Shown: one piece after another, positions 1-51,038 of the stretch | Layout: each line of letters begins with the position of its first letter | Numbering within the stretch: position 1 is the stretch's first letter | DNA from: Phycisphaerales bacterium | GTDB taxonomy: Bacteria; Planctomycetota; Phycisphaerae; Phycisphaerales; SM1A02 | Assembly (NCBI GenBank): GCA_020345805.1 | Contig: CP070772.1 | Span: 3,809,470 to 3,860,507, forward strand | Length of the DNA stretch: 51,038 nt | Direction of reading: 5' to 3' | The notes under the pieces: model-generated | Database searches by the model: none | Told to the model about the DNA's origin: nothing | What the model saw: the letters and a program-made list of their open reading frames with translations, nothing else | Made by a program: the position numbers and the translations under genes

Positions 1-1
1 G

Positions 2-79
2 GACCGGGAGACCATACTGGCCATTCGATTTGTTGACGCCGCGGTGGGGATGCTGCCGCCGGTCCGACGAGCGGCATAA
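2..79 (+). CDS. possible 3' end of a gene cut by the window edge
   Basis: Frame 2 is open from the window edge to TAA at 77-79 (25 codons, ending ...VRRAA). A rho-independent terminator follows about 70 bases later on the same strand, which fits the tail of a plus-strand gene. The other two plus frames are less suitable: frame 1 stops at 34-36 and frame 3 runs on through the terminator. Too little is visible to name the protein, and the call rests mainly on the terminator. Confidence 0.3.
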   Translation, partial: DRETILAIRFVDAAVGMLPPVRRAA

Positions 80-147
80 CCGCTGCAGAAAACGCACTCG
101 CCGTGAGGGGCGGGACAAAATGCGCTCAGGTGCGGAGAAAGATCTTC

Positions 148-184
148 GAGTCCCGGTCGCAAAACGCCGGGACTCTTGTTTTTG
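148..184 (+). terminator. rho-independent terminator
   Basis: A perfect 9-bp stem, GAGTCCCGG (148-156) with CCGGGACTC (167-175), has a 10-base A-rich loop and is followed at once by TTGTTTTTG. This is a textbook intrinsic terminator for the plus strand. It ends transcription of whatever enters from the left edge and insulates nadA. Confidence 0.85.
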
Positions 185-368
185 CGTTGTCGCAGATCCT
201 TCCTCGCCCCGCCCCCCCGTCGTCTGGCGCGGGCGGGTTGCGGCAGAGGCCTCCCCCCATGCGGTGGAACAATTACCGTTCTGGGCGGGTTCTCAGCAAT
301 GAGCCTCGTCCCGGACCCACCAGGCATACCATAACGAGGTAATCCGCCCCTCCTGCAGGAGTCATTCC

Positions 369-1583
369 ATGCTCTGGCAACCATCGTTGCCCGAACGCTA
401 CCTGGCCTTCTCCGATGCTGAACTGGCCGAGCAGATCACTGCACGGCGAGCGGAGTTGGGCGACGACCTGCTTATCCTCGGTCATCACTATCAGCAGGAT
501 TCGGTGGTGCAGCACGCGGATCTGCGCGGCGACAGCCTGAAGCTTGCCCAGATGGCCGCGGAAGAAGCGTCGAAGCGCGGCACGAAGTACATCGTCTTCT
601 GCGGGGTGCATTTCATGGCCGAGACCGCTGAGATCGTCACCGACGATTCGGTGCAGGTGATCCTGCCGGACATGTCCGCGGGCTGCTCGATGGCGGACAT
701 GGCCGATTATGACGACACGGTCGAGGCTTGGGATGTCATGCACGAGGCGCTGGGACCGCGCTGGAAGGGACGGGTGATCCCCATCACCTATGTCAACTCC
801 TCCGCGGCCATCAAGGCCTTCGTGGGCGAGCATGGCGGGGCTTGCTGCACTTCCAGCAACGCTGATCAGATCTTCGCCTGGGCACTGGCTGGGGGAACTC
901 AGCCCACGGCCGACGGCGAAGAAATAAAGCTGCTCTTCCTACCCGATCAGCATCTGGGGCGCAACACCGCCTCCAACTTCGGCCTTCTCACCGAAGTGGA
1001 CGAGACGGCAGGGAAAGGCAAGTCCGAAACGGCCGTGTGGGATCCGAAGCGGGAAGGCGGCGGACTGACCAAGAAGCAGGTCCGGGAGGCCAAAGTACTC
1101 CTCTGGGCCGGCCACTGCTCTGTCCACCAGCTCTTCCGGCCCGAGCACGTGGAGCAGGTTCGCCGTAAGTTCGCCGATAACGGCGGCGTGACGGTCATCG
1201 TGCACCCCGAGTGCAGCAAGGAAGTGGTGGACCTGGCCGATTTGAGCGGATCGACGGAGAACATCCGCCGGCGGATCGAGAACGCCGAGCCCGGCACCAA
1301 CTGGGCCGTGGGAACCGAGGTTCACCTGGTCAATCGCCTGGCTGATGAAGTCGCCTCACGCGGCGTCAACGTGATGATGCTCAGCGAGTGCCAGTGCCTT
1401 TGCACCACGATGTATCGCATTGAGCCGAAGAACCTGCTGTGGATTCTGGACAACCTTGCCGATGGAAAGGTTGTCAATCGAATCACGGTGACGGAGTACG
1501 TGCAGGAGCGGGCGATACTGGCCCTGGAGCGCATGCTGGCACACGTCGGCCGGCCGGGCAACGTGCCTGCCGCGCACAGCTGA
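369..1583 (+). CDS. nadA: quinolinate synthase NadA
   Basis: 404 residues. NadA condenses iminoaspartate with dihydroxyacetone phosphate to make quinolinate in de novo NAD synthesis, using an oxygen-labile [4Fe-4S] cluster in the cytoplasm. The substrate-binding block GHHYQQDSVVQHAD is near residues 38-51. The cysteines expected to hold the cluster are in AGCSMAD (Cys106), GHCSVHQLF (Cys250) and the C-terminal SECQCLC. HPECSKEV and GTEVHLVNRL are also family blocks. The length fits the longer, Bacillus-like NadA form. The ATG is preceded by AGGAG at 7 bases. No nadB or nadC is in the window, so the gene stands apart from the rest of the pathway. The next gene follows after 56 bases and may be cotranscribed. 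Confidence 0.97.
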   Translation: MLWQPSLPERYLAFSDAELAEQITARRAELGDDLLILGHHYQQDSVVQHADLRGDSLKLAQMAAEEASKRGTKYIVFCGVHFMAETAEIVTDDSVQVILPDMSAGCSMADMADYDDTVEAWDVMHEALGPRWKGRVIPITYVNSSAAIKAFVGEHGGACCTSSNADQIFAWALAGGTQPTADGEEIKLLFLPDQHLGRNTASNFGLLTEVDETAGKGKSETAVWDPKREGGGLTKKQVREAKVLLWAGHCSVHQLFRPEHVEQVRRKFADNGGVTVIVHPECSKEVVDLADLSGSTENIRRRIENAEPGTNWAVGTEVHLVNRLADEVASRGVNVMMLSECQCLCTTMYRIEPKNLLWILDNLADGKVVNRITVTEYVQERAILALERMLAHVGRPGNVPAAHS

Positions 1584-1639
1584 GCGACCGTCGGATCGGC
1601 TGCTGCACCTGCCTCCGTTTTCTCGCGGGTGAGATTCTC

Positions 1640-4600
1640 ATGGCTGCATCACGCCGAGGCAGGAAGATCCTTATCGGCATCACCATCCTGGTGCTGCTCC
1701 TGGCCGTCATCATCGCTCTGCTGCCCTCCCTGGCCCAAACGGGACCGGGCCGGTCGTTCATCGCCGGGGCAATCAGCGGCCGGATCAACGGCAAGGCGGA
1801 GATCGACGGACTCGACCTGAGCTGGTTCGGCGAGCAAACCGTGACTGGCCTGACCATCATCGATGCATCGGGCGGTGAAGCGGCGAGTCTCGACATCACC
1901 CTGAGCGAGGGTCTGTTATCCCTGATCTTCGGCATGGACCAGCTCGATGTCTCGCTGGCCGGCTCGCTCGACGGCGAGCTTCGTAAAGACGGCGGCCTCA
2001 GCTTCTCCGACCTGATGCTCGCCGAAGAGAAGCAGGAAAGGCCCGACGAGCCCGACAAGGATGCAGAAAAGCCAATCGCGCTGACGGGACTGCCCCGCAC
2101 AACCGTGCAGATCGCGGACCTGAAATTGACGGTCCGGGAAGCGGGCCGTGACCGCGACCTCGTGCTGGAGCGACTCGCCGGCGAGGTAAGCTTTGTCCCG
2201 GGCGGCCGGAGCATCGTGAATCTCCAAAGCCCCACCCGCAGCGGCAATCTCATCGGCTCGGTCAGCGTGCGGATCGATGCGAACAACTTGTTTGACCGCA
2301 ACGGCGTGCTGACCCCGGACGGGGCAACGCTGGAGGCGACCGGGACCCTGCGTCTGCTGCCCGTGTTCTTCGACGAGACAATGGAGCAGGTTGAAGAGCT
2401 GGTGCTCACCGCACAGTCAGATGACCTGGCTCGAAAACTGGTGGCGGGAATCAATCTTCAGGCGACCGCGAAGGACGGAGCCACGAGTCATTTGAAAGCC
2501 GGGGTAGTCGTCGGACGGCCGCCGGACTCCGCCGACGCACCGTTCTTCGCCCTTGAGAACATCTCCGGTTCGCTCGAGGCCCGCGACGTGGCGACGGCGC
2601 TTCTTCAGCCCTTCGCCGCCGGTACCGGCATCGACATCAACCGAGATCTGGGCCCGAGGATTGACGCCGACGCCACATTCGGAGAGGAGCAGGACGAGGC
2701 GGTTCAGATCAGAGTCGCTGCTGATCACGCTACGGTGGAAATGAGCGGGATCGTGAACGCCGACGAAGGCTCCTTCATCGGAGAGAAGCTCCGCCTGCAG
2801 GCACGGATTGATCCCGGGCTTGTCGCCGCTTTGACGAATCTGTCGATAGACAATGCTACCGACCTCAACGTCAATCTGTCATCCTTCCGCATTCCGGGCC
2901 GCAACCTTGAAGGCGTGCGGTCGTGGGACGAGTTGGCCGCTACCGGAACAGCCGGCATTGCCGCTCCCATCATCCTCGCCCTCGCCCCGGACGCTTCGCC
3001 ATCGCTCTCAATCGACGACTTGTCGCTGAGCATCGCCTTCGACAGACTGGGTGAAGGTGTTCAATGCCAGGCGTCGGCGTCGATCGAGGGCGGCTCAATC
3101 ACCGTCGACGAGCGGATCACCGGTTTGATTGACTCCGAAGGCGCGCTCTCACCGCGCAGCGCCCGTCCCGCAGGGTCGATCGAGATCCGTAATCTCGATG
3201 GCGAGCTGGTCGCGTCGTTCCTGCCCGAAGCCGCAGCCGCGGTGAAGCCGTTACTCGACGGACCGATCGATTTCAAAGTGATCACGAAACCTGAAGGGGA
3301 AGCGTTGCAGGCGGATCTGCAGGCCGACGGCCGGGCGTTTAGCGCAGCCGTTTCCGCCGGGCTCATCGGCGACCTGCTCCGCGTCGACTCTGCCGGCGCG
3401 GATCTGACGATCACGCCCGCTCTCGCCGCCGCGCTGCAGAGGGAAGCCGAAGAGCCGATCGTTCCGGTAAAGGATACGAAGATCAGCATCACGGTCGAGC
3501 CGTTTGATATGCCCGGCCTTGCGCTTCCGTCTCAACCGCTTGTCGCACACGTGACGGGCGATGACACCGTTCTGTCGCAGCTTCCCGGCCTGGGGCTGCT
3601 GGCCGAAGGCGAGACGCTCTCGATCCGCGAACTGTCGGCCGATCTCACCGCCCGTGTGGCCGAGGCGAGGTCTTACGCTATCACCGCCGGGGCCGTGCTG
3701 CACCGCCCGTCGGCGGAGCGCAACCTGGGCCGCTTGCGCTGTGAAGTGCACGCGGAGACGACCGGCGAGGTCATGAATCCGCAGGGTGCGCTGGAACTGC
3801 GAAACATCTCGCTGAATCACCTGGAATCGATGCTCGGCAAGCCGCGGGGCACATTCTCCGGCTGGCTCGGCAATCGCGGGGACGTTTCAGCCGAACTCAC
3901 GGGAGAGCCGGACCGCAGGGAAGTCCGGATCGAATCGGACATGCCCAACTTCACCGGTCGCTTTGTCGCCGTAGCTGATGAGAAGGTGATCTCGGTTACG
4001 GCGGAAGATGCGACGTTGACCCTTCGGCGTGAGGCCCTTCAACGGTTCCTCGCAACCGAGAGCAGCGGCGCAGAAGAAGACGCCGCCGGAACGGCCCTGA
4101 CCGTGAATGCCGATCTTCCGCTGATGATGCAGGTGAAGCAATGCCGCCTGCCCAGGGCGATCCTGGCCGGCGAAGCGCCGGAGCCGGAGCAAGCTAAGGT
4201 GGATCTGCGTCTCACCGGCGGGCCTCTGCAGATCGCCAACGCCAACGGCGGACGGGCGGCACTGGACAACCTGCGTCTGACCGTCGGAGTCGACAATCTG
4301 ATTGAAGGTGTTGGTTTCTCCCTCACCGGCGAGGCCGCAGGCGGTGCCGAGGGCGCGACCGGAGAGATCGAGGTCAATGGCAAGCTCACCGGATTCCTCG
4401 CCGAGGACTCATCGTTCGATACCGCCGGCGCGACTCTCCAGATGACCGCCGAGGGGCAGCAGGTGCCCACCGCGGTGGCCGACGTTCTGGGCAGCATGGG
4501 CGGTCTGCTCGTGGCCGCGGTCGGACCTCTCATGAACGTCGAGGCGAACGCCGAAGACTTCTCCGCCTCCGCGGGCAAGCTTGATTTCCATCTGGAAACC

Positions 4601-5323
4601 GACAACGGCTGGCTGGAAGGGATGCTCCGGGGCAAGGAGCAGTCGCTCCGCACCACCAGGATCAAGCCGGTCAGAGCAGAGCTGGCCCTCACTAAACCGC
4701 TCCGTGATCGACTGCTGTACAAGATCCATCCGCTGCTTGCCGACATCCGCACCACCGAGCAGCCCCTGCGCGTCAGCGTGCCCTACGGCGTTATCCCTGT
4801 GGACGGCGACGTGACCAAGCTGAAGGCCGACCTGGAGATCACCGTCGGGGCGGTGGAACTGGACAGTGGATCCACCGTCCTCGGCCTGCTCGTGCTCTTC
4901 GATGAGACTCATAAGTCAACCATCGGCGGCTTCATCGAGCCCATCAAGGCCCGCATCCGCAACGGGGTCGTAACCTACGAGTCATTCGACGTGCGGCTTG
5001 ACAAGTACACCCTCACCTACTCCGGCCAGATCGACCTGAACAAGGGCGAAGTGGATCTGCGCACGCAGATTCCGCTGGCCGGTCTGGCGATGTCTGTGGA
5101 GGAATTGGCGGGCTACGCGGACAAGATCATCGTTCCGCTGGTGACAAGAGGGAAGTTCGGCGATCTCAGGACGCGGATCGATGATGATTTCGACCTGGAG
5201 GAGGCGGCGACCCGCGCCGGCTTCCGAGGCGTGCTTGATGATCTATTGAAGGACACGGGCTTCCCGATCGGCGACCTCCTGGACCTGCTGCAGGAATCCG
5301 GGGGAAAACAGGGCGGCGGATGA
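1640..5323 (+). CDS. AsmA-like giant membrane-anchored protein
   Basis: 1227 residues. The N-terminus is basic (MAASRRGRK) followed by one hydrophobic segment at about 10-31. The long periplasmic-type remainder is built of repetitive beta-rich stretches dominated by acidic and small residues. The last 120 residues (T-L-x-Y-S-G-x-I-D-L, then P-L-A-G-L, then G-x-F-G-D-L) resemble the C-terminal region of AsmA/TamB/DUF748-type proteins, which bridge the inner membrane and envelope and are linked to lipid transport or outer-membrane protein assembly. The reading frame is open back to 1439, inside nadA, but ATG 1640 immediately precedes the signal-anchor and has a weak GGTGAG upstream. Family placement is by architecture, not by a diagnostic motif; the exact role is unknown. 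Confidence 0.72.
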   Translation: MAASRRGRKILIGITILVLLLAVIIALLPSLAQTGPGRSFIAGAISGRINGKAEIDGLDLSWFGEQTVTGLTIIDASGGEAASLDITLSEGLLSLIFGMDQLDVSLAGSLDGELRKDGGLSFSDLMLAEEKQERPDEPDKDAEKPIALTGLPRTTVQIADLKLTVREAGRDRDLVLERLAGEVSFVPGGRSIVNLQSPTRSGNLIGSVSVRIDANNLFDRNGVLTPDGATLEATGTLRLLPVFFDETMEQVEELVLTAQSDDLARKLVAGINLQATAKDGATSHLKAGVVVGRPPDSADAPFFALENISGSLEARDVATALLQPFAAGTGIDINRDLGPRIDADATFGEEQDEAVQIRVAADHATVEMSGIVNADEGSFIGEKLRLQARIDPGLVAALTNLSIDNATDLNVNLSSFRIPGRNLEGVRSWDELAATGTAGIAAPIILALAPDASPSLSIDDLSLSIAFDRLGEGVQCQASASIEGGSITVDERITGLIDSEGALSPRSARPAGSIEIRNLDGELVASFLPEAAAAVKPLLDGPIDFKVITKPEGEALQADLQADGRAFSAAVSAGLIGDLLRVDSAGADLTITPALAAALQREAEEPIVPVKDTKISITVEPFDMPGLALPSQPLVAHVTGDDTVLSQLPGLGLLAEGETLSIRELSADLTARVAEARSYAITAGAVLHRPSAERNLGRLRCEVHAETTGEVMNPQGALELRNISLNHLESMLGKPRGTFSGWLGNRGDVSAELTGEPDRREVRIESDMPNFTGRFVAVADEKVISVTAEDATLTLRREALQRFLATESSGAEEDAAGTALTVNADLPLMMQVKQCRLPRAILAGEAPEPEQAKVDLRLTGGPLQIANANGGRAALDNLRLTVGVDNLIEGVGFSLTGEAAGGAEGATGEIEVNGKLTGFLAEDSSFDTAGATLQMTAEGQQVPTAVADVLGSMGGLLVAAVGPLMNVEANAEDFSASAGKLDFHLETDNGWLEGMLRGKEQSLRTTRIKPVRAELALTKPLRDRLLYKIHPLLADIRTTEQPLRVSVPYGVIPVDGDVTKLKADLEITVGAVELDSGSTVLGLLVLFDETHKSTIGGFIEPIKARIRNGVVTYESFDVRLDKYTLTYSGQIDLNKGEVDLRTQIPLAGLAMSVEELAGYADKIIVPLVTRGKFGDLRTRIDDDFDLEEAATRAGFRGVLDDLLKDTGFPIGDLLDLLQESGGKQGGG

Positions 5324-5340
5324 TGCGATCATCCAGCCCG

Positions 5341-6459
5341 CTACATCGCCTTCAGAGGATCCTCATCTTTTTCCGAGATCAGGAACGCCACCTCCGGCAG
5401 CGCCTGCTGAAGCCTTTTTGCCAGGATCTTGAGGTATCCGCGCTCGGTGTTGGTGTGACCGGCCAGGACCACCGTGCAGCCACGCGCCTGGGCGCTGAGC
5501 AGATCATGATGGCGCATCTCACCGGTCAGGAAAAGCTCGCATCCCTGACGGATCGCCTCATCCAGCACCGAAACACCCGCTCCGGGACAGAGGCCGATGG
5601 TGGAATAACGGCTCGGCGCGTTGCGTCCGACGCTTGCCCGCAGGTGAGCGACCCCAAGGCGGGACTTGATGCGCTGCGCGAGGCTCTTCAACGAGGCCGG
5701 CTGATCGAGACGGATGCGCCGCCCGATGCCGACTCCCCGCATCGGTCGCGGCTGAAGTCGATAGATCTCGATCGGCGGCTCCTCGTAGGGATGAAACTCC
5801 CGCACGGCCATGACCGCCAGGGCCACCGCGTCGGCCGGGCAGACCATCTCCAAGCGCACTTCATCCACCCGCTGCAGGGTGCCCTTTTCGCCCACCGCCG
5901 GGTCGGTGTTCTCGCCGCCCAGGAAGGTCCCCGTGCCGGGGATCTCGAACGAACACAGCTCATACTCGCCGATACGGCCGGCCCCCACCGCCGCCAGGCT
6001 GTTTCGCAATTGATCGACCGCCTCCACCGGGCAGAAGGTGACGATTTTCCGCTCCTCGGTTCTCGGCGATGACTCGTAGACATCCAGAGCCCGGGTGTCG
6101 CCGGAACCCAGGCCTTCGGCCAGCCAGTCGTTCACCCCACCCGGAGCCGCATCCAGAGCGGTATGCGGACTGTGTACGCTGATTCCCGCCCGGGCCGCCT
6201 CCAGCACAATCCGCTGCCGGGTGGTGGCGTCGGTGAGTCTCGTGAACGGCTCGAAGATCACCGGGTGGTAGGCGATGATCATCTTGACCTTCGCCTCGAT
6301 CGCCTCGCGAAGCACCTCTTCGGTCAGATCGATCGTGAGCATGACCGGCGAGCCCGACCAATCGTGCGAACCTATGAGCAGGCCAACGTTGTCCCAGTCG
6401 CAGGCGTGGTCCAGCGGTGCTATGGCCTCGATCGCCTCGACAACCTCCCTAACGTTCAT
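5341..6459 (-). CDS. Nif3-family dinuclear metal-centre protein
   Basis: 372 residues, the size of the long bacterial Nif3/YqfO form with an inserted CutA1/PII-like domain. The N-terminal half has DNVGLLIG and the metal-site block AYHPVIF. The first position is Tyr, as in eukaryotic NIF3L1-like members, rather than His as in many bacterial ones. HTALDAAPGGVND supplies the Asp ligand. The insert is about residues 130-235 (ERKIVTFCP... to EFHPYEEPP). The C-terminal half ends with TGEMRHHDLL and GHTNTERGY, giving the remaining His/Glu ligands. Biochemical function is unsettled; GTP cyclohydrolase annotations of this family are poorly supported. ATG 6459 begins the conserved MNVREVVEAIE; the frame extends to 6618 but that part has no family features. 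Convergent with the AsmA-like gene, 17 bases apart. Confidence 0.92.
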   Translation of the reverse strand: MNVREVVEAIEAIAPLDHACDWDNVGLLIGSHDWSGSPVMLTIDLTEEVLREAIEAKVKMIIAYHPVIFEPFTRLTDATTRQRIVLEAARAGISVHSPHTALDAAPGGVNDWLAEGLGSGDTRALDVYESSPRTEERKIVTFCPVEAVDQLRNSLAAVGAGRIGEYELCSFEIPGTGTFLGGENTDPAVGEKGTLQRVDEVRLEMVCPADAVALAVMAVREFHPYEEPPIEIYRLQPRPMRGVGIGRRIRLDQPASLKSLAQRIKSRLGVAHLRASVGRNAPSRYSTIGLCPGAGVSVLDEAIRQGCELFLTGEMRHHDLLSAQARGCTVVLAGHTNTERGYLKILAKRLQQALPEVAFLISEKDEDPLKAM

Positions 6460-6741
6460 AGTCGCTCTCCGTTGTGCTCGGGTCAGAGCGAGGCCGCCGC
6501 GGAATCGGTCCGCGCGTTCACCTGAGTCTCCGGATTCTACGGCAACCCGGTCCCGGCCGCGCCCGCCGATCGACTCTGGCTCCTCATGCACCGGCCCGGT
6601 GGGCCGAAGAGACATCACCGATAACGCCGATATGTACTGTCGCCGGGCGAATTACGCCGGATCGCGATCCGTCCCGGCATCCGGCCCGTATGACCCTGGG
6701 AGATTCCACCCCCGCCGGGGGGCAGATGGGAGAAGCTTCAC

Positions 6742-8169
6742 GTGACCGGAACTGAAAGCTGCACTCCGCAGACCGAATCCGCCGACCGGCGCTCCAGGGG
6801 GCGCAAGCACTTTGTGCTCGACACCAACGTGCTCCTGCACAACCCCAAATCCATCTTCATGTTCGACGACAACGAAGTCGTCATCCCGCTGTCGGTCATC
6901 GAGGAGCTCGATCACTTCAAGAAGAACACCGACGACACCGGCCGCAACGCCCGTCAGATCATCCGCCAGATCGACCGGCTGCGCAGGGAGGGGCATCTGT
7001 TCGAAGGCGTGCCGATCAACGATCGCGGCGGGACCCTGCGCATCGATCGATGCGATCAGGACCTGCCTTTCAATCTCGATCTGGGCATCGTGGACAACCG
7101 CATCCTCGCCGTCGCTCACTCTCTGAAGAGCCAGGGCGAACGCACGGTCTTCATCTCCATGGATATCAACGCCCGGGTCAAGGCTGATGCCCTGGGGATT
7201 GGTGTACAGGATTTTGAGGCCGACAAGGTCGATCCGGAATGGCTGTTCACCGGGTACGCCCACGTTTCCGTGCCCGGCGAGTTGATCGATGAGCTCTATG
7301 CCGAGCGCCAACTGCCCATCAGTCGCCTCGAGCCGTTCCTGCGCATGGAGGGTGAGGACGGTGAAGAAGTGGAGATCGAACTGACCTGCAATCAGTACCT
7401 GGTGCTGAAGGCGGTGGATGAGGAATCCCACGCCGGCCTGGCCCGTCTGCTTGCGGACACCGAGCACATCATCCCCATCGCCGGCCCCCGCCGCCCCATC
7501 TTCGGGGTGATGGCCCGCAACGTCGAGCAGACCATGGCCCTGGATCTGCTGCTCGATGATGACATTCGCCTCATCAGCCTGCTCGGCTCGGCGGGCACGG
7601 GCAAGACCCTTCTCGCTCTCGCGGCGGGCATGCACAAGGTCTACAAGGACGAGCGCTACGACAAGCTGCTCGTGGCCCGACCGGTCATGCCCCTGGGTCG
7701 CGACATCGGCTATCTGCCCGGCGACAAGGACGAGAAGCTCGCCATGTGGATGCAGCCGATCTTCGACAACCTCGCCTACCTCCTTTCCACCCGCGGCAGC
7801 CACATGAACCAGCCCGACAGCCTCACCACCGAGCAGCGAATCGACAAGCTCATTGACGACGGCAAGCTCGTGCTGGAGCCTCTGACTTACATTCGAGGCC
7901 GTTCCATCCCCCATCAGTTCCTCGTCGTGGATGAGGTTCAGAACCTTTCGCCGCACGAGGTCAAGACCATCGTCTCCCGGGCCGGCGATGGGACGAAGAT
8001 CATCCTCACCGGCGACATCAATCAGATCGACAATCCGTATCTGGACGCCTCCAGCAACGGGCTCAGCTTTCTCGTGGAGCGCATGAAGGGCCAGAGCCTG
8101 CACGGCCACGTTACCCTGGCCAAGACCGAGCGCAGTACGCTCGCCAGCCTCGCTGCGGAAATCTTGTAG
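6742..8169 (+). CDS. PhoH family protein with N-terminal PIN domain
   Basis: 475 residues. The PIN-domain nuclease fold spans roughly residues 22-155, with LDTNVLLH (Asp27), an acidic pair at IEELDHF (54-59) and D118. The PhoH ATPase domain spans about 245-470, with Walker A GSAGTGKT at 282-289 and the Walker B-like FLVVDEVQNL. This PIN-PhoH (PhoH2/YlaK-like) arrangement is associated with ATP-dependent RNA unwinding and cleavage, from work on related proteins. The start is GTG, with AGATGGGAGAAG just upstream. It lies alone between a divergent Nif3 gene and the DUF3592 gene 58 bases downstream. Confidence 0.94.
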   Translation: MTGTESCTPQTESADRRSRGRKHFVLDTNVLLHNPKSIFMFDDNEVVIPLSVIEELDHFKKNTDDTGRNARQIIRQIDRLRREGHLFEGVPINDRGGTLRIDRCDQDLPFNLDLGIVDNRILAVAHSLKSQGERTVFISMDINARVKADALGIGVQDFEADKVDPEWLFTGYAHVSVPGELIDELYAERQLPISRLEPFLRMEGEDGEEVEIELTCNQYLVLKAVDEESHAGLARLLADTEHIIPIAGPRRPIFGVMARNVEQTMALDLLLDDDIRLISLLGSAGTGKTLLALAAGMHKVYKDERYDKLLVARPVMPLGRDIGYLPGDKDEKLAMWMQPIFDNLAYLLSTRGSHMNQPDSLTTEQRIDKLIDDGKLVLEPLTYIRGRSIPHQFLVVDEVQNLSPHEVKTIVSRAGDGTKIILTGDINQIDNPYLDASSNGLSFLVERMKGQSLHGHVTLAKTERSTLASLAAEIL

Positions 8170-8227
8170 ACTTTGCGCATCCGGCCCCGTTCTCGACCAC
8201 GAGAGTACGGTCGCGGGAGTCAATGCC

Positions 8228-9283
8228 GTGAGTGACAAGAGAATCAAGAGATCGCGTGGGATCGGTTTCCTCATGTTCTTCGGCCTGTTCTGGACGGCCA
8301 TCGTCGGCTCGTTCGACGTCTTCGTCGGATACAGCGCTTACCGCCAGACGAAAGCCGAATCCTTCCCCACCGTGTCGGGAGTCATACTCTCCAGTGGAAT
8401 CTCGTCGCACCAGTCCACCGACAGCGATGGACACACTACCACCCAGCACAAGGCCGAGATCACGTTCTCATATGAGGTGGTCGGAGTCTCCTATACCGGC
8501 GACACCTACCGCTTCGGCGCGTTCAGCTCGTCCGACCGCGGTCATGCCGAGGGCGTTATCGCCCGGTATCCCGAAGGGGCCGAAGTCGAGGTTCACTACA
8601 ACCCCGCCGATCCGTCCGAAGCGGTGCTGGAAGTCGGCATCGGCGCCATGCAGATGTTTCTGTTCCTGTTCCTCACCCCCTTCAATCTGATCATGCTCTG
8701 GCTGTGGGGAGTGAACATCGGTGCGGTCAGGCGCATGATCACCAGGCCCCCGGCCGGCGGTGTGCCGATAGTCATGCGCGGCGCGACGACACACGTGCGG
8801 CTTCCCCGCATCTCGCCGCTTACCGCCGCCGGGGCGGCCGCCCTGGCCGTTTCATTCATAAGCATCTTCATCATCGCATTCGGCACGGGGATGGACCCGC
8901 CCATGTGGGCGGTTCAGGTCGTATGGGCCGCCGCCCTCGGCCTGGCGATGCTCGTCTATTTCTGGCGAACCTATCTCGTCGGCAGCGGGGCCAAGGATCT
9001 GGTGATCGACGATGGAGCGGGCATGCTCTCTCTGCCGCAGACGTTCGGGCGCAAGGAAGATGTCATTGTTGCGATGGCCGCCGTCGACGCGGTGGAGGTG
9101 AGAACAATCACCCATCACAGCTCCAAGGGCGGCACCAGCTACACCTACGCGCCGGAGCTTTCGTGGCGCGACGAGGGCGGAGAGCTTCAGCGCGACCGGC
9201 TCGCCGAGTGGCACGATGAGGCACGCGCAAAAGCGTTCGTCGACTGGCTGCGCCGGCGCATCGCAGAACACACTCGCGGCTGA
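8228..9283 (+). CDS. DUF3592 membrane protein
   Basis: 351 residues, GTG start. There are predicted membrane segments at about 14-34, 140-160 and a pair near 195-245. Between the first two lies an extracytoplasmic DUF3592 module: FPTVSGVILSSGI opens it, EITFSYEVVGVSYTGDTY is the core strand pair, and YPEGAEVEVHYNPADPSEAVL closes it. The function of DUF3592 is not known. The C-terminal cytoplasmic part (after about 250) reads like a PH-like beta domain. Nothing in the neighbours points to a specific process. Confidence 0.8.
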   Translation: MSDKRIKRSRGIGFLMFFGLFWTAIVGSFDVFVGYSAYRQTKAESFPTVSGVILSSGISSHQSTDSDGHTTTQHKAEITFSYEVVGVSYTGDTYRFGAFSSSDRGHAEGVIARYPEGAEVEVHYNPADPSEAVLEVGIGAMQMFLFLFLTPFNLIMLWLWGVNIGAVRRMITRPPAGGVPIVMRGATTHVRLPRISPLTAAGAAALAVSFISIFIIAFGTGMDPPMWAVQVVWAAALGLAMLVYFWRTYLVGSGAKDLVIDDGAGMLSLPQTFGRKEDVIVAMAAVDAVEVRTITHHSSKGGTSYTYAPELSWRDEGGELQRDRLAEWHDEARAKAFVDWLRRRIAEHTRG

Positions 9284-9365
9284 CTGTGAACGCCGCCTCC
9301 GGCTCTCGACAACCGGGGGTTTTCTTCAGCGCCTGATACAATCTGCGCCAAGAGGTGCCCAAGTC

Positions 9366-10340
9366 ATGCTTGAACAACGACGCTCGTTTCTTGCCGCCTC
9401 GGCAGCCCTGGCCGCCGGTGCGTTTTCCGCCCGGATGTCTGGCCGTGATTCAGCCCGGAAGCAGGCCAAGTCGCGCTCATCCGACGCGGCGCGCGGCGGG
9501 GCCCGGCCCGGCAACCCCATCGGCGTTTCCACCTACTCCTTCTGGCGGTTTGGCGAAGCCGAACACCTTCCCATCGACCGCTGCATCGACTACGCCGCTC
9601 AATGGGGCTTTGACGCGGTTGAAGTGCTCGAGGTCCAGATGCTGCGCAAGGACAAGCCGTATCTGAACGAACTCAAGCGCCGCGCGTTCGTCAACGGCAT
9701 GTGTCTGTGCGGCATGTCCACGCATCAGGGATTCGTCTCACCCGACGTCGAGAAACGCAAGGCGAACATCAACCGCACCATCGACAGCCTGGAGCTGGCC
9801 TACGAACTGGGCATCCCCACCATCCGCGTCAACACCGGCCGGTGGGGAACCACCGCCAGCTTCGACGACCTGATGGCCAATCGCGGAATCGAGCCGCCCC
9901 TGCCGGGCTACGCCGATGAGGACGCTTTCCCCTGGGTGATCGATTGCTTCGAGAGGATCGTCCCCCTCGCCGAACGCCTCGGCGTGGTCATGGGCCTGGA
10001 GAATCACTGGGGGCTTGGACTGACTCCAGAAGGCGTTCTCCGCATCGTCGATGCGATCAACTCACCCTGGCTCCAGGTCACCCTCGACACCGGCAACTTC
10101 CTGGAAGATCCCTACGACCGGCTGGAGATGCTCGCGCCCAAGGCCGTGTTTGTTCAGGCCAAGACCTACTACGGCGGGGGAAAGTGGTACACCCTCGACC
10201 TTGACTATCCCCGCATCGCCGAGCTTCTCAGGCGCCACAAGTACCGCGGCTACATCTCCCTGGAGTTCGAGGGCAAGGAGGATTACCACACGGCCATCCC
10301 CCGCAGTCTCGCCCTGCTGAGGAAGGTCTTCTCCCGCTGA
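9366..10340 (+). CDS. Tat-exported sugar phosphate isomerase/epimerase-like protein
   Basis: 324 residues. The N-terminus EQRRSFLAASAALAAGAF is a twin-arginine signal (R-R-x-F-L), so the folded protein probably crosses the membrane by Tat. The rest is an AP-endonuclease-2/xylose-isomerase-like TIM barrel: GVSTYSFWRF starts strand 1, GLENHWG holds a metal-ligand Glu, TLDTGNF the Asp, and SLEFEGKED the final Glu; the expected His near VQAKTYY appears as Gln. Substrate cannot be read from sequence; secreted members of this family are frequent in planctomycetes. The frame is open to 9216, but ATG 9366 directly precedes the Tat motif. It follows the DUF3592 gene by 82 bases. Confidence 0.85.
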   Translation: MLEQRRSFLAASAALAAGAFSARMSGRDSARKQAKSRSSDAARGGARPGNPIGVSTYSFWRFGEAEHLPIDRCIDYAAQWGFDAVEVLEVQMLRKDKPYLNELKRRAFVNGMCLCGMSTHQGFVSPDVEKRKANINRTIDSLELAYELGIPTIRVNTGRWGTTASFDDLMANRGIEPPLPGYADEDAFPWVIDCFERIVPLAERLGVVMGLENHWGLGLTPEGVLRIVDAINSPWLQVTLDTGNFLEDPYDRLEMLAPKAVFVQAKTYYGGGKWYTLDLDYPRIAELLRRHKYRGYISLEFEGKEDYHTAIPRSLALLRKVFSR

Positions 10341-10394
10341 CGTTTCTCGCACGCCGCCCGGAAGCGCCGTTGAATCGTGCGTGCTGGGTGATTC

Positions 10395-11330
10395 TCAGGA
10401 TGCCTTTGCCTTCCGATCGCGTGGCGGCGTTCCGTTCGCCGAGCGGTTCTCGTCACGGGCGTCTTCGCCCGATCCGGAGTTCTCGCGGAAGTACCGGCTG
10501 GGCCGGTCGTCCTCCAGTTGCGCCTGCAACTTTCGCAGCGCTTCCACCTCGATCTGCCGCACCCGCTCGCGGGTCAGGCCGACTTCCTGCCCGATCTGCT
10601 TGAGCGTCAGCGGCTCCTGTCCCTCCAGTCCGAAGCGCAACTTGAGCACCCGGGCATCGCGCTCGTCGATGGCGTCCAGAAGCTTGAGGATCGTCTGGTA
10701 CTCCTCGCTCTGGGCTATGGTCTCTTCCGGGGCCTCCGTCCGGAAGTCCTCGAACAGGTCGGCGAAATCGACGACCTCACCGTCCTCACCCAGCGGGGCC
10801 TGTGGCGGGGTGTGAAACGCCTTCATCGCCCGCCGGATGATCTGGAGCTTCTTGATCGGCACCTCCATCGCCTTGGCCAGTTCATGGGTGGTGGGCGGCC
10901 GCCCCAGTTCGTCCTCCAGCCTGCGGAGGGTCTCCTTCCACCGGGCGATGAGCTCGACCATGTAGGCGGGGATGTGGATCGGCTGCACTGCGTTGATCAA
11001 CGTGCGCTTGATGGCCTGCTTGATCCACCAGGAGGCATAGGTGCTGAAGCGCGCCCCCTGGGCCGGATCGAAGCCCTCCACCGCGCGGATCAGACCGATG
11101 TTGCCCTCCTCGATGAGGTCCGCCAGCGGCAGGCCGCGGTGCATGTAGTTCTTGCTGATGGACACCACCAGGCGGAGATTGGCCTTGATCATCCGCTCTT
11201 TGGCATCCTGATTATTGTCGTTGATGACCTGCCAGCCGAGGTCCTTCTCCTCCTCGGCGGTCAGCAGGTCAACTTCATTGATCTGTTTCAGGTAAAGCTG
11301 CAGATCGGATTGCACGCCTGATCGCGCCAT
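10395..11330 (-). CDS. RNA polymerase sigma factor, RpoD/SigA family
   Basis: 311 residues from ATG 11330, which has GAAGG six bases upstream; a GTG two codons earlier is possible but lacks a site. All parts of a sigma-70 core are present: region 1.2 (DLQLYLKQINEVDLLTAEEE), region 2 with NLRLVVSISKNYMHRGL and FSTYASWWIKQAI for -10 recognition and melting, region 3 with GRPPTTHELA, and region 4 with LTLKQIGQEVGLTRERVRQIE, the -35 reading helix. Region 1.1 is missing, so this is either the short primary sigma typical of some phyla or a group 2 alternative. The tail after about 285 is charged and disordered. Transcribed divergently from the UVR-motif gene. Confidence 0.95.
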   Translation of the reverse strand: MARSGVQSDLQLYLKQINEVDLLTAEEEKDLGWQVINDNNQDAKERMIKANLRLVVSISKNYMHRGLPLADLIEEGNIGLIRAVEGFDPAQGARFSTYASWWIKQAIKRTLINAVQPIHIPAYMVELIARWKETLRRLEDELGRPPTTHELAKAMEVPIKKLQIIRRAMKAFHTPPQAPLGEDGEVVDFADLFEDFRTEAPEETIAQSEEYQTILKLLDAIDERDARVLKLRFGLEGQEPLTLKQIGQEVGLTRERVRQIEVEALRKLQAQLEDDRPSRYFRENSGSGEDARDENRSANGTPPRDRKAKAS

Positions 11331-11791
11331 GTTCACCCTTCGGAAGACCCGCGTCGACCGACCCTTGACTCCGGCAATCGGTCAGCGGCCTGTAGAATGA
11401 GACGCCTTCCCGGCTGGTTATCCGGACCAGACCGCGCGCCGGATCCGACGGCTGTGCGGCTCCTGGGCCGCGTTTGATGCTAACTCCCGTAATTGGCCGG
11501 GGCAACAGACAATCCGACCGCCCCGACGAACCACGGCTTGTTGGCTAACTTCGGCCTGATCGGAGGGTTGCTTGAGGCTTGGCCGCCTCTCCCAGACTAT
11601 CCTTGGCACCCACCCGGGCTGTGAGGGGCTCGCCCGGACCTGCGGGGCATTCGATCGGCCCCAGGACGCCCCTCGGCCGCGAAATCCGTCTATGCACGGT
11701 CCGGGGGGTCCAGATCGGTCCCGCCCCCTATCCGCGCCGTTTCCGGAATCGCCGGCCTTCTTTGACCGGATCAGGCCGGTAGACAGCCGAA
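11331..11791. other. intergenic region between divergent sigma factor and UVR-protein genes
   Basis: About 460 bases without a convincing gene. Short open frames exist on both strands but lack ribosome sites or protein-like composition. It must hold the promoters of the two divergent genes; I could not place a -35/-10 pair with acceptable spacing. Confidence 0.6.
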
Positions 11792-12556
11792 ATGACTGAC
11801 ATGGCTGACTGGGATCTGACCCGGCTGCTGGCGGAATGGCCCTACGAGCCCGGCCGTATCCTCGCCCGACGCATCACCGGGGGTGACGGCAGGGCCAAGC
11901 TCCAGCTCCGCATCGACCTGGGCGTGATGCAGATGGAGATGGACGGCCGGCCCGACGGCCTGCGCCCCGAAGGGGCCGACTCCCTCCTGGATTACCAGAA
12001 GGACCGTCTATCCCGATACGTCAGTCAGAGCGGCGCGTCGGCCGGTTTCGTGCTCAGCGCCGATGAATGCCGGGCCCTGCGCGAGGAGGCAGTCCAGTAT
12101 TACCACCGTTACGTCGCGCTAAACGCCATCGGCGAATATGCCGGCGTGGTACGTGACGCCGGCCGCAATCTGGAGGTTCTTGATCTCTGCCGCGATCACG
12201 CCGCTCTGCAGTCCGACCGGGTCATGCTGGAGCAGTTCCGGCCCGCTTTGATCACCATGCAAGCCCGCGCGGAGGCTGAACTGGCTCTCGCAGACAGCCT
12301 GCCCAATCAGGCTCTGGCGGCTCTGGATCGCGGATTGGCAAAGATCAGAACGATCTTCGAAGAGGCGGGTCGGCCCGAAGCGTTCGATGACGACAACGCG
12401 GTGCAACTGCTCCGCGGCATGCGGGATGCGCTGGTGCCCAGGCTGCCCGCCAGTCAGCGGGTGGAGCTCGAGGAACGGCTGAGGGCGGCCCTCGACGCGG
12501 AGAACTACGAACTGGCCGCAATACTCCGGGATGAGATTCGCCTGTTGAACGCCTGA
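11792..12556 (+). CDS. UVR-motif (UvrB/UvrC motif) protein
   Basis: 254 residues. The only recognisable module is the C-terminal UVR motif at about 220-254 (RVELEERLRAALDAENYELAAILRDEI). This helical hairpin mediates UvrB-UvrC contact and is also found in stress regulators such as McsA. The N-terminal 70 residues (GRILARRITGGDGRAKLQLRIDLG...) and the helical middle are not known to me. There are no zinc cysteines, so it is not a McsA. It starts a tight gene run: only 10 bases separate it from the next gene. Role unknown; a protein-interaction adaptor is the most that can be inferred. Confidence 0.72.
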   Translation: MTDMADWDLTRLLAEWPYEPGRILARRITGGDGRAKLQLRIDLGVMQMEMDGRPDGLRPEGADSLLDYQKDRLSRYVSQSGASAGFVLSADECRALREEAVQYYHRYVALNAIGEYAGVVRDAGRNLEVLDLCRDHAALQSDRVMLEQFRPALITMQARAEAELALADSLPNQALAALDRGLAKIRTIFEEAGRPEAFDDDNAVQLLRGMRDALVPRLPASQRVELEERLRAALDAENYELAAILRDEIRLLNA

Positions 12557-12566
12557 ATCGCGCATA

Positions 12567-13481
12567 ATGGTCAGCATGAGGCCCGCGCTTGTCACCGGCG
12601 GCAGTGGTTTCATCGGTTCATATATCTGCCGCGCACTGGCGGAAGTAGGCTGGCGCGTTCATGGCGCCTTCGGCCGACACGAGGAGCATGTTCCGCCGGC
12701 CAGCCGCATTAGGTCCGTTCACGTCGATCTGGCGCGAAGCGGTAGTATCGCGCGCGTGCTCGATAGCATCCGCCCGCACCTGATCGTGCACACCGCCGCT
12801 ATGTCGGCCCTGAAGGACTGCGAGCAGCGGCCGGAGATGGCACGACTCGTCAACACCAAGGCCACCGCCGACCTGGCGGACTGGTGCCGACAGAACGATG
12901 CGCACTTGATCTTCTTCTCCACCGACCAAGTGTTCGACGGCAGCGAAGGGAGTTACTCGGAAAGCGATCCCCCCAGCCCGATTCACGTCTACGGTCGGAC
13001 CAAGGCGGAGGCTGAAGAGCGCGTGCTTGAAAGCGGCGCGACGGCGTCCGTGCTCCGCCTCAGCCTGGTCTACGGCCCAAGTCCCGGAGGACAGCGGTCC
13101 CACCACGAGCAGGTGCTGCTCGCCGTGCGGCAAAATGAACGGCTGCGCTTCTTCAGCGACGAGTATCGCAACCCCATCCTGGCGGCGGATGTCGCCGCGG
13201 TGGTGGTCGAACTGGCCGCAATGGAGGGGCTCGGCCTGCTGCACTTGGCGGGCCCGGACCGAATGAGCCGCGTGGACTTCGGACGCGCAATCCTGCGGGC
13301 GTTCGGCCATGAACATGTGGACTTCGATACTGTGACGCTGGCGGAAGCGAACATGATGCCGCGACGTCCACCGGATCTCTCGCTCGACACCTCGCGAGCG
13401 CGTGGCCTGCTCACCCGCACGCCGCGCGGCGTTCGCGACGGGCTGGGATTGCTCGCCGCCGAGGAGTCGCGCCTAGCATGA
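12567..13481 (+). CDS. RmlD-like NAD(P)-dependent sugar nucleotide reductase
   Basis: 304 residues (302 or 301 if the Met codon at 12576 is used). An extended short-chain dehydrogenase: dinucleotide motif GGSGFIGSY (11-19), HTAAMS (75-80), the RmlD signature STDQVFDG (118-125; the usual Tyr is Gln), and the catalytic YGRTK with Tyr142 and Lys146. RmlD enzymes reduce dTDP-4-dehydrorhamnose. No rmlA, B or C genes are present, so the substrate is uncertain and a general epimerase/reductase label is safer. It is 10 bases from the UVR gene and 22 from the next, suggesting one transcript. Confidence 0.85.
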   Translation: MVSMRPALVTGGSGFIGSYICRALAEVGWRVHGAFGRHEEHVPPASRIRSVHVDLARSGSIARVLDSIRPHLIVHTAAMSALKDCEQRPEMARLVNTKATADLADWCRQNDAHLIFFSTDQVFDGSEGSYSESDPPSPIHVYGRTKAEAEERVLESGATASVLRLSLVYGPSPGGQRSHHEQVLLAVRQNERLRFFSDEYRNPILAADVAAVVVELAAMEGLGLLHLAGPDRMSRVDFGRAILRAFGHEHVDFDTVTLAEANMMPRRPPDLSLDTSRARGLLTRTPRGVRDGLGLLAAEESRLA

Positions 13482-13503
13482 CTCTCAGCGGAAGGCTGAC
13501 GTC

Positions 13504-14538
13504 ATGACTCACAAGGTGCACTTGCTGTTCGACGAACGGATGATCGATCACGATCCGGGGCCGATGCATCCGGAGCGGCCGATGCGATTGCAGGCGATCG
13601 TCGAACGGCTGCGCGGACATCGGATCACGGGCACCCAATGGTCCAGACCGCATCCCGCCACTCGCGAGCAGATCGCCCGCATCCACGACGAGGCGTACAT
13701 CGACCACATCGACGCCCAGAGAGGCAAGTCGGCGCATCTGGATCCGGATACCGCGACTTCGCCCGATTCGGTCAATGCGGCGTATCTGGCGGCCGGGGCG
13801 GCCGTCGACGCGGTGACCAAGGTTATGAAATGCGCAGGCGACCGGGCCTTCGCCCTCGTGCGCCCGCCCGGGCATCATGCCGAGCGCGACCGCGCCATGG
13901 GCTTCTGCATCTTCAACAACACGGCGATCGCCGCCGCTCACGCGGTGCAGGAGCTGGGTTGCCGGCGCGTGCTGATCGTCGATTGGGACGTTCACCATCC
14001 CAACGGAACGCAGCAGGCGTTCTACGACCGTGATGATGTGTTCATGTTTTCCTCGCATCGCTACCCGTTCTATCCCGGCACCGGCGCGCTGGATGAGATC
14101 GGCACCGGCGCCGGTGAAGGTCTCACGGTGAACGTGCCCCTCGGCCCCGGACAGGGCGACGACGTGCACTGGGCGCTGCTGGAAGGTCTGCTGAGGCCGA
14201 TCGCCGAGCAGTTCCAGCCGGAGCTGGTGCTGGTCTCGGCCGGTTACGACTCCCACCGCGAGGATCTCCTGGGCGGGATGCGGGTAACGGACGACGGTTT
14301 CGCCGCCTTCAGCGGCTTGGTGTCGGACGTTGCCAACCGCTACGCCCAGGGACGTCTGGTGATGGTTCTGGAAGGCGGCTACGACCTGGCGGCCCTGGGC
14401 CGGGGCGTGTGTTCGGGCGTGGAGGTGATGGCGGGGGCAACGCCTCCCATCTGCGACGCCCCCACCGGCCACGGTGCGGAACTCGTCAAGGAGATCTTCG
14501 CCCACCACCGTCGCCACTGGCCGCGGGTGGGCAAGTAG
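13504..14538 (+). CDS. histone deacetylase family enzyme
   Basis: 344 residues, a full zinc-dependent deacetylase of the arginase fold as in acetoin-utilisation protein and class II HDAC relatives. Visible site residues are the charge-relay pair in RPPGHHAE (His124, His125), GFCIFNN, zinc ligands Asp162 and His164 in DWDVHHPNGTQ, Asp249 in SAGYDSH, and LEGGYD. In bacteria such enzymes act on acetylpolyamines, acetyl-lysine proteins or other small amides; the substrate cannot be told here. Part of the plus-strand run UVR-RmlD-HDAC-Der, with 22 bases before it and 52 after. Confidence 0.93.
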   Translation: MTHKVHLLFDERMIDHDPGPMHPERPMRLQAIVERLRGHRITGTQWSRPHPATREQIARIHDEAYIDHIDAQRGKSAHLDPDTATSPDSVNAAYLAAGAAVDAVTKVMKCAGDRAFALVRPPGHHAERDRAMGFCIFNNTAIAAAHAVQELGCRRVLIVDWDVHHPNGTQQAFYDRDDVFMFSSHRYPFYPGTGALDEIGTGAGEGLTVNVPLGPGQGDDVHWALLEGLLRPIAEQFQPELVLVSAGYDSHREDLLGGMRVTDDGFAAFSGLVSDVANRYAQGRLVMVLEGGYDLAALGRGVCSGVEVMAGATPPICDAPTGHGAELVKEIFAHHRRHWPRVGK

Positions 14539-14590
14539 GGCATTCCCCCGCCCCCTGCCGTCTCTGCCCTCGGCCTACAATCCGCACCAT

Positions 14591-16042
14591 ATGCCCCTGC
14601 CGCAGATCGCCATTGTGGGACGGCCCAACGTGGGCAAGTCCAGCCTGCTCAACCGCCTGGCCCGGCGGCAGGTGTCCATCGTGGACCCCGCCCCCGGCGT
14701 GACCCGCGACCGCGTCTCGGCGGTCATCGAGATCGACGCCCCCATCGAAACGCCCAAGGGCACGCCGCCCAAACTGGTGGAGATCACCGACACCGGCGGG
14801 TGGGGGGTCTATGTCGCCGACGGCAAGCGCTATGACGACGTCGGGGCCGACCTCGCCGGCCTGACCCACGATATCGAAACCCAGATCGCCCTCGCCATGG
14901 ATCGCTCCGACCTGATCCTGTTCGTCATGGACGGCCAGGCGGGGGTCACCTCCCTTGACGAGACCATCGCCAAGCTCCTGCGCGAGCGCAACGCCGCGGG
15001 CCGCGTCCTGCCCGTGGCCAACAAGATCGACAGCGAGGAGTGGGTCCCCTTCGGCCTGGAGGCCGCCGCGTTCGGATTCGGCGAGCCCCTGTGCGTCTCC
15101 GCCACCTCCGGCCGGGGCATGCAGAGACTCATGGACGCCATCTGGGAGCACACGCCCGGCGAGGAGTCGGAACCCGAATCCGATGCGGAGATGAAGCTCG
15201 CCATTGTTGGCAAGCGCAACAGTGGCAAGAGCACGCTCATCAACACCCTGGCCGGCGAGGAACGCGTCATCGTCTCGGAAATCGCCGGCACCACCCGCGA
15301 TTCGGTTGATGTGCGCTTCGAGGTCGAAGGAAAGTCGATGATCGCAATCGACACTGCCGGCGTGCGGAAGCGCAAGAGCTTCGCCGACGACATCGAGTAC
15401 TACGCCTATCACCGCATGCTCCAGTCCATTCGCCGGGCGGACGTGGTGATGCTGCTCATCGACGCCACCACGGAGGTCTCGCAGGTCGACAAGAAGCTCG
15501 CCCAGGAGCTGCAGAGGCAGTACAAGCCGACCATCATCGTGGTCAACAAGTGTGACCGGATCGACAAGGACCAGATCCAGCCCGAGGACTTCCTCGATTA
15601 CCTCACCGAGCAGTTGCGCGGCCTGGACTATGCCCCCATCGTCTTCATCAGCGCTCTGAAGCGCGAGGGGTTGTCGGAGCTGACCGCGATGGCCCACAAC
15701 CTCTTCCAGCAGGCCGGCCACCGGGAAGGAACGGGTCATCTCAACACCGTGGTGCAAGCGATTCTCAAGCAGCGCGGCCCGTCATCACGCCTCGGCACGC
15801 AGGCCAAGCTCCTGTTTGCCACGCAGGTTTCGACCCACCCCCCCACGATCGTTCTCGTGGTGAATCACCCGAAGTTATTCCACGGCCAGTACGAGCGCTA
15901 CCTGCTCAACCGCATGCGCGAGGAGCTGTCGTTCAGCGAAATCCCTATCCGCGTCCTCTTCAAGAAGCGCACCCGCCTGGAACTGGATGAGCTGAAGGAG
16001 CGCGGCAAGGAAAAATCCGGCGCGATTGAAGGCGACGAATAG
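14591..16042 (+). CDS. der: ribosome biogenesis GTPase Der (EngA)
   Basis: 483 residues with the tandem GTPase architecture unique to Der, which acts in 50S subunit maturation. Domain 1 has G1 GRPNVGKSS (residues 8-16), G3 DTGGW and G4 NKID. Domain 2 has G1 GKRNSGKST, G3 DTAGVRKR and G4 NKCD. The C-terminal KH-like domain covers about the last 110 residues (GPSSRLGTQAKLLFATQ... PIRVLFKKR). In the second G1 the usual Pro-Asn-Val is Arg-Asn-Ser, though the P-loop Gly-Lys-Ser/Thr is intact. The frame opens upstream at 14474, inside the HDAC gene; ATG 14591 begins the conserved MPLPQIAIVG. Confidence 0.97.
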   Translation: MPLPQIAIVGRPNVGKSSLLNRLARRQVSIVDPAPGVTRDRVSAVIEIDAPIETPKGTPPKLVEITDTGGWGVYVADGKRYDDVGADLAGLTHDIETQIALAMDRSDLILFVMDGQAGVTSLDETIAKLLRERNAAGRVLPVANKIDSEEWVPFGLEAAAFGFGEPLCVSATSGRGMQRLMDAIWEHTPGEESEPESDAEMKLAIVGKRNSGKSTLINTLAGEERVIVSEIAGTTRDSVDVRFEVEGKSMIAIDTAGVRKRKSFADDIEYYAYHRMLQSIRRADVVMLLIDATTEVSQVDKKLAQELQRQYKPTIIVVNKCDRIDKDQIQPEDFLDYLTEQLRGLDYAPIVFISALKREGLSELTAMAHNLFQQAGHREGTGHLNTVVQAILKQRGPSSRLGTQAKLLFATQVSTHPPTIVLVVNHPKLFHGQYERYLLNRMREELSFSEIPIRVLFKKRTRLELDELKERGKEKSGAIEGDE

Positions 16043-16062
16043 GACGGCACGCTGCTCCGCCC

Positions 16063-17895
16063 CTACTCGCGTTCCCTGCTCGCCTCCTCTTCCGGATCCA
16101 CCAGGCTGATCAGGACATCGCCGGGTTTGGGTTCGGTGGTCTGATCTTCGGCCACCACAATCAGACGCTTATCATCGCGGATGAGGAACATCGGCACCGC
16201 TCGCGGGCCGTACATCTCCTTAAACGACTCGAAGGTGTATTCCTCGGTGAGGTTGGTCGCCTTGGCCGTCGCCCCGCGTGATGCGTGGCTGTTGAGCAGG
16301 GCGAAGGTGACATCTGCGCCGAAGGCCAGCCGGCCGTGCAGGTGGCCGTGCTGCGATTCCTTACCGTTCTTTTTCTTCTCTTCCGGCGATGGGAGCTGAT
16401 AAACGCCGCTGCGCCCGAACACTCTCGCCATGCGCTGCACCGCCAGGACGTTGATCCAGTCGTTGGGGGTGGCGGCGATGAGCCGGCCCAGGCCGCCCAG
16501 GTCCATCTCGTCGAGTGCGTACTCGGCGAGGATGGAGCCCGAATACGTCTCCAGCCCGGCCAGGCGGGCCGCAGCGATGTTGCGGCGGTTGGTGTCCACC
16601 AGCAGCACGCGGAAGCCGCGCTTGGTCAGCACTTCCGCCGCCGCCCTGGCCCAGGCATCGGCCCCGACCAGCAGCACTCCCTGGGGGTTGGGATCGGCGA
16701 CCTTCAGCCACCTCGCCGCGGGCGGGCCGGCGAGGCTGCAGAATCCCACCGTGCCCACGATAACCAGGAACGTCAGCGGCACCAGCGCCGAGGCCCCTGC
16801 AAAGCCCGCCGCATCGAGGCGAAGGGCGAAGACCGACGCGACCGACGCCGCCACGATCCCCCGCGGGGCGATCAGGGCGACAAACCCCACCGTCGACACA
16901 GGAAGCCTCGCTCCGAAAGCCGCCCCCCCGAGGTTCGATACCAGCACGCTCGCCGGCCTCACCACCACCAGCAGAATCACGAGGAATAACAGGCTGCTCC
17001 AGCCCAGGTCGCCCAGCGCTTCCGGCTGGATGCGGGCCGACAGCAGGATGAACAGGCTGGAGATCAGGAGAACCCTCACGTTTTCCTTGAACTCCACGAT
17101 GTGCCGGACGTCCGCCAGCTTCTGATTGGCGAGGGTGATCCCCATCACGGTGGCGGCGAACAGTCCCGATTCCGGCTGGACCTCCTGCGACGCCGCGTAG
17201 GCTCCCACCACGAACATCACCGAAACCGCGTTGTCCAAGTAGTCCGGGATCCAGAACACCCGCAGCAGCAGAGCCAGCAGGAACCCGGCCACCACGCCGA
17301 TGCCCCCGCCGACAAGGACGGTCTTGACCAGGGCCAGGGCCACATGATGGGCCGCCTCCTCCAGCCCGCCGAGCAGGATCGCTTCGAAGATCAGCACTGC
17401 CATCATGGCCCCAATGGGGTCGATCACGATGCCCTCCCACTTGAGGATCGCCGCAGCCGGCCCCCGGGGCCTGATTTCTCTCAGCAGGGGCAGAATAACC
17501 GTGGGCCCGCTCACCACCAGCACTGCCCCCAGCAGTACCGCCAGTGCCGGGGATAGGCCCAGGATCAGCCGGCCCGCCCCCGCGGTGAGCAGCCACGTGA
17601 CCGTTGCTCCGATGGTGACCAGGCTCCACAGCACCGCATTGGCGCCCTTCAGCTCGCGGAACCGCAAGGTCAGTCCGCCCTCATAGAGGATCAGGGCCAC
17701 TGAAAGGCCCACCACGGGAAGCAGCAGATCGCCGAACAGCACGTCCGGATTCAGCAGCCCGGTGACCGGCCCCGCGGCAATGCCCACCAGCAGCAGCAGG
17801 AGAATGGACGGTGCCCGCAGGCGCCAGGCCAGCCATTGGGCGGCGATACCCAGGATGATGATCCCTGCCAGAGGCAGCAGAAGATGCTCATTCAA
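16063..17895 (-). CDS. cation/proton antiporter with TrkA-N regulatory domain
   Basis: About 610 residues. The N-terminal 400 form a CPA1/CPA2-type antiporter with roughly 12 membrane segments: VALILYEGGLTLRF is the conserved early block, GPTVILPLLREIRP and EGIVIDPIGAMMAVLIFE contain the acidic ion-site region, and ALIAPRGIVAASVASVFAL is another family block. The C-terminus is a TrkA-N/RCK-like nucleotide domain (VLLVGADAWARAAAEVL, VLLVDTNRRNI) ending in a TrkA-C-like part. Its glycine loop is atypical (G-A-D-A-W-A). Likely exchanges Na+ or K+ for H+. I place the start at TTG 17895 because a perfect GGAGGTGAT lies seven bases upstream; ATG 17919 and GTG 17967 have none. Convergent with der. 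Confidence 0.9.
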   Translation of the reverse strand: MNEHLLLPLAGIIILGIAAQWLAWRLRAPSILLLLLVGIAAGPVTGLLNPDVLFGDLLLPVVGLSVALILYEGGLTLRFRELKGANAVLWSLVTIGATVTWLLTAGAGRLILGLSPALAVLLGAVLVVSGPTVILPLLREIRPRGPAAAILKWEGIVIDPIGAMMAVLIFEAILLGGLEEAAHHVALALVKTVLVGGGIGVVAGFLLALLLRVFWIPDYLDNAVSVMFVVGAYAASQEVQPESGLFAATVMGITLANQKLADVRHIVEFKENVRVLLISSLFILLSARIQPEALGDLGWSSLLFLVILLVVVRPASVLVSNLGGAAFGARLPVSTVGFVALIAPRGIVAASVASVFALRLDAAGFAGASALVPLTFLVIVGTVGFCSLAGPPAARWLKVADPNPQGVLLVGADAWARAAAEVLTKRGFRVLLVDTNRRNIAAARLAGLETYSGSILAEYALDEMDLGGLGRLIAATPNDWINVLAVQRMARVFGRSGVYQLPSPEEKKKNGKESQHGHLHGRLAFGADVTFALLNSHASRGATAKATNLTEEYTFESFKEMYGPRAVPMFLIRDDKRLIVVAEDQTTEPKPGDVLISLVDPEEEASRERE

Positions 17896-17912
17896 TTCAT
17901 CACCTCCCGCCG
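17896..17912 (-). promoter_or_regulatory. perfect Shine-Dalgarno that decides the antiporter start
   Basis: On the minus strand GGAGGTGAT matches the 16S anti-Shine-Dalgarno over nine bases and is followed after GAA by TTG at 17895. The longer frames starting at ATG 17919 or GTG 17967 would translate through this site. The TTG start gives MNEHLLLPLAGI, putting the first membrane segment at residue 5, as is usual for this family. Confidence 0.75.
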
Positions 17913-18145
17913 AGAGCATGATCGATGCCGCGACGCCTGACCGATCAGGCGTCTGGCAATGTATCACGATCGAGGGGCTTTGCCTCGCCGCGGTTGGCGG
18001 TATGATGATGGGGCAATCTCATCGCGTTTGGAGCCGGCGCCTCGGTCAGGCGGCGCCGGTGCTGAAAACCCCGGTCCTGACGACATCTCGACCGTTCCCC
18101 TCCCGGCCGGCGCAGGCCGCGCCGGCCGCGCGATGAGTTCCCGCC

Positions 18146-19510
18146 ATGTCGATCGTTCCCTTGCCGGTTTTTGAGACGGATGCCGACCCGCGTCATCGGA
18201 CCGAGCTGACCGCCGAAGAGCATTCCCGGACCCTGGAGCCTCCCACATCGATCGTGGTCCGCTTCGGCTACATGCGGCTCATCGGCGAATACGATTACGA
18301 GGGCGATCACCGCCCCGTGTGCGGAGCCCGGCTCGTGGCCCGCACCCACCGCGGGACCGAGCTGGTGCACATGGTCTCCACCGCCTGTCCCAACAGCGGC
18401 TGCCGCACCGCCGTCACCCGGGAGGAAATGCACGAGTACATCGAGAATTCCGGGGGGCGCGAATTCCCCTTTCAGACCGGGGGGAAGATCCTCCGCACCG
18501 CCACAATCGAGGATCTGAACAAGCAGCGGGCCATCGACAACGACAAGACCAGTTACATCATCGCATGCAAGCAGCTTATCGCCGAACTGGAAATGGACAT
18601 GAATCTGGTGGAGGTGGAGCCGATCCTCGGCGGCGAGCTTCTGACCTTCTACTACATGGCCGAGGAGCGGGTGGACTTCCGCGAACTGGTCAAGCAACTG
18701 GCCGGCCAGTTCAAGACCCGCATCGAGATGCGACAGGTCGGGGCGCGGGATGAAGCCCGGCTGGTGGCCGACTACGAGCGGTGCGGGCAGCACTGCTGCT
18801 GTCGCAGCTTCCTCAAGGTGCTCAGACCCGTTTCGATGAAGTCCGCCAAGATCCAGAAAGCCACGCTTGACCCGCTGAAGATCTCCGGCCGATGCGGACG
18901 GCTGATGTGCTGCCTGCGGTATGAGGACAAGACATACCGCGAACTGAAGGCCCGGCTGCCAAAGAGAAACTCACGCGTCGGCACCGCCGAAGGACCGGGC
19001 GTGGTGGTTGAAACCCGGACCATCGTGCAACTCGTGCTCGTGCGGCTGGAGCACGACAACCGCGAGATCGCCGTGCCGGTCGATGAACTTATGGATCCGG
19101 AAACCTGCCCCGGGCCCGGCGAGATCGAAGCGCCTCCGGCAATCCCTGATGAGGAGTTCGAGCCGTTCCACAGCCTGCTGGACCAGGAAGCCAAAGAACC
19201 CAGCCGACCCGGTAAGGACGAGACCGGCAAGGAGAAGGATCAGTCGCGGCGTCGGCGCCGGAGGAGACGCAAACGCACTCGGGCCAAACCGGACCTCGAA
19301 ACACCGGCCAAGACCGACTCCGAGCGACAGGAGGCGAAGCCGTCACCCCCACGCCCGGCGGAGGGATCCACCCCCGAGGCCAGGTCCGGGAAGTCCAAAC
19401 GAAGGCGCAGGCGGCGAAAGCGCAAGCACGGTTCTTCGGGCAATCCCGGCTCAACTTCCGGGGGCGGCTCGACCGATTCCTCCGGTGGAGGAGGCTCATC
19501 GGGCCGATAG
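18146..19510 (+). CDS. RicT/YaaT family PSP1-domain protein
   Basis: 454 residues. The core to about 310 is a PSP1 protein: SIVVRFGYMRLIGEY, then the PSP1 C-terminal region with YYMAEERVDFRELVKQL and FKTRIEMRQVGARDEA, and a cysteine-rich block ERCGQHCCCRSFLK plus GRCGRLMCCLRYE. Those cysteines match the RicT/YaaT family, which in Bacillus forms an Fe-S RicTAF complex that controls RNase Y mRNA processing. An unusual extra 80-residue cysteine pair region lies near CPNSGCRTAVT. The tail from about 350 is disordered: strongly basic (runs of Arg/Lys) then Gly/Ser repeats. No ricA or ricF is visible. A basic tail would suit RNA binding, but that is inference. Confidence 0.85.
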   Translation: MSIVPLPVFETDADPRHRTELTAEEHSRTLEPPTSIVVRFGYMRLIGEYDYEGDHRPVCGARLVARTHRGTELVHMVSTACPNSGCRTAVTREEMHEYIENSGGREFPFQTGGKILRTATIEDLNKQRAIDNDKTSYIIACKQLIAELEMDMNLVEVEPILGGELLTFYYMAEERVDFRELVKQLAGQFKTRIEMRQVGARDEARLVADYERCGQHCCCRSFLKVLRPVSMKSAKIQKATLDPLKISGRCGRLMCCLRYEDKTYRELKARLPKRNSRVGTAEGPGVVVETRTIVQLVLVRLEHDNREIAVPVDELMDPETCPGPGEIEAPPAIPDEEFEPFHSLLDQEAKEPSRPGKDETGKEKDQSRRRRRRRRKRTRAKPDLETPAKTDSERQEAKPSPPRPAEGSTPEARSGKSKRRRRRRKRKHGSSGNPGSTSGGGSTDSSGGGGSSGR

Positions 19511-19620
19511 ACCGGCGGCGCCGCTGCGTACGGGACATCGCCGCGGCCCGGGCCCGCCAAGTCCGCAATCCCCGTCCCACATTTCGCACCCCGGAAGCCT
19601 ATCGCTCGTAGTATCACCTC

Positions 19621-21255
19621 ATGCCCACTGAAATCCAATCATCCCACAAAGCGGCCGACTCCTCCGTGGTGGAGACGATCCAGTCCCTGGTCGTGGCCTT
19701 CGTTCTGGCCATGACCTTCCGCTCTTTCGTGACCGAGGGCTTCGTGATCCCCACCGGTTCGATGGCTCCCACCCTGCTGGGCGAGCACGTTCTTTGGCAT
19801 TCGGATCAGACCGGGGCCACCTTTCCAATCGGGTGGGACGGAACTCGCAACCGTCAACGCGTTTACGGGGATGAGATCAAAGATCCCATGCTGGGGGATG
19901 ACTATAAGCTGCAGGATGTGCGGCGGCGGGAACTCCATGCACGAATGGGTGATCGGGTCCTCGTACTCAAGAGCCTCTACCTGGTCAGCGAGCCGGACCG
20001 GTTTGACGTGGTCGTGTTCAAGAACCCCACCGACCCCACGGGAGACGCGGCAAATTACATCAAGCGACTCATCGGTCTGCCGAGCGAGAAGATCTGGCTC
20101 GCCGACGGGGACGTCTTTGCCGGCGATGCTTCAGAACCGGGCATGGAGGGTTATTCCGTTCAGCGCAAGCCCGAACATGTGCAGAGAGCGGTCTGGCAGC
20201 CCGTTTACGACAGCGACTATTTCCCGGTTGCGCCGGCGGAGTTGGCCCCCCCGTTTGACGGCCCGCAATGGCGGGGCGAGCAGTGGGAAACGGACGCCCG
20301 ACGCAGCTATGTCTGCCGGACCGCCGAGCCGACGAGCCTGACCTGGGACAACAACCTAAGGCGGCTCAGCGACTGGAACTCCTACAACATGCTCATGCCG
20401 CCGCCCAACTACGATCCGGACGACGTCAGCGATGTCCGCATCAGCGCCGCAGTGGTGGCGGACGACCCGGCAGCGCTCGGCATGACGCTTCGCCTCAAGG
20501 CCCGGAGGCACGTGTTCGAATTCATCATCACCAGCGGTCAGGCGCTTGTGCGCATGCGACCGGACTTTGACGATCAGCTCCCCTGGGAAACCAGTGAGGC
20601 AAAGAAGATCAGCCTGCCCGGCGGGGGCAAGGTCTTCAACGTCGAGTTCTGGCACGTCGACCAGTCGCTGGCAATCTTCATCGACGGGAAGCGCGTGGCG
20701 GGGCACGAGTACGAATGGACGCCCGCCCAGCGACTGATGTACGCCGCGGATGAGCTTTTCGCCGACGAGAACGACATCGAGGCCATCGGCGAACTCACCG
20801 ACAACCGGAAGCTCCCGCCGGCCATCGAGTGGAGCTTCCAGGGATCGCCGGTCACCCTGCACCGCGTGCGCCTGGATCGCGACCTGTACTACAAGGTCGA
20901 TGAGTACCGTGGCGGCCGGAGGCGTAACTCCACTCAACCGGGGTTCGAGCACCTCACAAGCCCCATCGCCCACCGCCTCAATCCCGCCTACGGCACCCAT
21001 CCTCTCAGACCGGCGGTGCTCAACTCCGACCAGTTCTTCATGCTCGGGGACAACAGCGCCGCCTCGTCCGACGGCCGGCTCTGGGGCAACCCCCACTCGC
21101 TCGTCGCCACCCAGATCGACCCGGCCCCGTTTGTGGTCAATCGTAAACTGCTCCTGGGCAAGGCCTGGGTGGTCTATTTCCCCGCCCCCCATCCGGTCAA
21201 GGAGGGCGGCCCGGGCGTGATCCTCGACTTCGGCCGTTTGCGCTTCATTCGCTGA
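19621..21255 (+). CDS. lepB: enlarged signal peptidase I with internal beta-sandwich-like insert
   Basis: 544 residues against 180-330 for most type I signal peptidases. One N-terminal membrane segment (about 17-38) is followed by the catalytic Ser47 in IPTGSMAPTLLG, the general-base Lys148 in NYIKRLIGLPSE, and the late box LGDNSAASSDGR at 475-486. Between Lys148 and that box lie over 300 residues instead of the usual 50-120. Part of the insert (about 265-430) has the alternating pattern of a ConA/LamG-like sandwich, with VEFWHVDQSLAIFIDGKRV as its clearest piece. It should cleave Sec signal peptides on the outer face of the inner membrane. The insert may bind substrate or envelope material. 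A compact paralogue lies at 32245. Confidence 0.92.
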   Translation: MPTEIQSSHKAADSSVVETIQSLVVAFVLAMTFRSFVTEGFVIPTGSMAPTLLGEHVLWHSDQTGATFPIGWDGTRNRQRVYGDEIKDPMLGDDYKLQDVRRRELHARMGDRVLVLKSLYLVSEPDRFDVVVFKNPTDPTGDAANYIKRLIGLPSEKIWLADGDVFAGDASEPGMEGYSVQRKPEHVQRAVWQPVYDSDYFPVAPAELAPPFDGPQWRGEQWETDARRSYVCRTAEPTSLTWDNNLRRLSDWNSYNMLMPPPNYDPDDVSDVRISAAVVADDPAALGMTLRLKARRHVFEFIITSGQALVRMRPDFDDQLPWETSEAKKISLPGGGKVFNVEFWHVDQSLAIFIDGKRVAGHEYEWTPAQRLMYAADELFADENDIEAIGELTDNRKLPPAIEWSFQGSPVTLHRVRLDRDLYYKVDEYRGGRRRNSTQPGFEHLTSPIAHRLNPAYGTHPLRPAVLNSDQFFMLGDNSAASSDGRLWGNPHSLVATQIDPAPFVVNRKLLLGKAWVVYFPAPHPVKEGGPGVILDFGRLRFIR

Positions 21256-23251
21256 CGCCGCCCTCATTAACCGAACGAAGAAGATCCGCTCCCCTGCGCA
21301 GATCCGCCCGGGCCCGGCGCATGTTCTCGACGACCCTGCCCAGCGGCGGGAACTGCACCTCATTGAGAATCGCGTGATCGCCTTGCGCCAGCGCAGGAGC
21401 GATCATCGGAATCTGATCTCCGATCTTCGCCAGCTCTGCCGGTGTGATGATGTCCGCAAGGCGCCGTAGCGGATCATCGTCGCCTGATTGATCGGGAACC
21501 TTCTCCCGACCGGCCCGGGCCATTGCATCCAGCATGGCCAGGACATAAAGCAATCGGTCGCCGCTCCAGCGCGCGATCTGCTCCCGCAGCGGAGCTTCGT
21601 CGTCGCCGGACAGCGCGGGGAACACCTCGCCCAACCGTCCCGGCAGATGCTCCCTTGCCGCCACTACACTGATGACATAGCCGAACGGGTCCTTGCGTGG
21701 GATGCGAAGCATCGCCGTCTCCAGCGCCCGGCGGTGTTCATCGGTCAGTGCGTTCTGCGATCGGGTTCCGCCCAGGATTGCCAGCGTGCGAACAAAGGCC
21801 CGGTGCGCGATCAGCGAGACGATGATCGGATCGTCGCCGCTGAGATGCCCGATCATGCGGTGGCAGATATTCAGCCTATCGACGGCGGCCTCTGTTTGAC
21901 CGCAGGCCAGCCGGTGCGCGGTATCGATCAGCAGCAGCCGCAACGCGTCGTGCAGACCCGGGGCATAAACGGGAACCAGCTCCGGCCGCTTCGGATCGCG
22001 CACCACCGAGAAATCACATCGCTTGATCAGCGATCCTTCGCGGAAGGTGTCGATGATCGGCTGCATCTCAGTCAGCGATGCGGCGAGATCCTCCGGCACT
22101 TTCCCCCCAGCTTCCAAATCAAAATCCCGAATCGCTTTCAGGGCCGGCTCTTCCGGTTTCTCCAGCGCTGCGATGCCCCGCAGATACCACAGCGCGGCGT
22201 TCGCCGCCTCGATAGGCTTCAACTGGCCGCTAGCCAGTTGCTCCAGCATCGCCAGTTGGGCGGCGATCGCCTCTCGCGCCGCCACCATGAGTTCGAACAC
22301 TCTGGCATATTCCCAGGAGAAGACCGCCACCATCATTCCGTGCTCGCCCCCCGCGGCTTCCGCCTCGAGCTGCTTCAGGCGCGCCCGCCCGGCTTCCGTG
22401 TCCTCCATCGCAAACGCCCCGATGACCTCGTCCATGAACGAATCCATCTGGACGAGCTCGGCATCGAACATCTCCCGGTCCATGTGCAGCATCGCCTCGG
22501 GCAATTGCGCTCCTTCCCCCATAATCGACAGCATGTATTGAGCAAACTCCTCCCCGCCTTCCTCGCCCGAGAACTGTTCTCCGATCCAGTCCACGCTCAC
22601 CCACTTCTCCATAGCCAGCGCTTCGACCATGTTGAAGGGATCGCGAGAATCGAACCCACTCAAAGCATGAACCAGTGCGTTCGCGTCGGCCGCGTTCAGG
22701 GCCCCGCGGTCCAGGGCTGTCTGCAGCGTGTTCTGGGCCCGCTTGAACACCGCATCACCCACGATAGAGCTTATCGGTATGTGGTCGTCTCCAAGATGTT
22801 CCGACATCCGGTAAAGGGTCGCGAGCCGATCGGCCGCACCGCCGCTGTCGCCATCCTGCAACCGGATCAGCGTGTCAACCTGAACCAGAGGCGTCAGCTT
22901 CCAGAGGAGCGGCTGCACGTGCGGGATCTGAAGCTCAAAACCGACGTCGAAATCGAACCCGTAATCGGAGTACTGCCGGGTGGAAGCGTCGCGCAGCAGG
23001 TTGATGATGACTCCACCTCGAGCCGCGATCATGCGCAGCTCCGGCGTGGGCGGGCCCGATGGATCCGCCGCGTAGTCCTTGAGCATCTGCCACTGCTCAT
23101 CCGACAGGCGGTCCAATTCCCCAAGCGCCCGGTTGTACCAGGTCGCCGCGTTGCGGTTGTCGGCGAGGGCAGGCGAGGCGATGGCAACGAGGACGGGGAG
23201 CAGGAGCAGGACAGCAGCCGGCCATGAGAGGTTATGATTCTGCGCCCGCAT
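21245..23251 (-). CDS. large exported hypothetical protein
   Basis: 668 residues. A clear signal peptide (MRAQNHNLSWPAAVLLLLPVLVAIASPALA) with a cleavage site after ALA near residue 30. The mature part is all-helical by composition, rich in Leu, Ala, Asp and Glu, with LLRDAS, LATLYRMSEHLGDD and DTAHRLACGQTEAAVDRL segments that read like degenerate TPR-type repeats. ATG 23251 has AGGAG six bases upstream. I recognise no family; similar all-helical exported proteins of unknown function are common in planctomycetes. The stop overlaps the signal peptidase stop region by 11 bases in convergent orientation. Confidence 0.7.
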   Translation of the reverse strand: MRAQNHNLSWPAAVLLLLPVLVAIASPALADNRNAATWYNRALGELDRLSDEQWQMLKDYAADPSGPPTPELRMIAARGGVIINLLRDASTRQYSDYGFDFDVGFELQIPHVQPLLWKLTPLVQVDTLIRLQDGDSGGAADRLATLYRMSEHLGDDHIPISSIVGDAVFKRAQNTLQTALDRGALNAADANALVHALSGFDSRDPFNMVEALAMEKWVSVDWIGEQFSGEEGGEEFAQYMLSIMGEGAQLPEAMLHMDREMFDAELVQMDSFMDEVIGAFAMEDTEAGRARLKQLEAEAAGGEHGMMVAVFSWEYARVFELMVAAREAIAAQLAMLEQLASGQLKPIEAANAALWYLRGIAALEKPEEPALKAIRDFDLEAGGKVPEDLAASLTEMQPIIDTFREGSLIKRCDFSVVRDPKRPELVPVYAPGLHDALRLLLIDTAHRLACGQTEAAVDRLNICHRMIGHLSGDDPIIVSLIAHRAFVRTLAILGGTRSQNALTDEHRRALETAMLRIPRKDPFGYVISVVAAREHLPGRLGEVFPALSGDDEAPLREQIARWSGDRLLYVLAMLDAMARAGREKVPDQSGDDDPLRRLADIITPAELAKIGDQIPMIAPALAQGDHAILNEVQFPPLGRVVENMRRARADLRRGADLLRSVNEGGVSE

Positions 23252-23309
23252 GTGCCGCTCCTTTTCTGATTGAGCAGTCTAACTCCGTCTCCGCTTCGAG
23301 TGCAGTCAG

Positions 23310-23987
23310 ATGAAAAAACGCCCTGATTTCGTCCCCTACAAACGCCGCATGATCGCGACCACGCCGGAAGCGGCGTCACTTGAGTTCCGCGACGTCATGC
23401 GCAAGCGGCGCTCGGTGCGGATGTTCTCCGATAAGCCGGTGAGCCGGGAGACAATCGAGCACATCATCGCCGCCGCGGGCACCGCCCCCAGCGGGGCGAA
23501 CAAGCAGCCGTGGCGGTTCGTCGCCGTGCAGGATCCGGCGATAAAGAAGGAGATCCGCGAAGCCGCGGAAGCGGAGGAGCGCGAGTTCTATTCACGCCGG
23601 GCCACTGAAACGTGGCTTCGCGATCTTGCCCATCTGGGGACCGATGAGCACAAACCGTTCCTCGAAACCGCGCCGTGGCTGATCGTGGTTTTCAAGCTGG
23701 TCAAGGATGATGCTGCCGGGGCCGGGTCCGAATCCGATCAGGTTTATTACATCAACGAATCGGTGGGCATCGCCTGCGGCACGCTCATCACCGCCATCCA
23801 CCTTGCGGGCCTGGTCACGCTGACCCACACCCCCAGCCCCATGAAGTTCCTGACGCGCATCCTCAACCGGCCCGACTACGAGCGCCCGTTCCTCCTGCTT
23901 CCGGTTGGTTACCCGGCCGATGATTGCGTGGTTCCCAACATCACCCGCAAGTTGCTGAGTGAGATTATGGTGGTGGATCGGGGCTGA
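23310..23987 (+). CDS. nitroreductase-fold flavoprotein, iodotyrosine deiodinase-like
   Basis: 225 residues. An FMN-binding nitroreductase: [14 protein letters not shown] binds the FMN phosphate, [13 protein letters not shown] is the ribityl/isoalloxazine loop, and [34 protein letters not shown] is the helix and active-site stretch. That last block, together with the lid-like segment [29 protein letters not shown], resembles the iodotyrosine deiodinase (IYD) subfamily more than NfsA/NfsB. IYD-like enzymes reductively dehalogenate halotyrosines; bacterial homologues exist. Whether it dehalogenates is untested. Divergent from the exported hypothetical, with 58 bases between starts. Confidence 0.88.
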
Positions 23988-24070
23988 ACGCAGTACCCAG
24001 CATGTGATCTTGCCCGCTGCCTAAGGACCGATCGCAAACACGCGCGTCCCTTTCCGAATATCCTACCACC

Positions 24071-24667
24071 ATGGATTGGTCGCTGGTTTTCATCATCATC
24101 GTGGGCATCTTCTTCTTCATCCTCGGCGCAGGGTGCGTGATCACCGTGATTCTCGGACTGCCCGGGTCGTGGATGATGCTGGGCCTGGCCGTCTTGATCG
24201 AGCTGATCGACGGCTGGTGGCTGCCGGAGGAAAGCACCACGACCTTCGCCTGGTGGCTCATCATCGTCTGCGGCTTGCTGGCGGGGGTGGGCGAGGTCCT
24301 GGAGTTCATCGCCGGCGTGCTGGGGGCGAAGAAAGGCGGAGCGTCAAAACGCGGCATGTGGGGCGCACTGATCGGCGGGATCCTCGGGGTGTTCCTCGGC
24401 GTCGGTATCGGCCTGCCCATTCCGATCATCGGCTCCGTCATCGGCTCCCTCATCGGGGCCGCCATCGGCACCTTCGCCGGGGCAATCATCGGTGAGCTGT
24501 CGGCCCCGCCTACGGAGGTCGATGGCGAAACCACCACCGCAACTGTGCGTGGGTCGTTGAAGCCCGCGACGGGCGCGACCATCGGCCGGGTGCTGGGCAC
24601 GCTGAGCAAGCTGCCCATCGCCATCATCATCTGGCTGGTTCTGACGATCGCCGCCTTCTGGCCGTGA
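24071..24667 (+). CDS. DUF456 membrane protein
   Basis: 198 residues, nearly all hydrophobic with five or six predicted membrane helices. DUF456 hallmarks are GLPGSWMMLGLAVLIELIDGWW early, then EVLEFIAGVLGAKKGGASKRGMWGALIGGILGVFLG and a glycine-zipper run (GSVIGSLIGAAIGTFAGAIIGE). The function of the family is unknown. It sits 83 bases after the nitroreductase and could share its transcript. Confidence 0.88.
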   Translation: MDWSLVFIIIVGIFFFILGAGCVITVILGLPGSWMMLGLAVLIELIDGWWLPEESTTTFAWWLIIVCGLLAGVGEVLEFIAGVLGAKKGGASKRGMWGALIGGILGVFLGVGIGLPIPIIGSVIGSLIGAAIGTFAGAIIGELSAPPTEVDGETTTATVRGSLKPATGATIGRVLGTLSKLPIAIIIWLVLTIAAFWP

Positions 24668-24788
24668 TGTTCGAGTCTTCGTGACCCGACTTCTTCTCTC
24701 ACCAGCGAGCCCGGGCGTCCCCGCCACGGGCTACCCGCAAATGCGCGACGTTCACGTTGCGCAAGGAGCGCACGCGGCAGTCGCGGGC

Positions 24789-24813
24789 AGCCCGGCTCGA
24801 GGACGAGCGGGCT
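24789..24813. terminator. hairpin between convergent genes, possible bidirectional terminator
   Basis: AGCCC-GCTCG pairs with CGAGC-GGGCT around an AGGA loop, a 10-bp stem with one bulged G. It lies between the ends of the DUF456 gene (plus) and pilB (minus). No T-run follows on either strand, so the terminator role is only suggested by position and stem strength. Confidence 0.4.
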
Positions 24814-24838
24814 CGCTTAATCGTGGTAATGGCAGCCG

Positions 24839-26869
24839 TCAGATCGTCGCTTCGGTGACGCGTAGGACTTCCTCTACGGTGGTGACGCCGTCGTTGACCT
24901 TCTGAAAGCCGTCCTGGCGCAGAGTGACCATGCCGCGCTCCACGCACTGGCGGCGGAACTCCGTCACGTTGGGATTGCGGGCGATGGTGTCGCGCAGGTG
25001 GTCATCGAGCACGAGCATCTCGTAGAGGCCGCAGCGGCCGTGGTAGCCGGTCTCCCGGCACTTGTTGCATCCCCCGCCCTGCATCAGATTGTCGGCTTGT
25101 ACGCCGTGTGCGTTGAGGAAGTCGATGATCTCATCGCCGACCTCGGCCTTCTTGGCACACTGGCCGCATATCCGTCGCACCAGCCGCTGGGCGAGCACGG
25201 CGTTGACCGCCGCCCCGACTAGGAACGGCTCGATGCCGATATTGATCAATCGCGTGATCGAGGAGGGTGCGTCGTTGGTGTGCAGGGTGGAGAGGACGAG
25301 ATGACCGGTCATCGCCGCCTGGATGGCGATGGTGGCCGTTTCCATGTCGCGGATCTCGCCCACCATGATCACATCCGGATCCTGACGCATCAGGGCCCGC
25401 AGGGCCGCGGAGAAGCTCATGCCGATCCTCTCATGCGTCTGGATCTGGGTAATTGCGGCGAGGTTGTATTCGACCGGGTCCTCAACCGTGGAGACATTGA
25501 GCTTGCGCAGATCAAGCTGCTGGAGCGAGGAGTAGAGGGTGGTGGTCTTGCCGCTGCCGGTGGGGCCGGTGACGAGGATGATGCCGTGCGGCTGGGCGAT
25601 CTGGTTCTTCCAGATCATCAGGGTGTCCTCGGCGAAGCCCAACTCGTCGAGGCTCACGTGTATTGACCGAGTATCCAGAATACGCATCACGGTCTTCTCA
25701 CCCTTGGGCGTGGGGACCGTCGAGACGCGCAGGTCGAGCTTCCGGCCGAGGACGGTGACTCGGATGCGGCCGTCCTGCGGCAGGCGGCGCTCGGCGATGT
25801 CGAGATTCGCCATGATCTTGATGCGGGAGGTAAGCGCCGCGTGCATCTTCCTGGGCGGATTCATCATCTCAAAGAGCACGCCGTCGATGCGGAAGCGCAC
25901 GGTGAGGGTCTTGTCTTCCGGCTCGATGTGGATGTCGCTTGCCCCCTCCTTCAGCGCGGTCTGGATGATGTGATTGACGTAGCGCACGACAGGCGAGGAT
26001 TCCGCCTCGCCGACATCCGCCTCATCCACCTCTTCGGCGACCACCGCTACATCGTCTTCCTCGACGTCGGCCAGGATCTCATCGACGTTGTATTGATCTG
26101 CCTCCGCTTCGCCGAGCAGCTCCAGCACGCCGCGGATATCATGGGCGGTCACGAGCACGTGCTTGATGGAAGGCACCTTGAGCTGGCGCTTCACATCATC
26201 AAGCAGGAACACGTCGTCGGGATTGACGGTCCCCACCACCATCCGCGATCCTTCCCTCCGCAGCGGGAGGACCAGATTGGCCTTGCAGAAATCTTGGGTC
26301 AGTCGATAGAGCGCCGTCTCATCATAAGAATCCTGAGCTTCATAATCGATACGCTCGAAGGGCAAGCGGGCGACTTCCGCCACGGCCTGCTGAACTTTCA
26401 CTTCGTCCACCCCCATCTCGATTAGCGTTGCGGCCAGCTTCTTGCCGGGAGTCTGCTTTATGACCCGCCGGGCGGTGGCGAGCTGTTCGGCATTGATCAC
26501 GCCGAGATCGAGAAGCAGTCGACTGAGCTCATCTCCATCAGCCGGAGCCTCTTCATCACCGGAGGCTCGCTCTTCGCTCGGGCCGTGAATCGGGCTCAGC
26601 TCATCCACCGCTTCGAGGGGGGCGGGCTCGACCTCGGCGGCGGCGATATCGGCAAGGAATTCCCGGTCGGACCCGGAGGCGGCCAGATCAGACGGGTCGG
26701 GAGTCCCGGCCGGATTCTGCGGCACGAACATTGGACTCTCGTCAGGGACCGCCGGCTCGGGAACCGAAGAACTCCCTTCGCCAGGCACTGAGGGCGACGG
26801 CTCCCTCGGCGCGTTCGGATCGGGCTCCCCCAAACCCTCCAGCACATCGTCAAGGTCGAACTTGCCCAC
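24839..26869 (-). CDS. pilB: type IV pilus / type II secretion assembly ATPase (PilB/GspE family)
   Basis: 676 residues. Residues 1-115 are acidic, proline-rich linker after a short MGKFDLDDVLEGL start. A GspE N-terminal (MshEN-like) domain follows at about 115-255, then the ATPase: ASDIHIEPED (310-319), Walker A GPTGSGKT (435-442), Asp box, Walker B DPDVIMVGEIRD (497-508) and the His box TLHTND. The zinc-type tetracysteine is CGQC (568-571) with CNKC (601-604), typical of extension ATPases rather than PilT. It hydrolyses ATP at the inner-membrane base to drive pilin or pseudopilin addition. Last gene of the minus-strand run pilM-N-O-P-like-B, 40 bases after the PilP-like gene. Confidence 0.93.
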   Translation of the reverse strand: MGKFDLDDVLEGLGEPDPNAPREPSPSVPGEGSSSVPEPAVPDESPMFVPQNPAGTPDPSDLAASGSDREFLADIAAAEVEPAPLEAVDELSPIHGPSEERASGDEEAPADGDELSRLLLDLGVINAEQLATARRVIKQTPGKKLAATLIEMGVDEVKVQQAVAEVARLPFERIDYEAQDSYDETALYRLTQDFCKANLVLPLRREGSRMVVGTVNPDDVFLLDDVKRQLKVPSIKHVLVTAHDIRGVLELLGEAEADQYNVDEILADVEEDDVAVVAEEVDEADVGEAESSPVVRYVNHIIQTALKEGASDIHIEPEDKTLTVRFRIDGVLFEMMNPPRKMHAALTSRIKIMANLDIAERRLPQDGRIRVTVLGRKLDLRVSTVPTPKGEKTVMRILDTRSIHVSLDELGFAEDTLMIWKNQIAQPHGIILVTGPTGSGKTTTLYSSLQQLDLRKLNVSTVEDPVEYNLAAITQIQTHERIGMSFSAALRALMRQDPDVIMVGEIRDMETATIAIQAAMTGHLVLSTLHTNDAPSSITRLINIGIEPFLVGAAVNAVLAQRLVRRICGQCAKKAEVGDEIIDFLNAHGVQADNLMQGGGCNKCRETGYHGRCGLYEMLVLDDHLRDTIARNPNVTEFRRQCVERGMVTLRQDGFQKVNDGVTTVEEVLRVTEATI

Positions 26870-26909
26870 GTGCTTCTCCCCAGGTCTTATGGGACTCGGA
26901 AGTCGGCGG

Positions 26910-27671
26910 TCATGACCCTTCGCGCATTCGAAGGGTGTGCTCCACGATCAGGTCGTACTCCGGCGCGGTGGCGGCCACCGTGACCGTATCGGCGGTCATG
27001 GCGATAACTCTGAACTCGACCCCGGCGGAACCGGCGGGTACCACATCACCGATATGAACGATCCGGTTGTTTATGTTCGCCAGCGGACTGGACCCCATCA
27101 GGATGGATTTGACGAAGAGACGGGAGGCGGCCTGCTCGAAGCTCGCCCGGCGGGCCTCTCGCTGCTGCATCCAGGCGCGTTGTCGTTCGCTGTCCAGATC
27201 GTTCCCGCCATCATCGACCTCGGGGAGGGGAATCACCTCCGATTGAAACACGATGAACGGGTTCTTGATCACGTTGGCGAGCGGAACCTGATGTTCGGTG
27301 TAGGTTTCGTTCAGAACTTCCAGGATTGAATCGTCTGCGGAAGTCCCGTCCTCACGTTGGGCGGTCTTCCCGCCGTTGCCACCGCCGAAGAAATCTTCGA
27401 TGATCTTCTCGAATTCCGCGTTGCCCGTGAGGGCGGCGGTGGTCGTGGCGAGGAACCGCATGGAGAAAAGGCCGGCGACGGCGCACACTACGACAATACC
27501 GAGCACGAGGGAGCCGGCGCGGAGCTTCCGGTAGTTGCCGGTGGAGGCCAGCACGTCCACGCCAACCTCCTCGCCCAGTTCACCGACGCCCAGAGGCATC
27601 GTCGCACCCTCGGGGGTTCCGACCTCGTCCAGGATCGGCTCGCCCGATCCGCCTGTTTCGTTGACGTTCAC
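26910..27671 (-). CDS. PilP/GspC-like inner-membrane secretion protein
   Basis: About 253 residues. One membrane segment (LVLGIVVVCAVAGLFSMRFLA, around residue 57-77 of this form) is followed by a glycine-rich linker, then a C-terminal small beta domain. The landmarks KNPF, LFVKSILMGSSPLANINNRIVHIGDVV, and VEFRVIAMTADTVTVAA match the shape of the homology region of PilP and GspC: R-D-P-F, an I-x-x-G strand, a G-D-x-V turn and the I-x-x-D-x-V strand. Gene order (after pilO, where pilP normally sits) supports this. I prefer GTG 27671, with GGAG eight bases upstream, over TTG 27689. Not a confident family match; it lacks the PilP lipobox. Confidence 0.6.
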   Translation of the reverse strand: MNVNETGGSGEPILDEVGTPEGATMPLGVGELGEEVGVDVLASTGNYRKLRAGSLVLGIVVVCAVAGLFSMRFLATTTAALTGNAEFEKIIEDFFGGGNGGKTAQREDGTSADDSILEVLNETYTEHQVPLANVIKNPFIVFQSEVIPLPEVDDGGNDLDSERQRAWMQQREARRASFEQAASRLFVKSILMGSSPLANINNRIVHIGDVVPAGSAGVEFRVIAMTADTVTVAATAPEYDLIVEHTLRMREGS

Positions 27672-27694
27672 GATGCAGACTCCATCCAAATGGC

Positions 27695-28276
27695 TCAGTC
27701 AGAGACCGAGGAGGCAGAAGCGAAGTAAATGCTGAGAGTGAACTGGGCCTTCATCGAACCCGGCGGAAGCTCACTACCCGGGCCCCGGCCGGCACCCACA
27801 CCCATGGAGGCCTGCTCCATACTCAGCCGATGAATGCGCGTAATGCGAGGCAGCTTCTCCAGGGCCAGCAGAAACTCATAGAAGTCGTCGAAGCGCCCCT
27901 CCATCACCATCTCGATGGGAAGCTCCATGAAGGCGGCGGCGGGAACCGGCGGCTGAGGCTTGAACGACGGCACATTCAGGTGATTCGACCGGGCCAGTTG
28001 GGTGAACTGCTCGAGCATCCCCGCCACATCATCCTCGGACGGGAGCTTCTCTTCGATCAGGGCGATGGCCTGTTTGCCGTTCTCGATCTCCAGGCCGATG
28101 TCCTCGATCTGCGCCGTCATCTCTTCCAGCTGATCAAGCCGTTCCTGCTTGATGGCGATCTCAAGCTTGGCCTGGGTGATCTCCGAATTGCGGGGCTTGA
28201 AGACATAAACGAAGGACGCAACCGGCACAGCCAGCAACACGATCAGGAAGATGATCTCGCGAATTCCGAATCGCAT
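27695..28276 (-). CDS. pilO: PilO-like pilus/secretion alignment protein
   Basis: 193 residues. A membrane helix at 7-25 (IIFLIVLLAVPVASFVYVF), then a heptad-rich coiled coil at about 32-75, then a ferredoxin-like domain with PSEDDVAGMLEQFTQLARSNHLNV and the signature ELPIEMVMEGRFDDFYEFLLALEKLPRITRI. That last block is diagnostic of PilO, the periplasmic partner of PilN. Together they link the cytoplasmic PilM ring to the outer parts of the machine. Two bases separate the pilN stop and this gene's ATG, so translation is likely coupled. Confidence 0.88.
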   Translation of the reverse strand: MRFGIREIIFLIVLLAVPVASFVYVFKPRNSEITQAKLEIAIKQERLDQLEEMTAQIEDIGLEIENGKQAIALIEEKLPSEDDVAGMLEQFTQLARSNHLNVPSFKPQPPVPAAAFMELPIEMVMEGRFDDFYEFLLALEKLPRITRIHRLSMEQASMGVGAGRGPGSELPPGSMKAQFTLSIYFASASSVSD

Positions 28277-28278
28277 AT

Positions 28279-29097
28279 CTACTCTCCTTCCCCGGGATTG
28301 CCGGGATCGGCGAAGGTGATGCCGGACCCCGCGGCGCCGCGGGTCCCGGGAGCGCTGAGGATCAGTTGATCGCTCATCGGATTCCCAGAGCCGCGGGACA
28401 GGATGAGCGGTTCGATGCTCCTCACGTCCGCAGCCGGATCCAGTGACATAGCAATGGAGAACTGTCGCATCAGCCGCCCGTCGATTTCCCTGTCCTCCGA
28501 GTAGTCCAGTCGGACGTTGCGGACCAGTTCATAGGTGTTGAGCACCGCCATGTACCGCGAGACCTCAAGGTCGCTCGGGGCAACCCCGACCAGAGTGAGG
28601 TCCACGCGATAGCGGGGCGGCTCGATCTTCTTGACCTGCTCGGCCGCTTCCTCCTTGGTCGGAGCGCGGTTGGCATCCTTCAGGTTGCCGATCTGACCGG
28701 CCTTCACCACCGGCGAGGTCAGGGTCTTGATCTTCTCCGATTTCAGCTCGAACTCCAGGAGGCTGAGACGCGGAGGCATCCGATTGATGAGTTCGGCCAG
28801 GAGAATCGACCGCGGCACGCGCTCGACGAGCGCGGCGGAAAGCTCGGCGCGGTTCAGCATCGCCTTCTTCTGTTCCTGAAGATCGATGAGATCCTCGATC
28901 TGCTCGGCCGCGGTCTGGTAGCGCATGTTGATCGTCTGCTGTTGCGCCTTGACCTGCGACCATTGCTGATTCGTGACGAGGAAGGCGCCGAAAACGCCGA
29001 TCATCACCACTCCAAAAAGCAGGAGACTGATGATGTTCGTGCGCCTTTCCGCCTTCTGCGCCAGATAGTCTTCGGGCAGGAAGCTCGTGTTGTCCAT
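28279..29097 (-). CDS. pilN: PilN-like pilus/secretion assembly protein
   Basis: 272 residues. A cytoplasmic head MDNTSFLPEDYLAQKAERR corresponds to the PilN INLLP-type motif that binds PilM. A membrane helix (about 22-43) and coiled coil with Q/A-rich heptads (about 50-85) follow. The periplasmic domain has ILLAELINRMPPRLSLLEFEL and YRVDLTLVGVAPSDLEVSRYMAVLNTYELVRNVRLDYSE, typical of PilN fold strands. The last 45 residues are an extra Gly/Pro-rich tail. Sits between pilM (12 bases upstream) and pilO. Confidence 0.88.
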   Translation of the reverse strand: MDNTSFLPEDYLAQKAERRTNIISLLLFGVVMIGVFGAFLVTNQQWSQVKAQQQTINMRYQTAAEQIEDLIDLQEQKKAMLNRAELSAALVERVPRSILLAELINRMPPRLSLLEFELKSEKIKTLTSPVVKAGQIGNLKDANRAPTKEEAAEQVKKIEPPRYRVDLTLVGVAPSDLEVSRYMAVLNTYELVRNVRLDYSEDREIDGRLMRQFSIAMSLDPAADVRSIEPLILSRGSGNPMSDQLILSAPGTRGAAGSGITFADPGNPGEGE

Positions 29098-29109
29098 ACC
29101 GACGGCTCC

Positions 29110-30384
29110 TTAGGAATTGGTTGGCGTCATGCAGAGGCCACACGCCACCGCCCAGCCCGGCTGAGGCGTGCCAAGGGTCAGACCCGGTGTTCGTATTTGT
29201 TTAGGCTGGACCAGTCTGGCCAGCGGGTCGCCCATCTGGGCGGGGAATCGAAGCTCTTTCACAATGTGCTGGCACATCCACATCTGCCTGGCCTCCCCAC
29301 CCAGAAAGATCGCCCGGTCGATTCGCCGATCCGGGAACAGGCCCCGGTGATAGCGCAGGCACATGGACAGTTCGTCTGTGATGGTGTCCAGCAGCTCGGA
29401 GAGATCCACGTTTGGAGTCGACGCCAGCGCGTCCCGCGGCTCCAGCGGGCCGCTCAGCTCCGGGGGAACCACACCGACCCGGCGATCCTCCTGCACCTCG
29501 ACCGTCGGCCCCTCGGCCTCCGGCTCCGCTTGCACCGCCGGCCGATTGTCTGCGGCCGCTTCGCCCGTCGCGGGGTCGTGGACTGCCGTTGACTCGCCCG
29601 ATCCCGGGTGGTCGGGACGCGATGCGGTCGCCTCCTCGATCGACTGCATCGAAAGCCGATGAGCACGTGCGCTGTTCATATCGCAGTGGAACGTCGCTGC
29701 AATGTGCTGATCGAAATGCCTGCCACCAACCTGGATGTACCGGGCGAAGACGATGTCCCGGCCGTGACTGATGGCCACCCGCGTTCCGCCGCTGCCCAGA
29801 TCGACATAGACCGTCGTGATCTCCCGGTCCGACTCGCGCCGTGACAGATGGTCAAACGCCCGCACCATGGAAACGATCTCAGTGTGCGCGCCGACCACTT
29901 CCAGCCTGCACTTCCGCAACAGCTCGATGTAGCGCATCACCGTATCGCGGGCAATGGCGAAACAGATCATCTCCGTCTTCGCCTGCCCGTCCCGGTGCAC
30001 GCTGCCCACATCGACCGAACGGACGACCACGCTGTCCGGAGCGCAGCCCATCTGGGTCTGGAGCTGGGCCTTGACCAGGTCGTCGGTGCTCACGCCGTCG
30101 ATCGGTGACAGCTGCATGTGCTGGATGAACGTCTGGCCGCTGGGAATGGCGCAGACGGCCCGCCGACCCTTAAACCGGCCCGACTGCAGAAGCACGGGCA
30201 GTTGATGGCCATAGTACGTGAAAAGCTGTTCCGGGTTCTTCCGGGCGTGCTCCGGCACATCCATGCATGCCGCTCCCAGCAGCGACGGGCGGTCGCCCAT
30301 ACCGATCTGCAGGACCTTCACCGAAGAAGTGCCGAAATCGACCGCAATCGGCGAATGCTGAGGCGTAAACATTCCAAACCGCAT
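29110..30384 (-). CDS. pilM: PilM-like actin-fold pilus assembly protein
   Basis: About 424 residues. An actin/FtsA-fold ATPase: SPIAVDFGTSSVKVLQIG is the phosphate-1 loop, VCAIPSGQTFIQHMQLSP and TVYVDLGSGGTRVAISHGRDIVFAR follow, and IFLGGEARQMWMCQHIV is the adenosine region. PilM binds the N-terminal tail of PilN and forms a cytoplasmic ring. An inserted Pro/Glu-rich disordered stretch of about 65 residues lies near 255-320, larger than in standard PilM. Adjacent ATG codons at 30387 and 30384 are both possible; GGAGG is six bases from the second. First gene of the pilus operon. Confidence 0.9.
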   Translation of the reverse strand: MRFGMFTPQHSPIAVDFGTSSVKVLQIGMGDRPSLLGAACMDVPEHARKNPEQLFTYYGHQLPVLLQSGRFKGRRAVCAIPSGQTFIQHMQLSPIDGVSTDDLVKAQLQTQMGCAPDSVVVRSVDVGSVHRDGQAKTEMICFAIARDTVMRYIELLRKCRLEVVGAHTEIVSMVRAFDHLSRRESDREITTVYVDLGSGGTRVAISHGRDIVFARYIQVGGRHFDQHIAATFHCDMNSARAHRLSMQSIEEATASRPDHPGSGESTAVHDPATGEAAADNRPAVQAEPEAEGPTVEVQEDRRVGVVPPELSGPLEPRDALASTPNVDLSELLDTITDELSMCLRYHRGLFPDRRIDRAIFLGGEARQMWMCQHIVKELRFPAQMGDPLARLVQPKQIRTPGLTLGTPQPGWAVACGLCMTPTNS

Positions 30385-30387
30385 CAT

Positions 30388-30789
30388 CGCCCTCCAACGT
30401 CCGTGCACCTGCACTGACGCAGCGCAACTGCCCTGTCCATCGACACCCGGGCCACGGGGGTTGAGCCGGTAAGTTCGGCAACCTCAAGCAAGTAGGACGA
30501 CCCTCCCAATGGTGCGGCCTGGCTCCAACATCCCGTGCTATGACCACTGCATCGAACATGCGATATGCCCCGGTCCATCAGAAGTACATCGTGGCGACAG
30601 AGGCCGATCCGGGGCTTCGGATCGCCCGCACCGATCGCGCAGCTACCGCAGGCGGCATAACCGGACCCGCACTTACAGACCCGACATCCGCACTAGGTCC
30701 ACCGCCCGCCCCACGCCGGCTCGACGCGCGGCAAACGCCGCCGGGAGGGGCCGGCGGCGATGATCACGATCCCTCACTGTCTCGCGAGG
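30388..30789. other. gap between pilM and hisS
   Basis: About 400 bases. The part nearest hisS holds its probable terminator (30731-30759) and another hairpin, CGATCCG/CGGATCG at 30605-30624. The part nearest pilM should carry the pilus operon promoter, which I could not place. A 64-codon minus frame ends at 30384 overlapping the pilM start in an ATGA arrangement, but it has no clear start signal or family and I do not annotate it. Confidence 0.5.
30731..30759 (-). terminator. probable hisS terminator
   Basis: Thirty bases beyond the hisS stop, a perfect 9-bp stem (CGCCGCCGG with CCGGCGGCG, six-base loop) is followed on the minus strand by TTTGCC. The T-run is short, so termination may be partial. 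Confidence 0.55.
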
Positions 30790-32136
30790 TTATTTGCCAA
30801 GCGCGTCTTTCAGCGTCTGGACGAGCAGCTCGACTTTCACCTCTCGCTGATCACCCGATTCCAGGTCCTTCAGCGCCACCGCGCCGTCTTCGAGCTCCTT
30901 GCCGAGGATCACCGCGAATCGCGCGCGGACCTTGCCCGCCTCGCCCAGAAGCTTGCCCACGTTCTTCGTCGCCCGGTAACTGTGCCTGGCGTGCAGACCC
31001 GACCGGCGGAGGTCCGCCACGAGCTTTCGCATCTGCCCGCCATCGTCATCAAGCGCGCTGATCACGAACACGTCCGGCCGGGGCAGGTACTCTTCCGTCT
31101 CTCCCAGTAGTCCGCGATCCTCCAGGATCAGTCGGAGAACGACATCGCCCATGGCGATCCCCACCGCCGGCGTCAGCGGCCCGCCCACCAGCTCCACCAG
31201 CTTGTCATACCGTCCGCCGCCGGCCACCGAGCGCTCGCCCTCCGCGATCACCTCGAACACCGTGCCGGTGTAGTAGGCCAGCCCGCGCACGATGGAGAAA
31301 TTGTAATGGCACCAAGGTCTCAGGCCGCGGTCCCTCAGTTCTGAGCCCAATCGCTCAAGGCTCTCGATACCCGATTTCGGAACGCCTTCGAAATACTCGG
31401 CAATCTGATATTCCTCACCAATCTCGAAAGGTGCTCCTGACAACCTCTTGATGTCATAGATCCGATCAATACTCAGACCGAGTTGCCCAAGACTAGCCTC
31501 GAATTCGTGATCAGGTATCTTGTCGCGCCTGTCGATCAATTCGAAGGTGGTTTGCAGATCTTGCTCCTTGATGCCCAAATGCATCAGGAGATCCCTGACA
31601 ACATCGCGATGACTGATCTTCACTTTCACCTGATCCGGCGTGAAACCGAACTTTTCCAATACCCCCACCGTCACCGCGATCACTTCCGCATCGGCGCTCG
31701 GCGAATCATCCCCGATGATGTCCGCGTTCCACTGGAAGAACTCCCGCAGCCGGCCGCGCTGGGGACGCTCGGCACGGAAGAAGTTCGGAATGCAGAACCA
31801 TTTCACCGGCTTGGGCAGGGTCTGGGCGGCCGAGGCGTACATCCGCGCCAGCGTGGGCGTGAACTCCGGCCTCAGTGCGTAGTCCGCATCGCCCCCCTCA
31901 CGCCGAAAGCTGAACAGCTCGCTGACGATGCCCGGCCCGCTCTTGGCCGTGTACAGTTCCAGGTGCTCGAAGGTCGGCCCATCGATCTCCTCGAAGCCGT
32001 GGTTGATCGAAACCTCCCGCCACACGGATTCGATGTACCGCCGCACGGCCATGGCGGGGGGATAGAAATCGCGGGTGCCCTTGGGGGCCTGAAACTTGTG
32101 AGTGTTGCCGGCCATAGGCAGAGAGTGTAGCGACAT
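30790..32136 (-). CDS. hisS: histidyl-tRNA synthetase
   Basis: 448 residues, standard for class II HisRS. It charges tRNA-His. Family blocks: FQAPKGTRDFYPP at the N-terminus, motif 1 around IDGPTFEHLELY, motif 2 FRAERPQRGRLREFFQWNADIIG, the histidine-specific GLAYYTGTVFE, motif 3 region LTPAVGIAMGDVVLRL, and a C-terminal anticodon-binding domain (RPDVFVISALDD... AVILGKELEDGAVALKDLESGDQ). ATG 32136 is used; ATG 32115 (MAGNTHKF) is also possible. Divergent from the second signal peptidase gene. Confidence 0.97.
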   Translation of the reverse strand: MSLHSLPMAGNTHKFQAPKGTRDFYPPAMAVRRYIESVWREVSINHGFEEIDGPTFEHLELYTAKSGPGIVSELFSFRREGGDADYALRPEFTPTLARMYASAAQTLPKPVKWFCIPNFFRAERPQRGRLREFFQWNADIIGDDSPSADAEVIAVTVGVLEKFGFTPDQVKVKISHRDVVRDLLMHLGIKEQDLQTTFELIDRRDKIPDHEFEASLGQLGLSIDRIYDIKRLSGAPFEIGEEYQIAEYFEGVPKSGIESLERLGSELRDRGLRPWCHYNFSIVRGLAYYTGTVFEVIAEGERSVAGGGRYDKLVELVGGPLTPAVGIAMGDVVLRLILEDRGLLGETEEYLPRPDVFVISALDDDGGQMRKLVADLRRSGLHARHSYRATKNVGKLLGEAGKVRARFAVILGKELEDGAVALKDLESGDQREVKVELLVQTLKDALGK

Positions 32137-32244
32137 CTCGCCCGCCTCTCTCCGAACAAAGGAGCGATCCGGTCGAACTGCCGCCGCCGCCGGGCGGTAG
32201 AAACCCCGTCAATCCTGTCTTCTCGCCACCGAAGGGAGATCGTC

Positions 32245-32943
32245 ATGACCGATCAGCCGCAGCCGCTTCTCCGCAGGCTCTGGCAGCAGTGGTTGAAGCC
32301 GATAATCGTGGTCGTTGTCATCATCGCCCCCCTCCGGTCGTCGGTCGCGGACTGGAACGACGTGCCCACCCAGTCCATGGAGCCCACGATCCTGGTGGGC
32401 GACCGGATCCTCGTCAACAAGCTCGCCTACGGCCTGCGGGTGCCCTTCACACACTTCTACGCCCTTTCCTGGTCCGGGCCGCAGCGCGGCGACATCGTCG
32501 TCTTCCACGCCCCCGGCGACGGAAAACGGATGGCCAAACGGGTTATCGCCATCCCCGGCGATCGCATCGCCATGCGGAACAACCGCCTCTTCATCAACGG
32601 CGCGGCCATGCCGGTAGAGCGCCGGACCGCGGCAGAGCTGGAAGCGAACGATCTAACCGACCCCGCTCCCCACCTCTTTGGCCTGGAAACGCTGGATACC
32701 GTCGAGCACGCGGTGATGGCCCAGCCGCACCGGCCCGCGCCGCGCTCCTTCGATGAAATCACCGTCCCCGCCGGTCAGTATTTCATGATGGGCGACAACC
32801 GCGACAACAGCGGCGATTCGCGGTCCTTCGGCTTCGTGCCCCGCCACAGGATCCTCGGCCGGGCCTACGGAACCGCCTACAGCTTCGATCACGACGACTG
32901 GTACCGACCGCGGTGGAGCCGCTTCCTCCGCGACCTGGACTGA
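32245..32943 (+). CDS. lepB: signal peptidase I (compact paralogue)
   Basis: 232 residues with one N-terminal membrane segment (about 16-30). Catalytic Ser44 in VPTQSMEPTILVGDRILVNK, Lys98 in MAKRVIAIPGDRI, and box E MGDNRDNSGDSR at 181-192 are all present. It removes Sec signal peptides outside the inner membrane. GGGAG six bases before ATG supports the start. This is the normal-sized relative of the 544-residue enzyme at 19621; the two probably divide substrates. Confidence 0.95.
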   Translation: MTDQPQPLLRRLWQQWLKPIIVVVVIIAPLRSSVADWNDVPTQSMEPTILVGDRILVNKLAYGLRVPFTHFYALSWSGPQRGDIVVFHAPGDGKRMAKRVIAIPGDRIAMRNNRLFINGAAMPVERRTAAELEANDLTDPAPHLFGLETLDTVEHAVMAQPHRPAPRSFDEITVPAGQYFMMGDNRDNSGDSRSFGFVPRHRILGRAYGTAYSFDHDDWYRPRWSRFLRDLD

Positions 32944-33032
32944 CCCCCTCACATTTCCCTGCCCGCTTCCAATTGCGCTCCGGCTCCCACCCCTCGCTCG
33001 CGTGTCTCGCCCCCCTGCGCTACACTGGGCCC

Positions 33033-34253
33033 ATGGCCATCCAATTCCAGCATGCAACCCTGCCCAACGGTCTGAACGTGATCGCGGAAACCGATCCCGA
33101 TGCCCACACCTCCGCGGTCGGCTTCTTCGTCAAGACCGGCTCCCGCGATGAAGACTCCGCCGTCATGGGCGTCAGCCACTACCTGGAACACATGATGTTC
33201 AAGGGCACCGAGACCCGCACCGCCGCCGAGGTCGATGAGCAGTTTGACGACATCGGCGCGGACCACAACGCTTTCACCACCAGCGAGATGACCGCCTTTT
33301 TCGCCCACTGCCTGCCCGAGCATCTCGAGCGCGCCGAGGAGATCCTCGCCGACATTCTCCGGCCCGCCCTTCGCCAGGAGGACTTCGACGCCGAGAAGAG
33401 CGTGATCCTCGAAGAGATCGCCATGTACCGCGATTACCCGTTCTGGGCGCTCTACGAGCAGGCGATCGAGGTCTACTACGGGGCGCATCCGCTCGGCCAT
33501 CGCGTGCTGGGAACCGAAGAGACCGTGGGCGAACTGACCCGCCCGCAGATGGCCGATTACTTCAACGACCGCTACTCCGCGGACAACACCACCATCGCCC
33601 TGGCCGGACCGCTGGATTTCGACGCGGCAGTGAAGCGGCTCGGCGAGCGATGCGGACACTGGCAGCGTACTGACACGCAGCGCCGCTATCCCGCCGCCGA
33701 ACCCAAGGAGGCCGAGTTCACGACGAGGTCGGAGAAGGTCAACCGGCACTATCTGCTCATGGCAGCTCCGGCCCCCGCGTTTGATGATGATCGCCGCTAT
33801 GCCGCGGCCATGCTGGCGCAGATCCTCGGCGACAGCGAGGGTTCACGACTCTATTGGGCGCTGATAGAGACCGGGCTGGCCGAGGAGGCCCAGGCGCATT
33901 TCGATGCCCGGGACGGCGTGGGCGACTACGTGGTCTATTGCTCATGCTCACCTGAAGACGGTGAGAAGGTCGAGAAGATCGTTCGCCGTGAGATGGATGC
34001 CCTGGTCGGTTCACTCACCGAAGACGACCTGCTGAGGGTGCGGAGCAAGATCGCCACCGGCGCGACCCTGGCCGGCGAGCTTCCCGCCGGGCGCATGCGC
34101 CGGATCGGACATATCTGGACCTATCTCCATGAGTATCGTTCGCTGGAGGAGGAGCTTGCCCGCATCAACGCCGTCACTCTCGATGAGCTGCGAGCCGTGC
34201 ACGAGGCGTTTCCCATCCGGCCCGTGGTCACCGGGCGCCTCACTCCCGCCTGA
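33033..34253 (+). CDS. M16B family zinc peptidase
   Basis: 406 residues, an insulinase/mitochondrial-processing-peptidase-like half-clam protease. The inverted zinc motif HYLEH is at 49-53 (His49, Glu52 and His53 positions) in SHYLEHMMFKGT, and the distal Glu is near 128 in EKSVILEEIAMYRD. The second domain has REHYLLMAAPAP-like NRHYLLMAAPAP and GDSEGSRLYWAL. Bacterial M16B enzymes such as Bacillus YmxG/PqqL relatives degrade peptides; some act with an inactive partner, none of which is adjacent. The frame is open to 32913, but ATG 33033 begins the conserved strand IQFQHATLPNGLNVI. Confidence 0.93.
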   Translation: MAIQFQHATLPNGLNVIAETDPDAHTSAVGFFVKTGSRDEDSAVMGVSHYLEHMMFKGTETRTAAEVDEQFDDIGADHNAFTTSEMTAFFAHCLPEHLERAEEILADILRPALRQEDFDAEKSVILEEIAMYRDYPFWALYEQAIEVYYGAHPLGHRVLGTEETVGELTRPQMADYFNDRYSADNTTIALAGPLDFDAAVKRLGERCGHWQRTDTQRRYPAAEPKEAEFTTRSEKVNRHYLLMAAPAPAFDDDRRYAAAMLAQILGDSEGSRLYWALIETGLAEEAQAHFDARDGVGDYVVYCSCSPEDGEKVEKIVRREMDALVGSLTEDDLLRVRSKIATGATLAGELPAGRMRRIGHIWTYLHEYRSLEEELARINAVTLDELRAVHEAFPIRPVVTGRLTPA

Positions 34254-34275
34254 GAAACGGGCCAGCGGCCAGGCG

Positions 34276-34914
34276 ATGAATGACGAAGCCCCAATCACGC
34301 TGACCGGCGAGGCAATGGACCGTCTCGCCCGTGATCTGCTCGGCCGCGCAGGCCCATCCGCCTACGAGCGCACCATCCTCGGTATTGCGGGCATCCCCGG
34401 TTCGGGCAAGAGCACGCTAGCCCTGCGCTTCGCCGAAGTTATTAATAATATCGAGGCCGGAACTGCGGCCCTCGCGCCGATGGACGGCTTCCATCTTTCC
34501 AATGCAATCCTGAACAAGCGAGGCCTGACTGACCGCAAGGGCGCTCCGTCCACGTTCGACATCGCCGGCTACCTGAAGCTGCTGCGGCGGTGCCGCGATG
34601 CTGCCTCCGCTATCCGTTGCCCGCACTATGATCGCACGGTCCACGAGCCGGTCTGCGATGACCATCCGCTGCACCTTGCCGGTCGATCGACGCGAATCGT
34701 GGTTACCGAAGGCAACTACCTGCTGCTCGATGAGCCGCCCTGGTCGGATCTGGCGGACATTCTGACCATCACGTGGTGGCTGATGCAGCGCCACGCAGCC
34801 GTGGGGCGATTGACCGAGCAAGCCGCGCAGCGCTACGCCAACGACCTGGCCAATACGCGCCTCATTCTCGATAACTCGCGCCTCGCCGATCGAATAGTCA
34901 ACTGGCCTGACTGA
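34276..34914 (+). CDS. P-loop small-molecule kinase, uridine kinase/phosphoribulokinase-like
   Basis: 212 residues. Walker A GIPGSGKST (39-47), the PRK/uridine-kinase landmark LAPMDGFHLSN (about 66-76), GAPSTFDIAGYLKLL, YDRTVHEPV and VTEGNYLLLD (Walker B-like). This pattern matches the YggC/FrcK-type group of the PRK family (nucleoside/nucleotide kinase family protein in many genomes), whose physiological substrate is mostly undefined. The start overlaps nothing; it lies 22 bases after the M16 peptidase and probably shares its mRNA. No metabolic neighbours reveal the substrate. Confidence 0.85.
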   Translation: MNDEAPITLTGEAMDRLARDLLGRAGPSAYERTILGIAGIPGSGKSTLALRFAEVINNIEAGTAALAPMDGFHLSNAILNKRGLTDRKGAPSTFDIAGYLKLLRRCRDAASAIRCPHYDRTVHEPVCDDHPLHLAGRSTRIVVTEGNYLLLDEPPWSDLADILTITWWLMQRHAAVGRLTEQAAQRYANDLANTRLILDNSRLADRIVNWPD

Positions 34915-34958
34915 TCCACGTCCCGTCAGTGCTCCGAGCATCCGCCAACGATTGATGC

Positions 34959-35387
34959 TCAGCACGTGCCTCCACTGTCTTCAGACCCGGTTTGCCCGGC
35001 TGTTTCCATCGCTTCACGAAGAATGTCATACGCTGCCGGGTGCGCATGCCGCAGGACTGTTCTGCCCGTCGGATCCTCGATCGTCGGGTCCGCGCTGTCG
35101 GTAAACCAGTCCGCCTCCAGTCCCGGTCGCACGATCGGTCCGCCCGCGGCGGTCGCATCATCCTTCTGCCGCAACCCGTCGCGGACATAATCACCCAACT
35201 GATGGCGAGGCAGCGCTCGGGCGGGATCCTCGCCCGAGGGATGCAGGGCGAAATGATCGGAAACCCCCGGCTCTTCGATACCCATTGAGCGGGCTGTCTC
35301 CAAGTAACCGGAGACGGACGCCCGGCCGTCGCTCCACGTGCTGTGATTGTGATAGGCGGTGAGCATACGTCCCACAGGCAGGCGCAT
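34959..35387 (-). pseudogene. truncated PHP-domain (histidinol-phosphatase-like) gene
   Basis: 142 codons. The N-terminus AYHNHSTWSDGRASVSGYLETARSMGI...VSDHFALHPSG is a PHP domain with its first metal motif (H-x-H) and the following Asp-His. VRPGLEADWF matches the next conserved Glu. A complete PHP histidinol phosphatase is about 260 residues; here the sequence then drifts into TIEDPTGRTVLRHAHPAAYDILREAMETA and stops, lacking all later histidine/aspartate ligands. So it is probably a 3'-truncated remnant or internally deleted gene; a small functional protein is less likely. It follows the 153-residue hypothetical by 20 bases on the same strand and is convergent with the kinase. Confidence 0.6.
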
Positions 35388-35407
35388 CCGGCCGTATGAG
35401 CCGGCGG

Positions 35408-35869
35408 TTACGCGGTTGCGGCGTCAGGGTCGGCGAGGCGGCAGGTGAGAGTGGGCGGATGATAAGCCCCGCCGGCAAGCCCCGCTTCCTCGGTAAGCAG
35501 GTCGCTGCGGGCATAGACCAGCCGGTCGTCGTCGCCGATGGAGATTGCCGCCGCCCGCCAGCCGTCGAGACGGGCGTCGATGTGCGTCATTTCGCCGTCC
35601 TCGGTGACCTCGCACCGCGCCAACCGCCGCGGGACAACCTGCTTCCTTCGCGCCGGCGTCTGAATCCACATCTCCAGCATCGCGTGCTCGTCATCGATTA
35701 TCTGCAACTCAAGGACAACCTCGTGGCGCTGACAACTGCTGCCCTTGCCGACCGCGCTGTGAGCTCTGTCGACGGAAAGCGGTTGCACGCTTGCCCAGCG
35801 GACCTCGACCACCCGGTGCACCGGTGCGTGAGGAACGAAATCGGAAACGGGGTGGGTGGTCAGGGTCAT
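35408..35869 (-). CDS. hypothetical protein
   Basis: 153 residues from ATG 35869. Mixed alpha/beta composition with PVHRVVEVRW, RHEVVLELQIIDDEHAMLEMWIQTPARRKQV and AISIGDDDRLVYARSDLL. No membrane segment, signal or motif that I recognise. It lies between the GbsR-type regulator (52 bases upstream) and the truncated PHP gene. A longer frame back to 35971 would overlap the regulator's end and has no supporting ribosome site. Confidence 0.55.
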   Translation of the reverse strand: MTLTTHPVSDFVPHAPVHRVVEVRWASVQPLSVDRAHSAVGKGSSCQRHEVVLELQIIDDEHAMLEMWIQTPARRKQVVPRRLARCEVTEDGEMTHIDARLDGWRAAAISIGDDDRLVYARSDLLTEEAGLAGGAYHPPTLTCRLADPDAATA

Positions 35870-35921
35870 GACGGGTGACTGATCGGCAGTGATTGGGTCT
35901 CGTGATTCGTGTCGGCAAGCG

Positions 35922-36497
35922 CTAAGAAGCCCGACCCAGCAGTCGGGCGGCGGTCTCCAGCCCCTCGCCATCCGGGCCGATGAATCGCCGGCTGATCGCC
36001 TCGATCATGTGCATGAACTCCAGCATCTGGTCGATGCGGGCGACCATCTCCTCCGCCTCCCCGGCCTCCGGACCGATCTTCCGCCCTTCCTTTGGTCGCA
36101 CCGCGTCGCGGCAGGAATGCAGCGCCTCCAGCAGCGGATCGACCTCGCGCTTCTTCCGCTCCCGCAGGATCGTGCGAAAGAGCTTCCACACATCCTGCTC
36201 GGCTTCGAAGTACTCCTTGCGATCGCCCCTCTGGCGGGTGCGGCTGACAATGCCCCATTCGGTGAGCGAGCGGAGGGTCATGGAGGCATTACCCCGGCTT
36301 ATGCCCAGGCCGGCCATCAGCTCGTCGGTATTCATGGGCCGCCCGACGATGAACAGAAGCGCGTGCACCTCGGCCATGGTGCGGGGAATTCCCCAACTGG
36401 AGCCCATCTGGCCCCAGAGTGAAACAAACCGCTCCCGGGCGGCTTGCAGCTCGCGGTCCGTCGCGGGCGTCTTGGTGTGCGGTTGACGTTCTGCCAT
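35922..36497 (-). CDS. GbsR/MarR-family transcriptional regulator
   Basis: 191 residues. A winged-helix DNA-binding domain at about 18-90, with the GbsR hallmark FVSLWGQMGSSWGIPRTMAEVHALLFIVGRPMNTDELM, then the recognition helix ISRGNASMTLRSLTEWGIV and wing RTRQRGDRKEYFEAE. The C-terminal helices (VDPLLEALHSCRDAV... MVARIDQMLEFMHMIEAI) should dimerise. Family members control choline/glycine-betaine or other osmoprotectant genes and often regulate themselves. ATG 36497 has GGAAG seven bases upstream. A promoter and a palindromic operator lie directly upstream, so autoregulation is likely. Confidence 0.9.
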   Translation of the reverse strand: MAERQPHTKTPATDRELQAARERFVSLWGQMGSSWGIPRTMAEVHALLFIVGRPMNTDELMAGLGISRGNASMTLRSLTEWGIVSRTRQRGDRKEYFEAEQDVWKLFRTILRERKKREVDPLLEALHSCRDAVRPKEGRKIGPEAGEAEEMVARIDQMLEFMHMIEAISRRFIGPDGEGLETAARLLGRAS

Positions 36498-36518
36498 GTC
36501 ACTGCTTCCTCCACTGCC

Positions 36519-36546
36519 AGCATACCGGCCCAATTGAGCTTGCCAA
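36519..36546 (-). promoter_or_regulatory. sigma-70-type promoter of the gbsR-like gene
   Basis: On the minus strand TTGGCA (36541-36546) and TATGCT (36519-36524) are separated by 16 bases, a good housekeeping-type -35/-10 pair. Transcription would begin about 36512, giving a leader of some 15 bases containing the ribosome site. Confidence 0.65.
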
Positions 36547-36553
36547 GCCTGTT

Positions 36554-36577
36554 TTCAGAAAATTCTGAATATTCAGA
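36554..36577. promoter_or_regulatory. three-half-site palindromic operator
   Basis: Three half-sites with alternating orientation: TTCAGAA (36554-36560), TTCTGAA (36563-36569) and TTCAGA (36572-36577), each two bases apart, so the pairs form overlapping inverted repeats including the perfect 12-bp palindrome CTGAATATTCAG. It lies about eight bases upstream of the -35 box of the GbsR-like gene and between it and the TSUP gene. The best-fitting binder is the adjacent regulator. Confidence 0.65.
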
Positions 36578-36608
36578 TCAATAAACGACACCGCTACCCC
36601 CCGAATCC

Positions 36609-37370
36609 TCACGAACCCGCCAATAGCGGCTGGCAGATCGCATACGCCGAAACCAGCAGCAGGATCACGTAGCTGATCTGCCTCAGCAGCGGCTTGGGGA
36701 TCCGATGCCCCAGCCACAGGCCGGGCAGGATCCCCAGGATCATCACCGGCGACATCAGCACCCCATTGCCGATCGCCGTGAACACCTCATCGCCGAACCT
36801 CTGATGCAGCGAGATCCACGAGACCGGCGTGGTCGCGCAGAAGAACGCCCACAGCGTGGCCCGACTCCTGCGGTTCGACCAGTTGTGGGCCATCACCCAC
36901 ATCACCGCCGGCGGGCCGCCCATCCCCGACAGGCCCGTCATGAACCCGCTGAGGGGCATCGCGGTCGCCATCCACCCCCAGTGCAGCTTCTCCCGCGGCC
37001 GGATCCGCCAAACCCACTGCACCACCACCACGCACAGCACGATCGAGCCGAACACCTGGCGGATGACCGACACCGGCACGCTCTCGACCAGCGCCCCCAG
37101 CGTCAGGACGCCGGCGGGAATGCAGATCGCCGCCATAACCGTCATCAGCACCACCTGCAGCCAGTCGATGTGCTTGCGCAGGGCCCAGATCCCGATGACG
37201 GTCTGGATCAGTCCGCAGACGGAGATGATCGCGATCGCCTCGTAAGCCTCGGCCCCCAGCAGTATGAGCAGGGGGATGGCGAACATCCCGAAGGCGAACC
37301 CCGCGGCGCTCTGCAGGGCGCTGCCGAGGATGAGGACGATCAGTGCCGGGATGATGAACTGCCAGTCCAT
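36609..37370 (-). CDS. TSUP (TauE/SafE) family permease
   Basis: 253 residues with about eight membrane segments. QFIIPALIVLILGSALQSAAGFAFGMFAIPLLILLG is the first TSUP repeat and SGFMTGLSGMGGPPAVMWVMAHNW the second repeat signature (G-x-x-G-M-G-G-P-P). TSUP proteins export or import organosulfur and related anions such as sulfite, sulfoacetate or taurine breakdown products; substrate unknown here. The frame has no stop back to 38084, but that part reads as low-complexity intergenic repeat sequence, so I use ATG 37370 (ATG 37391 is possible). It lies upstream of the regulator on the same strand and may be its target. Confidence 0.88.
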   Translation of the reverse strand: MDWQFIIPALIVLILGSALQSAAGFAFGMFAIPLLILLGAEAYEAIAIISVCGLIQTVIGIWALRKHIDWLQVVLMTVMAAICIPAGVLTLGALVESVPVSVIRQVFGSIVLCVVVVQWVWRIRPREKLHWGWMATAMPLSGFMTGLSGMGGPPAVMWVMAHNWSNRRSRATLWAFFCATTPVSWISLHQRFGDEVFTAIGNGVLMSPVMILGILPGLWLGHRIPKPLLRQISYVILLLVSAYAICQPLLAGS

Positions 37371-37495
37371 GAGAGGCGATAGTCTAGGCATTAATGTTGT
37401 CTGAGCCGGGCCACGATCGCCTGCCCGGCGGCCTGTTTCCGCCTGCAGATAAGGGCGCGGGCGGGTGAAGGGGATGGGGGAAGGAGTGGACAGGG

Positions 37496-37543
37496 TTGAA
37501 GGCTTGAAGGCTTGGAGGCTTGGAGGCTTGGAGACCTGAAGGC
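37496..37543. repeat. 8-bp tandem repeat, six units
   Basis: Six consecutive octamers: TTGAAGGC twice, TTGGAGGC twice, TTGGAGAC, CTGAAGGC. Consensus YTGRAGGC. The same octamer recurs as a three-unit array at 49141-49164. Confidence 0.85.
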
Positions 37544-37630
37544 GTGGGCGATAGCCGCAGGCTGACAGCCTGCGGACGGGGCGTACGAACGCGACGGTGA
37601 ATCGAGACATCGGATGAACCCTGTGTGAAA

Positions 37631-38200
37631 GGGAGGTCGATTCCTGCGCGCGCCGGGCGCACATTGACGAACGTCGAAATGGGCCAAAAAACGGCGTTTC
37701 CGGGGGCGCCAAGGGGGCAGGTCGATTTCTGCGCGCGCAGGGAACGCAAATTCGCGCGCCGAGGGGGTGTTTACTTTGCGCGCGCAGATTCGTCGCAGCC
37801 CCCGGAAGGCGAAACGCTCCAAAAACCGCGTTTACAGGCTGTGAGCGAGGAAATAACCACATTTGCGCGCGCCAGAATGTCGTTTTGAGATGAGAGATGA
37901 ATGAAGAGGTTTGAAACACGGAGGGCCACCGAGGGCCACGGAGATGGGATAGGGTGGAGAGGTGAACAGGTGAGCAGGTGAGGGAAACGGGGGAATCGAA
38001 AAACGGCCCCCCACAGGGGGCCGAAGGTGCGCCATCTGCGCGCGCAGAAATCGACCTCCCCCCCACAACGTGGTCTCGGCGCAACCGCCGATTCGCGTAA
38101 CAGCCTGCCGATCAAGCTGTTACGTGCTCCTCAAATAAGCGGCAGTTTTCGCAACATTGCTCAAAACGCGCTTTTGTCGACGACATTTCTGCGCGCGCCG
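37631..38200. repeat. dispersed TGCGCGCGC-cored repeats
   Basis: A 20-bp element GGTCGATTYCTGCGCGCGC occurs at 37634-37653 and 37720-37738, and in inverted orientation at 38036-38060 (CTGCGCGCGCAGAAATCGACC). Shorter copies keeping TTTGCGCGCGC or TTTCTGCGCGCGC lie at 37774-37787, 37862-37875 and 38186-38200. The core TGCGCGCGCA is self-complementary. No spacer regularity, so not CRISPR. Confidence 0.7.
37999..38023 (-). terminator. rho-independent terminator of the beta-helix protein gene
   Basis: On the minus strand a perfect 8-bp stem (CGGCCCCC with GGGGGCCG, four-base TGTG loop) is followed by TTTTT. It lies about 280 bases after the stop of the dockerin-like beta-helix gene and is the first terminator met by that transcript. 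Confidence 0.75.
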
Positions 38201-38303
38201 GGGCATATCGCGCTGCAGATATAACGCCTTTGGAATCCCCCGCCCGAGTCACCACGGGCCTGCAGGGCCAGAGAAACGTCGCTCAGAGGTGCTGACCGCC
38301 TGA

Positions 38304-40490
38304 TCAGGGGCACGGCCCCCACTCGCCCAGGATTATGAACAGGTCGTCGATGTTGACTTTGCCATCGCCGTTCAGATCCTCCGGGCATTCATCGCACGTG
38401 CCCCAAGCGCCGAGGATCTGGAACAGATCATCGATGTTGACCTTGCCGTCGTTGTTGAGGTCGGCCGGGCATTCGCATTCATCGGGGATGCCGTTGTTGT
38501 TGAGGTCATCGCTGAACCCATCGGCGATATCACATTCGTCGGGAACACCGTTTCCGTTGCAATCCTCCACCAGGCCCTCAGCGATCTCACAATCATCATC
38601 AAGCGCGTTGAAGTTGCAGTCCGGAGCGGTGTAGCTTTCGACTTCAAACACGCCCATATCGACGATGGGCGGGTCGCCGAAACCGGTGTCCGGGGTGTTC
38701 GGATCATCGGCTCGTCTAATCTGCCTGTCGAGATCCAGCGAGCATAATCCGACGACAGCGTTGTCGCCGGCGTCAATGCAGGGTGATCCCGCAAGGATGT
38801 GCAGATCATCATCCTCGGTGCCGACGATGTCATCCGTGCCGTCGGGGTCGAGGAAGAGCGGATCATCGCCGATGTTGCCCGGCCCGGCGTATTGGTCCAA
38901 TTCCTGAATGCAGCAGGACGTCACGTTGGCAACGCTGTCATCGTCAGCCAGTGTGATCTGCGCCGATTCGGTGACGCCGGTATTGTCGCTGTTACCCCAG
39001 AAGATCGAGTTCACGATATTCACAGTCCCGCGCACGACCAACAGACCGCCCGCTTCCTCCGACGCCGAGTTGCCGACGACGGCACAGTTACTCATGCGGA
39101 GTTCGCCCTCCCAGCAACGGACAGCGGCACCATACGCCCCGACGTTTCCCGAGAATAGGCAATTCGTCAACGCGACGCTGCTGTGAATGTCCCCAACGGT
39201 GAGTCCACCGGTTCCGTCTTCCGCTTCGTTGCCCAGAAAGCGACAACTGGTGAACAATACACCCTGACTGTCCAGGACAAGTACTCCGCCGTCGGTATTG
39301 GCGATGAAGTCGCAGTTGACGACGTTTACCAACGCCTCGTCGTCGAGATACACGGCTACGCAGTCGTAGTTCGTTGACGAGTTGTCTTCGAACCTGCAGT
39401 TGGACATGCGGGCTTGGGCGCCGTCCTCGATGGCGATCGCAACGCCATGGTGATCCGCGTCATTGCCGGAGAAGTGACAGTCACTTATGACGAATTGACC
39501 CTCGTAGGCGCATGCGATCCCGCCTCCGCGGTGGTAGGCGAAGTTGTCAACGAACTGACAATCGCGCACGGTGATATCCGCCTGAATCAGGGCCAGCCCT
39601 CCGCTGTATCCGCCTGAGTAGTTGTCCCTAAAGCTGCATGAGGAGATGACCGCTGGGGCCTGCACGTTCGCACCGCCTCCCTGAGTAGAGGCGTTGCCTT
39701 CAAACACGCAGTGAGTCATGGTCAGCATGTCGTCGCTGAACGCAGCGAGTCCCCCACCGAAATTAAGATATTCCCACTCGTTGGCCCTGTTCCCCTCGAA
39801 ACGGCAATGCTCCACACTCGGGGAACCATTGAGAATGCCCACGCCTCCGGCGCTGCCGTCCGATACATTCTGAAGAAACGTACAGTCGACGATGACCAGA
39901 TCACTGTCTTCAAGCCACAGCCCAGCAGCCCACTCATCCTCAATCTGGTCTTCCTCGGCGAAGCCGCGAGTCACGGTGAAACCATCGAGGCTTGTCGTCT
40001 GCCCGAGTCCGAAACCCTTGAGAACATGTCCGCTGTTGTCTCCCATGTTCTCATATGGATCTGCATCGTCGTCCAGTAGATCGCCGCTCAGGACAGTCTC
40101 ATACAGGGTGACGTCGCGCTCATCGGGGTCCGGTGCGCCGAAGCCCGCGTAGCCGCCCATGAGGGCGACCCCGTCAGTCAATTCAAACGACGCCTCACGA
40201 TCGCCCGGCGTGACGTTGCCGCCTTCATCCTGATCGGGCTTGTGGGTCCCCTGACCGACATGGATCTCCTCCACTCCGGAGCCGGGCTGGGCCGCGGCGA
40301 GCGCGTCCTGCAGATAGCGATAGGCGGTGTTCCAACTCTGGCCGTCGCCGCCCAGAGGAGCATCATCATCCACGTACAGAACCGTGCCTGCGTGGGCGAT
40401 GGAGGTGGTGGTCGCCAGCACGAGAACTGCAATCGTGAACGTTATCACCGCGATGCGATCATTTCGATCATTGGCACGTGCGCGTAACAT
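38304..40490 (-). CDS. secreted right-handed beta-helix protein with dockerin-like tail
   Basis: 728 residues. The signal peptide is IAVITFTIAVLVLATTTSIAHAG after a basic start. The mature N-terminus GTVLYVDDDAPLGGDGQSWNTAYRYLQDAL is the usual opener of Pel/CASH-type choice-of-anchor beta-helix proteins. About 15 coils with S-x-C-x-F-x-x-N repeats (VDCTFLQNVS, EHCRFEGNRA, VNCDFIANTD) run from 190 to 570. Then N-G-V-P-D-E-C-type metal repeats (DCNGNGVPDECDI, DLNNNGIPDEC) and two EF-hand/dockerin-like repeats (DLNNDGKVNIDDLFQILGAW, DLNGDGKVNIDDLFIILGEW) ending in WGPCP. Probably a surface or secreted carbohydrate- or calcium-binding protein. ATG 40490 precedes the signal; the frame stays open to 40760 but without coding character. 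Confidence 0.88.
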   Translation of the reverse strand: MLRARANDRNDRIAVITFTIAVLVLATTTSIAHAGTVLYVDDDAPLGGDGQSWNTAYRYLQDALAAAQPGSGVEEIHVGQGTHKPDQDEGGNVTPGDREASFELTDGVALMGGYAGFGAPDPDERDVTLYETVLSGDLLDDDADPYENMGDNSGHVLKGFGLGQTTSLDGFTVTRGFAEEDQIEDEWAAGLWLEDSDLVIVDCTFLQNVSDGSAGGVGILNGSPSVEHCRFEGNRANEWEYLNFGGGLAAFSDDMLTMTHCVFEGNASTQGGGANVQAPAVISSCSFRDNYSGGYSGGLALIQADITVRDCQFVDNFAYHRGGGIACAYEGQFVISDCHFSGNDADHHGVAIAIEDGAQARMSNCRFEDNSSTNYDCVAVYLDDEALVNVVNCDFIANTDGGVLVLDSQGVLFTSCRFLGNEAEDGTGGLTVGDIHSSVALTNCLFSGNVGAYGAAVRCWEGELRMSNCAVVGNSASEEAGGLLVVRGTVNIVNSIFWGNSDNTGVTESAQITLADDDSVANVTSCCIQELDQYAGPGNIGDDPLFLDPDGTDDIVGTEDDDLHILAGSPCIDAGDNAVVGLCSLDLDRQIRRADDPNTPDTGFGDPPIVDMGVFEVESYTAPDCNFNALDDDCEIAEGLVEDCNGNGVPDECDIADGFSDDLNNNGIPDECECPADLNNDGKVNIDDLFQILGAWGTCDECPEDLNGDGKVNIDDLFIILGEWGPCP

Positions 40491-40674
40491 CGGAAGTACT
40501 CCCCTAATGGCAGGATGTAACTCGAATGCTGCCCTGCAACCCCATTCCCGCCCCCGGCGCGGCCGGTAGCTGCCCTTTGGCCCCAGTTTACCGCGGAGTG
40601 AGGCGTTGTCGAGAAAAAAGCGGGCTTTTCGCCTGTGCAGAGAGCGCACGGGGTGGTCGAGGGCCGCCGTGGCC

Positions 40675-40712
40675 GGGGACGGCACGGCTTGCTGGGGACG
40701 GCACGGCTTGCT
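40675..40712. repeat. perfect 19-bp tandem duplication
   Basis: GGGGACGGCACGGCTTGCT occurs twice head to tail with no mismatch (40675-40693, 40694-40712) in the gap between the beta-helix gene and the RND permease gene. It lies downstream of the permease stop on the transcribed minus strand. Confidence 0.8.
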
Positions 40713-40756
40713 CAGAACCTCGAAACGCGCGTTCTCTCCAGCGGGTTCGCTCGTTC

Positions 40757-43700
40757 TCACACAGCCGCCGCCGGGGCCGGGCGGTTGCTGTAGACCATCC
40801 AGTACACCACCGGGATGAGAACCAGCGTGAACGCGGTGGAGACGAACAGGCCGAAGATCAGCGACCAGGCCAGGCCGGAGAAGATCGGATCGAGCGTGAT
40901 CGGCACCGCCGCGAGCATCGCGGTTCCCGCGGTGAGGAAGATCGGCCTAAAGCGCACCGCCCCCGAATCAAGGATCGCCTGCTTCAGGTCCAGACCCTGC
41001 GCGATCGCCTGGTGGATGAAGTCGATGAGCAGTATCGCGTTGCGCACCGCGATTCCCGAAAGCGCGATCATGCCGATCATCGCGGTGGCGGTGAAGAACA
41101 CGGGATTGTCGTAGCCGCCGACGGGGTGGTTGCTGATCAGGTTCAGCAGCCAGAAGCCGGGCATGATCCCGATGATCGTCAGGGGGATGGAGATCATGAG
41201 GATGATGGGCATGAAGTAGCTGGAGGTCTGATAGACGAGCAGAACGTAAATGCCCAGGCAGGCGGCGGCGAAGGCCAGGCCCAGGTCGCGGAACACGTCC
41301 ACGGTGATCTTCCATTCGCCCTCGCCGGCCCATTCGATCTCGAAGCCGGCCGGCACGGTTGAGCCTTCGCCGCCGGGGGCGACGTCGCGGTGCATGTCGA
41401 TGATCGCCTCGGCGGGCGTCCGGCCGGCGACTTCGGCGAACACGTAAACCACCGGCCGCAGGTTCTTGTGGTATATCGTCTGGTCCTGCACCGTTTCGAC
41501 GAAGCGTCCCAGCTCGCCGAGCTGGACCATGTTGCCTTCCGGGCCGGAGACGTAGAGGTTCTCCAGCCGGGAAAGATCGCTGCGCTCGGCCTGCGGCAGG
41601 CGGAGGCGAATGGGCGTGGGATTCACTTCATCGGGCTGATGGCAGACCGTCACGTTCGCCCCATCCAGGGCGATCTGCAGAGTGCGTGCGATGTCCGCGG
41701 TGGAAAGGCCGGCCAGGGCCGCCTTCTCCTTGTCGGTTACGAACACGAACTTCGTCTGATCCGCCTCCACGGTGGAATCCACATCCACCACGCCCGGCTC
41801 GGCGATGAAACGCTGCTCGACGGATTTGGCGACCTGCTGAAGATCGGCGTAATCGTGATAGGGCCGGCCGTAAACCTCCACCGTCAGCGTGGCGATGACC
41901 GGCGGGCCGGGAGGAACCTCGACAATCTTAATATTGGCTCCGTTGCGGATAGCGATGGCGTCAAGATCCTGTCTCAGGCGCAGGCCGATCTCGTGGCTCT
42001 GGTGCCGGCGACTGCGTTTCTCCAGGAAGTTGGCCCGGATGTCGGCGACGTTGGGGCCGCTCCTGAGATAGTAATGCCGCACCATCCCGTTGAAATCCAT
42101 GGGGCTGGAGGTGCCGATGTAAGTCGAAACGTTCGTGACTTCATTGACGTTCTGAAGATACCGGGCCAGCTCTTCGGTGACCGCCGCGGTCCGCTGGAGC
42201 GTGGTGCCTTCGGGCATGTCCACCACGATCTGGATCTCGTTCTTGTTGTCAAAGGGCAGCATCTTCAGCGGCACCTGCCGCGTGGCGGCGAGCAGGCAGG
42301 ACAGACCGAAGAGAACGAACATCACGAACACCAGGCCCCAGGCCAGCGGGCGCCGGTCCAGGAACGGCTGCACGATGCGCGAATAAACCTTGTAGAGCCC
42401 CGATGCGTGCAGGTCGAACGGCTCCTTCTCCACCCGGCCGTATTCGCCTTTGAGCACGTGATAGCTCATCCAGGGAGTGATGGTGAACGCCACCAGCAGG
42501 CTCATGAGCATCGCCAGCGGCACGTTCAGGGCCATCGGCTGCATGTACGGGCCCATCATCCCCGTGATGAAGAACATCGGCACGAAGCTCACGATCACCG
42601 CCAGGGTGGCGAGAATGATCGGCGGGCGCACTTCATTCACCGCGGTCATCACCGCCTGCAAGGGCTTCTCCTTGCGCATCTTGAAGTGGCGGAAGATGTT
42701 CTCCACGTCCACGATGGGGTCGTCCACCACCAGGCCCAGCGAAAGGATGAGGGCGAAGAGCGTGACGCGGTTGATCGTGTAGCCGAAGATGTAGTTGACG
42801 AAGAGGGTAAGGGCGAAGACCAGGGGCACCGCGGTGGCCACGATGATCCCTTCCCGCCAGCCCAGGCTGAGGGCGATGAGGCCAATGACGATGACGATTG
42901 CCACCGCCAGCGCTTCCACCAGCTCGTTGACCTTGGTGTTGGCGGTCTCGCCGTAATCGCGGGTGATGCGGTAGTGAACGCCCTCGGGAAGCAGCGTCGG
43001 CGCGAGGCGCTCGAGCTCGGCCTGCACCGCACGGGACACCCGCACCGCGTTGGTGCCCTTCTTCTTGGCCACGGCAATGGTCACCGCGGGATTGAGCCGC
43101 ACCCCCCCATCATTCGAACCGGCTGGCTCAGTCACGCGATCGTGATTCGCACCTTTATGCTCGAACTCGGCCCCCGCCCCGAAGCCGAAGTGGGTGTAAG
43201 TCTCGACCTCCGCCGCGGCGAGGCGGACCTCGGCCACGTCCCGCAGATAGACCGGCCGGCCGTCGGCCACGCCCAGCACCAGCTCCCCCACCTCCTCGAC
43301 GCTGCGCAACACTTCGCCGGCGTCGACGACGTATTCCTTATCGATCTGCTCGAAGGCTCCGGCCGGCAGAGTCACGTTCGCGCCGATCAGGGCCCGCTGG
43401 ATGTCGGTGATGGTCAGGCCCCGGCCGCCGAGGCGCTCAGGATCCAGCTCTATCTGCACCTGGCGAGGCCGGCCGCCCACGATCATCGTCCGCCCGGTGT
43501 TCTTCACCGCCTGCAGGCTGGATTCCATCTCCTCGGCGATGCGCCGCAGCTCGATATCGGAGTACCGGTCGCTGTAGAGCGTGATGTTGACGATCGGAAC
43601 GTCATCGATCTCTATGGGCTTGACCACCCATCCGGCCACGGAAGGCGGAACGATGTCGGTGTAGCTGGCCAGCTTGGACTGGAGCTTCACCAGGCTGTCC

Positions 43701-44068
43701 TCGCGGTCCTCGCCCACGTAGAAGCGCACCGTCACCACCGCCCGGTTGGGCATGCTCATGGAATAGACGTACTCGACGCCGTCGATCTGGTAGAGGAGCT
43801 TCTCCAGACGGGTGGCGACCTGCCGCTCGACTTCGCGGGCCGACGCCCCGGGCACCTCGATGAGCACGTCGGCCAGGGGCACCACGATCTGCGGCTCCTC
43901 CTCGCGCGGCGTGACGACGAGGGCCAGTGCGCCCACCGCCAGGGTGAGGACGATCATGATTCCCGAGAGGTTTCCCTTGAGAAACATCTCGACCATGCGG
44001 TAGATCAGGCCGTGCTGTCTGCTCAGGGCGGCCGGCTCGGGTTGGTCATGCGGTGGTTGATCTGCCAT
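40757..44068 (-). CDS. RND efflux permease (AcrB/HAE-like)
   Basis: About 1103 residues. A full RND pump subunit: first helix SGIMIVLTLAVGALALVVTPREEEPQI, two large periplasmic loops, and helix 4 with GLVVDDPIVDVENIFRHF containing the paired Asp of proton translocation. PPIILATLAVIVSFVPMFFITGMMG and, near the C-terminus, GIAVRNAILLIDFIHQA with RFRPIFLTAGTAMLAAVPI are also present. An insert near residue 300-330 (the EYETYTHFGFGAGAEFEHKGANHD-like stretch) lengthens the protein a little. Substrates are unknown. ATG 44068 is favoured; a GTG at 44080 is alternative. The adaptor gene lies 69 bases upstream and no outer-membrane TolC-like gene is present. Confidence 0.93.
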   Translation of the reverse strand: MADQPPHDQPEPAALSRQHGLIYRMVEMFLKGNLSGIMIVLTLAVGALALVVTPREEEPQIVVPLADVLIEVPGASAREVERQVATRLEKLLYQIDGVEYVYSMSMPNRAVVTVRFYVGEDREDSLVKLQSKLASYTDIVPPSVAGWVVKPIEIDDVPIVNITLYSDRYSDIELRRIAEEMESSLQAVKNTGRTMIVGGRPRQVQIELDPERLGGRGLTITDIQRALIGANVTLPAGAFEQIDKEYVVDAGEVLRSVEEVGELVLGVADGRPVYLRDVAEVRLAAAEVETYTHFGFGAGAEFEHKGANHDRVTEPAGSNDGGVRLNPAVTIAVAKKKGTNAVRVSRAVQAELERLAPTLLPEGVHYRITRDYGETANTKVNELVEALAVAIVIVIGLIALSLGWREGIIVATAVPLVFALTLFVNYIFGYTINRVTLFALILSLGLVVDDPIVDVENIFRHFKMRKEKPLQAVMTAVNEVRPPIILATLAVIVSFVPMFFITGMMGPYMQPMALNVPLAMLMSLLVAFTITPWMSYHVLKGEYGRVEKEPFDLHASGLYKVYSRIVQPFLDRRPLAWGLVFVMFVLFGLSCLLAATRQVPLKMLPFDNKNEIQIVVDMPEGTTLQRTAAVTEELARYLQNVNEVTNVSTYIGTSSPMDFNGMVRHYYLRSGPNVADIRANFLEKRSRRHQSHEIGLRLRQDLDAIAIRNGANIKIVEVPPGPPVIATLTVEVYGRPYHDYADLQQVAKSVEQRFIAEPGVVDVDSTVEADQTKFVFVTDKEKAALAGLSTADIARTLQIALDGANVTVCHQPDEVNPTPIRLRLPQAERSDLSRLENLYVSGPEGNMVQLGELGRFVETVQDQTIYHKNLRPVVYVFAEVAGRTPAEAIIDMHRDVAPGGEGSTVPAGFEIEWAGEGEWKITVDVFRDLGLAFAAACLGIYVLLVYQTSSYFMPIILMISIPLTIIGIMPGFWLLNLISNHPVGGYDNPVFFTATAMIGMIALSGIAVRNAILLIDFIHQAIAQGLDLKQAILDSGAVRFRPIFLTAGTAMLAAVPITLDPIFSGLAWSLIFGLFVSTAFTLVLIPVVYWMVYSNRPAPAAAV

Positions 44069-44137
44069 GGTGTTTCTCACCCGTCAGGGGCGTTTGAATG
44101 CGAATGACAGTGACGAAGTCGACGGCGGAGCTGCGCT

Positions 44138-45238
44138 TCAACCGTCGTCGAACGCGGCCAGGACCTGCTCGCCGGCGTCGAGCCCGGCGAGGATCTCGAT
44201 CCGACCGTCGACGGCCTGGCCGGTGCGCACGAAGCGCCGGTGTGCGGTCTGGACGGTCCGACCCTCCCCGTCCTGCGTCAGCCCCACCACCGCCACCATT
44301 TCAAGCTGGCCGATGGTGTGTACCGCTCCGACCGGAACCAGCAACTGCTCGCGCTGCCCCTCGGGAATGATCAACCTGCCGAACATCCCGCTCAGTACGC
44401 CCGGCGGGCACGGGCCGGTCACCTTCACCAGCAGTGACCGGCTGGCCGGCGAAGCCTGGGGGACGATCTCGGAAACCTGTCCTTGGCATTGAAGATCGAT
44501 CGCCTCGATCTCCACACCCACGGTGTCGCCGACCTTGAGCCTCATGGCCAGCCGCTCGGGCACCGCCGCCTCCAGTTGCAGGCGATTGGGCTCATAGAGC
44601 GTGACCAGCGTCTGGCCCGGCCGGGCGAGGTCTCCCTGCTCCACGAGCTTGTCGATCACGATCCCACCGATCGGCGAACGGATGGTGGCGTATTCCAACT
44701 GCGTCTCCACCTCCACCAGCCCCTGCTCGGCGGCCTGGACCGCGGCCCGGGCCATCTCCTCGCCGCGCTGGGCGTCGGTAAGCTCGCGCTGGGTGGCGGC
44801 GCCGTTCTGGAACGCCCTGGCGATGCGCTCTTGATCACTCACTGCCTTGGTCAGGTTGGAGTTGGCCGAATCTACGTTCGCCGCCGCCTGCTGGCGCCGG
44901 GCCTGCAGGTCCGCCTTGTCCAATTCCACCAGCACCTCGCCGGCCGCGACCTGCTGACCCGCGGTCACGTGCACCCGCTGCACGGGGGCGAGGAGCCGCG
45001 AGCCTACTGAAGTCTCGTGCACGGCGCGGATGGTTCCCACCGCGCGGATCTCGCGGGGAACGAGACGGCGTTCCACCGTCGCGAACGGGCCCGTGACGGT
45101 TTGGGGCACCGCGGCGGTGCGGCCGGGATCCACCTTGGCCTTGAACACCCCCGAAAGCCAGGCCACGATCAGCACCAGAAGCACCAGTCCCACCACGCTC
45201 AGGACGACCGTCCGCAGAGTCTTCGCCACATTGCTCAT
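44138..45238 (-). CDS. RND efflux periplasmic adaptor (membrane fusion protein)
   Basis: 366 residues. N-terminal membrane anchor (about 9-30), then the lipoyl half-motif ETSVGSRLLAPVQRVHVTAGQQVAAGEVLVELD, an alpha hairpin of about 60 residues (Q/A-rich, ARRQQAAANVDSANSNLTKA), the second lipoyl half ATIRSPIGGIVIDKLVEQGDLARPGQTLVTLYE, a beta barrel and the membrane-proximal domain. It lacks a lipobox, so it is membrane-anchored by the helix. It bridges the RND pump to an outer-membrane channel. GGAAGG precedes ATG. First gene of the pump operon. Confidence 0.94.
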   Translation of the reverse strand: MSNVAKTLRTVVLSVVGLVLLVLIVAWLSGVFKAKVDPGRTAAVPQTVTGPFATVERRLVPREIRAVGTIRAVHETSVGSRLLAPVQRVHVTAGQQVAAGEVLVELDKADLQARRQQAAANVDSANSNLTKAVSDQERIARAFQNGAATQRELTDAQRGEEMARAAVQAAEQGLVEVETQLEYATIRSPIGGIVIDKLVEQGDLARPGQTLVTLYEPNRLQLEAAVPERLAMRLKVGDTVGVEIEAIDLQCQGQVSEIVPQASPASRSLLVKVTGPCPPGVLSGMFGRLIIPEGQREQLLVPVGAVHTIGQLEMVAVVGLTQDGEGRTVQTAHRRFVRTGQAVDGRIEILAGLDAGEQVLAAFDDG

Positions 45239-45602
45239 CTGGTCATTCCTTCCGGCAGATTCTCACTCCGCCGATTCCGGACCCGCCGAAGAAGGGTCCG
45301 GCCCTATCGCCGACATTTTCTTCTCGCAGCGCAGTCTGTCCAGTCAGGGCGGCCGGTCGCTCATTAGAGGCCCGGCATCGGTGGGAGGTTCCCGTGATTG
45401 GGGCATATCGCGCCGGACCACCCGAAATCCGATCCTGATCACGGGTACGGGGCCGGCTGGGGCAGAACTTCAGCCCTTGGCGTCGTCGCGCAGGCGAATC
45501 CGTGCTATAGGTCCGCTCATCGGGCCGCCGGTCCCCGGCCGGCGGGCGGGCCGCGACCGCCCGCAGCCGATTCTCTCGGATCCGAAAACGGGGTACCCCA
45601 CG
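45239..45602. other. divergent intergenic region between pump operon and hydrolase gene
   Basis: About 360 bases. It must hold both promoters. A TGCTATAG extended -10-like word lies near 45508 on the plus strand, but its best -35 candidate is too far away, so I do not assign a promoter. The upstream frame of the hydrolase gene is open through this stretch, yet carries no protein-like sequence. Confidence 0.5.
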
Positions 45603-46868
45603 ATGAACATCCGTCTACCGCACGCCCTCACCCTCGCCATCTTCGCGCTCATCCCGGCCACCATTGCCGCTCGTGGGCAGGAGCCGCCGCTTATCGAGGT
45701 GAGCAGGCTCACCGACCACCTCTACAAGCTCTCCGCCGATGCCGGCTCATATGTCAATCACATCATCGCGTCGGTCGGCGATGACGGCGTGCTGCTGGTG
45801 GACACCGGACTGGAAGACAAGGCCGAAGCGCTGAAAGAGGCGGTGGCGGCGCTGGGATACGGTGATCCGAAGATCATCATCAACACCCACGCCCACTTCG
45901 AGCATCTCGGCGCCAACGCGCAGTGGGGCGCGGCCCCGACCATCATCGCCCACGAGCGGGTCAGGACCCACATGCGATCCGGCCGGTGGCTCATCATGGA
46001 GTATCCCGATGAGGCCCTGCCGGAGATCACCTTCAACGACACCATGTCCGTTCACTTCAACGGCGAGGAGATCCGGCTCACCGCGCTGACCGGCAGCCAC
46101 AGCGACGATGACATCATCGTGCACTTCACGGGATCCGGCGTGGCCTGCCTGGGCGGGCTGATCAACGCCATGCACTTCCCGTCCGTGGATTACCTCTTCG
46201 GCGACGTGCGCAAGTACCCCGAGATGCTGGGCCGGGCGCTGGACATGCTGCCCGCGGACACCCGCGTCATCTCCGGGCACGGCGAGGAATGCACGATGAA
46301 GGAGGCGCGGGAATACCAGCAGATGCTCACCGAGACGATGGAAACCGTCCGCAAGGGGCTCGCGGAAGGCAAGGACCTTCAGACCATGCAGGAGGAGGAT
46401 CTTCTCAAGGAATGGAGCTCCTACTCCGGCGGGTACGTGTCGAAGGACCGGTGGATCAAGTATCTCGTCGACGGCTTTGAGGATGCGCCGCGCAAGCTCA
46501 TGCTCATCGAGCCGCTGTACCTGGCGCTAAAGGATGGTGATGTGGATGCCGCCATCGCGAAGTACCACGAGCTGAAGTCAAGCCATCCGGACGAGTACAG
46601 GTTCGATGAGGTGACGTTGATCTACATGGGCGACTGGCTGGTGAAGAAGGGCCGGCCGGCCGAAGGTGTCAAGCTGATCGAACTGGCGGCGGAGGAATAC
46701 CCCGGAGGGGAGTACACCGCCCACGTCTTCAGCTACCTGGGCCGGGCGGCACGGGCCGCGGGCGACCGGGACAAGGCCATCGCGGCCTACCGCAGGGCGC
46801 TGGAGCTGAATCCCGACATGACCGGCGCCGCCGAAGCCCTGGCGGAGCTTGAAGAGGAACAGCGCTGA
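45603..46868 (+). CDS. exported metallo-beta-lactamase-fold hydrolase with TPR tail
   Basis: 421 residues. A signal peptide (LPHALTLAIFALIPATIAARG) precedes an MBL fold at about 25-240: GVLLVDTGLEDKA, the metal motif NTHAHFEHLGANA, LTGSHSDDDIIVHF, and VISGHGEECTM giving the later His. In the usual H-x-H-x-D-H the Asp is Glu here, so metal loading or reaction may differ. C-terminal residues 330-421 form TPR-like helices (YLALKDGDVDAAIAKYHEL, AGDRDKAIAAYRRALELNPD). Closest in style to the SoxH/quinoprotein-relay group of uncertain function. ATG 45603 sits right before the signal. Confidence 0.87.
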   Translation: MNIRLPHALTLAIFALIPATIAARGQEPPLIEVSRLTDHLYKLSADAGSYVNHIIASVGDDGVLLVDTGLEDKAEALKEAVAALGYGDPKIIINTHAHFEHLGANAQWGAAPTIIAHERVRTHMRSGRWLIMEYPDEALPEITFNDTMSVHFNGEEIRLTALTGSHSDDDIIVHFTGSGVACLGGLINAMHFPSVDYLFGDVRKYPEMLGRALDMLPADTRVISGHGEECTMKEAREYQQMLTETMETVRKGLAEGKDLQTMQEEDLLKEWSSYSGGYVSKDRWIKYLVDGFEDAPRKLMLIEPLYLALKDGDVDAAIAKYHELKSSHPDEYRFDEVTLIYMGDWLVKKGRPAEGVKLIELAAEEYPGGEYTAHVFSYLGRAARAAGDRDKAIAAYRRALELNPDMTGAAEALAELEEEQR

Positions 46869-46899
46869 TAACGACCCGCCGCTGCGCTGCGGGCAGCTA

Positions 46900-48327
46900 C
46901 TACGCGCACGGCCCCCAGTCTGCGAGGATGGCGAAGACGTCGTCAATATCCACCACGCCGTCGTTGTTGATGTCGTAGGTTCCCGCGCCCTCGCCCCAGT
47001 GGGAGAGCACGTCGAAAAGGTCGTCGATGTCCACGACGCCCGAGCCGTTCACGTCGGCCGGGCATTCGAAGTCGTCGGCGTAGAAGACGAGGATGGGGAT
47101 GTCGCCGGAGAGGCCGACGATTAGATCAGGCCGGCCGTTGCCGGTGATATCGCCGAAGGCGATGGCGGTCCCCACCACGTCCGAGTCATAAGTCCAGGAG
47201 GGTGACGTGTCGAGGACGCCGTCGTTGTTGAGGTAGATGTGGGTCTGGCCGTTGGAGAAGTGGGTTTCGGCCAGATCCTGATCGCCGTCGCCGTCGACAT
47301 CGCAGAAGCGCAGATCGCTGTGGCCGAAGTAGGAGGCACCTGAAGACCAGGAGAGGGTGAGCACGCCGTGGTCGTTGGAGTAAAGCCGGGTGGGATCGTG
47401 TCCAAGTGCGAGGTCCGGATCGCCGTTGCCGTCCACGTCGGCCCAGGCCACGCCCTTGTCGCTGTCATCATCGCCGGTGGTCCAGACCGGCGTGGTCTGG
47501 AGCGTGCCGTTGAGGTTCCTATAGACGCCGCTTTCGAAGTTCGACCACTTGGAGACGGCCAGGTCCTCCCAGCCGTCGCCGTCCATGTCCGCGAAGGCCA
47601 GGAAGTTCTGGATCGACAGTTCCGCGGACTGCCAGCTGGGAGTAGTGCTGAGGACACCGTCGTTATTGGGGAATACATAGATGGGGCGATAGGGATCGGG
47701 CGAAGGGGCCTGGTTGGCGGTGACCACATCCATGTCGCCGTCGTGATCGATGTCGAACGGCTTGGCGTAATTCGTCCAGCAGGCGACCGGCTCATCGGAA
47801 TACCAGCCGGGGGTCATACTCGGGCCGTCTTCGGTCCCGAAGTAGATGGTCGAGAGCGACATCGCGAACCCACCGTTGGCGGCGAAGACATCCGGGTATG
47901 GATCATCGTTGATGAACGCGACCTGGACATCGCCGGTGGAGACCTCATCGGTGGAGATCCAGGAAGGCTCGGCCTCGAGCTGGCCGCCCGTGTTGTAGAA
48001 GATGTAGTTGTACCAGTGCGGGTAGGGCGGATAGCTGTTGGAGATGTAGCAGCCGACCACGAGATCGATCAGCCCGTCTCCGTTCATGTCCGCGGTCTGG
48101 AGCCCGCCCACCTGCCGGCGCATCTCGACCGACCAGTCGGGAATCAGGTCGTAGGGGACGGTGGTATCGCGGGCCTTCCAGCCGGTCGGAGCGCCTGTTT
48201 CCTTGAGCACGACCGATTCCAGGCCGTCATCGGAAACCTCCACGCAAGAGTCTGCGGCGACAGCAAATCCCCGGGGAGTCACGCAAATCGCTGCAACGGC
48301 GAGCATCGTAGAAATGTTCAGTTTCAT
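46900..48327 (-). CDS. secreted VCBS/FG-GAP repeat protein with dockerin-like tail
   Basis: 475 residues. A signal peptide (MKLNISTMLAVAAICVTPRGFAVA) is followed by about seven VCBS/FG-GAP blades with D-x-D/N-x-D-G-x-x-D-L calcium loops: DMNGDGLIDLVVG, DIDHDGDMDVV, DMDGDGWEDLAV, DVDGNGDPDLALG, DVDGDGDQDLA, DITGNGRPDLIVG. This is the integrin-like beta-propeller. The end carries two dockerin/EF-hand-like repeats (DVNGSGVVDIDDLFDVLSHW and DINNDGVVDIDDVFAILADW) ending WGPCA. A surface or secreted adhesion/lectin role is plausible. ATG 48327 has GAAGG upstream. Convergent with the hydrolase, 31 bases apart. Confidence 0.9.
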   Translation of the reverse strand: MKLNISTMLAVAAICVTPRGFAVAADSCVEVSDDGLESVVLKETGAPTGWKARDTTVPYDLIPDWSVEMRRQVGGLQTADMNGDGLIDLVVGCYISNSYPPYPHWYNYIFYNTGGQLEAEPSWISTDEVSTGDVQVAFINDDPYPDVFAANGGFAMSLSTIYFGTEDGPSMTPGWYSDEPVACWTNYAKPFDIDHDGDMDVVTANQAPSPDPYRPIYVFPNNDGVLSTTPSWQSAELSIQNFLAFADMDGDGWEDLAVSKWSNFESGVYRNLNGTLQTTPVWTTGDDDSDKGVAWADVDGNGDPDLALGHDPTRLYSNDHGVLTLSWSSGASYFGHSDLRFCDVDGDGDQDLAETHFSNGQTHIYLNNDGVLDTSPSWTYDSDVVGTAIAFGDITGNGRPDLIVGLSGDIPILVFYADDFECPADVNGSGVVDIDDLFDVLSHWGEGAGTYDINNDGVVDIDDVFAILADWGPCA

Positions 48328-48600
48328 CTTTCGCCCTTCATTCACTTTCAGGACATCGTGACCGGATCGCGCCGATCCCGGGGGTGGCGCTCGGAGAATG
48401 AATATACCGCGCGCCCGCGTCAGCAGAAGGCAAAAGTGCCGATGTGCCGGTGGTCGTTTCGCCCCGTCGAGGCAAGCGGCGTCGGCATATCGGCTTCCAG
48501 CTTCGCCGGGGCGATTATCGGCGGGGGCGGCAAGCCGGATACACGGGGCAGCCCAGGGCTTCTCGCCCTCATCTCCACTCCACCCCGCTACCATACGAAC

Positions 48601-49152
48601 ATGAACAGCGAGAACCTCTGGGCACCGTGGCGCATGGCCTACCTGCGCGAGCTGGAGCGGAAAGTGGCCAGCGCCAAGGGAATGGGCGCGGTCTTTCCGG
48701 GAGCAGAAGCCGACGAGGTCTGCTTTCTCAGCGAATACTGGGAAAACCCGGAGAAGGACCGCGAGAACCACGTCATCCATCGCGACGAGCAGGGCATGAT
48801 CCTGCTCAACCGCTACCCCTACGCCAACGGCCATCTGCTGGTGGCCCTGGGCGAGCCTCGGCCGAGCCTGCTGGACTACGAACCGCAGCAGCGGGCGGCG
48901 TTCTGGCGGCTGGTGGAACTGGCCATGGAGCTGATGTGCCGGGCCATCGCCCCGCAGGGGATCAACATGGGCATCAACGTCGGCCGGGCCGCCGGGGCAG
49001 GGATCCCCGAGCATGTGCATGCTCATCTCGTGCCGCGGTGGTCGGGTGACACGAATTTCATCACCACGGTGGGGATGGTCCGGGTGATCCCGGATTCTCT
49101 TGAGACGATGGCGGAGCAGTACCGGGAGGCGGCGGCAGGCCTGGAGGCCTGA
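48601..49152 (+). CDS. HIT family hydrolase, AP4A phosphorylase-like
   Basis: 183 residues. The histidine triad is EHVHAHLVPRWSGD (H-x-H-x-H). LWAPWRMAYL at the start and GINMGINVGRAAGAGIPEH before the triad match the bacterial AP4A-phosphorylase-like HIT group. It cleaves dinucleotide polyphosphates such as Ap4A. The last 8 codons (AAGLEA) overlap the beginning of an 8-bp tandem repeat. Confidence 0.93.
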   Translation: MNSENLWAPWRMAYLRELERKVASAKGMGAVFPGAEADEVCFLSEYWENPEKDRENHVIHRDEQGMILLNRYPYANGHLLVALGEPRPSLLDYEPQQRAAFWRLVELAMELMCRAIAPQGINMGINVGRAAGAGIPEHVHAHLVPRWSGDTNFITTVGMVRVIPDSLETMAEQYREAAAGLEA

Positions 49153-49164
49153 AGGCCCGGAGGC
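49141..49164. repeat. 8-bp tandem repeat, second locus
   Basis: Three octamers, CTGGAGGC, CTGAAGGC, CCGGAGGC, the same unit as at 37496. It starts inside the last codons of the HIT gene and continues past its stop. Confidence 0.7.
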
Positions 49165-49540
49165 TTGCGGGAGGGGGACCCGATCGGAGGCCGAACATAA
49201 GCAAAACGGCGCTCGGTCCCCCCGGGTCGCTCAGCAAAGGCGGATCCTGTAAAGGACGGTCGCCTTCAGCGCGGGGCTTGCTCGAACCCCTCTTCAACAA
49301 GGTGGGTTCGCCGCCCATCGTGCCCGGCCTTCCACTCTGAGGAGGCTTGGCCATCGTCGCGGATCGGCGATCCCTGAGGGTTCACGAAGGATCGAGCAAA
49401 CGCTCCCGCAGGAAAGAGCAATCCCGAAGGGATCGAACGCCGTTTCAGCACTAGGGTAGCGAAACTGCGGCTCGGGGTCGATAGAATTCTGCTCAAACGC
49501 ATGGATGCAAAATTCTGAAGATCGTGAGGTCCTTCAAAGA
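49153..49540. other. intergenic stretch without a gene
   Basis: About 390 bases between the HIT and lipoprotein genes. Apart from the tail of the octamer array I see no gene or RNA. The tract near 49270-49450 is open on the minus strand, but with no ribosome site or recognised product. Confidence 0.5.
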
Positions 49541-49569
49541 TTGACACCGGAAGGCCTCCTTGGTACATC
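49541..49569 (+). promoter_or_regulatory. promoter of the small lipoprotein gene
   Basis: A perfect -35 box TTGACA (49541-49546) is followed after 17 bases by TACATC (49564-49569), a tolerable -10. This is the only textbook -35 with correct spacing that I found between genes in the window. The start codon lies about 40 bases downstream of the predicted initiation point. Confidence 0.6.
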
Positions 49570-49617
49570 TAGGTGTTCCGGACGCCCGAGACAATGCCCC
49601 AAGCGAGATCACATCCC

Positions 49618-49908
49618 ATGAAGACCATTGCTCGATTCGCCGCCCTCACCGCCGCCTTCGCCGTGCTGGTTGGATGCCAGGGTGGTGGAGAGGCCGAAGA
49701 CGTCAGCTATTCCGCCATCATCGGCGACCTCACGCCCGAGTTGCGGGGCCTGAGCGAACGCCCGATCGACATGGACCGCAATATCTGGGTCACCGCGAAC
49801 CAGAACCAGCGCATGATGTGGGGCGACCTGAGCCGGGCCCTCTACATCGATCATCCCAGCACACTGAGCCCCTATCCGATCGAACTGACCAGCGGCCAGC
49901 CTCGCTGA
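49618..49908 (+). CDS. small putative lipoprotein
   Basis: 96 residues. A lipoprotein signal peptide (MKTIARFAALTAAFAVLVGC) has Cys20 in a lipobox-like VGC context (L-V-G-C), so the mature protein should be lipid-anchored. The body (SYSAIIGDLTPELRGLSERPIDMDRNIWVTANQNQRMMWGDLSRALYIDHPSTLSPYPI) is unfamiliar but protein-like. An upstream Met codon at 49573 would only lengthen the signal; I use ATG 49618. Own promoter at 49541. Confidence 0.7.
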   Translation: MKTIARFAALTAAFAVLVGCQGGGEAEDVSYSAIIGDLTPELRGLSERPIDMDRNIWVTANQNQRMMWGDLSRALYIDHPSTLSPYPIELTSGQPR

Positions 49909-50147
49909 GCGCGCGGTCCGCTCTTCGCCGGTTTCGGTCTGCCGGAGTTTTGTGCTGCGTTTGAACGGCGTTGTCTCGGCTGCCGCGGATGTGTTCGACT
50001 GAAATCTGCTAAGAACCTGTTGGGAATCCCGGGCGCGATGAGTCCGCGCTGCGGGTCGAAAACCAGCGCGAAGGCGGGCCGGATGCCGCGTCGTCCGATG
50101 TTCCCGCGAGTGCTTGCCTGAAGCGCCCGGGGCGCCAAAGCTTTTCT

Positions 50148-51038
50148 GTGACCCCGGTAGAAGCCACCATCGGTACGGTGAGGGCGGCGGTAGGTTCGTT
50201 CCACCCCGCGGCCATGCCCCGCCTGGCCCGCGCCCACTATCGGCGGGAAGTGATCGCTTGGCTGCTGATCTCCACCATGATGGGCGCGGTCACGGGAGGC
50301 GTGGTAGGGGTCATCGCCAAGAACGCCTTCGCCGGCCAGGTGCCCGAGCACTGGCTCAACATCTCCGTGGCCCTCGTCACCGGGGCCCAGGCGTTCGCTC
50401 ATCTCACGAGCTTCCTGTGGGCATCGCTCAGCCACGGCCGCCACAAGGTCCGGTTCCTGGTGGGCCTGCAGATCGCGGCCGCGGCGCTGGTGGCGATGAT
50501 CGCTCTCGCTCCGATCTCGTGGGTCGGACTGCTCCTCTTCACCTCCGGTGCGGTGTTGATTCAGGTGTGTTGGTCGGGGGTGGTGACGTTGCGCACCACA
50601 GTCTGGCGGGCCAACTATTCCCGCGGCACGCGGGCCCGGACCACGGGCAAGATCGCCACCTTCCAGGCGATCATGATGTCCGCGTCCGCCATCGCGGTCG
50701 GTTTCCTGATGCGGTGGGACCCCAGCGCCTTTCACCTGCTTTATCCGCTGGCCGCGGCGTTCGGGCTGATCGGGGCGGCCGTTTACGGCCGGATGCGGGT
50801 GCGCGGCCATCGACTGCTGCTGGCGAACGAGCGGCGCGATCTGGAGGAAGGCGGGGCCGGCGCGGTCAGCCCGCTGCAGATCTGGCGCATCCTGCGCGAC
50901 GACAAATTGTTCAGGCGGTACATGATCGCAATGTTCATCTTCGGCATCGGCAACCTCAGCGCCACCTCGCTGATGGTGATCGTGGTCCGCGATGCGTTCG
51001 GCTACGAGTATCTGCGCGGCATCGCGGTTACCGCCTCC
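50148..51038 (+). CDS. MFS transporter, 3' end beyond the window
   Basis: Open to the window edge for 297 codons. At least six hydrophobic segments alternate with basic loops: ARAHYRREVIAWLLISTMMGAVTGGVVGVIAK opens, then VGLQIAAAALVAMIAL and MLSPIW-like turns, and FRRYMIAMFIFGIGNLSATSLMVIV begins a second bundle. This reads as a major facilitator of the type common in planctomycetes; substrate unknown. GTG 50148 is upstream of the first hydrophobic block; ATG 50214 is a shorter alternative. No strong ribosome site at either. Confidence 0.75.
   Translation, partial: MTPVEATIGTVRAAVGSFHPAAMPRLARAHYRREVIAWLLISTMMGAVTGGVVGVIAKNAFAGQVPEHWLNISVALVTGAQAFAHLTSFLWASLSHGRHKVRFLVGLQIAAAALVAMIALAPISWVGLLLFTSGAVLIQVCWSGVVTLRTTVWRANYSRGTRARTTGKIATFQAIMMSASAIAVGFLMRWDPSAFHLLYPLAAAFGLIGAAVYGRMRVRGHRLLLANERRDLEEGGAGAVSPLQIWRILRDDKLFRRYMIAMFIFGIGNLSATSLMVIVVRDAFGYEYLRGIAVTAS

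What the first reader, a model, noticed from the sequence alone, without database searches (positions are those of the whole stretch)
19621..21255. Giant signal peptidase I with a ConA/LamG-like insert next to a compact paralogue
Seen: Ser47, Lys148 and the GDNSAASSDGR box are intact but more than 300 residues separate the Lys and the box, versus 50-120 in ordinary enzymes. Part of the insert has the alternating strand pattern of a jelly-roll, with VEFWHVDQSLAIFIDGKRV as its clearest part. The normal-sized paralogue at 32245 has no such insert. Inference: the insert may recognise a special substrate class, such as the dockerin-tailed or pilin-like exported proteins also encoded here.
Basis: partly seen in the sequence, partly recalled or inferred. 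Interest (0 to 1): 0.72.

Follow-up and report, generated by a model that had tools for sequence, protein, structure and literature searches.

The report
Planctomycete signal peptidase with lectin-like cap
The enzyme that cuts signal peptides off exported proteins carries, almost throughout the bacterial phylum Planctomycetota, a large built-in domain folded like a sugar-binding lectin; since it is usually the only such enzyme in the genome, it is most likely their everyday signal peptidase rather than a specialist.

Summary
The 544-aa ORF at 19621-21255 is a type I signal peptidase (family S26) with Ser47, Lys148 and GDN476 intact and 328 residues between the Lys and the GDN box. The insert is a ConA-like beta-sandwich: modelled alone it has pLDDT 90.9 and pTM 0.89, and its best solved-structure matches are L-type lectins (ERGIC-53, Z 13.1).

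The specialist interpretation is not supported. The giant form occurs in 189/198 genomes of the class and 147/149 of the phylum. In the order, about 49 of 61 genomes show no other S26 gene. The compact paralogue is patchy (about 20 of 198). So the giant is the housekeeping signal peptidase. The insert occupies the position of the ordinary 'cap' (domain II), which elsewhere varies in size and has no conserved motifs. Here it carries Asp271/347/421, conserved in 195, 198 and 197 of 198 sequences.

I also found a four-Cys zinc-ribbon-like knuckle between the Ser and Lys boxes in most relatives, lost in this window's own family.

Most likely role: a built-in periplasmic scaffold that stabilises or positions the catalytic core. 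Sugar binding is undemonstrated and the signature lectin motifs searched for are absent. A new variant of a known kind; I found no paper on it in an open-access library.

The parts
19621..21255 (+). CDS of the giant type I signal peptidase, 544 aa
   Evidence: Pfam PF10502 E 9e-25, TIGR02227; class- and phylum-wide homologues of the same architecture
19666..19728 (+). single transmembrane helix, residues 16-36
   Evidence: AlphaFold2 model helix H16-36; hydrophobic sequence
19747..19767 (+). IPTGSMA box with catalytic Ser47 (codon 19759-19761)
   Evidence: invariant in the class alignment; S47 in 191/198 homologues, the rest mostly truncated rows
19789..19947 (+). residues 57-109: position of the CxxC...CxxC zinc-ribbon-like knuckle of other Phycisphaerae; here the Cys are replaced (SDQTG at the first knuckle)
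   Evidence: CxxC..CxxC in 38/38 class members outside the order and 6/34 within it, none in own family; weak Pfam zinc-ribbon hits in several members
19948..20076 (+). boxes C and D, with catalytic Lys148 (codon 20062-20064)
   Evidence: invariant in the class alignment
20140..21006 (+). insertion, residues 174-462, modelled alone
   Evidence: AlphaFold2 pLDDT 90.9, pTM 0.89
20188..20892 (+). ConA-like beta-sandwich body, residues 190-424, in the place of the ordinary cap (domain II)
   Evidence: VIA-align to ERGIC-53 Z 13.1, 163 residues, 3.2 A; Foldseek top hits of ConA-like folds; 7/71 members hit Pfam galectin, best E 0.001, and 2/71 Laminin_G_3
20431..20433 (+). Asp271, near-invariant insert residue
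   Evidence: D in 195/198, E in 3
20659..20661 (+). Asp347, invariant insert residue (WHVDQSLAIFIDGKRV)
   Evidence: 198/198
20878..20883 (+). Arg420-Asp421, end of the last strand of the sandwich
   Evidence: R 181/198, D 197/198
21046..21078 (+). box E, GDNSAASSDGR, residues 476-486
   Evidence: GDN invariant in the class alignment; D484 198/198
32245..32943 (+). compact ordinary type I signal peptidase, 232 aa, no insert; patchy in the class
   Evidence: PF10502 E 1.5e-46 in one stretch; strong full-length match in about 20/198 class genomes; 43% to plasmid-borne LepB
18146..19510 (+). RicT (PSP1/YaaT family), conserved upstream neighbour
   Evidence: NF041131 E 1.4e-63; immediately upstream, same strand, in 51/71 related loci with enough flank

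Best explanation
This is the housekeeping type I signal peptidase of the organism. One N-terminal membrane helix (16-36) holds a normal Ser47-Lys148 catalytic core on the outer face of the cytoplasmic membrane, where it cuts signal peptides of Sec and Tat exports. Its cap (domain II), a small element inserted between boxes D and E in ordinary enzymes, is in Planctomycetota an autonomous ConA-like beta-sandwich of about 235 residues. Shown here: the core, the (predicted) fold of the insert, its near-universal presence, the frequent absence of any other S26 enzyme, and three near-invariant aspartates. Inferred: the cap works in every cleavage as a rigid periplasmic scaffold that stabilises the core and positions it at the membrane or translocon, in the way the luminal domain of SPCS3 stabilises SEC11 in the eukaryotic complex; its conserved polar residues (Lys183, Asp271, Asp347, Arg420-Asp421) hold the fold or the interface with the core rather than select a substrate class.
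For: Family and motifs. Core superposes on E. coli LepB (Z 14.6, 156 residues, 2.6 A, 36% identity of aligned residues). Insert fold; sequence-level support. Universality: 189/198 class genomes (151/154 of the good ones), 147/149 phylum genomes. Usually the sole S26 gene: about 49 of 61 order genomes; no archaeal-type signal peptidase over its cut-off in 21 family genomes. Selection: in the five closest pairs insert dN/dS is 0.07-0.34 against 0.02-0.15 in the core. Invariants. Domain II of S26 enzymes varies in size and has no conserved motifs (PMC4049620); SPCS3 stabilises SEC11 (PMC11579918). Kuenenia is reported with a single signal peptidase I (PMC2881027).
Against: No experiment. The window's genome also carries a compact enzyme that could share the housekeeping load. 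The S26 listing was cut at E about 5e-5, so very divergent extra genes could be missed. Near-invariant acidic residues in a lectin fold could equally mark a ligand or metal site.
Confidence: 0.6

Rival explanations
1. The cap is a working lectin or carbohydrate-binding module: it binds a cell-envelope glycan, holding or switching the enzyme near the wall or at glycosylated structures.
For: Closest folds are carbohydrate-binding domains (ERGIC-53, VIP36, CBM66, galectins); weak galectin and Laminin_G_3 Pfam hits; three near-invariant aspartates.
Against: Galectin HxNPR and WGxExR and legume VEFDT motifs found in none of 210 sequences; residues 298-340, where a galectin site would fall, show no class-wide invariants. 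A shared fold shows no function.
Confidence: 0.17
2. The cap is a docking surface for a planctomycete-specific partner, such as an envelope-assembly factor or a translocon subunit, rather than an internal scaffold.
For: Autonomous fold with conserved polar residues; phylum-wide presence; ConA-like domains can mediate protein contacts (ERGIC-53 with MCFD2 among the top hits).
Against: No partner gene is evident; the only conserved neighbour found, RicT, is a cytoplasmic RNA-processing factor by family.
Confidence: 0.15
3. The insert is a substrate selector: the giant enzyme handles a special class of exports (dockerin-tailed, pilin-like) and the compact enzyme does the general work.
For: Two S26 enzymes in this genome differing by the insert; the insert evolves faster than the core.
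Against: Most genomes have only the giant; no dockerin hit in the window ORFs scanned; type IV prepilins use another peptidase.
Confidence: 0.08

Closest known systems
E. coli signal peptidase I (LepB), MEROPS S26A
   Same: Catalytic core, Ser-Lys dyad, boxes B-E; core superposes at Z 14.6; insertion at the same place as the LepB cap (domain II)
   Different: Cap is a ConA-like sandwich of about 235 residues; Lys-GDN spacing 328 against about 127; one membrane helix modelled where LepB has two; conserved residues in the cap
Bacteroidota long signal peptidase I (Phocaeicola plasmid copy, L235)
   Same: Long S26 enzyme (474 aa) with an enlarged Lys-GDN interval (176)
   Different: Insert shows no detectable profile similarity to the planctomycete one (hhalign probability 0.3%)
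L-type lectin domains (ERGIC-53, VIP36, Emp46/47)
   Same: ConA-like beta-sandwich, Z up to 13.1 over 163 residues
   Different: 7% identity; embedded in a protease; sugar and Ca2+ site not shown
Galectin / Laminin_G_3 / CBM66 families
   Same: Same fold class; a few members give weak Pfam hits; CBM66 among the top Foldseek hits
   Different: Galectin signature motifs absent; the window protein itself has no hit to these families
Eukaryotic signal peptidase complex, SPCS3 with SEC11
   Same: A luminal domain adjoining an S26 catalytic core and stabilising it (PMC11579918)
   Different: Separate subunit in eukaryotes; homology to this insert was not tested and is not claimed

Membership tests
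Type I signal peptidase (S26, bacterial) | Match above curated cut-off of family models | tested here: met
   PF10502 88 bits (cut-off 22.9); TIGR02227 80.3 bits (cut-off 47)
Type I signal peptidase (S26, bacterial) | Catalytic Ser and Lys and GDN box in order | tested here: met
   Ser47, Lys148, GDN476
Type I signal peptidase (S26, bacterial) | N-terminal membrane helix just before the Ser box | tested here: met
   Helix 16-36 in the model
Type I signal peptidase (S26, bacterial) | Fold of the catalytic core | tested here: met
   LepB Z 14.6, 2.6 A over 156 residues; predicted model
Type I signal peptidase (S26, bacterial) | Cleavage of signal peptides | not testable with these tools
   needs an assay
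ConA-like lectin/glucanase superfamily (fold) | Two-sheet beta-sandwich matching solved members over most of the domain | tested here: met
   Z 11-13 to many members, about 145-177 residues; predicted model only
Galectin (Gal-bind_lectin) | Pfam match of the window protein | tested here: not met
   window insert has no hit up to E 0.5; 7 of 71 relatives hit weakly, best E 0.001
Galectin (Gal-bind_lectin) | HxNPR and WGxExR sugar motifs | tested here: not met
   0 of 210 sequences
L-type lectin (ERGIC-53/legume) | Ca2+ and sugar-binding loop residues at equivalent positions | not testable with these tools
   model coordinates and residue-level superposition not available; only the VEFDT string was searched and is absent
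GH16 glucanase (same fold) | ExDxxE catalytic motif | tested here: not met
   1 of 210 sequences by regex

The most novel reading that the evidence does not exclude
The main signal peptidase of a whole phylum is a lectin-gated or ligand-gated protease: the near-invariant Lys183/Asp271/Asp347/Arg420-Asp421 set in the ConA-like cap binds an envelope glycan, lipid or metal and couples signal-peptide removal to envelope assembly, with a zinc knuckle as a second, lineage-variable regulator.
Probability: 0.12. Interest if true: 0.8.

Novelty: new variant of a known kind. Interest (0 to 1): 0.55.

Why it matters
Signal peptidase I is a near-universal bacterial enzyme and a drug target, and its non-catalytic cap has been regarded as variable and without conserved motifs. 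Here the cap is a specific lectin-type fold kept across a phylum with an unusual cell envelope, with residues about as invariant as the active site. That gives a concrete, testable question about what the cap of signal peptidase does, and a well-defined character for planctomycete export biology.

Tried and rejected
Frameshift or gene-fusion artefact: rejected, the architecture recurs in 198 intact homologues. Mobile or phage origin: one short 36-residue viral-contig match, a phage match over 13% of the query, no plasmid match. Alternative signal peptidase doing the general work: TIGR02228 not over its cut-off in 21 family genomes. Homology with the Bacteroidota long insert: none detected. dN/dS on distant pairs was discarded because dS is saturated. 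SPCS3 did not appear among the listed fold matches, which does not exclude it. Literature: ten searches of an open-access library gave no paper describing this insert; subscription papers are not covered. The Chlamydia enzyme is reported as strongly diverged (PMC1403754); its insert was not examined.

Full report
WHAT WAS CHECKED. The ORF at 19621-21255 encodes 544 aa and its frame opens only three codons before the ATG. Pfam assigns it to Peptidase_S26 (E 9e-25), but the match is broken into three stretches because of the insertion; NCBIfam TIGR02227 (bacterial signal peptidase I) is met. Ser47, Lys148 and the GDN box at 476 are intact and 328 residues separate Lys from GDN. Read from the alignment the same distance is about 127 in E. 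coli LepB; in the compact paralogue at 32245 it is 85.

THE INSERT FOLDS AS A ConA-LIKE SANDWICH. An AlphaFold2 model of the full protein, on an alignment of the window protein with 70 relatives, has mean pLDDT 90.9 and pTM 0.90. The catalytic core superposes on E. coli LepB (Z 14.6, 2.6 A, 156 residues), and residues 190-424 match L-type lectin domains. The insert modelled alone (residues 174-462) keeps pLDDT 90.9 and pTM 0.89. Its best solved matches are ERGIC-53 (Z 13.1, 163 residues, 3.2 A, 7% identity), then VIP36, Emp46/47, legume lectins and CBM66; Foldseek lists the same fold class. Weak sequence evidence agrees: 7 of 71 relatives hit the galectin Pfam family (best E 0.001) and 2 hit Laminin_G_3. 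The galectin, legume-lectin and GH16 signature strings searched for are absent or nearly so, so membership of the fold is supported and lectin function is not.

IT IS NOT A SPECIALIST. A search of 198 genomes of the class finds the giant in 189, and in 151 of 154 good-quality ones. A profile search finds it in 147 of 149 genomes drawn from the phylum. The weaker hits examined are mostly also giants, matched on both sides of a diverged insert. By contrast the compact enzyme has a strong full-length match in only about 20 of 198 class genomes, and in the window's own family in 2 of 11. A Pfam S26 search of 61 order genomes finds the family in all; about 12 show an extra non-giant S26 gene and about 49 show only the giant (my count from the table, which is cut at E about 5e-5). 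No archaeal-type signal peptidase passes its cut-off in 21 family genomes. A few genomes show no S26 gene at all (G016, G030, G058, G114, G164, G195); assembly gaps are likely, but three of them are rated 95-96% complete. Kuenenia, an anammox planctomycete, is reported with a single signal peptidase I (PMC2881027), which agrees, although its length was not checked here.

WHERE THE INSERT SITS. In S26 enzymes a non-catalytic cap (domain II) lies between boxes D and E; it varies in size and has no conserved motifs (PMC4049620). The planctomycete insert lies in that interval. It differs in having conserved residues. In 198 distinct sequences selected for intact Lys and GDN, Asp347 is invariant, Asp421 is present in 197, Asp271 in 195 (Glu in the other three), and Lys183 and Tyr255 in 192 each. 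Average conservation of the insert is nonetheless lower than that of the core (0.32-0.38 against 0.56-0.85). In the five closest pairs dN/dS is 0.07-0.34 in the insert and 0.02-0.15 in the core: purifying selection, weaker than on the core. More distant pairs are saturated and were ignored.

A SECOND FEATURE. Between the Ser box and box C, 38 of 38 class members outside the window's order carry CxxC...CxxC, a zinc-ribbon-like knuckle; within the order only 6 of 34 do, all in two families, and none in the window's own family. Several members hit zinc-ribbon Pfam models weakly. Many members from other parts of the phylum also have it, while others have neither the Cys nor the loop. Zinc binding is inferred from the pattern only.

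CONTEXT. RicT lies immediately upstream on the same strand in 51 of 71 related loci with enough flank. The window also carries type IV pilus assembly genes; their prepilins are not substrates of signal peptidase I (established knowledge). The compact paralogue is an ordinary LepB, at best 43% identical to plasmid-borne proteobacterial LepB in the plasmid collection.

MECHANISM. Shown: an intact catalytic core, a confidently predicted cap, near-universality, and conserved cap residues. Inferred: the cap acts in every cleavage as a scaffold for the core, as the luminal domain of SPCS3 does for SEC11 (PMC11579918).

LIMITS. Other PVC phyla were not searched, so restriction to Planctomycetota is not claimed; a Bacteroidota long form has an unrelated insert. 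The literature search covered only an open-access library.

Noticed in passing
L048, L062, L031 and other Phycisphaerae homologues; window residues 57-109 (19789-19947): Four-Cys CxxC..CxxC zinc-ribbon-like knuckle between the Ser box and box C of the signal peptidase, lost in the window's own family, where other residues stand in place of the Cys.
   Followed up: partly
G096:C17, G106:C5 (L067), G110:C139 (L068), G248:C2 (L197), G272:C206 (L196), G270:C1 (L164, L198): Tandem or neighbouring pairs of giant signal peptidases, one often diverged, suggesting repeated duplication in several lineages.
   Followed up: no
18146-19510 and 51 of 71 related loci: ricT (PSP1/YaaT family) directly upstream of the signal peptidase gene, apparently a conserved gene pair.
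   Followed up: partly
G016, G030, G164 (and less complete G058, G114, G195): Planctomycetota genomes, three rated 95-96% complete, with no S26 signal peptidase found at all; assembly gap or real absence not resolved.
   Followed up: no
L138 (JADFQE010000007.1): A MAG titled Chloroflexi carries a typical Phycisphaerales-type giant signal peptidase over its full length; the MAG is probably mislabelled or misbinned.
   Followed up: no
G238:C11:170962-172401: Giant signal peptidase reading frame with one internal TAA; pseudogene, assembly error or recoding not examined.
   Followed up: no
L235:376-2699 (Phocaeicola plasmid record OY726034.1): Two adjacent long Bacteroidota S26-like genes; in the second the GDN box reads SNN, suggesting an altered or inactive partner.
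   Followed up: no
24839-30414 (-): Type IV pilus assembly cluster (PilB-like T2SSE, PilO, PilN, PilM).
   Followed up: no
13504-14538 (+): Histone-deacetylase-family protein overlapping the start of a Der/EngA-type GTPase gene (14474-16042).
   Followed up: no

Follow-up and report, generated by a model that had tools for sequence, protein, structure and literature searches.

A conserved palindrome as the likely operator of a GbsR-type regulator in Phycisphaerales, with related sites upstream of mqnC and mqnE in relatives

A palindrome of the class TTTCA-N8-TGAAA lies ahead of the gene for a GbsR-type regulator in a Phycisphaerales bacterium (SM1A02; assembly GCA_020345805.1, contig CP070772.1, positions 3,809,470-3,860,507 of the forward strand; this whole stretch of 51,038 nucleotides is called the window here). 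Comparison of orthologous sequences makes it probable that this 18-bp element is the operator of the adjacent regulator, a site for one dimer located some 50 bp ahead of the start of a two-gene operon. Additional sites in relatives suggest that the role of the regulator is linked there to the menaquinone synthesis genes mqnC and mqnE. The comparison thereby provides a GbsR-type clade that had not been characterised, from an order that has received little study, with an operator motif and a probable physiological function, and the proposed circuit is directly testable.

The conserved palindrome upstream of the regulator gene

The regulator gene (35922-36497, minus strand) encodes a protein of 191 amino acids. 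The operator is located at 36553-36570, reads ATTCAGAATTTTCTGAAA on the minus strand and has nine of the ten core letters. Between operator and gene lies the promoter of the regulator operon, TTGGCA-N16-TATGCT (36519-36546, minus strand), which is directed at the regulator ATG at 36497 and is the sole promoter-like match between 36450 and 36700 (0.0 expected in shuffled sequences). The operator ends 6 nt short of the -35 element and the -10 element begins 28 nt after it, placing the operator centre near -50. An earlier sequence-only reading had described this promoter together with three half-sites, TTCAGAA (36554-36560), TTCTGAA (36563-36569) and TTCAGA (36572-36577). Inspection of the sequence bore out the position of the promoter as well as the coordinates of the half-sites, their two-base gaps and their alternating orientation. 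The combination TTCAGAA-N2-TTCTGAA occurs a single time in the window even if two mismatches are allowed (0.05 expected), and a single time in the 3.94-Mb genome with one mismatch allowed.

Orthologues of the regulator were collected from relatives, the named ones originating from Phycisphaerales and related Planctomycetota assemblies, and their upstream regions were compared. The palindrome was found upstream of the regulator in 51 of the 56 assessable loci, the inner letters being A-rich and then T-rich, and about 0.6% of Markov shuffles matched its score. Not counted among the 56 were a locus truncated before the gene (L036), three duplicates (L001, L032, L033) and L097, which is at a contig edge and has its match inside the coding sequence; near-duplicate loci occur between the two collections (e.g. 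L040 and L086). The most divergent loci are among the five in which the operator is missing (L045, L091, L094, L095, L096), and in a fresh sample of the sister family 7 of 34 regulators had no site of their own. Conservation of the self site is position-specific and spans dozens of genera. The site had been proposed as the operator of the GbsR-like gene, a proposal that would fall if the motif were absent in relatives carrying the gene; its presence before nearly all orthologues supports the assignment.

The regulator, its paralogues and its operon partner

The regulator contains a MarR-type winged helix-turn-helix domain (PF12802, 38.2 bits, cut-off 27), and its best relative in the PDB is Mj223 (1ku9; phmmer 7.5e-13, residues 18-139). 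The best NCBIfam model is choline_R_CudC (NF047500), but the score of 62.3 bits is far under the cut-off of 218; thus we regard the protein as a relative and do not file it as a choline regulator. Passages of PMC6207618 name Mj223 (1KU9) as the structural template for GbsR and class GbsR-type genes by their neighbours, namely glycine betaine synthesis, Opu transporters, other transporters and cytochrome bd (CydE); none of the neighbour classes given in these passages concerns menaquinone. The adjacent genes scanned in the window (a TauE/SafE permease, a 153-aa hypothetical protein and a PHP domain) included no osmoprotectant, glycine betaine or cytochrome bd gene.

GbsR of Bacillus subtilis, the choline-responsive repressor of gbsAB and opuB, is a dimeric regulator of the MarR superfamily like the window's family, and its operator, an A/T-rich inverted repeat according to excerpts of PMC7396694, resembles the present palindrome. 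The gbsAB operator is located downstream of the start and has a 4-bp spacer (same excerpts of PMC7396694), whereas the TTTCA-N8-TGAAA site of the window is located upstream of the -35. Unlike B. subtilis GbsR, the window regulator stays far below the equivalog cut-off for CudC and has no osmoprotectant gene among the adjoining genes scanned. CydE, a GbsR-type protein encoded beside cytochrome bd operons, is tied to respiration, as the present regulator would be; it is reported to exert negative control on cydAB (Xia et al. 2018, as cited in passages of PMC6207618). Compared with CydE, the putative targets here are the quinone-synthesis genes mqnC and mqnE, which are mostly distant from the regulator gene, and the present regulator has a conserved small partner protein. 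If true, a GbsR-type regulator bearing on quinone synthesis would extend the respiratory branch of the family.

A second GbsR-like clade (B, loci L103-L122) is present in the same order and splits cleanly from the clade of the window in a tree of 27 + 20 sequences. The two clades are alike in family, in their similar size and in having an 18-bp TTTC...GAAA palindrome. They differ in the recognition helix, which is VARSNVSTSLRELQ in clade B versus ISRGNASMTLRxL in the clade of the window regulator, and in the operator, which in clade B, as read by eye, is mostly TTTCTGT-N4-ACAGAAA and is located near the -10, directly before the gene.

The presumed second gene of the operon (35408-35869, minus strand) begins 52 nt past the regulator stop codon and encodes the fast-evolving 153-aa protein, the family of which has a C-terminal end with an LLYARSxLLxxxGxxGGxY-like motif. 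In 71 of 87 loci the family profile has a match behind the regulator gene, and in many loci the two genes overlap by 4 bases. This protein had been proposed as a member of the regulon, which is supported insofar as the comparison of loci makes it the probable operon partner of the regulator. A structure prediction yielded an all-beta fold (a modest model with a mean pLDDT of 73.9), and since Foldseek found no match to this model at E <=0.001 (TM about 0.3), we did not read a function from the structure.

The TSUP permease, likewise proposed as a regulon member, was rejected: relative to the operator its gene is situated upstream rather than downstream, and no homologue was found in the 86 relatives' loci tested. 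Several other features were observed in this part of the window. Past the TSUP gene, non-coding DNA (37640-38202) contains multiple ATTTCTGCGCGCGC(A/C)GG-like elements, some of them as inverted pairs with long arms, and a short tandem array with the 8-base unit AGGCTTGG is present at 37492-37539. An ORF of 818 amino acids (38304-40760, minus strand) carries two NNDGKVNIDDLFxILGxWG-like repeats near its C-terminus, which we take to resemble dockerin-type repeats.

Sites upstream of mqnC and mqnE in relatives

The genes mqnC and mqnE belong to the futalosine pathway for menaquinone (vitamin K2). A pattern search revealed extra operator sites in relatives, several of which are located directly before two radical SAM genes. 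The best model for one of the products was TIGR03699 MqnC (P0001, 383.5 with a cut-off of 428.1) and for the other TIGR03700 MqnE (P0002, 417.0 with a cut-off of 434.55). Since the expected model was the best one in both cases and the cut-off was narrowly missed, the genes are called mqnC-like and mqnE-like. Nearly all sites of the initial pattern search in regulator-bearing genomes of the sister family were at the regulator operon itself, at mqnC or at mqnE. In genome G028, mqnC comes third in an unbroken row of genes behind the operator, after the regulator and its partner and on the same strand. A sister-family pattern site away from these three places was seen at G092:C7:769278 (L073). The osmoprotectant or organosulfur targets that had been envisaged for the regulator were not found among the sites listed; the genes at which extra sites were seen repeatedly in relatives are mqnC and mqnE.

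Matches were obtained in 82 genomes for mqnC and in 83 for mqnE, and 50 genomes were examined for each gene, those left out including families f5 and f6. In this first sample, a site with all ten core letters was found at mqnC in 13 of the 35 testable genomes with the regulator (G030, with its mqnC at a contig edge, is outside the 35) versus 0 of 14 without it, and at mqnE in 10 of 36 versus 0 of 14; the initial part of the sample had given 10 of 19 versus 0 of 11 for mqnE. The list of regulator-bearing genomes was made by hand from long, high-scoring matches. The positives belong nearly all to the sister family f2 (10 of 10 genomes for mqnC, 9 of 10 for mqnE). Regulator-bearing genomes without a site amounted to 22 of 35 for mqnC and 26 of 36 for mqnE, and outside the sister family the site is missing from both mqn genes in most regulator-bearing genomes.

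A fresh sample of the sister family comprised 51 mqnC, 51 mqnE and 34 self loci. With the regulator present, the site was found at mqnC in 45 of 49 cases and at mqnE in 38 of 47; it was absent in four of four comparisons without a detected regulator (G134, G136 and G128; one for mqnC, three for mqnE). The exception is G137, a genome 69% complete that has both mqn sites and no regulator match. Pooling the sister family gave 55 of 59 with the regulator versus 1 of 4 without it for mqnC (Fisher p 0.003) and 47 of 57 versus 1 of 6 for mqnE (Fisher p 0.002), related genomes being treated as independent in both tests. As a background, 7 of about 804,000 positions of these loci attain the score when the upstream regions under test are set aside. 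Searches for futalosine or menaquinone together with a regulator, covering parts of open-access PMC texts, returned nothing matching the present circuit and no paper on a futalosine-pathway regulator; PMC4746308 gave no match for regulation terms.

The genome of the window (79.88% rated completeness) gave no match for MqnC, MqnE, PF02621 (MqnA/D) or MenD; thus its own two-gene operon is the only supported target there, and autoregulation of this operon is all that can be claimed. Together with five other genomes without mqnC/mqnE matches (G016, G026, G044, G052, G058), this genome (G000) keeps the self site, and therefore the regulator should have another use in these lineages.

Promoter geometry and mode of control

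In 36 of 50 distinct self promoters a TANNNT hexamer is located 27-30 nt past the operator (shuffled mean 1.6, maximum 6; the tally is free of tie-breaks). The spacer and the -35 region of the 50 promoters are low in information; in the interval 26 to 20 nt upstream of the -10, no position exceeds about 0.35 bit. This geometry supports the placement of the operator upstream of its own -35 that had been read from the window. Activation fits better than simple blocking since the spacing between operator and -10 is fixed and the -35 poorly conserved, and the operator is thus more likely to activate or tune its own promoter than to block it. The fixed spacing may also reflect shared descent or polymerase hindrance.

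The arrangement at the mqn genes is another one. The right arm of the mqnE sites is TTGAAA in 30 of 49, with TANNNT 16-18 nt further on in 18 of 49, and therefore the mqnE operator appears to be laid over the -35. In four g46 genomes, the mqnC operator is followed at 1-3 nt by the start of a -10-like hexamer. Since the operator often overlaps the -35 of mqnE and abuts the -10 of mqnC in these g46 genomes, the sequences point to repression of both genes.

In the explanation that we favour, the regulator would bind the palindrome and would repress mqnE by occluding parts of its promoter; the same would apply to mqnC in cases where the site adjoins the -10. Its own operon it would more likely activate or tune, from a site just upstream of the poorly conserved -35. 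The ligand would reflect the state of the quinone pool or of the futalosine pathway, the partner helping in sensing. Going further, we tentatively propose a dedicated futalosine-menaquinone circuit in Phycisphaerales, a reading to which we give somewhat less than an even chance. Here the regulator, together with its small all-beta partner, would sense quinone status, repress mqnC and mqnE from operators overlapping their promoters and activate its own operon from the same operator at about -50. Lineages in which the pathway is missing, such as that of the window, would retain the sensor operon to serve a different target.

Autorepression of the own operon is common among MarR-type regulators. 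It might also be that the site of the window does nothing else than lower expression of its own operon, the mqn sites being a lineage-specific addition irrelevant to the window; we consider this a serious, if rather doubtful, explanation. The polymerase could indeed be hindered by a dimer that reaches to within 6 nt of the -35, and the retention of the self site in the six genomes without mqnC/mqnE matches agrees with such a function. However, blocking does not require the spacing to be constant, whereas 27-30 nt to the -10 combined with a poorly conserved -35 is expected of an activated promoter.

Another transcription factor might recognise the palindrome and co-regulate the operon and the mqn genes, but this is unlikely. 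The mqn sites of G137 would be accounted for in this way, and binding of the palindrome by the regulator is deduced from sequence comparison. Yet the palindrome precedes the great majority of the orthologues, the other regulator-less genomes of the sister family have no sites (G078, G099 and G134 for mqnC; G078, G099, G134, G136 and G128 for mqnE), and the paralogous clade pairs another recognition helix with another operator.

Still less probable is the triple half-site operator of the sequence-only reading, in which overlapping dimers compete for three half-sites and thereby provide graded control. The third half-site (ATTCAGA, 36571-36577) is truly present, in alternating register, but a half-site within 16 bp of the operator recurs in only 2 of the 51 loci, the window and L076. 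Thus, the conserved unit is the 18-bp palindrome without the third half-site, which is particular to the window sequence and was rejected as an operator component. Moreover, half-sites 2 and 3 (TCTGAAT-ATTCAGA) face outward, whereas the arms of the conserved palindrome face each other, and they therefore do not form an equivalent dimer site. A chance palindrome without function would be in line with the 29 sites of at least nine of the ten core letters in the genome versus 17 for a reversed control pattern, but is refuted by the position-specific conservation before orthologues and has next to no probability.

The one-mismatch sites across the window's own genome are mostly chance occurrences. 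A second strong operator-like site is located at G000:C1:3306353-3306370 (L061 3354-3371), about 70 bases before an ORF that is presumably an FGE-sulfatase-like sequence. It fits the inner palindrome pattern and is regarded as no more than a candidate. A further exact match in this genome, at 3324570 (L062), falls outside that pattern.
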